A stretch of DNA of 40,544 nucleotides, taken from positions 1 to 40,544 of the forward strand of contig NZ_SKOG01000009.1 in the NCBI RefSeq assembly GCF_007120195.1, in the 5' to 3' direction. The notes beneath the pieces were generated by a model. The model had not been told where the DNA came from. It did not search any database and saw only the letters and a program-made list of their open reading frames with translations. Positions within the stretch are counted from its first letter, which is position 1; each line of letters starts with the position of its first letter. Shown here in pieces: positions 1-40,544 of this stretch. The DNA comes from Aquisalimonas sp. (GTDB lineage: Bacteria > Pseudomonadota > Gammaproteobacteria > Nitrococcales > Aquisalimonadaceae). A program made the translations under genes and the position numbers.

Positions 1-159
1 TGCGCGGCCGGACAGGCGCTCCCGGAGGGCTTGCCGGTGCGCCTCCGAGGCGGTGTTGCCGGTCCTCGCCGTAGGGGCCGCTACGCCTTCGGCCCGGCGC
101 CTAGCCTCGAAGGCGCACCGACAAGCAAAAGATAACGAATTTCGGTTACAGGACACTCA
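1..159. repeat. Right part of a MITE-like inverted-repeat element, cut by the window edge
   Basis: Positions 139-157 end in the inverted-repeat terminus CGGTTACAGGACACT, also found in the 39-bp palindromes at 2987 and 23659. The interior (about 50-125) resembles the core of the 168-bp elements at 10801 and 19899: both share a TCCTCGCCGTAG run followed by a CGCTA/CGCTAAG-type run and GGCGC(G)C blocks, here with roughly 20 extra bases. No coding potential is evident. The outer end reads ACTCA instead of ACTAG, so the terminal CTAG is not kept. The left end lies outside the window. Confidence 0.6.
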
Positions 160-596
160 CGGCCATCCTTCAGGTTGGTTATCACACGGCCCAGAGTCGT
201 GCTGGATCATCTGGTGTGCGTGAGCAAACATGCCCGCCGCGCCGCCCGGGAGGCGGCGGTCCCAGACACGCGCCGTCTCGGCGCCGGCGCTCTCGCCGGT
301 CAGTCTATCCGGTTCCAGGACAGTGACAGGATAACGATCGGGCCGAAAGCAGCGGGGTGCCGGCAACTCCAGGGGCCATGCGGCCCCGCCGATCCAGCCC
401 ATGGCCGCCGCGCCTGTGAGGATGGCTCCTCAGCGAGAGCCATACCCAGTGCTCGCATACGCCCATGGCTTGCGTGCCGTTATGGGTGTGGTTTTGCGCG
501 GTGCCTCCGGGACATGTAGCACCCGCACATGGTCTGCACAAGGACCGGGTGCCGCTCCAGGGGGCAGGTTGTAGCGGTATTTCGGGTGACGCCGTC
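160..596. other. Stretch without a convincing gene
   Basis: This region lies downstream of fbpA and beside the repeat at the window start. The only candidate is a minus-strand frame at 157-402 (81 codons), whose TGA overlaps the repeat end. It has no recognisable motif, no good ribosome-binding site and an Arg/Pro/Gly-rich composition typical of chance frames in GC-rich DNA. An in-frame TGA lies just upstream of its first ATG. It may be the remains of a decayed gene. No clear terminator for fbpA is visible. Confidence 0.4.
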
Positions 597-1634
597 TCAG
601 CGCCAGCCGACGCGGTCGAAAATGCGCACAGCGGCCGGGTTGTTCTCCCCGAGCTCGCTGACATTCAGGGAGTCCTGCTTGATAGGCCCCCACGACTCCA
701 ACACCTCGTCCTTGCTAACGCCCTCGACCACGGGGAACTCATGGTTGCCGGCGGCGAAAATCTCCTGCGCGTCGTCGGAGGCAAGGAACTCCAGAAAGCG
801 CACGGCGTTGTCCGTGTTGGGCGCACCCCTGACAACACCGGCTCCACCGATGTTGACGTGCACACCACGGTCGGCCTGGTTGGGGAAGAGGATGTCCACG
901 CGCTCCGCAAGCTCCCGGTCATGGTCGTCATCGGAGTTCAGCATGCGGATGTAGTAGTAATGATTGGCGACACCGATTTCGCATTCCCCCGCACCCACGC
1001 CCCGGATCTGATCCGTGTCCCCGCCCTGTGGCGGGCGGGCCAGGTTGTCCACCACGCCCTGGGCCCAGGCCTCGGCTTGCTCCTCGCCATGAACCGCGAT
1101 CATGGAGGCCAGCAGCGACTGGTTATAGATGTTGTTGGAGGAGCGTATGCAGAGACGGTCGGCAAAGCGCGGCTCGGCCAGATCCTCATAGCGGGTAAGC
1201 TCATTCGGGTCAATGGCGTCAGGGTTGTAAAAGATCAGCCGCATACGCTGGCTGAAACCGAACCATAGGCCTTCCGGGTGCCGCATGGCCTCCGGCAGGC
1301 GCTCGTCCAGGACATCCGACTGCACTCGCTGCAATAGCCCGTCCTGTGCCGCGCGCCACAGGCGACCCGCATCGACGGTGATCAGCACATCCGCGGGGCT
1401 GGCGGCGCCCTCGCGTCGGATGCGCTGCATGAGCTGATCGGAGTCGGCTTCGAGCACCCGCACGTCGATGCCCGTATGCTCCGTGAAGGCGTCGTACAGG
1501 ACGCGATCCTCGTCGTAGTGGCGCGCCGAATAGATGGTGACCTCGTCGGCGAGCACCGGGTTGGCAAATGCGGTCGCAGCCAGGGCGACGCACAGCGCCC
1601 CAGCAAGGGCGTGTCGGATAGTGGCGCTTAGCAT
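597..1634 (-). CDS. fbpA: Ferric iron ABC transporter, periplasmic binding protein (FbpA/FutA type)
   Basis: The product is a periplasmic Fe(III)-binding protein that hands iron to the FbpB permease. An N-terminal signal peptide (hydrophobic core, then ANPVLA-DE) precedes the mature start VTIYSARHYDED, the usual FbpA/FutA opening. A tyrosine cluster at residues 226-228 (NHYYYIRM) matches the iron-coordinating tyrosines of this family. The length of 345 aa is normal. ATG at 1634 is preferred over the GTG at 1640 because GGGGAG lies 5 nt upstream of it. The gene is divergent from fbpC, with a Fur-like box between them, so iron repression is likely. The permease gene is not adjacent but lies beyond fbpC on the same strand. 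Confidence 0.93.
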   Translation of the reverse strand: MLSATIRHALAGALCVALAATAFANPVLADEVTIYSARHYDEDRVLYDAFTEHTGIDVRVLEADSDQLMQRIRREGAASPADVLITVDAGRLWRAAQDGLLQRVQSDVLDERLPEAMRHPEGLWFGFSQRMRLIFYNPDAIDPNELTRYEDLAEPRFADRLCIRSSNNIYNQSLLASMIAVHGEEQAEAWAQGVVDNLARPPQGGDTDQIRGVGAGECEIGVANHYYYIRMLNSDDDHDRELAERVDILFPNQADRGVHVNIGGAGVVRGAPNTDNAVRFLEFLASDDAQEIFAAGNHEFPVVEGVSKDEVLESWGPIKQDSLNVSELGENNPAAVRIFDRVGWR

Positions 1635-1660
1635 TGGCACTCCCCGCTGTTTGGTAAATA

Positions 1661-1682
1661 GGAACGGTTCGCATTCGCATTA
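1661..1682 (-). promoter_or_regulatory. Fur-like box upstream of fbpA
   Basis: The block TTCGCATTCGCATTAG lies about 30 bp upstream of the fbpA start. It resembles the block upstream of fbpC (ATTCGCATTTGCATA) and the one upstream of bfd (TCGCATTTGCATTC). A-T-rich NATNATNAT-like units shared by iron genes suggest Fur. The match to the 19-bp consensus is partial. Confidence 0.5.
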
Positions 1683-1751
1683 GCTGTAGTGCACACCGCG
1701 CGGCACGCCCCTGTCAAGGCCGGGGCGTGTCCCCGCTCCCTTTATGCATTT

Positions 1752-1770
1752 ACAAATGATTCGCATTTGC
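1752..1770 (+). promoter_or_regulatory. Fur-like box upstream of fbpC
   Basis: The 19-mer ACAAATGATTCGCATTTGC agrees with the Fur consensus GATAATGATAATCATTATC at 11 of 19 positions and lies 42 bp before the chosen fbpC start. It sits inside the long open frame that begins at 1689, which argues that translation starts downstream of it, at 1812. Confidence 0.55.
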
Positions 1771-1811
1771 ATACCATCTCCCCGTCATTCTTGGAAAAAG
1801 GCGGGTTGCCC

Positions 1812-2990
1812 ATGGCCGCCATGTCGAGCACCACACCTGCGTTTCACTCCGGCCCTGAAGGCGCCCCGGTCCTTGCGGTCGAAGGCGTCTCCCGGGCATT
1901 CGGAGCGCAATCGGCGGTTGCTGGCGTGGACCTCACTGTGTGTCCGCACGAGGTGGTCTGCCTGCTGGGGCCGTCGGGCTGCGGCAAGACCACACTGCTG
2001 CGCATCGCTGCCGGCCTTGAGACGCTCCAGGAGGGTGAGGTCGCGATCGACGGTCAGACCGTCGCCGCCCCCGGACGTCATCCAGTGCCGCCGGAGCGGC
2101 GGAATGTCGGGCTCGTGTTCCAGGACTCGGCCCTGTTTCCGCATCTGTCGGTGGCGGACAATATCGGTTTTGGGCTCAGCGAACGTTCCGGTCGGGCGCG
2201 TCGCGAGCGGGTGTTTGCGCTGCTGAAGCAGCTCCGCATCGCGCAGTTTGCCGACAGCTTCCCCCACACCCTCTCAGGGGGACAGCAACAGCGCGTGGCG
2301 CTGGCGCGTGCGCTGGCTCCAGCGCCGCGACTCATGCTCCTGGACGAACCGTTTTCGAGCCTGGATGCGCGGCTGCGCAACCAGATTCGTGACGACACCC
2401 TCCATGTGCTCAAGGACAGCGGCACAGGCACCCTGCTGGTCACCCATGACCCGGAGGAAGCCCTCTTTATGGCTGACCGCATCGCCCTGATGCGCGACGG
2501 CCGCATTGTCCAGATGGGCACGCCCATGGAACTCTACTGCCAACCCCAGGATCCGTTCGTGGTCGCTTTCTTCGGCGACGTCAACGAATATCGCGGCGAA
2601 GTCCGCGGCGGTGTTGTGGAGACGCCGATGGGCCACGTCGATGCCCCTGGGCTTGCAGACGGTGTGCCGGTGCGGGTGATGATTCGCCCGGAAGCGCTGC
2701 ACGTTGCGGTCCAGGGAGAGCCGGACGACCGCCACAGCCGCAGTCACGTAGTCATGGCGAAGCTACTGGGCGCAAGCAGCCTGGTGCATTTGTGTGTTCA
2801 CGACGGTCGGGGGGGCGAGACCCACCTGCATGCGCGTATGCCCGGTGTCTTTCTGCCAACCGCAAATCAGCCGGTGGAGGTCCATCTGGATCCCTCCCAG
2901 GCCTTTGTTTTTCCGCTCGACGGGGTGGATGGTGGTACCGCACCGGCATGGGCCGACGCGCCGCCCATGCGCGCCGAAGGCTGGCGCTAG
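1812..2990 (+). CDS. fbpC: Ferric iron ABC transporter, ATPase subunit
   Basis: This is the ATP-hydrolysing subunit of the FbpABC iron importer. The ABC domain (residues about 20-240) has Walker A GPSGCGKTT, signature LSGGQQQR, Walker B LMLLDEP and H-loop TH. A C-terminal regulatory (TOBE-like) domain follows, giving 392 aa, normal for the PotA/FbpC class. The frame is open from 1689, but the ATG at 1812 places the Fur-like box and promoter outside the gene and starts the protein close to where relatives begin. The TAG stop (2988-2990) lies inside the left arm of the 39-bp palindrome. It is convergent with fbpB. Confidence 0.92.
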   Translation: MAAMSSTTPAFHSGPEGAPVLAVEGVSRAFGAQSAVAGVDLTVCPHEVVCLLGPSGCGKTTLLRIAAGLETLQEGEVAIDGQTVAAPGRHPVPPERRNVGLVFQDSALFPHLSVADNIGFGLSERSGRARRERVFALLKQLRIAQFADSFPHTLSGGQQQRVALARALAPAPRLMLLDEPFSSLDARLRNQIRDDTLHVLKDSGTGTLLVTHDPEEALFMADRIALMRDGRIVQMGTPMELYCQPQDPFVVAFFGDVNEYRGEVRGGVVETPMGHVDAPGLADGVPVRVMIRPEALHVAVQGEPDDRHSRSHVVMAKLLGASSLVHLCVHDGRGGETHLHARMPGVFLPTANQPVEVHLDPSQAFVFPLDGVDGGTAPAWADAPPMRAEGWR

Positions 2991-3025
2991 TGTCCTGTAA
3001 CCGAATTTCGGTTACAGGACACTAG
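2987..3025. repeat. 39-bp perfect palindrome, minimal member of the CTAG-ended repeat family
   Basis: CTAGTGTCCTGTAACCGAA is followed by one T and then its exact reverse complement: 19-bp arms with a 1-nt centre. It looks like two element ends joined with no interior. The left CTAG carries the fbpC stop codon, and the fbpB stop codon begins 1 bp beyond the right end. As RNA it would form a strong hairpin on both strands, so it could serve as a transcription barrier for the convergent pair, although neither side has a proper T run. Confidence 0.85.
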
Positions 3026-3026
3026 T

Positions 3027-4715
3027 TCACTGCTTACCGCTGCCTGGACGAGCCCGTCGCATCGCCAGGCTGAGCAGGATGACCGGGATGACCCCCACCA
3101 CCACAATCGCCAGGGACGACGTGGATGCCTGGGCCAGGCGCTCGTCGGAGGCCAGGTTGTGGGCGCGCACCGCCAGCGTCTCGAAGTCGAATGGCCGCAG
3201 GATGATGGTGGCCGGCAGTTCCTTCATTGCGTCCACGAACACCAGAATTCCTGCTGCCAACAGACTGCTGCGCATGATCGGCGTGTGTACCCGGCGCAAT
3301 GTTCCGCCGGCTGTCTTGCCGAGGGTCCGGGATGCGGCATCCATGGTCGGCGTCACCTTGCCCAGACTCGCCTCCACGGTGTTGAACGATACCGCGAGGA
3401 AGCGTGCCACGTAGGCGTATACCAGGATGAACATCGAGCCTGACAAGAGCAGGCCCAGGTGGACGTCGAAGCGCTCGTTGAAAAATGCGTTGAGCTGACT
3501 GTCCATCCAGCCCAGCGGAATCAGCACGCCGACGGCGATCACGGCTCCGGGGATGGCGTAACCCATGGCGGCAATGCGCGCCGCACCCCGGGTCACCGGG
3601 CCGGGATTGAGCCGGACCCCATAGCTCAGCAGCACCGATAGCACAACGGCAATGACGGCGGCGGTCGCCGCCAGGGTCAGGCTGTTGGTGGCGAATTCCA
3701 GGAAGCGTGAGCCCAGCAGGGCATCGCCCTGCCGGATGCTCAAGTTGGTGAGGAGGCCGGCTGGCAGCAGAAACCCGATCAGCACCGGCAGCCCGCAGGC
3801 GAACACGCCCCCGGCGGCGCGCCAGCCCTGAAGTTGGTACTCCGGCAGGGCCTGGTAGCGGCTGGAGGTGTGGAAGTAGCGGCTGCGCCCGCGCGACCAA
3901 CGCTCCAGCAGCACAAGGAGTAGTACGAAGGCCATCATGAACGCCGCCAGCTGCGCGGCGGCCACCGGCTCACCCAGCCCGAACCAGGTGCGGTAAATCC
4001 CGGTGGTAAAGGTGTCCACACCGAAGAATTGCACCGCGCCGAAGTCGTTCAACGTCTCCATGAGCGCCAGCGCAACTCCACCGGCCAGCGCCGGACGGGC
4101 CAGCGGCAGGGCGACGCCGGAGAACAGTCGCCACGGCCCGCGCCCCAGGGTGCGTCCCACGTCGAGCACGCACACGGATTGCTCGAGAAAGGCAGCCCGG
4201 GCCAGCAGATAGACGTAGGGATACAGAACAAAGGTCATCAGCGTGGCGGCGCCGCCCAGGGAGCGGATATTGGGGAAGTAGTAGTCGTGCCGGGTCCATT
4301 CGAAGACCTCGCGCAGCCACGTCTGTACCGGGCCGGCGAACTGCAGGAAATCCGTATAGGCATAGGCGATGACGTAGGTGGGCACCGCCAGCGGCAACAG
4401 TAGCGCCCATTCAAAGATCCGCTGTCCGGGGAAGCGGCACATCACCACCAGCCAGGCGGTTCCAGCACCGATCACCAGGGTGCCGAGACCAACGGCCACC
4501 AGCAGGAACAGCGTGTTGCCCACGTAGCGCGTGAGCACAGTGCTGGACAGGTGCTCCCATACCCCGTCGGTGGGCATGACGACATGGGCGAGGACCACCA
4601 CCACCGGCAGTGCCACCATGGCGGCGATACCGAGGGTGAGTACCTTCCACGCGTCCAGGCGCGGGAGAAATCCCCGTGGCAGAGACGGGAGCCGGACGCT
4701 GGCCATCGAGGGCAA
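3027..4715 (-). CDS. fbpB: Ferric iron ABC transporter, double-length permease
   Basis: This inner-membrane permease of the FbpABC iron importer has two fused halves of about six membrane segments each, typical of FbpB/HitB (about 560 aa). Two EAA-type loops are visible: one after the first half (VLDVGRTLGRGPWRLFSGV) and one in the second (MDAASRTLGKTAGGTLRRV). The start is uncertain. AGGAGG at 4722-4727 lies ideally (6 nt) ahead of a TTG at 4715, giving 562 aa. The ATG at 4706 (MASVRLP) would have a 15-nt spacing. A Fur-like box sits at 4779-4797. The stop codon is 1 bp from the 39-bp palindrome. Confidence 0.92.
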   Translation of the reverse strand: MPSMASVRLPSLPRGFLPRLDAWKVLTLGIAAMVALPVVVVLAHVVMPTDGVWEHLSSTVLTRYVGNTLFLLVAVGLGTLVIGAGTAWLVVMCRFPGQRIFEWALLLPLAVPTYVIAYAYTDFLQFAGPVQTWLREVFEWTRHDYYFPNIRSLGGAATLMTFVLYPYVYLLARAAFLEQSVCVLDVGRTLGRGPWRLFSGVALPLARPALAGGVALALMETLNDFGAVQFFGVDTFTTGIYRTWFGLGEPVAAAQLAAFMMAFVLLLVLLERWSRGRSRYFHTSSRYQALPEYQLQGWRAAGGVFACGLPVLIGFLLPAGLLTNLSIRQGDALLGSRFLEFATNSLTLAATAAVIAVVLSVLLSYGVRLNPGPVTRGAARIAAMGYAIPGAVIAVGVLIPLGWMDSQLNAFFNERFDVHLGLLLSGSMFILVYAYVARFLAVSFNTVEASLGKVTPTMDAASRTLGKTAGGTLRRVHTPIMRSSLLAAGILVFVDAMKELPATIILRPFDFETLAVRAHNLASDERLAQASTSSLAIVVVGVIPVILLSLAMRRARPGSGKQ

Positions 4716-4778
4716 CGGCAACCTCCTGTGGGCGTGCTGCGCGTGGCGCTGGGAGCGCTGATCCCGCGCCTGCGCATC

Positions 4779-4797
4779 GTAAATGCAAATGATAACG
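4779..4797 (-). promoter_or_regulatory. Fur-like box upstream of fbpB
   Basis: GTAAATGCAAATGATAACG matches the 19-bp Fur consensus at 11 positions and lies about 65 bp before the fbpB start. On the minus strand it contains CATTTGCATTTAC, related to the blocks in front of fbpC and bfd. Confidence 0.55.
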
Positions 4798-5239
4798 GTT
4801 CACGCTTGGCTGTGCATCCAGCGCTTGCCGCCATCGGTGGCGGGGGACGCGTTGTCGGAGCCGGACAACATCGATTTCCTTATCGGCGGTGAACCCTGGT
4901 GCGGGCCCGGCTTGCGTGCGCTGATATGTGCTCGAAAAGCCGTTGTATGACTATGTGTTCAAAGCAAGAGTTAGCGCGTTGTGCGCGCGGGATCGTGGTC
5001 ATAAAAGTTCCGCTTGGCGAAGCGTGGCTGTCCCTGTTCGACGGTGGGCGGCGGTTGCTACTCGTGTCCAGCCGGAATACCCTTGCGGGCTAAGCTTTTC
5101 GATTTCGGAATGGTTGGTGCGACGTGGAGGCCCGTTCCACCCACGGTTCAGCGCCATTTTCTGCCTGTGGTGGAGCCCCGGTTTTGTGCGCCCCGCTGCG
5201 GGCAGGTGCGTCATGTAATCGGGAGGGTTTTGCGCCATT
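4798..5239. other. Divergent intergenic region between fbpB and gcvT
   Basis: The region is 442 bp with no credible reading frame. It must hold the gcvT promoter, but no strong -35/-10 pair stands out. No glycine riboswitch is recognisable: the conserved core of that class was not found, and only small hairpins such as CGCTTGGCGAAGCG (about 5010-5023) are seen. GGGAGGG about 12 nt before the gcvT ATG is the probable ribosome-binding site. Confidence 0.5.
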
Positions 5240-6328
5240 ATGCTGCAGCGCACACCGTTGTATGACCGGCACCAGGCCGCTGGAGCCAAGCTCGTGGATT
5301 TCGCCGGCTGGGAAATGCCCTTGAATTATGGCTCCCAGATCAAGGAGCACGAACAGGTCCGCGGCGCCGCCGGGGTGTTCGACGTCTCGCACATGGGCGT
5401 TGTGGATGTGACCGGTCCGGGAGCCCGGAACTTTCTCCGCCGCGTTCTCGCCAATGATGCTGGGCGATTGAAGGCGCCGGGGCAGGCCTTCTACAGCTGT
5501 ATGCTGAACGATCAGGCCGGAATTATCGATGACCTGATCGTCTATTATCTCTCCGAGGGGCGTTATCGCACCGTTGTCAATGCGGCCCGCCGGGCGGAGG
5601 ACCTAACCTGGCTGAAGCAGCATACGGCGGGCTACGACGTTCGCATCCGCCTGCGCGCGGACGCCGCGGTGATCGCCGTACAGGGCCCCAAGGCGCAGGC
5701 GTGCCTTGGCAAGGCGGTGGATGCGCGCCTCGAGAGCCGACTTGCCGGAATCAAACCCTTTCGCGTCGTGGAAACAGGCGACTGGCTCATTGCCCGTACG
5801 GGCTACACGGGCGAGGACGGCTTCGAAATCATTCTCCCCGGGCGTTCCGCGCTCGATCTCTGGGACCATCTGACAGCCGCCGGCGCGGTGCCCTGTGGCC
5901 TGGGTGCCCGGGACAGCCTGCGTCTGGAGGCGGGGCTTTGCTTGTATGGCCAGGATATGGATACCACCACGACGCCGCTCGAGTCGGCACTGGGCTGGAC
6001 CGTGGCCTGGAAACCCGAGGACCGAGATTTCATTGGTCGCGTGGCGTTGGAATCCCAGCGCGCCCGGGGTGTCGTGCGGCGGCTGATGGGGCTGGTGCTG
6101 GATGCGCGCGGCGTATTGCGCCACGGCCAAGCCCTGCAGTCCGATCTCGGGGGCGAGGGCGAGGTCACCTCGGGCGGGTTTTCGCCAGTTCTGGGCCGCT
6201 CCATCGGCCTGGCACGCATTCCCGCCGACGACGACGGTCCCTGGACTGTGGACATCCGCGGCCGTGCGCTACCGGTCCGCCTGGTTAAGCCGCCGTTCGT
6301 GCGCAACGGTCACGCTCTAGTCGATTGA
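5240..6328 (+). CDS. gcvT: Glycine cleavage T protein (aminomethyltransferase)
   Basis: The protein transfers the methylene group from aminomethyl-lipoyl GcvH to tetrahydrofolate, releasing ammonia. At 362 aa it has the normal length. The N-terminal folate-binding fold is clear: [23 protein letters not shown], then GVFDVSHMG. The [18 protein letters not shown](M/I)D block and the C-terminal [16 protein letters not shown] segment are typical of GcvT. It is the first gene of a gcvT-gcvH-gcvPA-gcvPB cluster, followed 46 bp later by gcvH. A small CGACCC/GGGTCG stem (6330-6351) sits in that gap. Confidence 0.96.
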
Positions 6329-6374
6329 ACGACCCGGCAACGATTGGGTCGGTAACCATAAGGGACACAAACCG

Positions 6375-6773
6375 ATGAGTAACGTACCCAGTGATGTGAA
6401 GTACGCATCCACGCACGAGTGGGTCCGAGAGGAAGACGACGGCACGGTCACAGTGGGCATCAGTGATCATGCCCAGGAGTCCCTCGGCGATCTGGTGTTT
6501 GTGGAGACCCCTGAGATCGGTCGCACGGTGGAGGCCGGGGAGGCCGTTGCCGTGGTCGAGTCGGTCAAGGCGGCCTCCGACGTCTACGCGCCGGTCCCCG
6601 GTGCCATCATCGATGCCAATAGCCAGCTGCAGGACGCCCCAGAACTGGTCAATACGGACCCTTATGGCGAGGGCTGGATCATGCGCATTCGCCTGGATGA
6701 TCCGCACGCCCTGGACGAACTCATGGACGCCGACGATTACGAGCACCTCATCACCGAAGAAGACGACGGATGA
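6375..6773 (+). CDS. gcvH: Glycine cleavage H protein (lipoyl carrier)
   Basis: GcvH shuttles the aminomethyl intermediate on a lipoamide arm between the P, T and L proteins. At 132 aa it has normal length. The hallmark [17 protein letters not shown] contains the lipoylated Lys65. The protein is strongly acidic, with EEDD stretches at both ends, which fits a halophile. AAGGGA before the ATG acts as ribosome-binding site. The lipoamide dehydrogenase (L protein) gene is not in the window. Confidence 0.97.
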
Positions 6774-6806
6774 GGCCTGTTTTCGCAACGGGAGTCGGGT
6801 AATACC

Positions 6807-8174
6807 ATGCCGTTCATTCCACATACCGACGAAGACATCCGCCAGATGCTGGCGGGTATTGGTGTCGACAGTATCAACGCACTGTTCGACGAAATCCCCG
6901 CAGACCTCCGCGATCCTGGCCTGCCGGGCATCCCCGCGGGCGTCACGGAGATGGAAATCAGCCGGGTGATGAACGCCCGCGCAACCGGCGACATACTTGG
7001 ACCCTGCTTCCTCGGGGCTGGTGCCTATCGCCACCATGTGCCTGCCGCAGTGTGGGAAATCGCCACCCGGGGGGAGTACTACAGCGCGTATACGCCCTAC
7101 CAGGCCGAGGCTAGCCAGGGCACGCTTCAGCTCATCTACGAATACCAGAGCATGATGGCGGGCTTGATGAGTATGGATGTGTCCAATGCCTCGTTGTATG
7201 ACGGGGCCTCGGCACTGGCCGAATCCGTACTCATGGCGGTGCGCGCGAACCGCAAGTCCAAGTCCGGCCGCATTTTGGTGCCGGATACGGTTAACCCGCT
7301 GTACCGTGATGTCACGCGGACCATTGTCGGCAACCAGGGTATTGAGCTGGAAACGGTGACCAGCAATGCCTCCACCGGCGCGCTGGACGTGGCGACGCTG
7401 AAACAGTGGGACGGTGAGGATGTTGCCGCCCTCGTGATTCAGCAGCCCAACTGGTTCGGTCGCCTGGAAGAGGCTCAGGCGCTCACCGACTGGGCGCAGC
7501 GTAACGGCGCGTTGGTCATCGCCGTGGTCAACCCCACCGCCATGGCTGTGCTCACGCCGCCCGGCGAATGGGGGGCGAATGGCGCCGACATCGCGTGTGG
7601 CGAAGGCCAACCGCTGGGCATTCCGTTGTCCTCCGGTGGGCCCTATTTCGGCTTCATGTGCTGTCGCCGCGCGTTTGTGCGGCAGATGCCCGGACGGATC
7701 GTTGGCCGCACCGTGGATCTGGAAGGGCGCACGGGCTACACGCTGACGCTGCAGGCCCGGGAGCAGCATATTCGGCGCTCCAAGGCGACCTCGAACATCT
7801 GCACTAACCAGGGCCTGATGGTCACTGCGGCGACCATGTACCTCGCTCTGCTCGGCGCTGAGGGCCTGGAACGGGTGGCGGGTCATTGCCATGCCAACAC
7901 CCGGCAGCTGACCGAACGGCTCACCGACCTCAAGGGCGTGAGCCTGCGGTTCGAAGGGCCGTATTTCCACGAGCGGGTGCTGGAGCTGGATCGGCCGACG
8001 GAGCCGTTATGCCAGCAGCTCGCCAGCCAGGGCGTGCTTGCCGGCTATCCGTTGGGGCGCCACGACAAACGCCTGAGTAACGCGCTGCTGGTGTGCGCCA
8101 CCGAGACCGTCACCGAGGCGGACATGGATCGCTTTGAGGAGGCCTTGGGCCATGCGCTGGCCCGGGCCGCCTGA
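6807..8174 (+). CDS. gcvPA: Glycine dehydrogenase (decarboxylating) subunit 1
   Basis: This is the N-terminal half of the P protein, which decarboxylates glycine with PLP and loads the aminomethyl group onto GcvH. In E. coli GcvP is one chain of about 950 aa; here it is split into a 455-aa GcvPA and a 488-aa Gcv[19 protein letters not shown] at the start, [22 protein letters not shown](A/I)SQGTLQ and [10 protein letters not shown] are characteristic. GcvPA lacks the PLP lysine, which is in GcvPB. It lies 33 bp after gcvH and 18 bp before gcvPB, so co-transcription is very likely. Confidence 0.96.
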
Positions 8175-8192
8175 TCAACAGGAGGTGCCAGC

Positions 8193-9659
8193 GTGAGTCA
8201 GGAAGCACTGATATTCGATCTTGGTCGCACCGGGCGTTATGCCCGTGCCCAGGCGCCGGCGGAACGCGCCGATCTCGCCGACATCCCGGCGCAGTTCCGG
8301 CGTCGGCAGCGCGCCGTCATGCCGGAAGTCTCGGAATTGCAGGTGGTGCGGCACTATACGCGGCTGTCGCAGAAGAACTTCTCCATTGATACCAACTTCT
8401 ACCCGCTGGGTTCGTGCACCATGAAGTACAATCCGCGGGCCTGTAACAGCTTGGCCATGCTGCCGGGCTTGCTCGATCGCCATCCCCATGCGCCGGATAG
8501 CACCGGTCAGGGGTTTATGGCCTGCATGTGGGAGCTCCAGGAGATGCTCGCCGAGGTGACGGGGATGGAGTCCGTGTCGCTCGCCCCCATGGCGGGTGCC
8601 CAGGGCGAGTTCGCCGGCGTGGCCATGATTCGTGCCTACCACGATGCCCGCGGCGATGACGCTCGCACCGAGATCATTGTTCCCGATGCCGCCCACGGCA
8701 CCAATCCGGCCACAGCGGTGATGTGCGGCTACCAGGTGCGGGAGATTCCCACAGACGCTGAGGGCGATGTGGATATGCAGGCCTTGCGCGAGGCAGTGGG
8801 CCCGCAAACCGCCGGCATCATGCTCACCAACCCCTCCACCATAGGCGTGTTCGAGCGGCGCATCCAGGAGATCGCCACCGTGGTGCACGAGGCCGGCGGG
8901 CTGCTTTATTACGATGGCGCCAACTTGAACGCCATTCTGGGCAAGGCCCGGCCCGGTGACATGGGTTTCGATGTCATCCACATCAATTTGCACAAGACCT
9001 TCTCCACGCCCCACGGCGGTGGCGGCCCCGGCGCCGGCGCCCTGGGGGTGGGTGAGCGGTTGCTGGCGTACATGCCCATCCCCCAGGTGGGCAAGACCGG
9101 CGAGCGCTTCCACTGGCGCACGGACAAGGAGATTCCGGAGACCATTGGGCGGTTGTCCGCGTTTGGCGGCAACGCCGGCGTGCTGCTGCGCGCGTACGTG
9201 TATGCGCGGATGCTTGGCAGGGACGGCATGATCCGGGTGGCGGAGTTCGCCACACTCAATGCCAACTACCTCATGAGCCGCCTGCGCGATGAAGGGTTCC
9301 AGGTCTGGCTACCGCAGCGGCGGGCCAGCCACGAGTTCATCGTCAGCCTCAAGCCCGAGGCCAAGGAGTTGGGGGTCACCGCCGGGGATTTTGCCAAGCG
9401 CCTGCTGGATTACGGATACCATGCCCCAACCGCCTATTTTCCACTGCTCGTGCCCGAGTGTCTGCTGATCGAGCCCACGGAGACGGAGACGCGGGACGAT
9501 CTGGACGGCTTTGTGCAGGCCATGGTTGCCATCCGGGACGAAGCCCGGCAGGACAGGGACTTCGTCAAGGGCGCCCCCTATAACATGCCGGTCCGGCGCC
9601 TGGACGAAGTCAAGGCTGCCAAAGAGCTTGACCTGAAATGGCAGGGAGAGGCCGACTGA
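8193..9659 (+). CDS. gcvPB: Glycine dehydrogenase (decarboxylating) subunit 2
   Basis: This is the catalytic C-terminal half of the split P protein. The PLP-binding lysine is Lys268 in [31 protein letters not shown] and [11 protein letters not shown] are further family signatures. The length of 488 aa is usual for GcvPB. Translation starts at GTG, 8193, supported by AGGAGGTG 6-8 nt upstream. The enzyme works as an (alpha-beta)2 complex with GcvPA. It is followed by a structured 121-bp gap and then an adenosine-kinase-like gene in the same direction. Confidence 0.96.
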
Positions 9660-9667
9660 GCCCAATC

Positions 9668-9729
9668 CCGCCTTCTCGCATCTGCGCTGCCGCGCCTCGC
9701 CCTTGGATCGCTCCGAGGGGCGAAGGCGG
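9668..9729 (+). other. Nested RNA hairpin between gcvPB and the kinase gene
   Basis: An outer perfect 8-bp stem, CCGCCTTC (9668-9675) with GAAGGCGG (9722-9729), encloses an inner stem of about 9 bp (9698-9706 with 9713-9722, one bulge, one G-T pair; the two stems share position 9722 and so compete for one base). No T run follows, so it is not a typical terminator. It may mark processing or uncouple gcvPB from the downstream kinase. Confidence 0.4.
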
Positions 9730-9780
9730 CGTGCCATTAGACAGGCGCAATAGTTTCGGAAGCAATACTGGAGAGTATCC

Positions 9781-10713
9781 ATGACCGCACTGATTAGCGG
9801 ATCCATTGCCTTTGACACCATCATGGTCTTTAGGGACCGGTTCAAGAACCACGTGCTGCCCGAGCAGGTGCACATCCTCAACGTGGCCTTTCTCGTGGAT
9901 GAGTTGCGACGGGAATACGGCGGCTGCGCCGGCAACATTGCCTACAATCTGGGGCTTCTCAACGAGCGCGGCCTGCCGCTCGCGACCGTGGGCAAGGATT
10001 TCGGCAGCTATAGTCAGTGGATGAAGGACTGGGGCGTGCCGCAAGACTACGTGCGTCGCTTCGACGACCAGTACTGCGCCCAAGCCTACATCACCACGGA
10101 CCTGGACGATAACCAGATCACCGCATTCCACCCCGGCGCCATGAATATGGCCCACAAGGTGGCCGTTCCCACCAACGAGCACGCAAAAATCGGCATTGTG
10201 GCACCGAACGGCCGGGACGGCATGCTCGCCCATGCCGAACAGTTCGCCGATGCCGGCATCCCGTTCATCTTTGACCCGGGCCAGGGGCTGCCCATGTTCA
10301 ACGGGGCGGAGCTGCTGGAGTTTGTCAACAAGGCCACCTACATGGCCGTGAACGATTACGAGTCGCGCATGGTGCAGGAGCGCACCGGTCTGGGCATGGA
10401 AGAGCTGGCGAAGCGCCTGGACGCCCTGATTGTCACGCGCGGCGCGCAGGGCTCCGATATCTTCGTCGACGGCGAGGCCGTTCATGTGGACGCGGTCGAA
10501 CCCGAGGATATCCTCGACCCCACCGGGTGCGGTGACGCCTACCGTGCCGGGCTGTTGTATGGCCTCATCAACAACCTGGACTGGAAAACCACCGGTCAGA
10601 TCGCCTCGCTCATGGGCAGCATCAAGATCGCTCGGGCTGGCACTCAGAACCACCACTTTACCCTGGATCAGTTCCGGGGCTTGTACCGCAAGGCCTTCGG
10701 CTCGGATTTCTGA
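9781..10713 (+). CDS. PfkB-family kinase, probable adenosine kinase (AdoK type)
   Basis: This 310-aa ribokinase-fold enzyme carries PfkB signature 1 (GGCAGNIAYNLGLL) and signature 2 (DPTGCGDAYRAG, catalytic Asp252, with the anion hole). From memory, the N-terminus (GSIAFDTIMVF..RF...LPE..H.LN.AFLVDEL) and the TTD.DD.QI..F.PGAM segment closely match the mycobacterial AdoK type of adenosine kinase, more so than ribokinase or fructokinase. The likely reaction is adenosine + ATP to AMP, recycling adenosine released from S-adenosylhomocysteine. That would fit a one-carbon neighbourhood next to glycine cleavage. GGAG lies 8-9 nt before the ATG. Substrate identity is inferred. Confidence 0.78.
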   Translation: MTALISGSIAFDTIMVFRDRFKNHVLPEQVHILNVAFLVDELRREYGGCAGNIAYNLGLLNERGLPLATVGKDFGSYSQWMKDWGVPQDYVRRFDDQYCAQAYITTDLDDNQITAFHPGAMNMAHKVAVPTNEHAKIGIVAPNGRDGMLAHAEQFADAGIPFIFDPGQGLPMFNGAELLEFVNKATYMAVNDYESRMVQERTGLGMEELAKRLDALIVTRGAQGSDIFVDGEAVHVDAVEPEDILDPTGCGDAYRAGLLYGLINNLDWKTTGQIASLMGSIKIARAGTQNHHFTLDQFRGLYRKAFGSDF

Positions 10714-10800
10714 GTGCGGTGCGGGCGCGGAGCGGCACGTCGGCGGATTAGGCGCAGCCGTCATCCGCCGTCAATTGAACCGCCCCGCCCGATGCGCCGC

Positions 10801-10968
10801 CTAGTGTCCTGTCCCGCAAATAACGTTACGATTGTCGCGGCCCTGACGGCCCCTGGCGGCGTTGCGCCTCCTCGCCGTAGTCCCCGCTAAGCCTCGTCGG
10901 CGCGCCTTGCCAGGAACCGTCAGGATCCACGCCAATTTTCGCAACGTATTTACGGGACAGGACACTAG
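10801..10968. mobile_element. 168-bp MITE-like element, copy 1
   Basis: The element is non-coding with terminal inverted repeats: a perfect 16-bp CTAGTGTCCTGTCCCG at both ends, followed by imperfect extension (AAATAACGTTACG against AAATACGTTGCG). It is identical in length, inverted in orientation and about 98% identical (4 differences noted by eye) to the copy at 19899-20066. The first 12 bases are shared with the 39-bp palindromes. It ends 4 bp before the stop codon of the acyl-CoA dehydrogenase gene. No transposase is present, so it would need one supplied from elsewhere in the genome. Confidence 0.88.
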
Positions 10969-10972
10969 CGGC

Positions 10973-12766
10973 TCAGAACCATTCCACCTGCATGGCGCCC
11001 ACGGCATCATCGCCCGCAAGCACCGCCGGCAGCAGCGCCGCTGCTTTGGGCAGAATGTGTTGGGCGTAGAACCGGGCCGTGACCAGTTTGGCCTCGTAGA
11101 ACGCCTGCTCCGATGAGCCGTTGTCCAGTGCTCGGCGCGCCACCAGCGCGGAGCGCGCCATCAACGCCCCGCCACACACATACCCCGCCATCATCAGGTA
11201 GGGCACAGCGCCGGCGGCTGTCGCCGCGGGGTGTTCGCCGTGGTTTGTTGCCACATACTGGGCCGCTTCCCGCAGGGCATGAATGCCAGTGGTCAGCGGT
11301 TCATGGAGGGCGCGGATGCCCGAGTCGGCGCTGTCGTTGAGCTCGGCGGTCAGTCCCTCCATTTCCGCGATCATGGTGTGCATGGCCTTGCCGCCATCGC
11401 GGTACGTCTTGCGGCCGATGAGGTCGTTGGCCTGGATGCCGGTTGTGCCTTCGTAGATCGTGGTAATCCGGGCGTCACGGTAATGCTGGCCGGCACCGGT
11501 CTCTTCCACGTAGCCCATGCCGCCCTGCACCTGGATGCCCAGGCTGGCCAGCTCCTGCCCCACCTCGGTACACCAGCCTTTGACAATCGGGATGAGCAGA
11601 TCGACCCGTGCCTGATGCCGGATCCGCTCGTCGGCATCCGGGTGGCGCCGGCTCATGTCCATGGACCACGACGCCGAGTAGCACAGCGCGCGCATGGCCT
11701 CGATCTGTGCGCGCATGGTGAGCATCATGCGCTTGACGTCCGGGTGGTGCAGGATATTGACCTTCTCGGCGCCGCTGTGGCCGGCCGGCATGCCCTGGAT
11801 GCGTTCGGCTGCGTACCAACGGGCCTGCTGGTAGGCGCGGTCGGCGATGGACAAGCCCTGGACACCCACCTTGTGGCGGGCCTCGTTCATCATCGTGAAC
11901 ATGTACATCAGGCCCTTGCCTTCCTCACCCACGAGATAGCCCACGGCCCCGCCGTTGTCGCCGTAGGACATGGTGCAGGTGGGGCTCGCGTGGATGCCGA
12001 TCTTGTGTTCGGTGTTTACACAGCGTAGGTCGTTGGGCTCCCCGGGGTTGCCGCCGGCATCGGGCAGAAACTTGGGCACGATAAACAGCGAAATCCCCTT
12101 GACCCCCTCGGGCGCGTCCGGCGTGCGCGCCAGCACCAGGTGAATGATGTTGGCCGCACAGTCGTGCTCTCCCCAGGTGATGTAGATCTTCTGACCCTGC
12201 ACCAGGTAGTGGTCACCCTCGGGCGCGGCGCGGCAGCGCACCGCGGCCAGGTCGGAACCGGCCTGCGGCTCAGTGAGGTTCATGGTGCCGCTCCACTCGC
12301 CGCTGACGAGCTTGTGCAGATAGGTCTCCTTTTGCGTCTCCGAGCCGTGGGCGTGCAGCGCTTCAATGGCGCCGGCGGTGAGCATGGGGCCCAGGGCGAA
12401 ACTCATGTTCGCCGCCTGCCACATCTCCTGGGTTGCGGTGGCGACGAACTCGGGCAATCCCTGGCCGCCGTATTCCTCGGGACAGGGCAGGCCGTTCCAG
12501 CCCGCCTCGACGTACTGCTGATAAGCGTCCGGGAACCCGTCTGGCGTCGTGATCCTGCCGTCGTCCCAACGCACGCCCGCCGCATCACCGGGCTTGTTCA
12601 ATGGGGCGAGCACACCGCCGGCAAACTTCGCGGCCTCCTCCAGCACGGCATCCACCAGCTCCGGCGTGGCTTCCTCGAAACCGGGCAGCTCGCTGATGGC
12701 ATTTAGATCCAGCAGCTCCTGCATGACGAACTGCATGTCGCGGGTTGGCGCATTGTAATCAGTCAT
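10973..12766 (-). CDS. Acyl-CoA dehydrogenase, DmdC-like (large C-terminal type)
   Basis: This FAD enzyme catalyses alpha,beta-dehydrogenation of an acyl-CoA. At 597 aa it is longer than classical short-chain enzymes (about 380 aa). It has the N-terminal, middle and C-terminal acyl-CoA dehydrogenase domains plus the extra C-terminal domain of the DmdC/FadE5-like group. Visible motifs are MNLTEPQAGSDL, YITWGEHD and IYEGTTGIQANDLIGRK, with catalytic Glu439. DmdC acts on 3-methylmercaptopropionyl-CoA, but the group is broad and no other dmd gene is nearby, so the substrate is open. GGAGAAG precedes the ATG. It is divergent from alaA. Confidence 0.88.
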   Translation of the reverse strand: MTDYNAPTRDMQFVMQELLDLNAISELPGFEEATPELVDAVLEEAAKFAGGVLAPLNKPGDAAGVRWDDGRITTPDGFPDAYQQYVEAGWNGLPCPEEYGGQGLPEFVATATQEMWQAANMSFALGPMLTAGAIEALHAHGSETQKETYLHKLVSGEWSGTMNLTEPQAGSDLAAVRCRAAPEGDHYLVQGQKIYITWGEHDCAANIIHLVLARTPDAPEGVKGISLFIVPKFLPDAGGNPGEPNDLRCVNTEHKIGIHASPTCTMSYGDNGGAVGYLVGEEGKGLMYMFTMMNEARHKVGVQGLSIADRAYQQARWYAAERIQGMPAGHSGAEKVNILHHPDVKRMMLTMRAQIEAMRALCYSASWSMDMSRRHPDADERIRHQARVDLLIPIVKGWCTEVGQELASLGIQVQGGMGYVEETGAGQHYRDARITTIYEGTTGIQANDLIGRKTYRDGGKAMHTMIAEMEGLTAELNDSADSGIRALHEPLTTGIHALREAAQYVATNHGEHPAATAAGAVPYLMMAGYVCGGALMARSALVARRALDNGSSEQAFYEAKLVTARFYAQHILPKAAALLPAVLAGDDAVGAMQVEWF

Positions 12767-12822
12767 GGCCTTGGCTTCTCCATGTTGGGTGCTTCGATTG
12801 GACGGAACCGCAGGGTCATCGG

Positions 12823-12851
12823 TTCCTCGATATTCCCGCGCTCGTTATACT
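12823..12851 (+). promoter_or_regulatory. Possible alaA promoter
   Basis: A good -10 hexamer TATACT (12846-12851) lies 17 nt after a weak -35 TTCCTC (12823-12828), about 45 bp before the alaA GTG. The -35 is poor, so an activator or an alternative promoter is possible. Confidence 0.4.
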
Positions 12852-12896
12852 CCCAGTCCCTAGCGCGTTAACTCTACATGCTGCGAGGAGCCGGGC

Positions 12897-14147
12897 GTGT
12901 CCCTGATTCGTAAGTCCCATAAGCTCGCCGACGTCTGCTACGACATTCGTGGCCCGGTGCTGGAGGAAGCCAAGCGTCTTGAGGACGAGGGGCACCGCAT
13001 TCTGAAGCTGAACATTGGAAACCCGGCTGCGTTCGGCCTGGACGCCCCGGACGAGATCCTGCACGACGTCATCCGCAATCTGCCGGCCGCGCAGGGCTAC
13101 TCCGATGCCAAGGGCATTTTCTCGGCGCGCAAGGCAATCATGCAGCATTGCCAACAGCGTGACATCACCCAGGTGGAACTGGAAGACATCTATCTGGGCA
13201 ACGGCGTCAGCGAGCTTATTGTCATGGCCATGCAGGCCCTGCTTAATAACGGCGACGAGTTGCTCATTCCGGCGCCGGATTATCCGTTGTGGACCGCCGC
13301 TGTCAGTGTCTCTGGCGGTCGCCCTGTGCACTATCTGTGCAACGAGGCCGATGACTGGCAGCCGGACCTGGCCGACATGGAAGCGAAGATCACGGATCGC
13401 ACCCGCGGTATTGTGGTCATCAATCCCAACAACCCCACGGGCGCCGTCTATAGTGAGGAGACGCTGCGCCAGATCGTGGAAATGGCCCGCCGCTATGATC
13501 TCGTCCTGTTCGCCGACGAGATCTACGACAAGATTCTCTACGATGGCGTCGAGCATGTCCCGTTGGCGCGACTTGCCGGGGAGACGTTCTGTATCACCTT
13601 CAGCGGCCTGTCGAAGAGTTATCGCGCCGCGGGTTTTCGTTCCGGCTGGATGTTTCTCTCGGGCGGTAAGGATCGCGCAGCGGATTACGTGGAGGGCTTG
13701 AGTATTCTCGCCTCCATGCGCCTGTGTGCGAACGTGCCGTCGCAGTTTGCCATTCAGACGGCGCTCGGGGGGTACCAGAGCATCAATGACCTGGTCGCCC
13801 CGGGCGGGCGCCTGTATGAGCAGCGGCGATTGGCCTGGGAGCGGGTCAACGCCATCCCCGGCGTCTCCTGTGTCGAGCCGCGTGGGGCGCTATACCTGTT
13901 CCCGCGGCTGGATCCCAGCGTGTACCCAATACGCGACGATCGGCAGGTGGTGCTGGATCTGCTGCGCCAGGAGCACCTGCTGCTGGTGGAGGGGACAGCA
14001 TTCAACTGGCCGACACCGGATCATCTGCGCATGGTCTTTCTCCCCCATTTGGAAGACCTGGAGAAGGCGCTGGAGAAGATCGAACGTTTCCTCGAGCGGT
14101 ATCGCAAGGCGGTGCAGCAACCCAAGGGCCGGGAGGGCAGGGTATGA
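12897..14147 (+). CDS. alaA: Alanine aminotransferase (glutamate-pyruvate), AlaA family
   Basis: This fold-type I PLP aminotransferase makes alanine from pyruvate and glutamate. At 416 aa it matches AlaA (about 405 aa). It opens with the typical SHKLADVCYDIRGPVL. LNIGNPAAFG, GYSDAKGIFSAR and INPNNPTGAVY are diagnostic, and the PLP lysine is Lys240 in FSGLSKSYRAAGFR. It begins with GTG at 12897, supported by AGGAG 8 nt upstream. Its TGA overlaps the ATG of the DUF2147 gene (ATGA), so the two are translationally coupled. Confidence 0.94.
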   Translation: MSLIRKSHKLADVCYDIRGPVLEEAKRLEDEGHRILKLNIGNPAAFGLDAPDEILHDVIRNLPAAQGYSDAKGIFSARKAIMQHCQQRDITQVELEDIYLGNGVSELIVMAMQALLNNGDELLIPAPDYPLWTAAVSVSGGRPVHYLCNEADDWQPDLADMEAKITDRTRGIVVINPNNPTGAVYSEETLRQIVEMARRYDLVLFADEIYDKILYDGVEHVPLARLAGETFCITFSGLSKSYRAAGFRSGWMFLSGGKDRAADYVEGLSILASMRLCANVPSQFAIQTALGGYQSINDLVAPGGRLYEQRRLAWERVNAIPGVSCVEPRGALYLFPRLDPSVYPIRDDRQVVLDLLRQEHLLLVEGTAFNWPTPDHLRMVFLPHLEDLEKALEKIERFLERYRKAVQQPKGREGRV

Positions 14148-14629
14148 GACAATCGGCGGTTGTGTTCGGGTGTTGCAGCCTGTTGCTGGCAGGGGCCTGC
14201 GCAGCGTCTGCAGACGTGGAGGGCTACTGGCTCTCCGAGCGGGAGACGGCGCAGATCGAGCTCGCGCCCTGCGAGGACGATCCGGATGCCATATGCGGGC
14301 ACATCGTCTGGCTCGAGGAGCCGTATGACGAGCACGGTGAGCCCCGTCTGGACGTCAACAACGACGATCCCGATCTGCGCGATCGCGAGCTCCTCGGGTT
14401 GCGCATCGTCTGGGGCATGGAACCGGACGCGGATCGCGAGCGGCGCTGGGGCGGCGGTCGCATCTACGACCCCGAGAACGGCAATACCTACCGCGCGCGC
14501 ATGGACCTCTCCGAGGACGGTGAATCCCTCGATCTACGCGGCTATGTCGGCATACCGACCTTCGGCCGGACCAGCGTCTGGAGCCGGGAAGACGACCGGC
14601 GCACGGTCGAACCGTTCAATGCGAATTGA
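14144..14629 (+). CDS. Secreted DUF2147 family protein
   Basis: This 161-aa protein has a signal peptide (hydrophobic core, then ACAASA-DVEGYW). The DUF2147 hallmarks are EGYWLSER at the mature N-terminus, CGHIVWL, DPENGNTYRARM and LRGYVGIPTFGRTSVW. The family is a periplasmic or exported small beta-rich fold of unknown function. Its gene overlaps alaA by 4 nt. GGGAGGG before the ATG is the ribosome-binding site. The following 239 bp up to the next gene show no recognised element. Confidence 0.88.
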   Translation: MRQSAVVFGCCSLLLAGACAASADVEGYWLSERETAQIELAPCEDDPDAICGHIVWLEEPYDEHGEPRLDVNNDDPDLRDRELLGLRIVWGMEPDADRERRWGGGRIYDPENGNTYRARMDLSEDGESLDLRGYVGIPTFGRTSVWSREDDRRTVEPFNAN

Positions 14630-14868
14630 GCGATTCGACAGCGCGTACTTCGCTTGACGCCGTGACCCTGCCCGGTATGGGTTGGGGGACCCCGGAGCGT
14701 TTGTAGTGGGAGGGTTGCGTAACGTATCACACCGGCCTATACAAAGAAGTAGCCCGGGCGTTGCCCGATGCAAGGAAGCATGCAGACCCCGGATGGAACC
14801 GCAACACCGAATAAAAACACAACCATGCACCGTCGGCTCTTGCAGCCGCCGCCTGGAGGACGACACTC

Positions 14869-16128
14869 ATGAGAACCCTATACCATAAGCGCGGGGCGCT
14901 CGTCGGCATGGTTGCCGCGGGCGCCCTGGCGCTGACCCCACTGACCGCCACACAGGCCGACGAGCCCATTCGCATCGGCTACATCGACCCCCTGTCCGGG
15001 CCTTTCGCGGACGTCGGTCATGCGGGGCTCAACCATTTTCGCTTTGCCGCCGAGCGCATCAATGACGAGGGCGGGATTCTTGGGCGTGCGGTGGAGATCG
15101 TGCCGTACGACAACCAGCAAAGCCCCTCGGAGTCAGCCTCGCACGTGCAGCGCGCCACCGGTCGCGGCATCCAGTTCGTCACCCAGGGCAACGGGTCGAA
15201 CATCGCCGGCGCGATCCTCGAGGCGGTCGACCGCAACAATCGCCGCAACCCCGACAACCGCGTGCTCTACCTCAATTACGCGGCCGTGGATCCGGCCTTC
15301 ACCAACGAGCGGTGCAGCTTCTGGCACTTCCGGTTCGACGCCGAGAGCACCATGAAGATCGAGGCGTTGACCACCTACATGGCAGACCTTGACGACGTTC
15401 AAAAGGTCTATCTGCTCAACCAGGACTACTCCCACGGTCACGTGATCGAACAGGCAGCCGAAGAGATGCTGGCCGAGAAGCGGCCGGATATCGAAATCGC
15501 CGGCAAGACGCTCCACCCCATCGGGCAGGTCCGGGACTTTGCCCCTTATGTCTCGCGCATTCGCGGCTCCGGCGCCGATTCGGTGATTACGGGCAACTGG
15601 GGCAGCGACCTGGCGTTGCTGGTCCGTGAGGCCGACAGTGCGGGCTTGGACGTGAACTTCTACACCTACTACGGCGGTGGTCTCGGTGTGCCGGCCGCCA
15701 TCGGCGACCGGGGCGTCGACCGCGTCCTGCAGATCACCGAGTGGCATGCCAACGTCAACGTGGAGGAGGATCAGCCCGAGTACGCCGAGTGGGTGGACGC
15801 CTTCAAGGAACGCTACCCCGACATCGACTGGTACTACCACCGAATCTACAACCAGATGTACATGCTGAAGGCGGCCATCGAAGAAGCCGGCACAACGGAG
15901 CCGAAGGATGTCGCCTCAGCGCTCGCGGGGATGGAGTTCGAGTCGCCCACCGGCACCGTTCACATGCGTGAAGATGACCACCAGCTCCAGCAGCCCCTCT
16001 ACCTCTCCATCATGGACGATGATGTCGAGTATGACGTGGAGAACACCGGAGTTGGATTCCGGACGCTGGCGAAAATCTCGAGCGAGGACGCCATGCTGCC
16101 CACCACCTGCGAGATGGAGCGCCCGTAA
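14869..16128 (+). CDS. Liv-type ABC transporter, substrate-binding protein
   Basis: This periplasmic type I binding protein (419 aa) belongs to the branched-chain amino acid/amide/urea class. Its signal peptide ends near TATQA-DEP. The fold opening IRIGYIDPLSGPFADVG and GRAVEIVPYDNQQSPSES are typical. The C-terminus contains two Cys-bearing segments, NERCSFWHF and TTCEMERP. The ligand cannot be read from sequence: leucine/valine, amides or aromatic acids are all possible. GGAGG precedes the ATG. A strong hairpin follows the stop codon and separates it from livH, as is common where the binding protein is made in excess. Confidence 0.87.
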   Translation: MRTLYHKRGALVGMVAAGALALTPLTATQADEPIRIGYIDPLSGPFADVGHAGLNHFRFAAERINDEGGILGRAVEIVPYDNQQSPSESASHVQRATGRGIQFVTQGNGSNIAGAILEAVDRNNRRNPDNRVLYLNYAAVDPAFTNERCSFWHFRFDAESTMKIEALTTYMADLDDVQKVYLLNQDYSHGHVIEQAAEEMLAEKRPDIEIAGKTLHPIGQVRDFAPYVSRIRGSGADSVITGNWGSDLALLVREADSAGLDVNFYTYYGGGLGVPAAIGDRGVDRVLQITEWHANVNVEEDQPEYAEWVDAFKERYPDIDWYYHRIYNQMYMLKAAIEEAGTTEPKDVASALAGMEFESPTGTVHMREDDHQLQQPLYLSIMDDDVEYDVENTGVGFRTLAKISSEDAMLPTTCEMERP

Positions 16129-16152
16129 TTGGTCAGTCTAACTTGAGCGGGT

Positions 16153-16195
16153 AACCCGGGCCGAGGCGCTATCAGGGATCTCTCGGCCCGGGGTT
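16153..16195 (+). promoter_or_regulatory. Intercistronic hairpin after the binding-protein gene
   Basis: The arms AACCCGGGCCGAG (16153-16165) and CTCGGCCCGGGGTT (16182-16195) pair over 13 bp with one bulged G. There is no T run, so it is more likely an mRNA 3'-end protector or partial attenuator giving more binding protein than permease. Confidence 0.6.
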
Positions 16196-16224
16196 GCGGC
16201 ACCCGACTCACCCCGGGGGCTTTC

Positions 16225-17175
16225 ATGCTTGAGGTAATCGCGTTTTCCCTGTTGAACGGCCTGCTCTACGGCATGCTGCTGTTCATGCTCTCGAGCGGTC
16301 TGACGCTGATCTTCGGCATGATGGGCGTGCTTAACTTCGCCCACGCCAGCTTCTACATGCTCGGCGCCTATTTCGCGTACACCATGGGGCTGTACACGGG
16401 CTTCTGGGTCGCTTTGTTCCTCGCGCCCGTACTGGTGGCCCTGCTCGGTGCGATGGTGGAACGCTACGGGCTGCGCCGTGTGCACCAGCACGGGCACGTC
16501 CCGGAACTCCTGTTCACCTTTGGCCTGGCATATGTCATCGAGGAACTGGTGCGGCTGTTCTGGGGCAACATACCCATGAACTACCGCATGCCCGAGGCGC
16601 TGAACTTTCCACTGTTTACGCTGTTCGGCACGAGCTATCCCGCCTTCCGCGTGTTCATGCTGGTGGTGGCCGTGGTCATGTTCGTTGGCCTCTACCTGCT
16701 GCTCAAGAAGACCCGCGCCGGCCTGATTATCCAGGGCTCCCTGTCGCGGCCGGACATTGTCTCGGCGCTGGGTCACAATGTTCCGCAAGCCTTTATGTGG
16801 GTTTTCGCCTTTGGCACCGGCTTGGCGGCGCTTGGCGGTGTGATCGGCGGTATCCATTTCGTCACCGAGCCGGGCATGGCTTTCATGATGGGCCCAATCG
16901 TATTCGTGGTGGTGGTGCTGGGAGGGCTCGGTTCGATCCAGGGTGCCCTGATCGCCTCGATTCTCATCGGCGTTCTGCAGACCTTCGCCTTGTCCGTGGA
17001 CTGGTCCCTGGCGGCGCTCGGGGCTTACTTCGGCTACGCCGTGCCACCCGACCATTTCTTCGCCACACTCTGGTACATGGATTCCACGCGGCTCGCACCC
17101 ATCCTGCCTTACATCCTGCTGGTGTTGATGCTGATCTTCCGCCCGCGTGGCCTGATGGGGAAGCGTGAGACATGA
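16225..17175 (+). CDS. livH: Liv-type ABC transporter, permease LivH
   Basis: This inner-membrane permease of 316 aa has about eight hydrophobic segments. The family signature LTLIFGMMGVLNFAHASFYMLGAY is near the N-terminus, and a GGLGSIQGALIASILIGVLQT block (cytoplasmic coupling loop) near the C-terminus. It pairs with LivM to form the channel. Its stop overlaps the livM start (ATGA), so translation is coupled. The substrate is unknown; the symbol denotes family only. Confidence 0.9.
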   Translation: MLEVIAFSLLNGLLYGMLLFMLSSGLTLIFGMMGVLNFAHASFYMLGAYFAYTMGLYTGFWVALFLAPVLVALLGAMVERYGLRRVHQHGHVPELLFTFGLAYVIEELVRLFWGNIPMNYRMPEALNFPLFTLFGTSYPAFRVFMLVVAVVMFVGLYLLLKKTRAGLIIQGSLSRPDIVSALGHNVPQAFMWVFAFGTGLAALGGVIGGIHFVTEPGMAFMMGPIVFVVVVLGGLGSIQGALIASILIGVLQTFALSVDWSLAALGAYFGYAVPPDHFFATLWYMDSTRLAPILPYILLVLMLIFRPRGLMGKRET

Positions 17176-18452
17176 ATACGACACAAGAACGCGTTGCCGC
17201 CGGGCCTAACGCGTCGGCCGCAGTCTGGGCTCAGCGACTCTGGCCCTGGGTGCTGGGTGCTGGCGTTGTTGTGGTGATGCCCGTCATATTCACCTCCAGC
17301 TATGCAATCACGCTCATGAGCCACATGGGGGTGATGATTGTCTTTGCCCTGTCTTACAACATGCTCCTGGGTAATACGGGGTTGCTGTCGTTTGGCCATG
17401 CTGTGTACTTCGGGCTTGGTGCCTATACGGCCATGCATGTCCTGCGCTACATCCAGGCGACCGGGTTCGGTCTGCCCATCGAGCTCATCCCCCTGGTCGG
17501 TGCGTTGGCCGGACTGTTCTTCGGCATCATCTTCGGTTCCGTTTCCACCCGGCGCGCAGGTGTCGTCTTTGCGATGATCTCGCTCGGCATCGGTGAGATG
17601 GTGCACGCCAGTGCCCACATCTTCACCGGATTCTTCGGCGGTGAGGCCGGGCTGTTCGGCAATCGCACGGTGCCGTCGTCCCTGTTCGGTGTGGATTACG
17701 GACCCGGCATCGCCGTTTACTACCTGGTGATGGTCTGGACCTTGCTCGCTGCCGTGGCCATGTACCTGTTGCGCCAGACACCACTGGGGTGGATGGCCAA
17801 CGCCGTGCGTGACAATCCGGAGCGGGCCCAGTTCGTTGGCTACAGCCCGCAAATGGTGCGTTTCTTCCAGTTCGCGCTGGCGGCCACCTTCGCCGGGCTG
17901 GCCGGGGGGCTGTACGTGCTGGTGGACGAGATCGTCACCGACGAGACCGTGGGCATGATCCAGTCCGGCACCGTGCTGCTCAGCGCCTACATTGGCGGCA
18001 TCGGCTCCTTCTTCGGTCCGGTGCTCGGTGCCATCCTGGTGGTGTTCCTGGAGGGCGAGCTGAGCGACATCACGGATGCCTGGCTGCTCTACTTCGGCTT
18101 GCTCTTCGTGCTCGTGGTCATGTTCGCACCCCAGGGCATCTTCGGCGTGCTCACACAGCAGTTCTTCGCCTGGCGTGCGGGGTCTTGGAGGGGGTCCCTG
18201 GGCCCACGTCTTTACGGTGTGGCCTCCCTGGTCGTGGCTGCCATTGGCGTGGTTGCGGTCATCGAGATGGCGTATCACTATTTCCGGCACTGGAATCCTG
18301 CCGAACCCATGGCGCTGTTCATCTTCGAGGTGACCGTGACCGGCCCCATGCCCTGGGCGGTGGCGCTTACGGTGGCGGTGGCCGGCCTGGCGGCCTACGT
18401 CGGGCACGCCCGGCCCATGCTGCGCCGCGCTATGGGCGGAGGTGGACGATGA
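17172..18452 (+). CDS. livM: Liv-type ABC transporter, permease LivM with an extra C-terminal membrane region
   Basis: This is the second permease subunit. The core (to about residue 328) shows the LivM signature (NMLLGNTGLLSFGHAVYFGLGAY) and the coupling loop (GGIGSFFGPVLGAILVVFLE), ending MFAPQGIFGVL. At that point most LivM proteins finish. Here about 98 residues follow with two clear hydrophobic helices (about residues 346-370 and 394-415) and a basic tail. The total length is 426 aa against a usual 300-360. It overlaps livG by ATGA. The extension's role is unknown. Confidence 0.9.
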   Translation: MNTTQERVAAGPNASAAVWAQRLWPWVLGAGVVVVMPVIFTSSYAITLMSHMGVMIVFALSYNMLLGNTGLLSFGHAVYFGLGAYTAMHVLRYIQATGFGLPIELIPLVGALAGLFFGIIFGSVSTRRAGVVFAMISLGIGEMVHASAHIFTGFFGGEAGLFGNRTVPSSLFGVDYGPGIAVYYLVMVWTLLAAVAMYLLRQTPLGWMANAVRDNPERAQFVGYSPQMVRFFQFALAATFAGLAGGLYVLVDEIVTDETVGMIQSGTVLLSAYIGGIGSFFGPVLGAILVVFLEGELSDITDAWLLYFGLLFVLVVMFAPQGIFGVLTQQFFAWRAGSWRGSLGPRLYGVASLVVAAIGVVAVIEMAYHYFRHWNPAEPMALFIFEVTVTGPMPWAVALTVAVAGLAAYVGHARPMLRRAMGGGGR

Positions 18453-19204
18453 GCGCGCGCACCGCACTGGCGCTGAAGGGCGTGACCAAGAATTTCGGGC
18501 GCGCGGAGATCATCCGTGGCGTGGATCTGGAAATTCGCGAGAACGAGCGGCATGTCGTGATTGGCCCGAACGGGGCCGGCAAGTCGACGCTATTCCACCT
18601 GATCAGCGGCCGGCTACAGGCCAGTTCCGGTTCCATCCAGCTGTTCGGTCGCGAGATCGATGGTCTGCCACCCCACCGGATTAACCGCATGGGGCTGAGT
18701 CGCAGTTTCCAGGTCACCAATCTGTTCCAGAACATGACGGTCATGGAGAACCTGCGCTGTGCCCTGCTGTGGTCGCAGGGCCACAAGTACGCGTTCTGGA
18801 AACGGGTGACGTCGCAGCAGGGGGTGACACAACGCGCCGAAGAGCTCCTGGAGCGCCTCCACCTTAGTGAGAAGCGTGACGTGCCCGCGTCGCTGCTGAG
18901 CTATGCCGAGCAACGGGCCTTGGAGATCGGCGCCACCATTGCGTCGGGCGCGCAGGTGCTGCTGCTCGACGAGCCTACCGCAGGCATGAGCCGTACGGAG
19001 GCGGACGACATGGTGGAGCTCATCCGCGAGATCACCACCGACTGCACGCTTGTCCTCGTGGAGCACGACTTGGGGGTGGTCTTCAATCTGGCTGATAGGA
19101 TTTCGGTGCTGGTTTACGGCGAGATCATCGCCAGCGACACCCCGGAGGCAGTGCGCGCCAACGCTGCCGTGCAGGAAGCCTATCTCGGCACGGAGGCGCA
19201 TTGA
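18449..19204 (+). CDS. livG: Liv-type ABC transporter, ATPase LivG
   Basis: This 251-aa cytoplasmic ATPase pairs with LivF. Walker A GPNGAGKST and Walker B VLLLDEP with catalytic Glu are intact, and the H-loop His is present (VEHD). The signature is LSYAEQ (residues 150-155): Ala153 replaces the near-invariant Gly of LSGGQ and of the LivG form LSYGQ/LAYGQ. The frame is open upstream, but the ATG at 18449 overlaps the livM stop and starts the domain correctly. It ends in a TGATG overlap with livF. See the finding on a degenerate ATP site. Confidence 0.92.
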   Translation: MSARTALALKGVTKNFGRAEIIRGVDLEIRENERHVVIGPNGAGKSTLFHLISGRLQASSGSIQLFGREIDGLPPHRINRMGLSRSFQVTNLFQNMTVMENLRCALLWSQGHKYAFWKRVTSQQGVTQRAEELLERLHLSEKRDVPASLLSYAEQRALEIGATIASGAQVLLLDEPTAGMSRTEADDMVELIREITTDCTLVLVEHDLGVVFNLADRISVLVYGEIIASDTPEAVRANAAVQEAYLGTEAH

Positions 19205-19902
19205 TGCTGAAAACACACGATCTGCATGCCTACTACGGCAAGTCGCACGTGCTGCGTGGCGTGTCCATGGAAGTTCGGGGCGGTGAGATTGTCAGCCTCG
19301 TCGGGCGCAACGGTGTTGGGCGATCGACCCTGTGCAAAGCCGTTATGGGCCTGGTGGCGCCCGTGGGCAAGGTGCAACTGGAGGGTCAACAAATCGGCGG
19401 TAAAGCTCCTCACCAGATTGCCCGCCTGGGGTTGGGCTATGTGCCGGAGGACCGTGCCATCTTCCCCGGGTTGACGGTTGGCGAGAATCTCGAGCTGGGC
19501 ATAAAGAATCGTGGCCGCCAAGCCAGCCGCTGGGGTTACAAGGAGGTGTTCCAGCGCTTCCCGCGCCTCGAGGAGCGCCGGGATACACCGGGCGAAGCAC
19601 TCTCGGGGGGCGAGCAGCAAATGCTCACTATGGCGCGCACGCTGCTGGGAAACCCCAAGTGCATCATGGTGGACGAGCCCACCGAGGGGTTGGCGCCGCG
19701 GGTGGTCGCCGAGATTGCCGATCTGCTCGAGGAAATCGCCAGCGAGGGGATTGCCGTGCTCCTGGTGGAACAAAAACTGAACATCGCACGCAAGATCTCC
19801 CACCGCATGTACGTCATGGGGGATGGGCGAATCGTGTTTGACGGCACGCCTCAGCAGCTGGATGATGCCCCGGAGGTTCGCAAGGAGTGGCTGGAAGTCT
19901 AG
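19204..19902 (+). CDS. livF: Liv-type ABC transporter, ATPase LivF with Walker A Lys-to-Arg change
   Basis: This 232-aa ATPase is the partner of LivG. Walker A reads GRNGVGRST (residues 34-42), so the catalytic Lys is Arg40 (CGA at 19321-19323). The signature ALSGGEQQ is intact, Walker B is CIMVDEP, and the H-loop position is Gln (VEQK), as commonly in LivF. The ATG at 19204 (TGATG with the livG stop) is preferred to the TTG at 19201. The TAG stop (19900-19902) lies within the CTAG end of the 168-bp repeat, so the repeat abuts or supplies the stop. Confidence 0.92.
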   Translation: MLKTHDLHAYYGKSHVLRGVSMEVRGGEIVSLVGRNGVGRSTLCKAVMGLVAPVGKVQLEGQQIGGKAPHQIARLGLGYVPEDRAIFPGLTVGENLELGIKNRGRQASRWGYKEVFQRFPRLEERRDTPGEALSGGEQQMLTMARTLLGNPKCIMVDEPTEGLAPRVVAEIADLLEEIASEGIAVLLVEQKLNIARKISHRMYVMGDGRIVFDGTPQQLDDAPEVRKEWLEV

Positions 19903-20066
19903 TGTCCTGTCCCGTAAAGACGTTGCGAAAATTGGCGTGGATCCTGACGGTTCCTGGCAAGGCGCGCCGACGAGGCGTAGCGGGGACTACGGCGAGGAGG
20001 CGCAACGCCGTCAGGGGCCGTCAGGGCCGCGACAATCGTAACGTTATTTGCGGGAGAGGACACTAG
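19899..20066. mobile_element. 168-bp MITE-like element, copy 2
   Basis: This is the second copy, inverted relative to that at 10801-10968, with the same length and only 4 differences by eye (including C to G in the right terminal repeat, giving GGGAGAGGA). It has CTAG at both ends and 16-bp terminal repeats with that one mismatch. The left CTAG contains the livF stop, and the last G is the first base of the GTG start of the next gene. It therefore fills the whole intergenic space. Confidence 0.88.
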
Positions 20067-20587
20067 TGTCCCGCTGGCGCTATTACTTTGCCTACGGTTC
20101 CAACATGCTCCCGGCGCGCCTGCGCGAGCGCACGCCCTCGGCAGCCTGTCTTGGCGCAGCGTGCCTGCCGGGGCACCGGCTGGCGTTCAACCACGTCAGT
20201 CGCGGCGATGGGTCCGCGAAATGCAACATTGCCGCCACGCAGGCCGGTGGGGACAGGGTCTGGGGGGTAGTCTATTCCTTGCCGGTGAAGGAGCAGCCGG
20301 TGCTCGACCGCGCCGAAAGCCTGGGGAGTGGGTACCTGATCGAGAACCGCCGCGTTGAGATGGGGGGCGACCGGGTGGATGTCTTTTGTTACGTGGCGGT
20401 ACCCGGGACGCTCGATGATCGCGCGCGGCCGTTTTGGTGGTATCGTGATATCGTCCTGGCAGGGGCCAGGCAGCATTGTTTCCCGGAGTCGTACATACAC
20501 GCCATCGCGCGGGAGGTGGCCATAGACGACCCGGATGCACGACGCGCTGCCCACCACCGTAAACTCCTGCAGCTCGCACAACACTGA
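20066..20587 (+). CDS. Gamma-glutamylcyclotransferase-like protein
   Basis: The 173-aa protein has a GGCT/AIG2-like fold. The substrate loop YYFAYGSNM is at residues 6-14. The candidate catalytic acid is Glu84 (RAESLGSGY), matching the QEG position of human GGCT. Family members release 5-oxoproline from gamma-glutamyl compounds; the substrate here is not known. The frame continues upstream into the repeat, but the GTG at 20066, preceded by GGGAGAGGA inside the repeat, is the sensible start because homology begins at RYYFAYGSNM. Expression therefore depends on repeat-derived sequence. Confidence 0.82.
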   Translation: MSRWRYYFAYGSNMLPARLRERTPSAACLGAACLPGHRLAFNHVSRGDGSAKCNIAATQAGGDRVWGVVYSLPVKEQPVLDRAESLGSGYLIENRRVEMGGDRVDVFCYVAVPGTLDDRARPFWWYRDIVLAGARQHCFPESYIHAIAREVAIDDPDARRAAHHRKLLQLAQH

Positions 20588-20597
20588 GAACTAGTTC

Positions 20598-20614
20598 ACG
20601 TCGCTTGGCGACGT
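20598..20614 (+). terminator. Small hairpin after the GGCT-like gene
   Basis: ACGTCGC-TTG-GCGACGT forms a perfect 7-bp stem with a 3-nt loop, followed by TCTT. It could be a weak terminator, but the T run is poor. Confidence 0.35.
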
Positions 20615-20659
20615 TCTTAGGCAATCTGCCGTAGAACGTTACCTTGATCGAGGGTGGTC

Positions 20660-22639
20660 ATGCCGCGGACCTTCGTCCTACTGCTTACGTGTTGTCTGTC
20701 CGTGGTGCAGACGGCGGCCGCGACCGATCGCCTGGAAGCGCAACGCGCGCTGTTCCAGCAGGCCCACGAGCGCATCCAGCAGGGTGCCACTGTCGATATC
20801 GACCAGCTGCGCGGACGCCTGCAGGGCTATCCCCTGCTCGCATACCTTGAGTACGCCTATCTGTTGCGCGATACCAGCCGGCTGGACAGCGAACAGGTGG
20901 ATGCCTTCCTGCATGCGTATGGCGATCTGCCCATAGCGCAAAGCTTTCACGGTCAATGGTTGCACGAACTTGGCGCGCGGGAGGACTGGGAGGCCTACCT
21001 GGATGTGCATAGGGGTGGGGGTAGTGCGACGCTGCAATGTTACGGTCTTCAGGCGCGACAGGGCATTGGCGATGTCGATGAGCAGTGGTTGCGCGAGGCG
21101 CGTCGCCTCTGGCTGGTCGGGCACTCCCAGCCGTCGGCCTGCGACCCGGTGTTCTCCGAGCTCTACGCCCGTGATGCGCTCAGTGCCGAGCAGCGCTGGG
21201 AGCGCATCACACGTAGCATGTATGCCGGCAACTCCGGGCTCGCGCGCGCCCTGCGGCGCCGGCTGGCCGATGATGACCGCCAATGGCTTGATGAGTGGTT
21301 GCGTCTGAACCGGGATCCCGCGGCAGCGCTGGCAAATCCGACCTTTGACCTGGAGACGCGCCGGGGGCGCCAGCTTGTTCGTTACGGCCTGCGCATGCTG
21401 GCGCGCACGGATCGGGAGCTCGCCCGCGAACGGCTCGCGGCGTTGAGCAGCGTTGGCGTCGTGGCTCTTGAGGCCACGGTCGAATTGCAGCGGGAAATCG
21501 CGCTGCGTGCCGCCTACTCGCGTGATGCACGGGCGCTGCAATGGCTGGATGACTTGCCCGAGGCCGCTGTTAACGACGATGTGCGCCAATGGAGCGCACG
21601 GGTGGCGGTCGGTCAGCAGGACTGGCCCCGCGTTGTGAGCGCGGTCTGGGACCTTCCGGGTGGCACCCGCGAGCGCTCCGAGTGGCAGTACTGGCGGGCC
21701 CATGCCCTCTGGCAGACGGGCGCCCGTGACCGTGCCAAGGAGCTGCTCACGCGGCTCGCCGGCGAGCGAAACTACTACGGTTTCCTCGCCGCTGACGCCC
21801 TTGGCCTGCCCTATGCCATGAACGATCGGCAGCCGCGGGCGGATGCCGCGGCCCAGGATGCACTGGCGGATGGCCCGGGTATGCGACGCGCCAGGGAGCT
21901 TCTCCAGGTCGGACTGGTGACGCAAGCGCGCCGCGAGTGGGAAGCCGCGCTTGCTGGCACCGATGCCGAGACCCGTGGCCAGGCGGCCATGCTCGCCCTG
22001 CGTTGGGGTTGGTATGACCGCGCTATCCATGGGGCTAACCGTGCGGGCCTGCACGACGCCTTGGCCCTGCGATTTCCCACCGCGTTCCGGGACGTGCTCG
22101 AGCGGGCGGCCGCAGAGACCGGCGTCGATCCGGCACTGGTGTTCGCTGTTGCGCGCAAGGAAAGCGCCTTTTCTCCGGACGCGCGCTCGCGGGTGGGGGC
22201 GTTGGGGCTGATGCAGGTCATGCCCGCGACCGGGAGGCGTGTTGCCGATGCCCTGCGGCTGTCGGCGGACTCCGGGGCGCTGGATCTCGCGGAGCCTACG
22301 GTCAATGCGCGCCTCGGCAGCGCCTACCTGGCCGACATGCTGGAGCGGTTCGACGGCAATATCATTCTCGCCGCAGCGGCGTACAACGCCGGCCCCGAGC
22401 GCGCCAAGGACTGGATGGAGCGTCACCCCGGGCAGCCCGCCGCGGTCTGGGTGGAGAACATCACCTTCGGCGAGACTCGGGATTACGTAAAAAGCGTGCT
22501 GGCATTCCGTGCGGTGTTCGACTGGCAGCTGCACGGCGAGGCACGGCGCCTGGCGACGGTCATGCCCATTATGCCCGGCCTGGGGGCCGACGAGCTTGCG
22601 TTTCATCACACAATTGACGCCTTCGCGGCGCCTGAATAG
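20660..22639 (+). CDS. slt: Soluble lytic murein transglycosylase
   Basis: This periplasmic Slt70-type enzyme cleaves the MurNAc-GlcNAc bond with formation of 1,6-anhydroMurNAc. A signal peptide (to about TAAA-TD) is followed by the long alpha-superhelical U domain, a linker and the C-terminal lysozyme-like domain. The catalytic residue is Glu501 in ARKESAFSPDARS. GALGLMQVMPATG and AAAAYNAGP follow, as expected. At 659 aa it has normal length. The ATG at 20660 with GAGGG upstream is preferred to the GTG at 20654. anmK, which phosphorylates anhydroMurNAc produced by such enzymes, is also in the window but distant. Confidence 0.94.
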   Translation: MPRTFVLLLTCCLSVVQTAAATDRLEAQRALFQQAHERIQQGATVDIDQLRGRLQGYPLLAYLEYAYLLRDTSRLDSEQVDAFLHAYGDLPIAQSFHGQWLHELGAREDWEAYLDVHRGGGSATLQCYGLQARQGIGDVDEQWLREARRLWLVGHSQPSACDPVFSELYARDALSAEQRWERITRSMYAGNSGLARALRRRLADDDRQWLDEWLRLNRDPAAALANPTFDLETRRGRQLVRYGLRMLARTDRELARERLAALSSVGVVALEATVELQREIALRAAYSRDARALQWLDDLPEAAVNDDVRQWSARVAVGQQDWPRVVSAVWDLPGGTRERSEWQYWRAHALWQTGARDRAKELLTRLAGERNYYGFLAADALGLPYAMNDRQPRADAAAQDALADGPGMRRARELLQVGLVTQARREWEAALAGTDAETRGQAAMLALRWGWYDRAIHGANRAGLHDALALRFPTAFRDVLERAAAETGVDPALVFAVARKESAFSPDARSRVGALGLMQVMPATGRRVADALRLSADSGALDLAEPTVNARLGSAYLADMLERFDGNIILAAAAYNAGPERAKDWMERHPGQPAAVWVENITFGETRDYVKSVLAFRAVFDWQLHGEARRLATVMPIMPGLGADELAFHHTIDAFAAPE

Positions 22640-22849
22640 TCGCATTGGAGTCCCGGCCCTTACCCCCGGCAACGGCGTGAGGCCAGCCCAGCCGCTGGTT
22701 TTGAATGCGCGCCATCGCGGGCATCACGGCCTGCTGGCTGCGCGCCTCTTGTCTTGCGTCTTTGACGCGGGCCGTTGAGAATGTGCGGCGGCTCACCTCC
22801 CTCGCCGGGTGGTTTACACCGCTCGCACTTGCAGCACCGGAGGCAATGG

Positions 22850-23050
22850 ATGTCCCCTGCGTCGTATCCGCAATCGCCGTGCGTGGGTCTGTGTCAGATG
22901 GACGGGCAGCGGCGGTTTTGTCTTGGTTGTGGCCGCACGTTGGGCGAAATCGCCAACTGGTCGCGCATGGGTGTTGACGACAAGCGTGCCGTGCTGCAGC
23001 GCCTCGGGCAGGTCGCTGTCGTGGACCCCGCGCGGCACAGGGCGGAGTGA
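22850..23050 (+). CDS. DUF1289 small cysteine protein
   Basis: This 66-aa protein has four cysteines in the DUF1289 pattern: CVGLC (Cys11, Cys15) and FCLGCGRT (Cys24, Cys27), followed by EIANWSRM. It is probably a small metal- or Fe-S-binding protein; the function is unknown. The frame opens at 22775, but the ATG at 22850 is preceded by GGAGG at good spacing and starts just before SPCVGLC. The preceding 210 bp after slt hold nothing recognisable. The adenosyltransferase gene follows after 12 bp. Confidence 0.85.
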   Translation: MSPASYPQSPCVGLCQMDGQRRFCLGCGRTLGEIANWSRMGVDDKRAVLQRLGQVAVVDPARHRAE

Positions 23051-23062
23051 GTGGAGGCCGCC

Positions 23063-23626
23063 ATGGTCAAACTGACACGGATCTATACGCGCACGGGGGA
23101 TGGAGGCGAGACGGGGCTCGGCGACGGCTCCCGGGTGCCGAAACACGGTCAACGGGTGACCGCCTACGGCGCGGTGGACGAGGTCAATGCTGTGGTCGGC
23201 GTCGCCCGGCTGCATGCGGTATCGCCCGTCGCCGCCGATCTGGAACGGATCCAGAACGACCTCTTCGATGTGGGCGCGGATCTGTGTACCCCGGCGGTGG
23301 CGGAGCCGAAATTTCCCCCACTGCGGGTGAGCGAGCCGCAGGTGCACTGGCTGGAACAGCGCATCGATGCGCTGAACGCGGAGCTGTCGAAGCTTGCCTC
23401 GTTCGTCCTTCCCGGGGGCACGGCCGCTGCTGCGCATCTACACCATGCGCGCACCGTGGCGCGTCGGGCAGAGCGGGACATCACCGCTTTGGCGGCCTGC
23501 GACACGGTGAATCCGGCCGCCCTGCAGTACATGAACCGTCTTTCGGACTACTTCTTTGTCGCCGCCCGGTTCGCCAACGCGCAAGCCGACGGTGATGTCC
23601 TCTGGGTGCCGGGCAAGAACCGTTAG
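23063..23626 (+). CDS. Cob(I)alamin adenosyltransferase, PduO type
   Basis: The enzyme transfers the adenosyl group of ATP to cob(I)alamin or cob(I)yrinate diamide. At 187 aa it has the PduO/MMAB trimer fold. The ATP-binding N-terminus is TRTGDGGETGLGDGSRVPK, then AYGAVDEVNAVVG, and the conserved RRAERD and NRLSDYFFVAAR near the end. The ATG at 23063 is chosen because GTGGAGG, 5-6 nt upstream, is a good ribosome-binding site; the GTG at 23051 is part of it. It is likely co-transcribed with the DUF1289 gene. No other cobalamin gene is close. Confidence 0.92.
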   Translation: MVKLTRIYTRTGDGGETGLGDGSRVPKHGQRVTAYGAVDEVNAVVGVARLHAVSPVAADLERIQNDLFDVGADLCTPAVAEPKFPPLRVSEPQVHWLEQRIDALNAELSKLASFVLPGGTAAAAHLHHARTVARRAERDITALAACDTVNPAALQYMNRLSDYFFVAARFANAQADGDVLWVPGKNR

Positions 23627-23658
23627 CCGCCTCCGTCCCGGCCATGGGAGCCCCAAGG

Positions 23659-23697
23659 CTAATGTCCTGTAACCGAATTTCGGTCACAGGACATTAG
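23659..23697. repeat. 39-bp near-perfect palindrome, second minimal repeat copy
   Basis: The sequence runs from CTAATGTCCTGTAACCGAA to TTCGGTCACAGGACATTAG. It has the same 39-bp length and centre as the copy at 2987-3025. The CTAG ends have become CTAA/TTAG symmetrically, and there is one internal A/C mismatch. It lies between convergent genes, and the TAA stop of the minus-strand barrel gene (23694-23696) is inside its right end. Confidence 0.82.
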
Positions 23698-24278
23698 AAA
23701 CGGACGTTCACGCCGGCGGTGGCCATACCCATTCGATCAAGGTCCACATTTACCGCTTCCCCATCCGCCCCCTGGGGCTCCGTACGCAGGCGGGTGAACA
23801 ACTGCCGCACCCCCAGCTCCACTTCCACGCGCGGCGTGATCTCCACGATTACACCGGCCTGCAGGGTCAGCGCCGGCATGGTGTCCTGGGCGTTATCCCC
23901 GTTCCAGCTCAGCGAGACGGCGCCGGCGCCGACACCCCCAAACAGAAGCACTTGGGGGGTCATGCGCAAGAGGTAATCGGCGTTGACAGTTAATGATGTG
24001 ACGAAGTAATCATTGGCGGGAATGATGGTCCACTGACCGTACAGGCGATTGTCCGGGCGAATCAGCCCCACACGCACGTGCGCCGCGATCTCGTCCTCCC
24101 TGTTCACGTCGAGGGCATTGCGGTCGTCACTGTCGAAGTGAAGCCGGTGCACTCCGGCGCCGAGCCCGATAAACGATTCGTCCGCGGCAGACGCCAACCC
24201 CGGAAATACCAACAGCACGATGACGAGCGCCGCCAGCGGCCGGTGAACCAACCAATGGAGCTTCCTTATCATCTGCAT
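23694..24278 (-). CDS. Outer-membrane beta-barrel protein (small, OmpA/OmpW-like size)
   Basis: The 194-aa protein has a signal peptide (ALVIVLLVFPGLASA-AD). Alternating strands rich in aromatic and glycine residues follow, and the C-terminal Phe of AGVNVRF is the barrel-assembly signal. Its tail and overall layout resemble the upstream gene (AGVNFRF), suggesting a tandem duplication with strong divergence. Cargo or function is unknown. GGAGG lies 7 nt before the ATG. The two genes are 15 bp apart. The stop codon is inside the 39-bp palindrome. Confidence 0.75.
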   Translation of the reverse strand: MQMIRKLHWLVHRPLAALVIVLLVFPGLASAADESFIGLGAGVHRLHFDSDDRNALDVNREDEIAAHVRVGLIRPDNRLYGQWTIIPANDYFVTSLTVNADYLLRMTPQVLLFGGVGAGAVSLSWNGDNAQDTMPALTLQAGVIVEITPRVEVELGVRQLFTRLRTEPQGADGEAVNVDLDRMGMATAGVNVRF

Positions 24279-24293
24279 AATCCTGCCTCCGCC

Positions 24294-24914
24294 TCAGAAC
24301 CGGAAGTTCACCCCTGCATGCACCATGCGAATGTTTCGTACGCGCACCTTGCCACCGACGTCGTTGGCGCGGAAACGCCGGCTGAATTCCGTGTGCAGGT
24401 AGCGATAACCGATTTCCACCTGCACCATTTCCGTGACCTCGATCAAGCCGCCCGCGCGGGCACCGACGACCGGGCTGCCATCCTGCTCGCCGCGGACCCC
24501 GAAATCCTCGCCCCCATCGAAGGGATCGTTACTGTTCCATTCCAGGAGTCCGTACCCGGCCACAACACCGACAAAGCCAGAGAACAGATCGCCGCCGGCG
24601 ATGAGGTAGTCCAGGGAGGCCATTCCGAGCCACAGCTCTCCCTCATCATAGTTGGTCCGCGCAAGTTCCACGTCGTAGCGTGCGGGTCGCCCCGTGCGCC
24701 CGAAGCGCAGCATCAAGCCGTTGCTTAGGGTGTTGACGTTGTCACCGGCGCTGTCTTCGGCGCGCATGCGCGACTGGGCGGTGAAACCGGCAATGCCGGA
24801 GTACATTCGCCGGTCCACCTCCAGGGCCGCCGCGCGGCCATCAGCGGTGCCCGTGACCGGGAGGAACAGGCCGGCCGTGCACACGGCCAGGAGAATGCAA
24901 CGGAGCTTTCCCAT
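24294..24914 (-). CDS. Outer-membrane beta-barrel protein, tandem relative
   Basis: This 206-aa protein has an N-terminal signal peptide (ILLAVCTAGLFLPVTGTADG). Repeated amphipathic strands and the ending HAGVNFRF mark a small outer-membrane barrel. VQVEIGYRYLHTEFSRRF resembles OmpA-like and opacity-type barrels. The ATG at 24914 is preferred to 24932 because AAAGGA lies about 6 nt upstream of it. The 214 bp behind it (to 25129) hold the promoter but no clear motif. Function is unknown. Confidence 0.72.
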   Translation of the reverse strand: MGKLRCILLAVCTAGLFLPVTGTADGRAAALEVDRRMYSGIAGFTAQSRMRAEDSAGDNVNTLSNGLMLRFGRTGRPARYDVELARTNYDEGELWLGMASLDYLIAGGDLFSGFVGVVAGYGLLEWNSNDPFDGGEDFGVRGEQDGSPVVGARAGGLIEVTEMVQVEIGYRYLHTEFSRRFRANDVGGKVRVRNIRMVHAGVNFRF

Positions 24915-25128
24915 AGACATTCCTTTAGGCACACGGGGGACGCCGTGCCGTCGTTCCGGCCATCATGCCAGTCATGTAGGCCGAACAGCCAATGGATCCT
25001 TCTGGCTGCGCCCGCCGGAAACGGTATTGCCGGCGTTCGTGACCTTGACCGGGGGTCATGCGGTTCGCCCCATTGCCGGAGGGCGAGTCGACGCCAACGG
25101 CGATGATGGCGTCCGCGATAGAGTGTCG

Positions 25129-26850
25129 TTAGCGTGCGACCACGGAGCGGCGCAGCCATCCCACCCGGGCATTGCCGACGCAAAGCTCCAGGGTGCCTTC
25201 GCCGCGCACCAGCCAAGTCACGCTCTTGCGGTGGGCGTTGCCCCTGGAGCGCTGGAACCAGGGCATGTGCCCCCCGCTGCCCAGCCCGTCGCCCCAGCCG
25301 TCCAGGTGGCCCAGTTGGCGGCGCCTGTTTTCCGGAGAGGCCAGCCGGCAGCCCCGTGGTTCGAGCTCCGCAAGGATGCCGTGGTTCCAGGAGAGGCTGC
25401 GGCTGGAAGGGATGCCGTTGGTGGCCAGGTAACCGTGGTTCGCCACCGTCACGGTCACCTCCAGCAGTTGCTCCTCCAGCCGTGTGACCAGCACTTCCTC
25501 CAGTACAAGACGGGGGAGGAGGCTTGCCACCCGCAGCCAGTAGGCGGCGACGCCCTCGCACAGCGCGGATAGGCTCTCTGGTGGTGGGTTCCAGATGCCG
25601 ATCACGGGATCTGGCCCCCCGACCTCGACGGCGCCCAGTTGCGGATGGTCCAGCGATACCCAGTCACCGAAAACCCGGGCGTGATTCTGCGCCGCATCCC
25701 AGCGCGCGAGGTTTTCCAGGTCCTTGCGCGTGCCGGCGGTGTAGTGATCCACGAACCGGGATTGCTCCGGCATGCCGATGCGGCGGAATAGGTCCCATAG
25801 CTCGCACACCTCGGCCAGGCAGCCGCGCTGATGATAGGCGAAGTCGGTTAGGTTGCCGTGCAGGGGCTGCTCCGGTTCGTAGGTGAACTCCGCGTAACCG
25901 CTCACCGTTGGATAGCCGGTGAAGGTCCGTGCCCAGGCTTCCAGCTGTCGAAAGAGTCGCCGGTCGCCGGGCTCCATACGGCTGTCCGGCGAGTCGCCAA
26001 GGGGGCGAATGAAAACTCCGCCGAAGGTATGCAGATCGAGCCAGGCATACAAGTTGGGGTGGCGGGCGGCGAAACGCAGCACGGCCTCGCTCTCCGGTTC
26101 GCTGCCCGGGTAAAGACCGGCGCCGGTCTGCTCGGGCTCCGGGCGCCAGTCCCAAGGGAAATTGCGGTTAAGGTCCGTGGTGTTGGCGAGCGGGTCCGCT
26201 TCGGGAATGGTTTCGCCGTCGAAATGGATGATGTCGCCCTCCGGATACAAGCGGAAGTAGGGCGCGGAGTCCTCCGGCTGCCGTGGCAGCATCAAACCCG
26301 GGAACTGCTCGGAGGCGACGAAATCGCCGGCGGCGTCGCGTACCCGCAAGTACCGGCAGCGCCCGTCACCGTCCAGGTCCCGAGGCTGCCAGTAGGCACC
26401 GGGGGCCTGGCCGTCGGTGCGGCGGGGCACGGAGCGCACGAAGCCGCCGCGCTCCAGCACCGCTTCGGCACCGTCCGGTGACAACCGCGGTGCCACATGC
26501 AGGTGGATGTGGCTCAGGGCCTCAAGCAGCGGCCCGGGCAAATCGCTGGACGCCCGTTGCGGCTCTGCATGTATCCTGAGTATCGCCTCGGCAATGGCCA
26601 GGGCGACGCTTGAACCCGCCAGCTCCGTGCCATGCATGTTGCCGTCGACCCAAGCGGCCGCCCGGGTGGCGTCTGGGTCGCGGCCAATGGTGATGACCCA
26701 GATCTCCCGGCGCTCCGGCGTGGTGCCGATGCTGTTCAGCCGGACTACGTCTGGAAACGCGCTTGCCCAGGCGCGCAGCTGCGCGGTCAACGTTGCGAAA
26801 TCCAGGTAACGGTGACGGAAACCGTGGTCGAGGGACTCGATCGGGGTCAT
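25129..26850 (-). CDS. M14-family zinc carboxypeptidase with C-terminal beta domain
   Basis: The predicted zinc metallopeptidase (573 aa) has zinc ligands His73 and Glu76 (GNMHGTE) and a third His in LDLHTFGG. The catalytic Glu is probably that in LAEVCELWDL. The C-terminal 120 residues (LLEVTVTVANHGYLAT...) look like a beta-sandwich. No signal peptide is seen, so it appears cytoplasmic. The longer frame starts with TTG at 26865; the ATG at 26850 is preferred, though its ribosome-binding site is weak. The substrate is unknown. Divergent tandem barrel genes lie downstream on the same strand. Confidence 0.88.
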   Translation of the reverse strand: MTPIESLDHGFRHRYLDFATLTAQLRAWASAFPDVVRLNSIGTTPERREIWVITIGRDPDATRAAAWVDGNMHGTELAGSSVALAIAEAILRIHAEPQRASSDLPGPLLEALSHIHLHVAPRLSPDGAEAVLERGGFVRSVPRRTDGQAPGAYWQPRDLDGDGRCRYLRVRDAAGDFVASEQFPGLMLPRQPEDSAPYFRLYPEGDIIHFDGETIPEADPLANTTDLNRNFPWDWRPEPEQTGAGLYPGSEPESEAVLRFAARHPNLYAWLDLHTFGGVFIRPLGDSPDSRMEPGDRRLFRQLEAWARTFTGYPTVSGYAEFTYEPEQPLHGNLTDFAYHQRGCLAEVCELWDLFRRIGMPEQSRFVDHYTAGTRKDLENLARWDAAQNHARVFGDWVSLDHPQLGAVEVGGPDPVIGIWNPPPESLSALCEGVAAYWLRVASLLPRLVLEEVLVTRLEEQLLEVTVTVANHGYLATNGIPSSRSLSWNHGILAELEPRGCRLASPENRRRQLGHLDGWGDGLGSGGHMPWFQRSRGNAHRKSVTWLVRGEGTLELCVGNARVGWLRRSVVAR

Positions 26851-26907
26851 GGTGCCGCCGGACAAAGGATGGGTTGGCCGTGTATATAGAACAGTTCCCG
26901 GTTATTG

Positions 26908-27831
26908 TCAGCGGGCTGGAAGGACCCCGGGCAGGGTTTCCGCGGTGCGATCCCGGGCGAGCCGGATGAACGCGTCCACGTACGCCTTGCCCCGGTCCTC
27001 GTTACGGACCGCGGCGTACAGCGTGCTCCAGAGTCCGCTTTCTCCCAGCGCCAGGCCATGGATACTCGCCTGATCCTGGTACTCGCGCAGCGCCCAATTG
27101 GGAAGCGCGGCGACGCCGCGATTGTTTGCCACCAGCTGCACCAACATGACCGTGAGTTCCGCTGTGCGCCGCTGCGCCGGCTCCACTCCCGCAGGCCCGA
27201 GAAAGCGGCTGAAGATATCCAGGCGTTCCGGGCAAACGGGGTAGGTGATGAGGGTCTGGTCGGCCAGATCCGCGGGCGTGATCCAGTCCCTGGTCGCCAG
27301 CGGCGACGCGCGGGCCACAGCCAGGAGCATCTCGTAGCGGAACAGGGGCACATAGGTCAGGCCGCCGAGATCGGCTTCTGGGTCCGAGGTGATGACCAGG
27401 TCCACGTCGCCGCGGTAGAGCGCCGGCAGGGGGTGGAAGCTAAAGCCCATGGACAGGTCCAGTTCCACCTGCGGCCATTCCGGGCGGTAACGATCCAGCG
27501 TCGGCATGAGCCACTCGAAGCAGCTGTGGCACTCCACGGCCATGTGCAAGCGGCCCTGTTGTCCGTCGCCAGTGCTGCGAAGCGCGGACTCGGCCCGCTC
27601 CACTTCGGGGACGATGTGCCGGGCGAGCTCCAGGAGCTGCTGTCCGGCAGGGGTCCAGCGCAGCGGACGCGAGCGACGGAAGAACAGGGGGGTGTCGAAA
27701 TGGTTCTCCAGCGCGCGCAGCTGGTGAGACAGGGCCGACTGCGTGACATGCAGGGTGCTGGCCGCCTGAGAGAGGTTGCCTTGTTCATGGATGGCGAGGA
27801 GCGCGCGGAGGTGTCGAAGGTCCAAAAACAT
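26908..27831 (-). CDS. metR: LysR-type regulator MetR
   Basis: MetR is the homocysteine-responsive regulator of methionine synthesis genes. At 307 aa it follows E. coli MetR through its whole length: TQSALSHQ in the N-terminal helix-turn-helix, PLRWTPAGQQLL, the effector-domain hallmark ECHSCFEWLMP, and GLWSTLYAAVR near the end. No met gene adjoins it. An inverted repeat ATTGTT-N10-AACAAT lies upstream at 27874-27895 and could be its autoregulatory operator. The upstream side carries a candidate small RNA in the opposite direction. Confidence 0.92.
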   Translation of the reverse strand: MFLDLRHLRALLAIHEQGNLSQAASTLHVTQSALSHQLRALENHFDTPLFFRRSRPLRWTPAGQQLLELARHIVPEVERAESALRSTGDGQQGRLHMAVECHSCFEWLMPTLDRYRPEWPQVELDLSMGFSFHPLPALYRGDVDLVITSDPEADLGGLTYVPLFRYEMLLAVARASPLATRDWITPADLADQTLITYPVCPERLDIFSRFLGPAGVEPAQRRTAELTVMLVQLVANNRGVAALPNWALREYQDQASIHGLALGESGLWSTLYAAVRNEDRGKAYVDAFIRLARDRTAETLPGVLPAR

Positions 27832-27873
27832 GAATTCTTCTCATGTTGACGATGATGAGCGCGAGATTGTTTC

Positions 27874-27895
27874 ATTGTTGCTTATCACGAACAAT
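27874..27895. promoter_or_regulatory. Inverted repeat in the metR upstream region, possible operator
   Basis: ATTGTT-N10-AACAAT is a perfect 6-bp dyad, compatible with a LysR-type site. Its right arm AACAAT coincides with a possible plus-strand -10 (-35 TTGTTT at 27867-27872, spacing 17), so binding would affect transcription of the downstream candidate RNA as well as metR. Confidence 0.4.
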
Positions 27896-27901
27896 AGTGC
27901 G

Positions 27902-28006
27902 GGTGCTGTCCGGCGTGCCCGTCGCCGGATCGCGCCTGGGAATGACAGTTCCTGAACCACCGTCCTCGTGGCCGGGTCACCTTGCAATGGCCCGGCCCGT
28001 TTTTTT
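27902..28006 (+). ncRNA. Candidate small RNA between metR and tRNA-Gly
   Basis: A convincing rho-independent terminator (27970-28006) ends a plus-strand stretch with no plus-strand gene upstream, since metR points the other way. A weak promoter at 27867-27895 (or TTGACG at 27846) would give a transcript of about 105 nt ending in an eight-base U-rich tail, as in Hfq-dependent RNAs. There is no reading frame of note. The alternative is that the structure serves only to insulate the tRNA. Confidence 0.4.
27970..28006 (+). terminator. Rho-independent terminator
   Basis: GGCCGGGTC (27970-27978) pairs with GGCCCGGCC (27989-27997), a 9-bp stem with one G-T pair and a 10-nt loop, followed by CG and seven T (28000-28006). 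It ends 21 bp before tRNA-Gly. TTGCAA-N16-TTTAAA overlaps its 3' side and might be the tRNA promoter. Confidence 0.7.
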
Positions 28007-28027
28007 AAACTTTTCGCTTCGCCATCA

Positions 28028-28102
28028 GCGGGTGTAGCTCAGTGGTAGAGCACAACCTTGCCAAGGTTGGGGTCGTGGGTTCGAATCCCATCACCCGCTC
28101 CA
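28028..28102 (+). tRNA. tRNA-Gly, anticodon GCC
   Basis: The cloverleaf is complete. The acceptor arms GCGGGTG/CACCCGC pair with one G-C to G-T tolerance, the D arm is GCTC..GAGC, the anticodon stem CAACC/GGTTG encloses loop TTGCCAA (anticodon GCC, 28060-28062), and the T arm is GTGGG-TTCGAAT-CCCAT. The discriminator is T and CCA is encoded (75 nt including CCA). It reads GGC and GGT codons. Confidence 0.97.
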
Positions 28103-28110
28103 GATTCCGG

Positions 28111-28143
28111 ACGCCCCGAGGGTTTCGGCCCCGGGGCGTTTTA
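28111..28143 (+). terminator. Terminator after tRNA-Gly
   Basis: ACGCCCCG pairs with CGGGGCGT across a GC-rich loop with an extra GGG/CCC pairing, followed by TTTT within 28139-28142. It ends only a few bases before the ribosome-binding site of the phosphoribosyltransferase gene. Confidence 0.65.
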
Positions 28144-28159
28144 CGTGGTGGAGATCGAA

Positions 28160-28708
28160 GTGACCAACGCCTCTGACACGCATCGGTTGACCGTTGGCAC
28201 CGTGGTGCGGGATCTGCCACTGATCGAGGTCGCCACCGGGTTGCGCATCGCCGTGCTCAATAGCCTCGGCGACACGGAGTTGGTGGAGACCGCCGCGACC
28301 CTTCTGGCGGCGCGTCTGGCGCGGTATGACTATGACACCCTGGTCACCCCGGAGGCCAAGAGCATCCCGCTCGCCCATGCCCTGTCCGTGCGCACCGGTC
28401 GCCCCTACGTTGTGCTGCGCAAGACCTGGAAGCCTTATATGGGCGAGGCCCTAAGCGCGACCACACACTCCATCACCACCGGCCACGAGCAGACGTTGTT
28501 CCTCGATGCCAAGGACCGCCCCCTCGTTGCGGCCAGCTCCGTGGTGCTGTTGGATGATGTCGTCAGCACGGGCTCGACGCTAACGGCCATGGACGCGGTC
28601 ATGACGCGGGCCTCGGCAACGGTGGTGGCCCGGGCGGCGATCTGCACCGAAGGCGACGGTGGGCGCGATGTCATCGCCCTGGCTCATCTTCCCCTATTCA
28701 AAGCGTAG
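28160..28708 (+). CDS. Type I phosphoribosyltransferase (adenine phosphoribosyltransferase-like)
   Basis: The 182-aa protein has the PRPP-binding motif VVLLDDVVSTGSTL and the Apt-like N-terminal TPEAKSIPLAHALS segment, in which PEAK recalls the E-A-R/K loop of adenine and xanthine PRTases. The role is probably purine salvage (base + PRPP to nucleotide); the exact base is uncertain. The GTG at 28160 with GGTGGAG upstream is preferred, and GTGs at 28145 and 28148 are alternatives. It directly follows the tRNA-Gly terminator without room for its own promoter, so read-through or an internal promoter must serve it. It is convergent with lrgB. Confidence 0.8.
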   Translation: MTNASDTHRLTVGTVVRDLPLIEVATGLRIAVLNSLGDTELVETAATLLAARLARYDYDTLVTPEAKSIPLAHALSVRTGRPYVVLRKTWKPYMGEALSATTHSITTGHEQTLFLDAKDRPLVAASSVVLLDDVVSTGSTLTAMDAVMTRASATVVARAAICTEGDGGRDVIALAHLPLFKA

Positions 28709-28722
28709 GCTTCGGGGCAGTC

Positions 28723-29451
28723 TCAAACGGGCAGGAAGCCGATCAGCAGCGGCAGCATCAGTGCGGTAATCAGCCCTGCCAGACTCAGTCCGAGCCCGGC
28801 GAATGCACCGGCCTTGGCGCTGATGCTGAACGCCTGCGCCGTTCCCAGCCCGTGGGCGGTCAGGCCCATCGCGAAGCCTTTGACCGCGTCATCGCGAATC
28901 CCCAGCAAGCGGATGATGCCCGGTGCCATGATGCACCCGAGGCTGCCGGTCATCAGGACCAGCGCCGCCGTCAGCGAGGGGAGGCCACCAAGCTTTTCCG
29001 CCACGCCCATGGCAATGGGCGTGGTGACCGATTTCGGCGCCAGGGACATCAGGCTGGTCGACTCGCCCCCCAGCGCGGCCCCGACGGCGACGGCCGACAG
29101 GGCCGCCACGGCGGCACCTGTAATGCCGGCGACCAGCAGTGGCGCGAGCCAGGCGCGAATCTGATGGCGATAGTCGTAGAGCGGAATGGCGAGGGCGACG
29201 GTGGCCGGCCCGAGCAGAAAATGGACGAATTGCGCCCCTTCAAAATAGGTGTCGTAGTCCGTTCCCGTCAGCAGCAAGATGGCGATGAGCAGCCCCATGG
29301 ACAACAACACCGGGTGTAGTGCCGGGTTGCCACCGAGTCGGCGGTTGAGCCATACACTAAAGAGAAAGACCACCAGCGTCATGGTCAGCCACAGCTGCGG
29401 CGAGGCGGCGAGGGAAACCCAAATATCAGTGATTTCATCAGCCACTGTCAT
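28723..29451 (-). CDS. lrgB: LrgB/CidB family membrane protein
   Basis: This integral inner-membrane protein of 242 aa has about six or seven hydrophobic segments. Family hallmarks are LAPKSVTTPIAMGVAE, TGSLGCIMAPG and GLTAHGLGTAQA. It pairs with LrgA/CidA, linked to murein hydrolase activity, cell lysis and, in plants and some bacteria, glycolate/pyruvate export. The start codon lies 6 bp after the lrgA stop, and its GAGGGG ribosome-binding site overlaps that stop, implying translational coupling. Confidence 0.9.
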   Translation of the reverse strand: MTVADEITDIWVSLAASPQLWLTMTLVVFLFSVWLNRRLGGNPALHPVLLSMGLLIAILLLTGTDYDTYFEGAQFVHFLLGPATVALAIPLYDYRHQIRAWLAPLLVAGITGAAVAALSAVAVGAALGGESTSLMSLAPKSVTTPIAMGVAEKLGGLPSLTAALVLMTGSLGCIMAPGIIRLLGIRDDAVKGFAMGLTAHGLGTAQAFSISAKAGAFAGLGLSLAGLITALMLPLLIGFLPV

Positions 29452-29457
29452 AGCCCC

Positions 29458-29820
29458 TCAAGGGCTGGCGCGGCGTTTGCGCAGCGCCAGCATGACGCGC
29501 AGGGCCAGCATGGTTGCCGCCAGAGTCAGCGCCGTGCTGACCACGAGAGCGACGCTGATGGCAAGCCAGTCCCGGGCGAGCAGTTGAAAGTGCACCATCA
29601 TCCCGACCCCGGCGGGTACGAACAGCAACGCCAGATACCGCAGCAGTGTCTCGCCCACCGAACGCACAGCGGCGGGTGGCTCGCCGTAGCAGAATAGGCC
29701 GCCCAGCAGCAGCACCATGCCGATCACCGGCCCGGGGACAGGCAGTCCGGCCAGCTGCACAATGACCTCGCCCGCCAGCTGGCAGGCTAGGATGATGGTA
29801 ATGCCGTGAATCACATTCAT
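29458..29820 (-). CDS. lrgA: LrgA/CidA family holin-like membrane protein
   Basis: This small membrane protein of 120 aa has four hydrophobic segments. The family pattern is VIVQLAGLPVPGPVIGMVLLL near the N-terminus and FVPAGVGMMVH in the middle, followed by a basic tail RKRRASP. It is thought to form holin-like pores or a transport complex with LrgB. The open frame extends upstream, but the ATG at 29820 overlaps the HAD gene's stop (ATGA) and starts at the first membrane helix. Confidence 0.88.
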   Translation of the reverse strand: MNVIHGITIILACQLAGEVIVQLAGLPVPGPVIGMVLLLGGLFCYGEPPAAVRSVGETLLRYLALLFVPAGVGMMVHFQLLARDWLAISVALVVSTALTLAATMLALRVMLALRKRRASP

Positions 29821-30479
29821 TGCGGCTCCCGCAGGCTGATGAGATCCCAGTTCCTCTGTTTGGCAGTCTGGCGGAGGGTATCGTCTGGATCCACTGCCAC
29901 GGGATAATCGACTCGTTCGAGCAGTGGGAGGTCGTTGTGCGAGTCGCTGTAGAAGTAGCTCCCGCGCAGACTGCCGCCGTTCTCCGCCAGCCAAAGCTCC
30001 AGAGCATCGACCTTTCCGGCGCGGAACGTGATTGGCCCCACGACCTCCCCGGTATAGTGGCCGTGGCGCTGTTCGGGTGTCGTGGCGAGCAGGTCCTGCA
30101 CCTGGAAAATCTCGGCGATTGGCGCAGTGACGAAGCGATTGGTGGCGGTAATGATGAGCGTGGTATCACCTTGCGCCGCATGGTGTCGGACCAGCTCCAG
30201 GCCGCGGGGCAGGACCAGCGGCCGGATCCAGCCATCGATGAACTCCCGGCGCCAGGCGGCAAGCTGTTGCGGGGAGTGCCTGGTCAGCGGGCGCAAGGCA
30301 AATCGCAGGTACGCGTGGATATCCAGTGTGCCGTCCAGGTACTGGCGGTAGAAGCATTCGTTAGCGGCGTCGTAGGTGGGCCCGTCGACAATCCCCCGGT
30401 GGACCAGGAACCGGCCCCAGAGGTAATCGCTATCGCCGCCGAGCAGCGTGTTGTCGAGATCGAACAGTGCCAGTGCCAT
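29817..30479 (-). CDS. HAD-IB family phosphatase (SerB-like)
   Basis: The 220-aa haloacid-dehalogenase-fold hydrolase has motif I DLDNTLL (nucleophile Asp7, acid Asp9) directly after the start, a helical cap, motif II in IITATNRF, and motif IV as YFYSDSHNDLPLL. The arrangement matches the HAD-IB subfamily related to phosphoserine phosphatase; the substrate is unknown. Although the frame is open further upstream, the ATG at 30479 puts motif I at its standard place. It overlaps lrgA by 4 nt, giving the operon HAD-lrgA-lrgB. Confidence 0.87.
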   Translation of the reverse strand: MALALFDLDNTLLGGDSDYLWGRFLVHRGIVDGPTYDAANECFYRQYLDGTLDIHAYLRFALRPLTRHSPQQLAAWRREFIDGWIRPLVLPRGLELVRHHAAQGDTTLIITATNRFVTAPIAEIFQVQDLLATTPEQRHGHYTGEVVGPITFRAGKVDALELWLAENGGSLRGSYFYSDSHNDLPLLERVDYPVAVDPDDTLRQTAKQRNWDLISLREPQ

Positions 30480-30628
30480 AGTGTCGTTGCGGGTGCCTCG
30501 TTGAATCTGAATGTGTCCCCGGTCCGTTCTCTTGCGCGGTCCCGGGCGGGCCACGGCCCGCAGTTTGCCGGTTCTTCATGATTTGTGGAACAATGCCTGC
30601 ATCATACCCAGTGTTGGGAAAATGCTAA

Positions 30629-31171
30629 GTGATTGATTCGAATGGCTTCAGACCGAACGTCGGCATTATCCTCTGCAACGGGGAGGGACGGGTGTTCTGG
30701 GGTCGCCGGATCGGCCAGAACGCGTGGCAGTTTCCGCAGGGAGGCATCAAGCAGCACGAAACGGCCGAGGACGCGCTTTATCGGGAACTGCACGAGGAAG
30801 TCGGTCTTGTGCCCAGAGATGTTCAGGTGATAGGGGCCACGTCCGGCTGGTTGCGGTATCACCTGCCCAGACACTTGGTTCGCCGACATCAGCGCCCGGT
30901 CTGCGTCGGACAGAAGCAGCAGTGGTTTCTGCTGCGGCTGCTCGTCGCGGAGTCGGCCGTGCGCCTGGATGTCAGCGATAGCCCGGAATTCGATGACTGG
31001 CGTTGGGTGGACTACTGGCGGCCCGCCTGGGATGTTGTGTTTTTCAAGCGTCATGTCTATCGCAAGGCGCTCCGCGAGCTGGCGCCGTTGCTGTTCCCGG
31101 ACGGATCACTCGACCGGGATAGACCGCTGGAGGGGGGGGCAAGGCGACAGCATGGCTCGTCCGGTTCCTGA
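30629..31171 (+). CDS. rppH: RNA pyrophosphohydrolase (Nudix)
   Basis: RppH removes pyrophosphate from mRNA 5' ends and so triggers RNase E decay. At 180 aa it has near-normal length. The N-terminus [16 protein letters not shown] and [15 protein letters not shown] are nearly invariant in RppH, and the Nudix box (GGIKQHE...RELHEEVGL) is complete. The start is GTG at 30629. ptsP follows 121 bp downstream, an arrangement common in gammaproteobacteria. The C-terminal 25 residues are low-complexity and probably disordered. Confidence 0.95.
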
Positions 31172-31292
31172 CTTTCTGCGCTGCATGGGACGAGCCCCGG
31201 CCATACTGTAACCTTGGCGGAATCGATGACGACCGCGGTAGCTCGCCCGGGAAGCTCGGGTGGGCTGCCCGGCGTGCGGCAGGATGATCGGC

Positions 31293-33563
31293 ATGCTCCA
31301 GACGCTTCACAGCATTATCCAGGAAGTCAACGCGGCGCGCGGTCTGCAGCATGCGCTCAATATCATCGTCAAGCGCGTGGCAGAGAGCACGCAGGTGGAT
31401 GTCTGCTCCGTGTATCTGGTCGACCAGGATACCCAGGAGTATGTGCTCATGGCCACGCGCGGGTTGAACCCCGACGCTGTCGGGCGCGTGCGGCTCGGCT
31501 TTAATGAGGGGCTGGTCGGTCTTGTGGGCGAGCGCAAGGAACCACTGAACCTGGAGAACGCCGAAGCCCACCCCCGATTCCGTTATTTTCCCGAGACCGG
31601 CGAAGAGAAGTTCCACTCTTTTCTCGGCGCGCCAATCATCCACTTCCGGCGCGTCCTGGGGGTATTGGTCGTCCAGCAGTCGGCGACGCGGCGGTTCGGC
31701 GAGGAAGAGGTGGCCTTTATCGTCACCATGGCCGCCCAGCTCTCCGGGGCCATTGCGCACAGTGAGGCCACCGGTGGCGAAAACACGGGCGGTTTGCCCA
31801 CACCGCTTCCGGTCACGCGACGCGCACTGGAAGGGGTGCCGGGGGCGCCCGGGGTGGCCTTTGGCCGTGCCATGGTGGCGTACTCGCCGGCAGACCTGTT
31901 CGCCGTGCCCGACCGGCCGGTCCACGACGTCGAGGCAGAGGTCAAGGCATTCCAGGCGGCGCTGCAGGGCGTGCGCGCGGAAGTGCAGGACCTCGCCAAC
32001 CGCCTGGCGGATGCAATCCCGTCCGACGAACACATGATGTTCGATGTCTACCTGAAGATGCTCGACAGCGAGAGCTTGGTCGAAGGCACCGTCGAGCGCA
32101 TCCGCGAAGGCAACTGGGCTTGCGGCGCGCTGCGTGAAAGCATCGCCCAGCACGTCAGCGTATTCGACGAAATGGAGGATCCGTACCTGCGTGAGCGCGC
32201 CAGTGACATCCGCGATGTCGGGCGGCGGATCCTCATGCGTTTGCAGATGGACAGCGGCGATACGCGGCAGGTCCCGGAGGGCACGATTCTCGTCGGCGAG
32301 GAGATCAGCGCCTCTCAGCTGGCGGAGATCCCCACCGAGCGGCTGCTCGGCGTCGTGACGGCCAGAGGGTCAGGCAACTCCCATGTGGCCATACTCGCCC
32401 GGGCGCTCACCATTCCCGCGGTCATGGGCGTGGCCGAGCTCCCGGTGGGCCGACTGGAAGGCAAGGAACTCATCGTCGACGGTTACAGCGGTCGTGTTCA
32501 TGTCGACCCGGACAAGGAGGTGCGCAAGGAGTATCGCCGGCTGCTGCGCGAGGATGTGGAGCTCTCCCAGGGGCTGCAGGCACTGCGCGACAAGCCCGCG
32601 CGGACGCCCTGCGGGTTCACCATGGGTTTGTACGCCAATACGGGCCTGATGTCCGATATCACCTCGTCGCTGGCGAGCGGTTGCGACGGTATTGGTCTGC
32701 ACCGCACGGAATTCCCCTTTATGGTCCGGGAGCGCTTCCCCGGTGAGGATGAGCAGACCGTGGTCTACCGGCAGGTGCTGGAGCCGTTCGTCCCACGCCC
32801 GGTTGTGCTACGGACCCTGGATGTGGGCGGCGACAAGCCGCTGCCGTACTTCCCCGTGCATGAGGAGAACCCGTTCCTGGGCTGGCGGGGGATTCGCCTG
32901 GTCCTGGACCACCCGGAGATCTTTCTCACCCAGCTGCGGGCAATGCTGCGCGCCAACGTCGATTGCGGCAACCTGCGGATTCTGTTGCCCATGATCAGCC
33001 GCGTGCAGGAAGTCGACGAGACGCGTGTCCTCATCGATCGCGCGCGCGAGGAACTGGAAGAAGAGGGTGTGGAAGTCACCATGCCGCAACTCGGCGTGAT
33101 GGTCGAGGTGCCCTCGGCGGTCTACCAGGCGGACAGCCTCGCGCGGCGCGTGGATTTCCTGTCCATCGGCAGCAATGACCTGACCCAGTACCTCCTGGCC
33201 GTGGACCGCAACAACGCCCGCGTGGCCGGGCTGTACGACGAGCTGCATCCGGCCGTATTACAGGCGGTGCGCAAAGTGGTGGAGGCGGGCGAGCGCAACG
33301 CGTGCCCCGTCAGCGTCTGCGGTGCCATGGCGGGTGACCCGGCCTCGGCCATCCTGCTGCTCGGCCTTGGTGTCCAGGCGCTGAGCATGAGTGTCTCCAG
33401 TCTGCTCAAGGTGAAGTGGGTGATCCGTAACTTCACACGCCAGCAGGCGGCCTCGCTGCTGGAGGAGGCCCTGACCCTCGAGAATCCCGCCGATGTACGC
33501 CGTCGCCTCAATCGCGCCCTGGATGAGGCCGGGCTCGGTGGGCTGGTGCGGGCCGGCAAGTAA
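31293..33563 (+). CDS. ptsP: Phosphoenolpyruvate-protein phosphotransferase of the nitrogen PTS
   Basis: This is enzyme I-Ntr, the first phosphorelay component of the nitrogen PTS (PEP to PtsP to NPr to EIIA-Ntr). At 756 aa it has an N-terminal GAF domain (about residues 15-160), the phosphohistidine domain with active His364 (GNSHVAILARALTIPAVMG) and the PEP-binding barrel with GCDGIGLHRTEFPFM, LDVGGDKPLPYF and the SIGSNDLTQYLLAVDR loop. The ATG at 31293 (MLQTLHSIIQEVN) matches the usual start; the frame opens at a TTG at 31260. NPr and EIIA-Ntr genes are not in the window. Confidence 0.95.
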   Translation: MLQTLHSIIQEVNAARGLQHALNIIVKRVAESTQVDVCSVYLVDQDTQEYVLMATRGLNPDAVGRVRLGFNEGLVGLVGERKEPLNLENAEAHPRFRYFPETGEEKFHSFLGAPIIHFRRVLGVLVVQQSATRRFGEEEVAFIVTMAAQLSGAIAHSEATGGENTGGLPTPLPVTRRALEGVPGAPGVAFGRAMVAYSPADLFAVPDRPVHDVEAEVKAFQAALQGVRAEVQDLANRLADAIPSDEHMMFDVYLKMLDSESLVEGTVERIREGNWACGALRESIAQHVSVFDEMEDPYLRERASDIRDVGRRILMRLQMDSGDTRQVPEGTILVGEEISASQLAEIPTERLLGVVTARGSGNSHVAILARALTIPAVMGVAELPVGRLEGKELIVDGYSGRVHVDPDKEVRKEYRRLLREDVELSQGLQALRDKPARTPCGFTMGLYANTGLMSDITSSLASGCDGIGLHRTEFPFMVRERFPGEDEQTVVYRQVLEPFVPRPVVLRTLDVGGDKPLPYFPVHEENPFLGWRGIRLVLDHPEIFLTQLRAMLRANVDCGNLRILLPMISRVQEVDETRVLIDRAREELEEEGVEVTMPQLGVMVEVPSAVYQADSLARRVDFLSIGSNDLTQYLLAVDRNNARVAGLYDELHPAVLQAVRKVVEAGERNACPVSVCGAMAGDPASAILLLGLGVQALSMSVSSLLKVKWVIRNFTRQQAASLLEEALTLENPADVRRRLNRALDEAGLGGLVRAGK

Positions 33564-33601
33564 CGCTTCGCTCCATGATCAAAACCTCCCAGTTCTAATT
33601 G

Positions 33602-33622
33602 ACAATCAGTCGCATTTGCATT
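33602..33622 (+). promoter_or_regulatory. Fur-like box upstream of bfd
   Basis: The block CAGTCGCATTTGCATTCAG at about 33607 lies roughly 35 bp before the bfd start. It shares TCGCATTTGCAT with the box in front of fbpC. The partial match to the Fur consensus and its place before an iron gene support Fur control. Confidence 0.5.
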
Positions 33623-33653
33623 CAGACTGCAATCATGGAACGGGAGAACTGTC

Positions 33654-33887
33654 ATGTACATCTGCGTTTGCCGCGCCATCACAGACCATGATATCCGTCG
33701 AGCTGTTGCCAATGGCGCCCGCACCATGCGGGAGCTGCGCCTGCACTTGGGTGTTTGCAGCAGCTGCGGACGCTGCGGCCCGGAAGCCCGGGAAATCCTC
33801 ACTGAAGCCTGCGCCAGTATCAGCGCCACGGCCGTTTATATCGACCTGCCTGCCATGGAGCCTGCCAGGGCGCGGCAATCTGCCTGA
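33654..33887 (+). CDS. bfd: Bacterioferritin-associated ferredoxin
   Basis: This small [2Fe-2S] protein (77 aa) delivers electrons to bacterioferritin to release stored iron. The Bfd ligand set is present: CVC (Cys4, Cys6) and CGRC (Cys38, Cys41), with an additional Cys35. MYICVCRAITDHDI is a typical opening. GGGAG precedes the ATG. A Fur-like box upstream predicts expression under iron starvation. bfr follows 141 bp later in the same direction. The last 25 residues are a non-conserved tail. Confidence 0.93.
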   Translation: MYICVCRAITDHDIRRAVANGARTMRELRLHLGVCSSCGRCGPEAREILTEACASISATAVYIDLPAMEPARARQSA

Positions 33888-34028
33888 TCCCACCACCGTG
33901 ACCTCGGTCGCCGATGCCTGAATGCGGGCCCAGGGCACTCCACGTCAGTTCATTCCTTGTATTACACTAATGCGCGTGCGTATCAGCCACGCGATCGTGC
34001 CTACCACCAGCCAGACGGGAGCCGCTGC

Positions 34029-34493
34029 ATGAAGGGTGACGCTAAGATCATCGAGTATCTCAATAAGATTCTCTACAACGAACTGACCGCGATCAATCAG
34101 TATTTCCTGCATTCGCGGATGCTCAATGACTGGGGTCTGGAGACGTTGGGGGCGAAGGAGTACAAGGAGTCCATTGAGGAGATGCAGCACGCGGACAAGC
34201 TGATTGACCGCATTCTGTTTCTCGAGGGAATGCCGAACTTGCAGGATCTGGGGAAGCTGCTCATCGGTGAGAACGTGCGCGAAGTGCTGGAGTGCGATCT
34301 CAAGCTGGAGCAGCGCGCTTGCCCGGATCTGCGCGATGCGATCGCCCACGCCGAATCCGTGGCGGACTACGGCACCCGGGATCTGCTTGAGCAGATCCTC
34401 GCCGATGAGGAAGAGCACCTGGACTACCTGGAGACCCAGCTCGGGCTGATCGACCGCCTCGGTCTCGAGAATTACCAGCAGTCGCAAATGTAG
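34029..34493 (+). CDS. bfr: Bacterioferritin
   Basis: This is the heme-containing 24-mer iron storage protein (154 aa). All ferroxidase residues are in their E. coli positions: Glu18, Tyr25, Glu51, His54, Glu94, Glu127 and His130. The heme ligand Met52 is also kept. [20 protein letters not shown] is the family opening, and the frame is open from 33957 but the ATG at 34029 gives this standard start. GGGAG lies 8 nt upstream. The gene's neighbour bfd releases its iron. No clear terminator is visible in the following 157 bp. Confidence 0.96.
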
Positions 34494-34650
34494 GCGGCCG
34501 CGGCCTCACGGGTATCGGTTGCCACGAGCAGCCGCCTCTGCGTTTTAGGCGTCGCTCGCTCCACGAAGGAGGACACCGGGAGGATTGGGCGGCGCCGTAG
34601 TAATTCACCACTTGGATGGCTTGCGCCCCAGGTGCGCAGCGTTGCCAATT

Positions 34651-35076
34651 TTAGAACGGCTTGACCACCGCCAGGACAACGACCGCAACGAGCAGCAGCA
34701 CCGGCACCTCGTTAAACACGCGATACCACGTGTGACTGCGTGTGTTGCGATCCTCCCGGAAGGCGCGCAGCAAGCGTCCGCACCAGACGTGATAGCCCAC
34801 CAGCACGACCACAAGCGCCAGCTTGGCGTGCATCCAGCCCTGGCTCAACCAGACCGGGTTGAGCGCCAGTAGCCACAGCCCGAGGCCGATCGCCACGACC
34901 GCGCTGGGCGTCATGATGCCGCGATAGAGCTTGCGCTCCATGACCTTGAAGCGCTCGCGTCCAATCGCATCGTCGGCCATGGCGTGATAGACGAAAAGCC
35001 GCGGCAGATAGAAAATCGCTGCAAACCAGGTGACCACCGAGATCAGGTGGAAGGCCTTGATCCAGAGATACCCCAC
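34651..35076 (-). CDS. hemJ: Protoporphyrinogen oxidase HemJ
   Basis: HemJ is the membrane enzyme for protoporphyrinogen IX to protoporphyrin IX in heme synthesis. It has four membrane helices; the family N-terminus reads GYLWIKAFHLISVVTWFAAIFYLPRLFVY with the essential His. The ATG at 35094 is possible, but starting at the GTG at 35076 gives 141 aa, puts the His at position 10 as in the family and has GGCGGGG about 5 nt upstream. This GTG begins one base after the stop codon of the upstream thioredoxin-like gene, so they are coupled. Confidence 0.85.
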   Translation of the reverse strand: MGYLWIKAFHLISVVTWFAAIFYLPRLFVYHAMADDAIGRERFKVMERKLYRGIMTPSAVVAIGLGLWLLALNPVWLSQGWMHAKLALVVVLVGYHVWCGRLLRAFREDRNTRSHTWYRVFNEVPVLLLVAVVVLAVVKPF

Positions 35077-35077
35077 G

Positions 35078-35620
35078 TCAGCCCCGCCGGTCATCCTCGA
35101 ACAAGGCGACCTGCTCCCCCGGTAGCAGCCCCGTGAGGCGCTCGCGCATCTTGTCTGTGTCCACCATCCCGAGGCGCTGTTGCAGGATCTCGCCGTTCGG
35201 ACCGATCAGGAAGGTGGTCGGGGTCAGCCGGATGTCACCGAATGCCCGGGCAATGCTGCCGTCGCGGTCCAGCACCACGCGGTAGGGCATCTCCCGCTCC
35301 TTGGCCATAGCGCGCACTTGGTCTTCCGGATCGTATTCCATGGCCACGGCGATCAACTCCAGTCCCTCGGGATAAAGCTCTTCGTAGAGCGCCTTGAAAT
35401 GCGGGATTTCCTGGACACAGATCGTGCAGGTTGTGGCCCAAAACGCGACAATTGTGGGGTGGCCCTGAAGCTCATCGAGCGCAAAACGTTCGCCATCAAG
35501 GGTTTCGAAATGCACCTCCGGGGCCCGTTCGCCTTGCCAGGGGGCCACCCAGGCCACGCCGGCGGAGGCGATAACCAGCACGACCAGAAGGCCGATCAAG
35601 ATGTCCTTGCGCGTCGCCAT
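35078..35620 (-). CDS. Membrane-anchored thioredoxin-like protein (TlpA/ResA type)
   Basis: A 180-aa periplasmic thiol-disulfide protein has an N-terminal membrane anchor (residues 6-26) followed by a thioredoxin fold. The active-site motif is CTIC (Cys65-Cys68) in FWATTCTICVQEIP; the cis-Pro loop is LTPTTFLIG. TlpA/ResA proteins reduce or maintain cysteines during cytochrome c or oxidase assembly, which would suit its pairing with hemJ; the exact partner is unknown. AGGAG lies 8 nt before the ATG at 35620, where the frame's upstream extension has no homology. Confidence 0.86.
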   Translation of the reverse strand: MATRKDILIGLLVVLVIASAGVAWVAPWQGERAPEVHFETLDGERFALDELQGHPTIVAFWATTCTICVQEIPHFKALYEELYPEGLELIAVAMEYDPEDQVRAMAKEREMPYRVVLDRDGSIARAFGDIRLTPTTFLIGPNGEILQQRLGMVDTDKMRERLTGLLPGEQVALFEDDRRG

Positions 35621-35830
35621 TGAGGTGCTCCTGCATCGGGAACAGCGAAAACCGCATTCTACAGCTGGGCGCGCATCACGGGCTACTGGCAGCTTGGCGC
35701 TCCGGCATGGTCCGCAGGTGCCTCGTTGGCCGTTTGCGACACAGCGGGGTAGAATCCGGACCCAGGCAGGCACCACCGTGGCTGCGAATGGTTCGATGGC
35801 GGGGGCGGCGGAGGCAAAGCGGAGTTCAAT

Positions 35831-36862
35831 ATGGTCACGATAGGCATTGTTGGCGGCACAGGGTACACCGGCGCCGAATTGCTGCGGCTGCTCGCTGGGC
35901 ATCCGCACGTGGACCTGCACACGATTACCTCGCGCGGCAATGCGGGATCACGCGTCGATGCCATGTTCCCCGGCTTGCGTGGGCACGTGGAGCTCAGCTT
36001 CCGCGAGCCGGATGTGGCTGAGCTTGCAAGCTGTGATTTGGTCTTCTTCGCAACACCCAATGGGACCTCCATGGGTATGGTGCCGGATCTCCTGGCCAAT
36101 GGCACCCGTGTCGTGGATCTCGGTGCAGACTTCCGCCTGCGCGATGTGAACGCGTTCGAGTCCTGGTACGGCATCCCCCATGCCTGTCCCGAGCTGCTCG
36201 AAGTCGCCGCCTACGGATTGCCGGAGATCTATCGCACCGCCATTCGGGAGGCACGGTTGGTGGCGAATCCCGGCTGCTACCCGACCGCGGTGGCCTTGGG
36301 GTGGATGCCACTGCTGGAGTCGGGCCTTGTCGATGCGGACGCACTGGTCGCAGACTGCAAGTCCGGCGTCTCCGGTGCCGGGCGCCAGGCACAGGTGCCG
36401 ACACTGTTCAGTGAGGCCAACGAGAACTTTCGCGCCTATGGGGCCGCGGGTCACCGCCATCTTCCTGAAATTCGCCAGACCCTGGAAGCCATGGTTCGCA
36501 GGCCCGTGGGCCTGACATTCCTGCCACACTTGGTGCCAATGACGCGCGGCATGCAGGCAAGCCTGTATGCGCCGCTGCGCGACGAAGCCACCGACCTTCA
36601 GGCACTCTACGAGGAGCGCTACGCAGGCGAGCCTTTTGTCGATGTTCTTCCGGCCGGCAGCCATCCCGAGACCCGGACCGTGCGGGGTACGAATCTGTGC
36701 CGGATCGCGGTGCACCCGCCCCAGGACGGGCGCACCGCGATCGTCCTATCGGTGATCGACAACCTCACCAAGGGGGCGGCCAGCCAGGCGGTGCAGAACA
36801 TGAACCTCATGTGCGGTCTGCCCGAGACAGCTGGGCTGGAGGGCGTTGCCGTGCTGCCGTGA
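35831..36862 (+). CDS. argC: N-acetyl-gamma-glutamyl-phosphate reductase
   Basis: This is the third step of arginine synthesis, NADPH reduction of N-acetylglutamyl phosphate. The 343-aa protein has the nucleotide-binding [17 protein letters not shown] at the N-terminus, the active-site Cys in [14 protein letters not shown], and conserved KSGVSGAGR and HRHLPEI segments. The upstream spacing is 210 bp from the divergent thioredoxin-like gene. GCGGAG precedes the ATG. It is followed after 81 bp by erpA. Confidence 0.95.
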
Positions 36863-36877
36863 CAGCGATCCCGCAAT

Positions 36878-36906
36878 TTGACGGTTGCCCGTTTGCAGCG
36901 CAAAAT
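36878..36906 (+). promoter_or_regulatory. Probable erpA promoter
   Basis: TTGACG (36878-36883), a 17-nt spacer and CAAAAT (36901-36906) lie about 38 bp before erpA. The -35 matches at 5 of 6 and the -10 at 4 of 6 positions. Confidence 0.5.
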
Positions 36907-36943
36907 GATCTAAGTCCAATTTGCTTCACCGGAGAGTTGAGTC

Positions 36944-37297
36944 ATGGCCGAAGCCGCACTTGAGCAGGAAGCCCCACTGGTGTTCACCGACAGCGCGGCA
37001 GACAAGGTGCGGGAATTGCTCGACGAGGAGAACAACGACTCGCTCAAGCTGCGTGTCTACATTGCAGGTGGTGGCTGCTCCGGATTCCAGTACGGGTTTA
37101 TGTTTGACGAAAACGTCGAAGACGGCGATGCCGCCATGGAGAAAAACGGCGTGACCCTGTTGGTGGATCCCATGAGCGCACAGTACCTACTGGGCGCAGA
37201 GATCGACTACGTCGAGGGGATCCAGGGCGCACAGTTTGTGATCCGCAACCCGAACGCGACGACCACCTGTGGCTGCGGCTCGTCGTTCGGCGTTTGA
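36944..37297 (+). CDS. erpA: Iron-sulfur cluster insertion protein ErpA
   Basis: This A-type carrier delivers Fe-S clusters to target enzymes (including those of isoprenoid synthesis). The 117-aa protein carries the three cluster-binding cysteines Cys45 ([12 protein letters not shown]) and Cys109/Cys111 (TTCGCGSSF). GGAG before the ATG is the ribosome-binding site. The protein begins with an acidic segment and is otherwise typical. It is convergent with anmK across 96 bp that show no clear terminator. Confidence 0.96.
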
Positions 37298-37393
37298 TTC
37301 GTCGTCCGGCCTGCTGGCGTCGTTTTTGCGCACCACCCCGCCCTGCCGCGACCGCCATGGCGCTCGTCCGACCCCGCCAGAGGTCAGCAAACC

Positions 37394-38506
37394 TCACCGC
37401 GCCGCACCCGGGTAGATGGCTCCCATGGGAACGGGGCCGCTGGCGCCGGTCACCGCGGGGATGTTGGTGGCCCGCCCTGCCAAAGCCTCCCGAGCGAGCC
37501 AGGCGAATCCCGCGGCCTCTACCCAGTCCGGAGCAATGCCTGCGGATCCCGTATCCTCCACCGTCATTGTTGGTAGCGCCGCGGCAAGACGCCCCATGAG
37601 ATCGCGATTATGGGCGCCGCCGCCGCACACCAAAACCCGAGTGGCCCCCGGTATGCTCCCTTGCACCGCATCGGCGATGCTGACCGCGGTGAGCTGCGCC
37701 AGCGTCGCCTGAACCGCCGACGGGACATGATTCGACACCCCGGCACGCTCCAGCCACTGCATATTGAAATAATCACGCCCCGTGCTTTTAGGCGGTGGTC
37801 TGCGGAAGTAGGGATCGTCCAGGAAACGCGCCAGCAGCACCGGATCCACACGGCCGGACGCCGCCCATTGCCCCTGTGCATCGCAAGGGCCGCCCCGGTG
37901 CCTGCCATGCCAGAGGTCCAGCAGCACGTTACCCGGGCCGGTATCGAACCCAACGACCCGCGCGGGCTCACCCTGAGCCGGCAGATGGGTGAGATTGGCC
38001 ATGCCGCCGATGTTAACCACCACACGGTGCTCGTCGCGGCTGGCGAAAAAGGCGTGGTGAAAGGCCGGCGCCAATGGCGCACCCTGGCCACCCGCCGCCA
38101 GATCCCGACGGCGGAAGTCCGCCACCACTGTGATGCCGGTCGCCTGGGCAATGCGGGTCGGGTCGCCGATCTGGAGTGTTGTCGGACGGGGGGTGTCCGG
38201 GTCGTGCCAGACGGTCTGGCCGTGACTGCCGATGGCATGGACATCGCCGCGGCTGACGCCCGCCTTGTCCAGCAGCGCCAGGGTGGTTTCCGCCAGCGCG
38301 CGACCGACCTGCGCATCCAGCGCAATGATCTCGCCAAGTGGGGTGGCCGCGTCCACCGCGAGCAGCCGTCTGCGCAGCTCTGAATCATGACGTACCGAAT
38401 GGGCGGCGCGAAGCCGGAGGCGCTTATCGGCGGTATCCAGCAGAGCGGCGTCGATTCCGTCCATGCTGGTTCCGGTCATCAGACCAACGTACAGACCCTC
38501 GGACAC
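37394..38506 (-). CDS. anmK: Anhydro-N-acetylmuramic acid kinase
   Basis: AnmK converts 1,6-anhydroMurNAc plus ATP to MurNAc-6-phosphate in cell-wall recycling. The 370-aa protein has the N-terminal phosphate-binding [17 protein letters not shown], the [11 protein letters not shown] segment and [13 protein letters not shown], all diagnostic. The frame extends to 38620, but a GTG at 38506 preceded by GGAGGAGGT and beginning just before [14 protein letters not shown] is clearly preferred. It is divergent from tyrS. In pseudomonads a MepM-type peptidase gene lies between these two, but none is present here. Confidence 0.94.
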
Positions 38507-38603
38507 GTCACCTCCTCCCGTCGCTGGCACCGTTTGTTGCACCATAGTACGTGCATTGGTCGCGGGGGTGGGCCAGTTTTGGTTTGGCTGCGTCCACCAT
38601 GCG

Positions 38604-38631
38604 ATGACCTTTGAACGCATGCTGGTAGAAT
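38604..38631 (+). promoter_or_regulatory. Probable tyrS promoter
   Basis: ATGACC (38604-38609) and TAGAAT (38626-38631) are 16 nt apart, the same spacing as the rRNA promoters at the right end, with a GC-rich discriminator CGCGCC. The -35 matches 4 of 6. Confidence 0.5.
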
Positions 38632-38702
38632 CGCGCCGCGCGGGGAATGCTGGTCCTCCACGGCATCGCCAAGCGTTCCTTCAACACCCAGGAGATGACG
38701 GC

Positions 38703-39914
38703 ATGGTTGACGTGGACGAAGCCCTGGCTGAACTGCGCCGGGGAACGGACGAGATCCTGGTGGATGCAGAGCTGCGCGAGCGCCTGCAGGCCGGACGCCC
38801 GTTGCGGATCAAGGCAGGTTTCGACCCCACCGCGCCGGATCTGCATCTCGGGCACACCGTGCTCATCAACAAGCTGCGGCAATTTCAGGACCTTGGCCAT
38901 GACCTCTACTTTTTGATCGGCGATTTCACCGGCATGATCGGCGATCCGTCGGGCAAGAACGTGACCCGTAAACCGCTGAGCGCCGAGGAGGTCGCCGACA
39001 ACGCCCGCACCTACGAAGAGCAGGTGTTCCGCATTCTCGACCGCGAACGCACCCATGTCGTGTTCAACTCCAGCTGGATGAATGCCTTCAGCGCCACGGA
39101 CATGATCCGGCTTGCCGCGCGCCAAACTGTCGCACGCATGCTCGAGCGCGATGACTTTCACAAGCGCTATCACGCAGGCCAGTCCATCGCCATCCACGAG
39201 TTCCTCTATCCGCTGATCCAAGGGTACGACTCGGTGGAACTAAAAGCGGACGTGGAACTGGGAGGAACGGATCAGAAGTTCAACCTGCTGGTAGGGCGTC
39301 AGCTCCAGCACGCCTATGGACAGCGGCCTCAGGTCGTCATCACTGTCCCCCTGCTGGAAGGCCTGGACGGCGTGCAGAAGATGTCCAAGTCCCTGGACAA
39401 CTATGTCGGCATCCAGGAGCCGGCCGACGAAATGTTCGGTAAGCTCATGTCGATTTCCGATGAACTGATGTGGCGGTACTTTGATCTCCTGAGCCTGCGC
39501 CCGGTGGCCGAACGCGACCAGTTGCGCAAGGAAGCGGCTGAGGGGCGCAATCCGCGCGATATCAAGTTCCTGCTCGCGGAAGAACTGGTGGAACGTTTTC
39601 ACGATCGCGCTGCCGGGGTGCGCGCACGGGAAAACTTCCTGGCGCGCTTCCAGCGTGGCGCCACCCCGGAAGACATGCCCGAGGAGACCGTTGCCGCCCG
39701 CGGGGGAACCGTGCCGATTGCGACGCTATTGCGGCTCTGCGGCCTGGTGGCTTCCAGTAGCGATGGTCAGCGCATGGTGCGTCAGGGGGCGGTGCGCATT
39801 GACGGTGAGCGCGTCGAGGATCCCTCCCGTACGGTCGCCGCCGGGGGTGTGTACGTGCTGCAGGTGGGCAAGCGGCGATTTGCGCGTGTGACCGTTACCG
39901 GAGAAAGCGTTTGA
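38703..39914 (+). CDS. tyrS: Tyrosyl-tRNA synthetase
   Basis: This class I synthetase charges tRNA-Tyr. At 403 aa it has the HIGH motif HLGHT (His48-His51) and KMSKS at residues 226-230, followed by a C-terminal S4 RNA-binding domain ([17 protein letters not shown]). The spacing and length fit the TyrZ-like form found in pseudomonads and relatives rather than E. coli TyrS. The ATG at 38703 has AGGAGA about 8 nt upstream; the upstream open frame lacks homology. The stop overlaps the first rRNA promoter, and the rRNA operon lies immediately downstream. Confidence 0.95.
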
Positions 39915-39938
39915 TGGCCAGTGTTTCGCGCCTACAAT
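39911..39938 (+). promoter_or_regulatory. rRNA promoter P1 (overlaps tyrS stop)
   Basis: TTGATG (39911-39916), a 16-nt spacer and TACAAT (39933-39938), followed by ACGCGCC. The tyrS TGA lies within the -35 hexamer. This is the weakest of four similar promoters. Confidence 0.55.
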
Positions 39939-40079
39939 ACGCGCCTCTTGGCGAGCCATCGCAGCTCTATCGGGCCGGCAGAGCACAGGGCCACACCTCG
40001 ACGCGGCAATGCTGCATCAAGGCCGCCGGCCGCGACAGCCGCACCGCGCAACCGCTGCGGAGATCCACCGAAAAAGGTG

Positions 40080-40107
40080 TTGACGGACCGTCGCGAGGCT
40101 GTAGAAT
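40080..40107 (+). promoter_or_regulatory. rRNA promoter P2
   Basis: TTGACG (40080-40085), a 16-nt spacer and TAGAAT (40102-40107), with a GC-rich discriminator GCGC. Confidence 0.75.
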
Positions 40108-40158
40108 GCGCAGTCCCTGAAGGCGCGACAAACCGCGCGGTCAGGGCAACACGAAGGG

Positions 40159-40186
40159 TTGACCTCGTGTTCGCAAGCGCTATAAT
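40159..40186 (+). promoter_or_regulatory. rRNA promoter P3
   Basis: TTGACC (40159-40164), a 16-nt spacer and perfect TATAAT (40181-40186), followed by GCGCGACC, the kind of discriminator sensitive to ppGpp/DksA. Confidence 0.8.
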
Positions 40187-40226
40187 GCGCGACCCGCCAA
40201 ACAGGCGGCACCGCCAACCAGGACGG

Positions 40227-40254
40227 TTGACAGGAACACACGACGCTATATAAT
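40227..40254 (+). promoter_or_regulatory. rRNA promoter P4 (16S-proximal)
   Basis: A perfect TTGACA (40227-40232), a 16-nt spacer and perfect TATAAT (40249-40254) sit about 175 bp before 16S. This is the strongest promoter seen in the window. Confidence 0.85.
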
Positions 40255-40285
40255 GTGTGTCCCGCGTCAGCGACGCTGCGCGGCG

Positions 40286-40300
40286 CGCTCTTTAAAAATT
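40286..40300 (+). promoter_or_regulatory. boxA antitermination site in the rRNA leader
   Basis: CGCTCTTTAAAAATT contains the boxA core GCTCTTTAA recognised by NusB-S10. It lies in the leader between promoter P4 and 16S. Confidence 0.8.
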
Positions 40301-40324
40301 CGGATCAGATGGTTTGTGTGGGCG

Positions 40325-40364
40325 CTTGCACCATGGCGAAGATGCGAAAGATCTTCGGTGCAAG
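40325..40364 (+). other. Leader hairpin upstream of 16S rRNA
   Basis: CTTGCACC (40325-40332) pairs with GGTGCAAG (40357-40364), and inside it GAAGAT (40338-40343) pairs with ATCTTC (40351-40356). This is likely a folding or processing element of the pre-rRNA leader. Confidence 0.6.
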
Positions 40365-40430
40365 AGCTCAAGTGCCTTGAGTTTTTTGTGACCGAGCCGA
40401 AATAAGCCACTTTCGAGTGGTTCTGTGATT

Positions 40431-40544
40431 AAACTGAAGAGTTTGATCCTGGCTCAGATTGAACGCTGGCGGCATGCCTAACACATGCAAGTCGAGCGGT
40501 AACAGGCCCTTCGGGGTGCTGACGAGCGGCGGACGGGTGAGTAA
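40431..40544 (+). rRNA. rrs: 16S rRNA, 5' end only (cut by window edge)
   Basis: The sequence AAACTGAAGAGTTTGATCCTG begins the gene; the 27F primer region, then GAACGCTGGCGGCATGCCTAA and GCAAGTCGAGCGG, are the standard opening of bacterial 16S. The first 114 nt of about 1,540 are present. The TAACAGG/CCCTTCGGGG stem region of variable loop V1 fits a gammaproteobacterium. The rest of the operon is beyond the window. Confidence 0.97.

Follow-up and report, generated by a model that had tools for sequence, protein, structure and literature searches.

Each composite site of an ABC transporter combines the catalytic motifs of one subunit with the signature of its partner, and most work on degenerate ATP sites, as reviews also reflect, has dealt with exporters. 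The heterodimeric or full-length transporters TAP, MRP1 and TM287/288 resemble the locus described here in that a consensus composite site is paired with a degenerate one; they differ in being exporters, some of which lose the Walker B Glu, a residue never lost in the 287 pairs surveyed below. Human ABCG5/ABCG8 is a eukaryotic sterol exporter, not an importer that depends on a binding protein, and is not closely related to our transporter. It is nevertheless similar in that one composite site carries both a Walker A Lys-to-Arg change (ABCG8) and an altered signature (ABCG5), and this site, formed by GSSGCGRAS and ISTGE, is reported to be inactive for hydrolysis (PMC7756502, PMC7756269). Importers need not be asymmetric, since the heterodimeric E. 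coli importer DppDF was reported to hydrolyse ATP at both sites (PMC12136057). Among the papers listed by searches of the open-licence full-text literature, none was found to describe site asymmetry in LivF/LivG; one match concerned LptB (PMC6703430). E. coli LivFGHM has the same gene types as the locus studied here, with Glu in the LivF Q-loop, Gln in the LivF H-loop and LAYGDQ as the LivG signature, but it retains Lys in Walker A and Gly at the second glycine position of the signature.

The importer operon and its two composite ATP sites

The window, the whole 40,544-nucleotide stretch of an Aquisalimonas sp. contig that was analysed, carries on its forward strand a complete HAAT/Liv operon with open reading frames, as judged by direct reading and Pfam. 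A LivJ/HAAT-type periplasmic substrate-binding protein (14869–16128; Peripla_BP_6, E 7.2e-77) is followed by two BPD_transp_2 permeases, of LivH type (16225–17175; E 2.5e-30) and LivM type (17172–18452; E 6.1e-29), and by two ATPases, a LivG type of 251 aa (18449–19204; ABC_tran and BCA_ABC_TP_C) and a LivF type of 232 aa (19204–19902; ABC_tran). The LivG-type C-terminal tail BCA_ABC_TP_C scored 39.9 bits against a cut-off of 25.5, and the livF start codon overlaps the livG stop codon in ATGA. Judging from the adjacent genes and from known Liv systems, LivF and LivG probably pair as a heterodimer.

The highest NCBIfam scores of the two ATPases were to UrtD (208.8 bits) and UrtE (227.8 bits) of urea importers, below the respective cut-offs of 304.1 and 285.8 bits; scores against the E. 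coli-type equivalogs for branched-chain amino acids also fell below the cut-offs (LivF 167.7 against 441 bits, LivG 180.7 against 362 bits). The predicted LivF structure (mean pLDDT 89.9) was best matched by 1JI0, an ABC ATPase of Thermotoga maritima (TM-score 0.91, 44% identity), which we take to be TM1139, a LivF. In the alignment 1JI0 shares the Q-loop Glu and the H-loop Gln but has the Walker A Lys. The next-best relatives by fold were LptB proteins, which form homodimers and have an H-loop His where LivF has Gln.

The nearest solved structure to the binding protein by sequence was 4xfk (E 4.3e-54), which was equally far from another binding protein of the subfamily (E 1.6e-54). 4xfk may be P. 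aeruginosa PA4913, too tentative a link for published statements on a ligand and on D-alanine to be transferred to the window importer. Downstream same-strand genes were not conserved, with none at 59 of the 81 loci counted by a simple ORF caller (83 loci were given). Three named loci adjoin acyl-CoA or keto-acid genes, too few to name a substrate.

Direct reading of the two ATPases, whose motifs all lie on the forward strand, assigned every departure from consensus to one composite site, on the basis of the established head-to-tail ABC geometry. The canonical site has full consensus and consists of LivG Walker A GPNGAGKST (18563–18589), Q-loop Gln88 (18710–18712), Walker B VLLLDEP (18956–18976) and H-loop His206 in VEHD (19064–19066), together with the LivF signature LSGGEQ (19600–19617). 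The altered site combines LivF Walker A GRNGVGRST (residues 34–42; 19303–19329), in which Arg40 is encoded by CGA (19321–19323), Q-loop Glu82 in PEDR (GAG, 19447–19449) and H-loop Gln190 in VEQK (CAA, 19771–19773) with the LivG signature LSYAEQ (residues 150–155; 18896–18913), where Tyr152 and Ala153 (GCC, 18905–18907) stand in place of both LSGGQ glycines. Asp157 and Glu158 of LivF Walker B CIMVDEP (19660–19680) are retained in the altered site. The initial annotation had read Arg40, Gln190 and Ala153 correctly, as it had the intact LivG Walker A, Walker B and H-loop and LivF LSGGEQ, and its placing of all changes in one site agrees with ABC geometry; its list was incomplete, as it had overlooked Glu82 and Tyr152.

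We then considered whether the altered residues are reproduced outside this genome. GRNGVGRST occurred together with LTYAEQ in all four same-genus genomes searched (L031–L034). Among the best 80 of 421 LivF scan matches, picked by likeness without a motif criterion, Arg40, the Q-loop Glu82 and the H-loop Gln190 were each present in 80 of 80. LivG was found at 78 of these 80 loci (the stretches of L079 and L089 contain none), with Tyr at position 152 in 78 of 78 and Ala at position 153 in 77, the remaining one having Ser. In the motif reading of the relatives, one LivG, that of L093, had unreadable N-terminal motifs. Across the subfamily the Walker A Arg is encoded by six different codons. A sequencing error at the CGA codon at 19321, a caveat of the initial annotation, or decay of the gene in this genome is therefore ruled out for practical purposes: the same residues recur in the same-genus genomes and Arg in those best 80 relatives, six codons are in use, the frames are open and the operon is whole, and we found no point in favour of either.

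Asymmetry across 287 LivF/LivG pairs

A survey of loci with a LivF row yielded 287 distinct neighbouring pairs from 330 LivF rows after removal of 15 rows lacking LivG, 2 that were too distant and 26 exact repeats. Most of these pairs were found by likeness to the window LivF, and nearly all are from Pseudomonadota. A LivG-anchored set, drawn via the LivG tail, gave 75 further distinct pairs, also from Pseudomonadota, with no pair from 10 of its 90 loci. Local alignment split LivG in some rows, whose register was then set by profile, and one of the 287 LivG sequences ends before Walker A and the Q-loop, leaving 286 readable there.

The canonical site showed zero departures from consensus at its eight catalytic positions: the LivG Walker A Lys and Q-loop Gln were present in 286 of 286 readable sequences, and the LivG Walker B Asp and Glu, the LivG H-loop His and the LivF signature Ser-Gly-Gly in 287 of 287 pairs. 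This bears out, for the window pair and the survey alike, the earlier view that the other composite site is fully canonical. At the LivF-side site, Walker A had Arg in 126 pairs and Lys in 161, the Q-loop had Glu in 242 and Gln in 42, and the H-loop had Gln in 274, Lys in 11, Arg in 2 and His in none, so that the H-loop Gln, previously described as common in LivF, is indeed the norm. In all 287 pairs LivF kept a Ser/Thr in Walker A and, in Walker B, both Asp and Glu. The LivG signature retained its first Gly in 8 pairs and its second in 166; both glycines were retained in 8 of the 287, and in those pairs the signature is thus no part of the asymmetry.

The co-occurrence of Arg with a changed LivG signature, which the initial annotation had proposed to check, was found in 104 of the 287 pairs (Arg with Ala or Ser), but strict co-variation failed: 22 pairs combined Arg with an unaltered second glycine in the signature, and in 17 LivF had Lys although LivG lacked that Gly. 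The 104-pair subfamily was chosen by the combination itself, which makes its Arg and Ala/Ser frequencies circular as evidence; the trait counts we used are those from the best 80 of 421 relatives and from the tree clade described below.

The same asymmetry was seen in E. coli LivFG and in 16 plasmid loci, archaeal ones included, which were picked for phylum spread from the 90 matches listed. In one Klebsiella plasmid, UrtE has VEQF and UrtD has LSHGQK with VEHD, but UrtE retains the Walker A Lys. These comparisons suggest that the sequence asymmetry extends across the whole sampled family and that the window subfamily is its most extreme form. The asymmetry noted earlier in this pair was real and is not peculiar to the pair.

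Unequal rates of change at the two sites

To follow the history of these positions we used a quickly built tree of 145 rows, inferred without the trait columns, whose branch support comes from SH-aLRT alone; of its 142 inner branches, 53 are open, and its rows include no archaeal or actinobacterial sequences. All 23 representatives of the Arg plus Ala/Ser subfamily formed one clade (SH-aLRT 100), so that GRNGVGRST coupled with an altered LivG signature marks a subfamily, in line with the earlier suggestion made for GRNGVGRST-type LivF. A single clade of all 30 Arg rows was rejected (p-AU 0.0133). The simplest reading of the tree, though not the only one, is that Arg in LivF Walker A was gained two or more times. 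The combination with Ala/Ser has a single origin on the tree and was counted as one event. Because it arose once, the linkage of Arg with Ala/Ser has no statistical support: the test for linked change had too few independent events to work with, at most 3 on the tree and 2 on its starred branches (p 1 in a sign test).

Change counts, which do not distinguish gain from loss, were zero at each of the eight catalytic positions of the canonical site and zero at the LivF Walker B Asp and Glu. Positions 2–5 of the signature changed 42, 23, 14 and 49 times in LivG and 0, 0, 0 and 10 times in LivF, the median changes per column being 44 and 41, respectively. The near-median counts at LivG positions 2 and 5 are what would be expected if the LivF-side site were merely worn out, drifting under relaxed constraint with no role, not even ATP binding. 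Against this stand the unchanged Walker B Asp and Glu, the invariant Walker A Ser/Thr and the identity of Arg40, Glu82 and Gln190 in all 80 nearest relatives (best 80 of 421), which is hardly expected from drift alone, and we regard mere wear as unlikely. Alternatively, both sites may hydrolyse ATP, with Arg, Gln and Ala tolerated as the catalytic Glu sits in both; the Walker B Glu was indeed present in LivG and in LivF of every pair, and two-site hydrolysis is reported for E. coli DppDF (PMC12136057). However, the eight positions are strict in one site whereas their counterparts in the other vary on the tree, Walker B excepted, and ABCG8, with its Walker A Arg, was reported to be hydrolysis-inactive at that site (PMC7756502). 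We believe hydrolysis at both sites to be quite unlikely.

A proposed division of labour between the sites

The account we favour, with reasonable though far from full confidence, is that of a working HAAT importer in which the canonical site hydrolyses ATP and the degenerate site mainly binds Mg-ATP, with little or no hydrolysis. The LivG Walker A, Q-loop, Walker B and H-loop together with LivF LSGGEQ would hydrolyse ATP and drive the cycle, while the site formed by LivF Arg40, Glu82 and Gln190 with LivG Tyr152 and Ala153 would bind Mg-ATP and keep the dimer together; hydrolysis at this LivF-side site would be small or absent. ABCG5/G8, with its one hydrolysis-inactive site, provides a precedent. 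The lack of His in the LivF H-loop looks old, with the partner signature eroded later and many times over; in the window subfamily Lys is missing from Walker A and neither signature glycine is left. Retention of the Walker B Asp and Glu and of the Walker A Ser/Thr in the altered site argues for retained Mg-ATP binding. LivF Glu158, the presumed catalytic base, is also kept there, so that slow hydrolysis at this site is possible. That the importer works, that labour is divided, that ATP binds at the altered site and that hydrolysis is confined to one site are points we infer from sequence and from comparison with other transporters.

More tentatively, the whole HAAT family of bacteria and archaea may have one hydrolysing site, a possibility we take seriously without holding it to be the likelier case. 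The LivF-side His would have been lost before the sampled lineages split; the site would since have served as a hinge that binds ATP, with further wear on several occasions. The Arg/Ala subfamily would then be the end point, comparable to ABCG5/G8.

Should the asymmetry of this large importer family prove to be ancient, the purpose of a degenerate site and the number of ATP molecules used per cycle would both become testable in E. coli K-12, on simple importers with soluble substrates. The Liv family also offers a natural series, from members that have lost few of the residues to members that have lost almost all, for stepwise dissection of the site.

The importer and its two ATP sites

An intact five-gene importer of the HAAT (Liv) type lies in the window, all on the + strand: a binding protein (14869-16128), two permeases (16225-17175 and 17172-18452), LivG (18449-19204) and LivF (19204-19902). 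Its nearest relatives come, by name, from Aquisalimonas and an Ectothiorhodospiraceae bacterium. Because the window proteins fall below the NCBIfam cut-offs of LivF, LivG, UrtD and UrtE, naming the system a "branched-chain amino acid" or "urea" importer is unwarranted. Three importers of its subfamily (loci L387, L388 and L393) adjoin acyl-CoA, keto-acid or acetoacetate genes, which may point to the substrate. An element of ~167 bases (19899-20066), also found at 10801-10966, starts at the LivF stop codon and has 20-base inverted ends (CTAGTGTCCTGTCCCGTAAA) that are 90% complementary. Scoring 40 out of 108 first-look candidates gave at least 40 places in the genome with a 95-100% match to it; several copies lie at contig ends, and it resembles a MITE.

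The initial annotation had placed LivF Arg40 (Walker A), a Gln in the LivF H-loop and LivG Ala153 (signature) in one composite site, and direct reading of the sequence bore out all of these residues. Beyond them, the LivF Q-loop residue is Glu82, and both signature glycines are missing in LivG (Tyr152, Ala153). ABC ATPase dimers are arranged head to tail, so that Walker A, Q-loop, Walker B and H-loop of LivF pair with the LivG signature. By this established geometry, the LivF-side site of the window pair is off consensus at five compared positions and keeps the Walker B Asp-Glu; the LivG-side site, formed with the LivF signature, is consensus throughout. The single-chain LivF model (mean pLDDT 89.9) matched 1JI0 best, followed by LptB structures, and in sequence alignment Arg40, Glu82 and Gln190 correspond to Lys, Gln and His of LptB.

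Asymmetry across LivF/LivG pairs

Among 287 distinct neighbouring pairs, nearly all from Pseudomonadota, the LivG-side site kept Walker A Lys and Q-loop Gln in all readable cases (286/286 each), and Walker B Asp and Glu, H-loop His and the LivF signature Ser-Gly-Gly in 287/287. It otherwise varied only conservatively (Ser/Thr in Walker A; L/M/I at the first signature letter and E/Q at the fifth). On the LivF side, Walker A Lys was present in 161 pairs, Q-loop Gln in 42 and H-loop His in none of the 287 (Gln 274, Lys 11, Arg 2); Walker B Asp and Glu were each kept in 287. The LivG signature retained its first Gly in 8 pairs, its second in 166 and both in 8. Thinning at 65% identity left 97 pairs, with no LivG-side departure and no LivF H-loop His. 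The H-loop His was likewise found in 0 LivF and 75 LivG of 75 further distinct pairs gathered via the LivG tail, and E. coli K-12 LivF/LivG shows the same asymmetry. At 16 plasmid loci hand-picked for spread (Halobacteria 4, Actinomycetota 3, Thermomicrobium 1, Pseudomonadota 8), LivF had Gln in 16/16 and LivG had His in all 15 with LivG in the stretch.

In a 145-row tree from which the trait columns had been left out, each of eight LivG-side positions and the LivF Walker B Asp and Glu underwent 0 changes, and LivF Walker A, Q-loop and H-loop underwent 3, 5 and 3. Signature positions 2-5 changed 42, 23, 14 and 49 times in LivG versus 0, 0, 0 and 10 in LivF. Changes were about equal on both sides at the signature first letter (LivG 11, LivF 15) and Walker A Ser/Thr (LivF 25, LivG 22), and the median per column was 41 in LivF and 44 in LivG.

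The H-loop Lys and Arg residues belong to one 13-member LivF group (L210, L229, L231, L237, L243, L253, L260, L265, L305, L322, L326, L334, L350), with Walker B DEA in 13/13. At 12 other loci (L213, L235, L238, L241, L246, L252, L267, L269, L272, L319, L329, L347) the LivG signature is nearly unrecognisable (LTLPDR, LVPSEK, LNLHER, LGAAGL and others), LivF keeps Walker A Lys, and the LivG Walker B reads DEV or DES (11/12) or DEW (1/12).

The Arg/Ala subfamily and co-variation

Residue counts for the subfamily were taken from the best 80 of 421 LivF relatives of the window LivF, a set picked without regard to motif, which avoids circularity. Walker A Arg, Q-loop Glu and H-loop Gln each occurred in 80/80; in the 78 with LivG in the stretch, the first signature glycine was always Tyr and the second was Ala (77) or Ser (1). 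These 80 span alpha-, beta- and deltaproteobacteria, gammaproteobacterial genera, Desulfobacteraceae and a SAR324 bacterium. The window residues are thus the trait of a subfamily and no accident. It accounts for 104 of the 287 pairs (Arg with Ala, 102; with Ser, 2) and uses six different Arg codons; its 23 representatives form one clade on the tree with no outside member (SH-aLRT 100). Ser occurs in the early-branching member L041, in the nested member L106 and at two plasmid loci, from Thalassospira and Caballeronia, neither among the tree rows.

A motif search gave matches in 65 of 249 Pseudomonadota genomes, many of them non-LivF proteins. Behind the matches lay a second Arg-bearing LivF group (GRNG[AS]GR[ST][ST] with Walker B LDEI; L156, L175-L178, L180, L185, L187-L190, L193-L197, L206, L220-L222, L233, L262), whose LivG signatures, L[PSA]YG[RQS]K-like, have the second Gly intact. 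Its 22 distinct pairs all have Walker B DEI, not DEP, with LivG signatures such as LPYGRK. Strict co-variation of Arg and Ala found no support: the 287 pairs comprise Lys+Gly 144, Arg+Ala 102, Arg+Gly 22, Arg+Ser 2 and 17 Lys pairs without Gly (Ala 7, Pro 4, Glu 2, Ser 2, His 1, Ile 1). The tree requires at least 3 Arg/Lys and 5 Gly/non-Gly changes, and a tree uniting all 30 Arg rows in a single clade was rejected (p-AU 0.0133). Together, these indicate that the Arg/Lys and Gly/non-Gly traits changed jointly once and separately in other lineages. The sequences support a looser statement, that changes of this kind all cluster on one side.

A proposed division of labour

ATP hydrolysis most likely takes place at the LivG-side site. 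The LivF-side site retains the residues required for holding Mg-ATP (Ser/Thr of Walker A, Asp and Glu of Walker B); the H-loop His is missing there in every pair seen and, in the subfamily, so are the Lys of Walker A and the two signature glycines. Since Glu158 is kept in LivF, slow hydrolysis there is possible. We infer for these importers that the two sites divide the labour, that ATP occupies the LivF-side site and that one site alone hydrolyses. The closest published case is ABCG5/G8, where one site combines an Arg in Walker A with an altered signature and is reported to be hydrolysis-inactive (PMC7756502, PMC7756269); E. coli DppDF is reported to hydrolyse at both sites (PMC12136057). Full-text searches of open-licence literature showed no description of LivF/LivG site asymmetry among the matches listed. 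One degenerate site is a known kind of arrangement; its presence across a large family of importers, with Arg/Ala as the end point, appears to be a new form of it.
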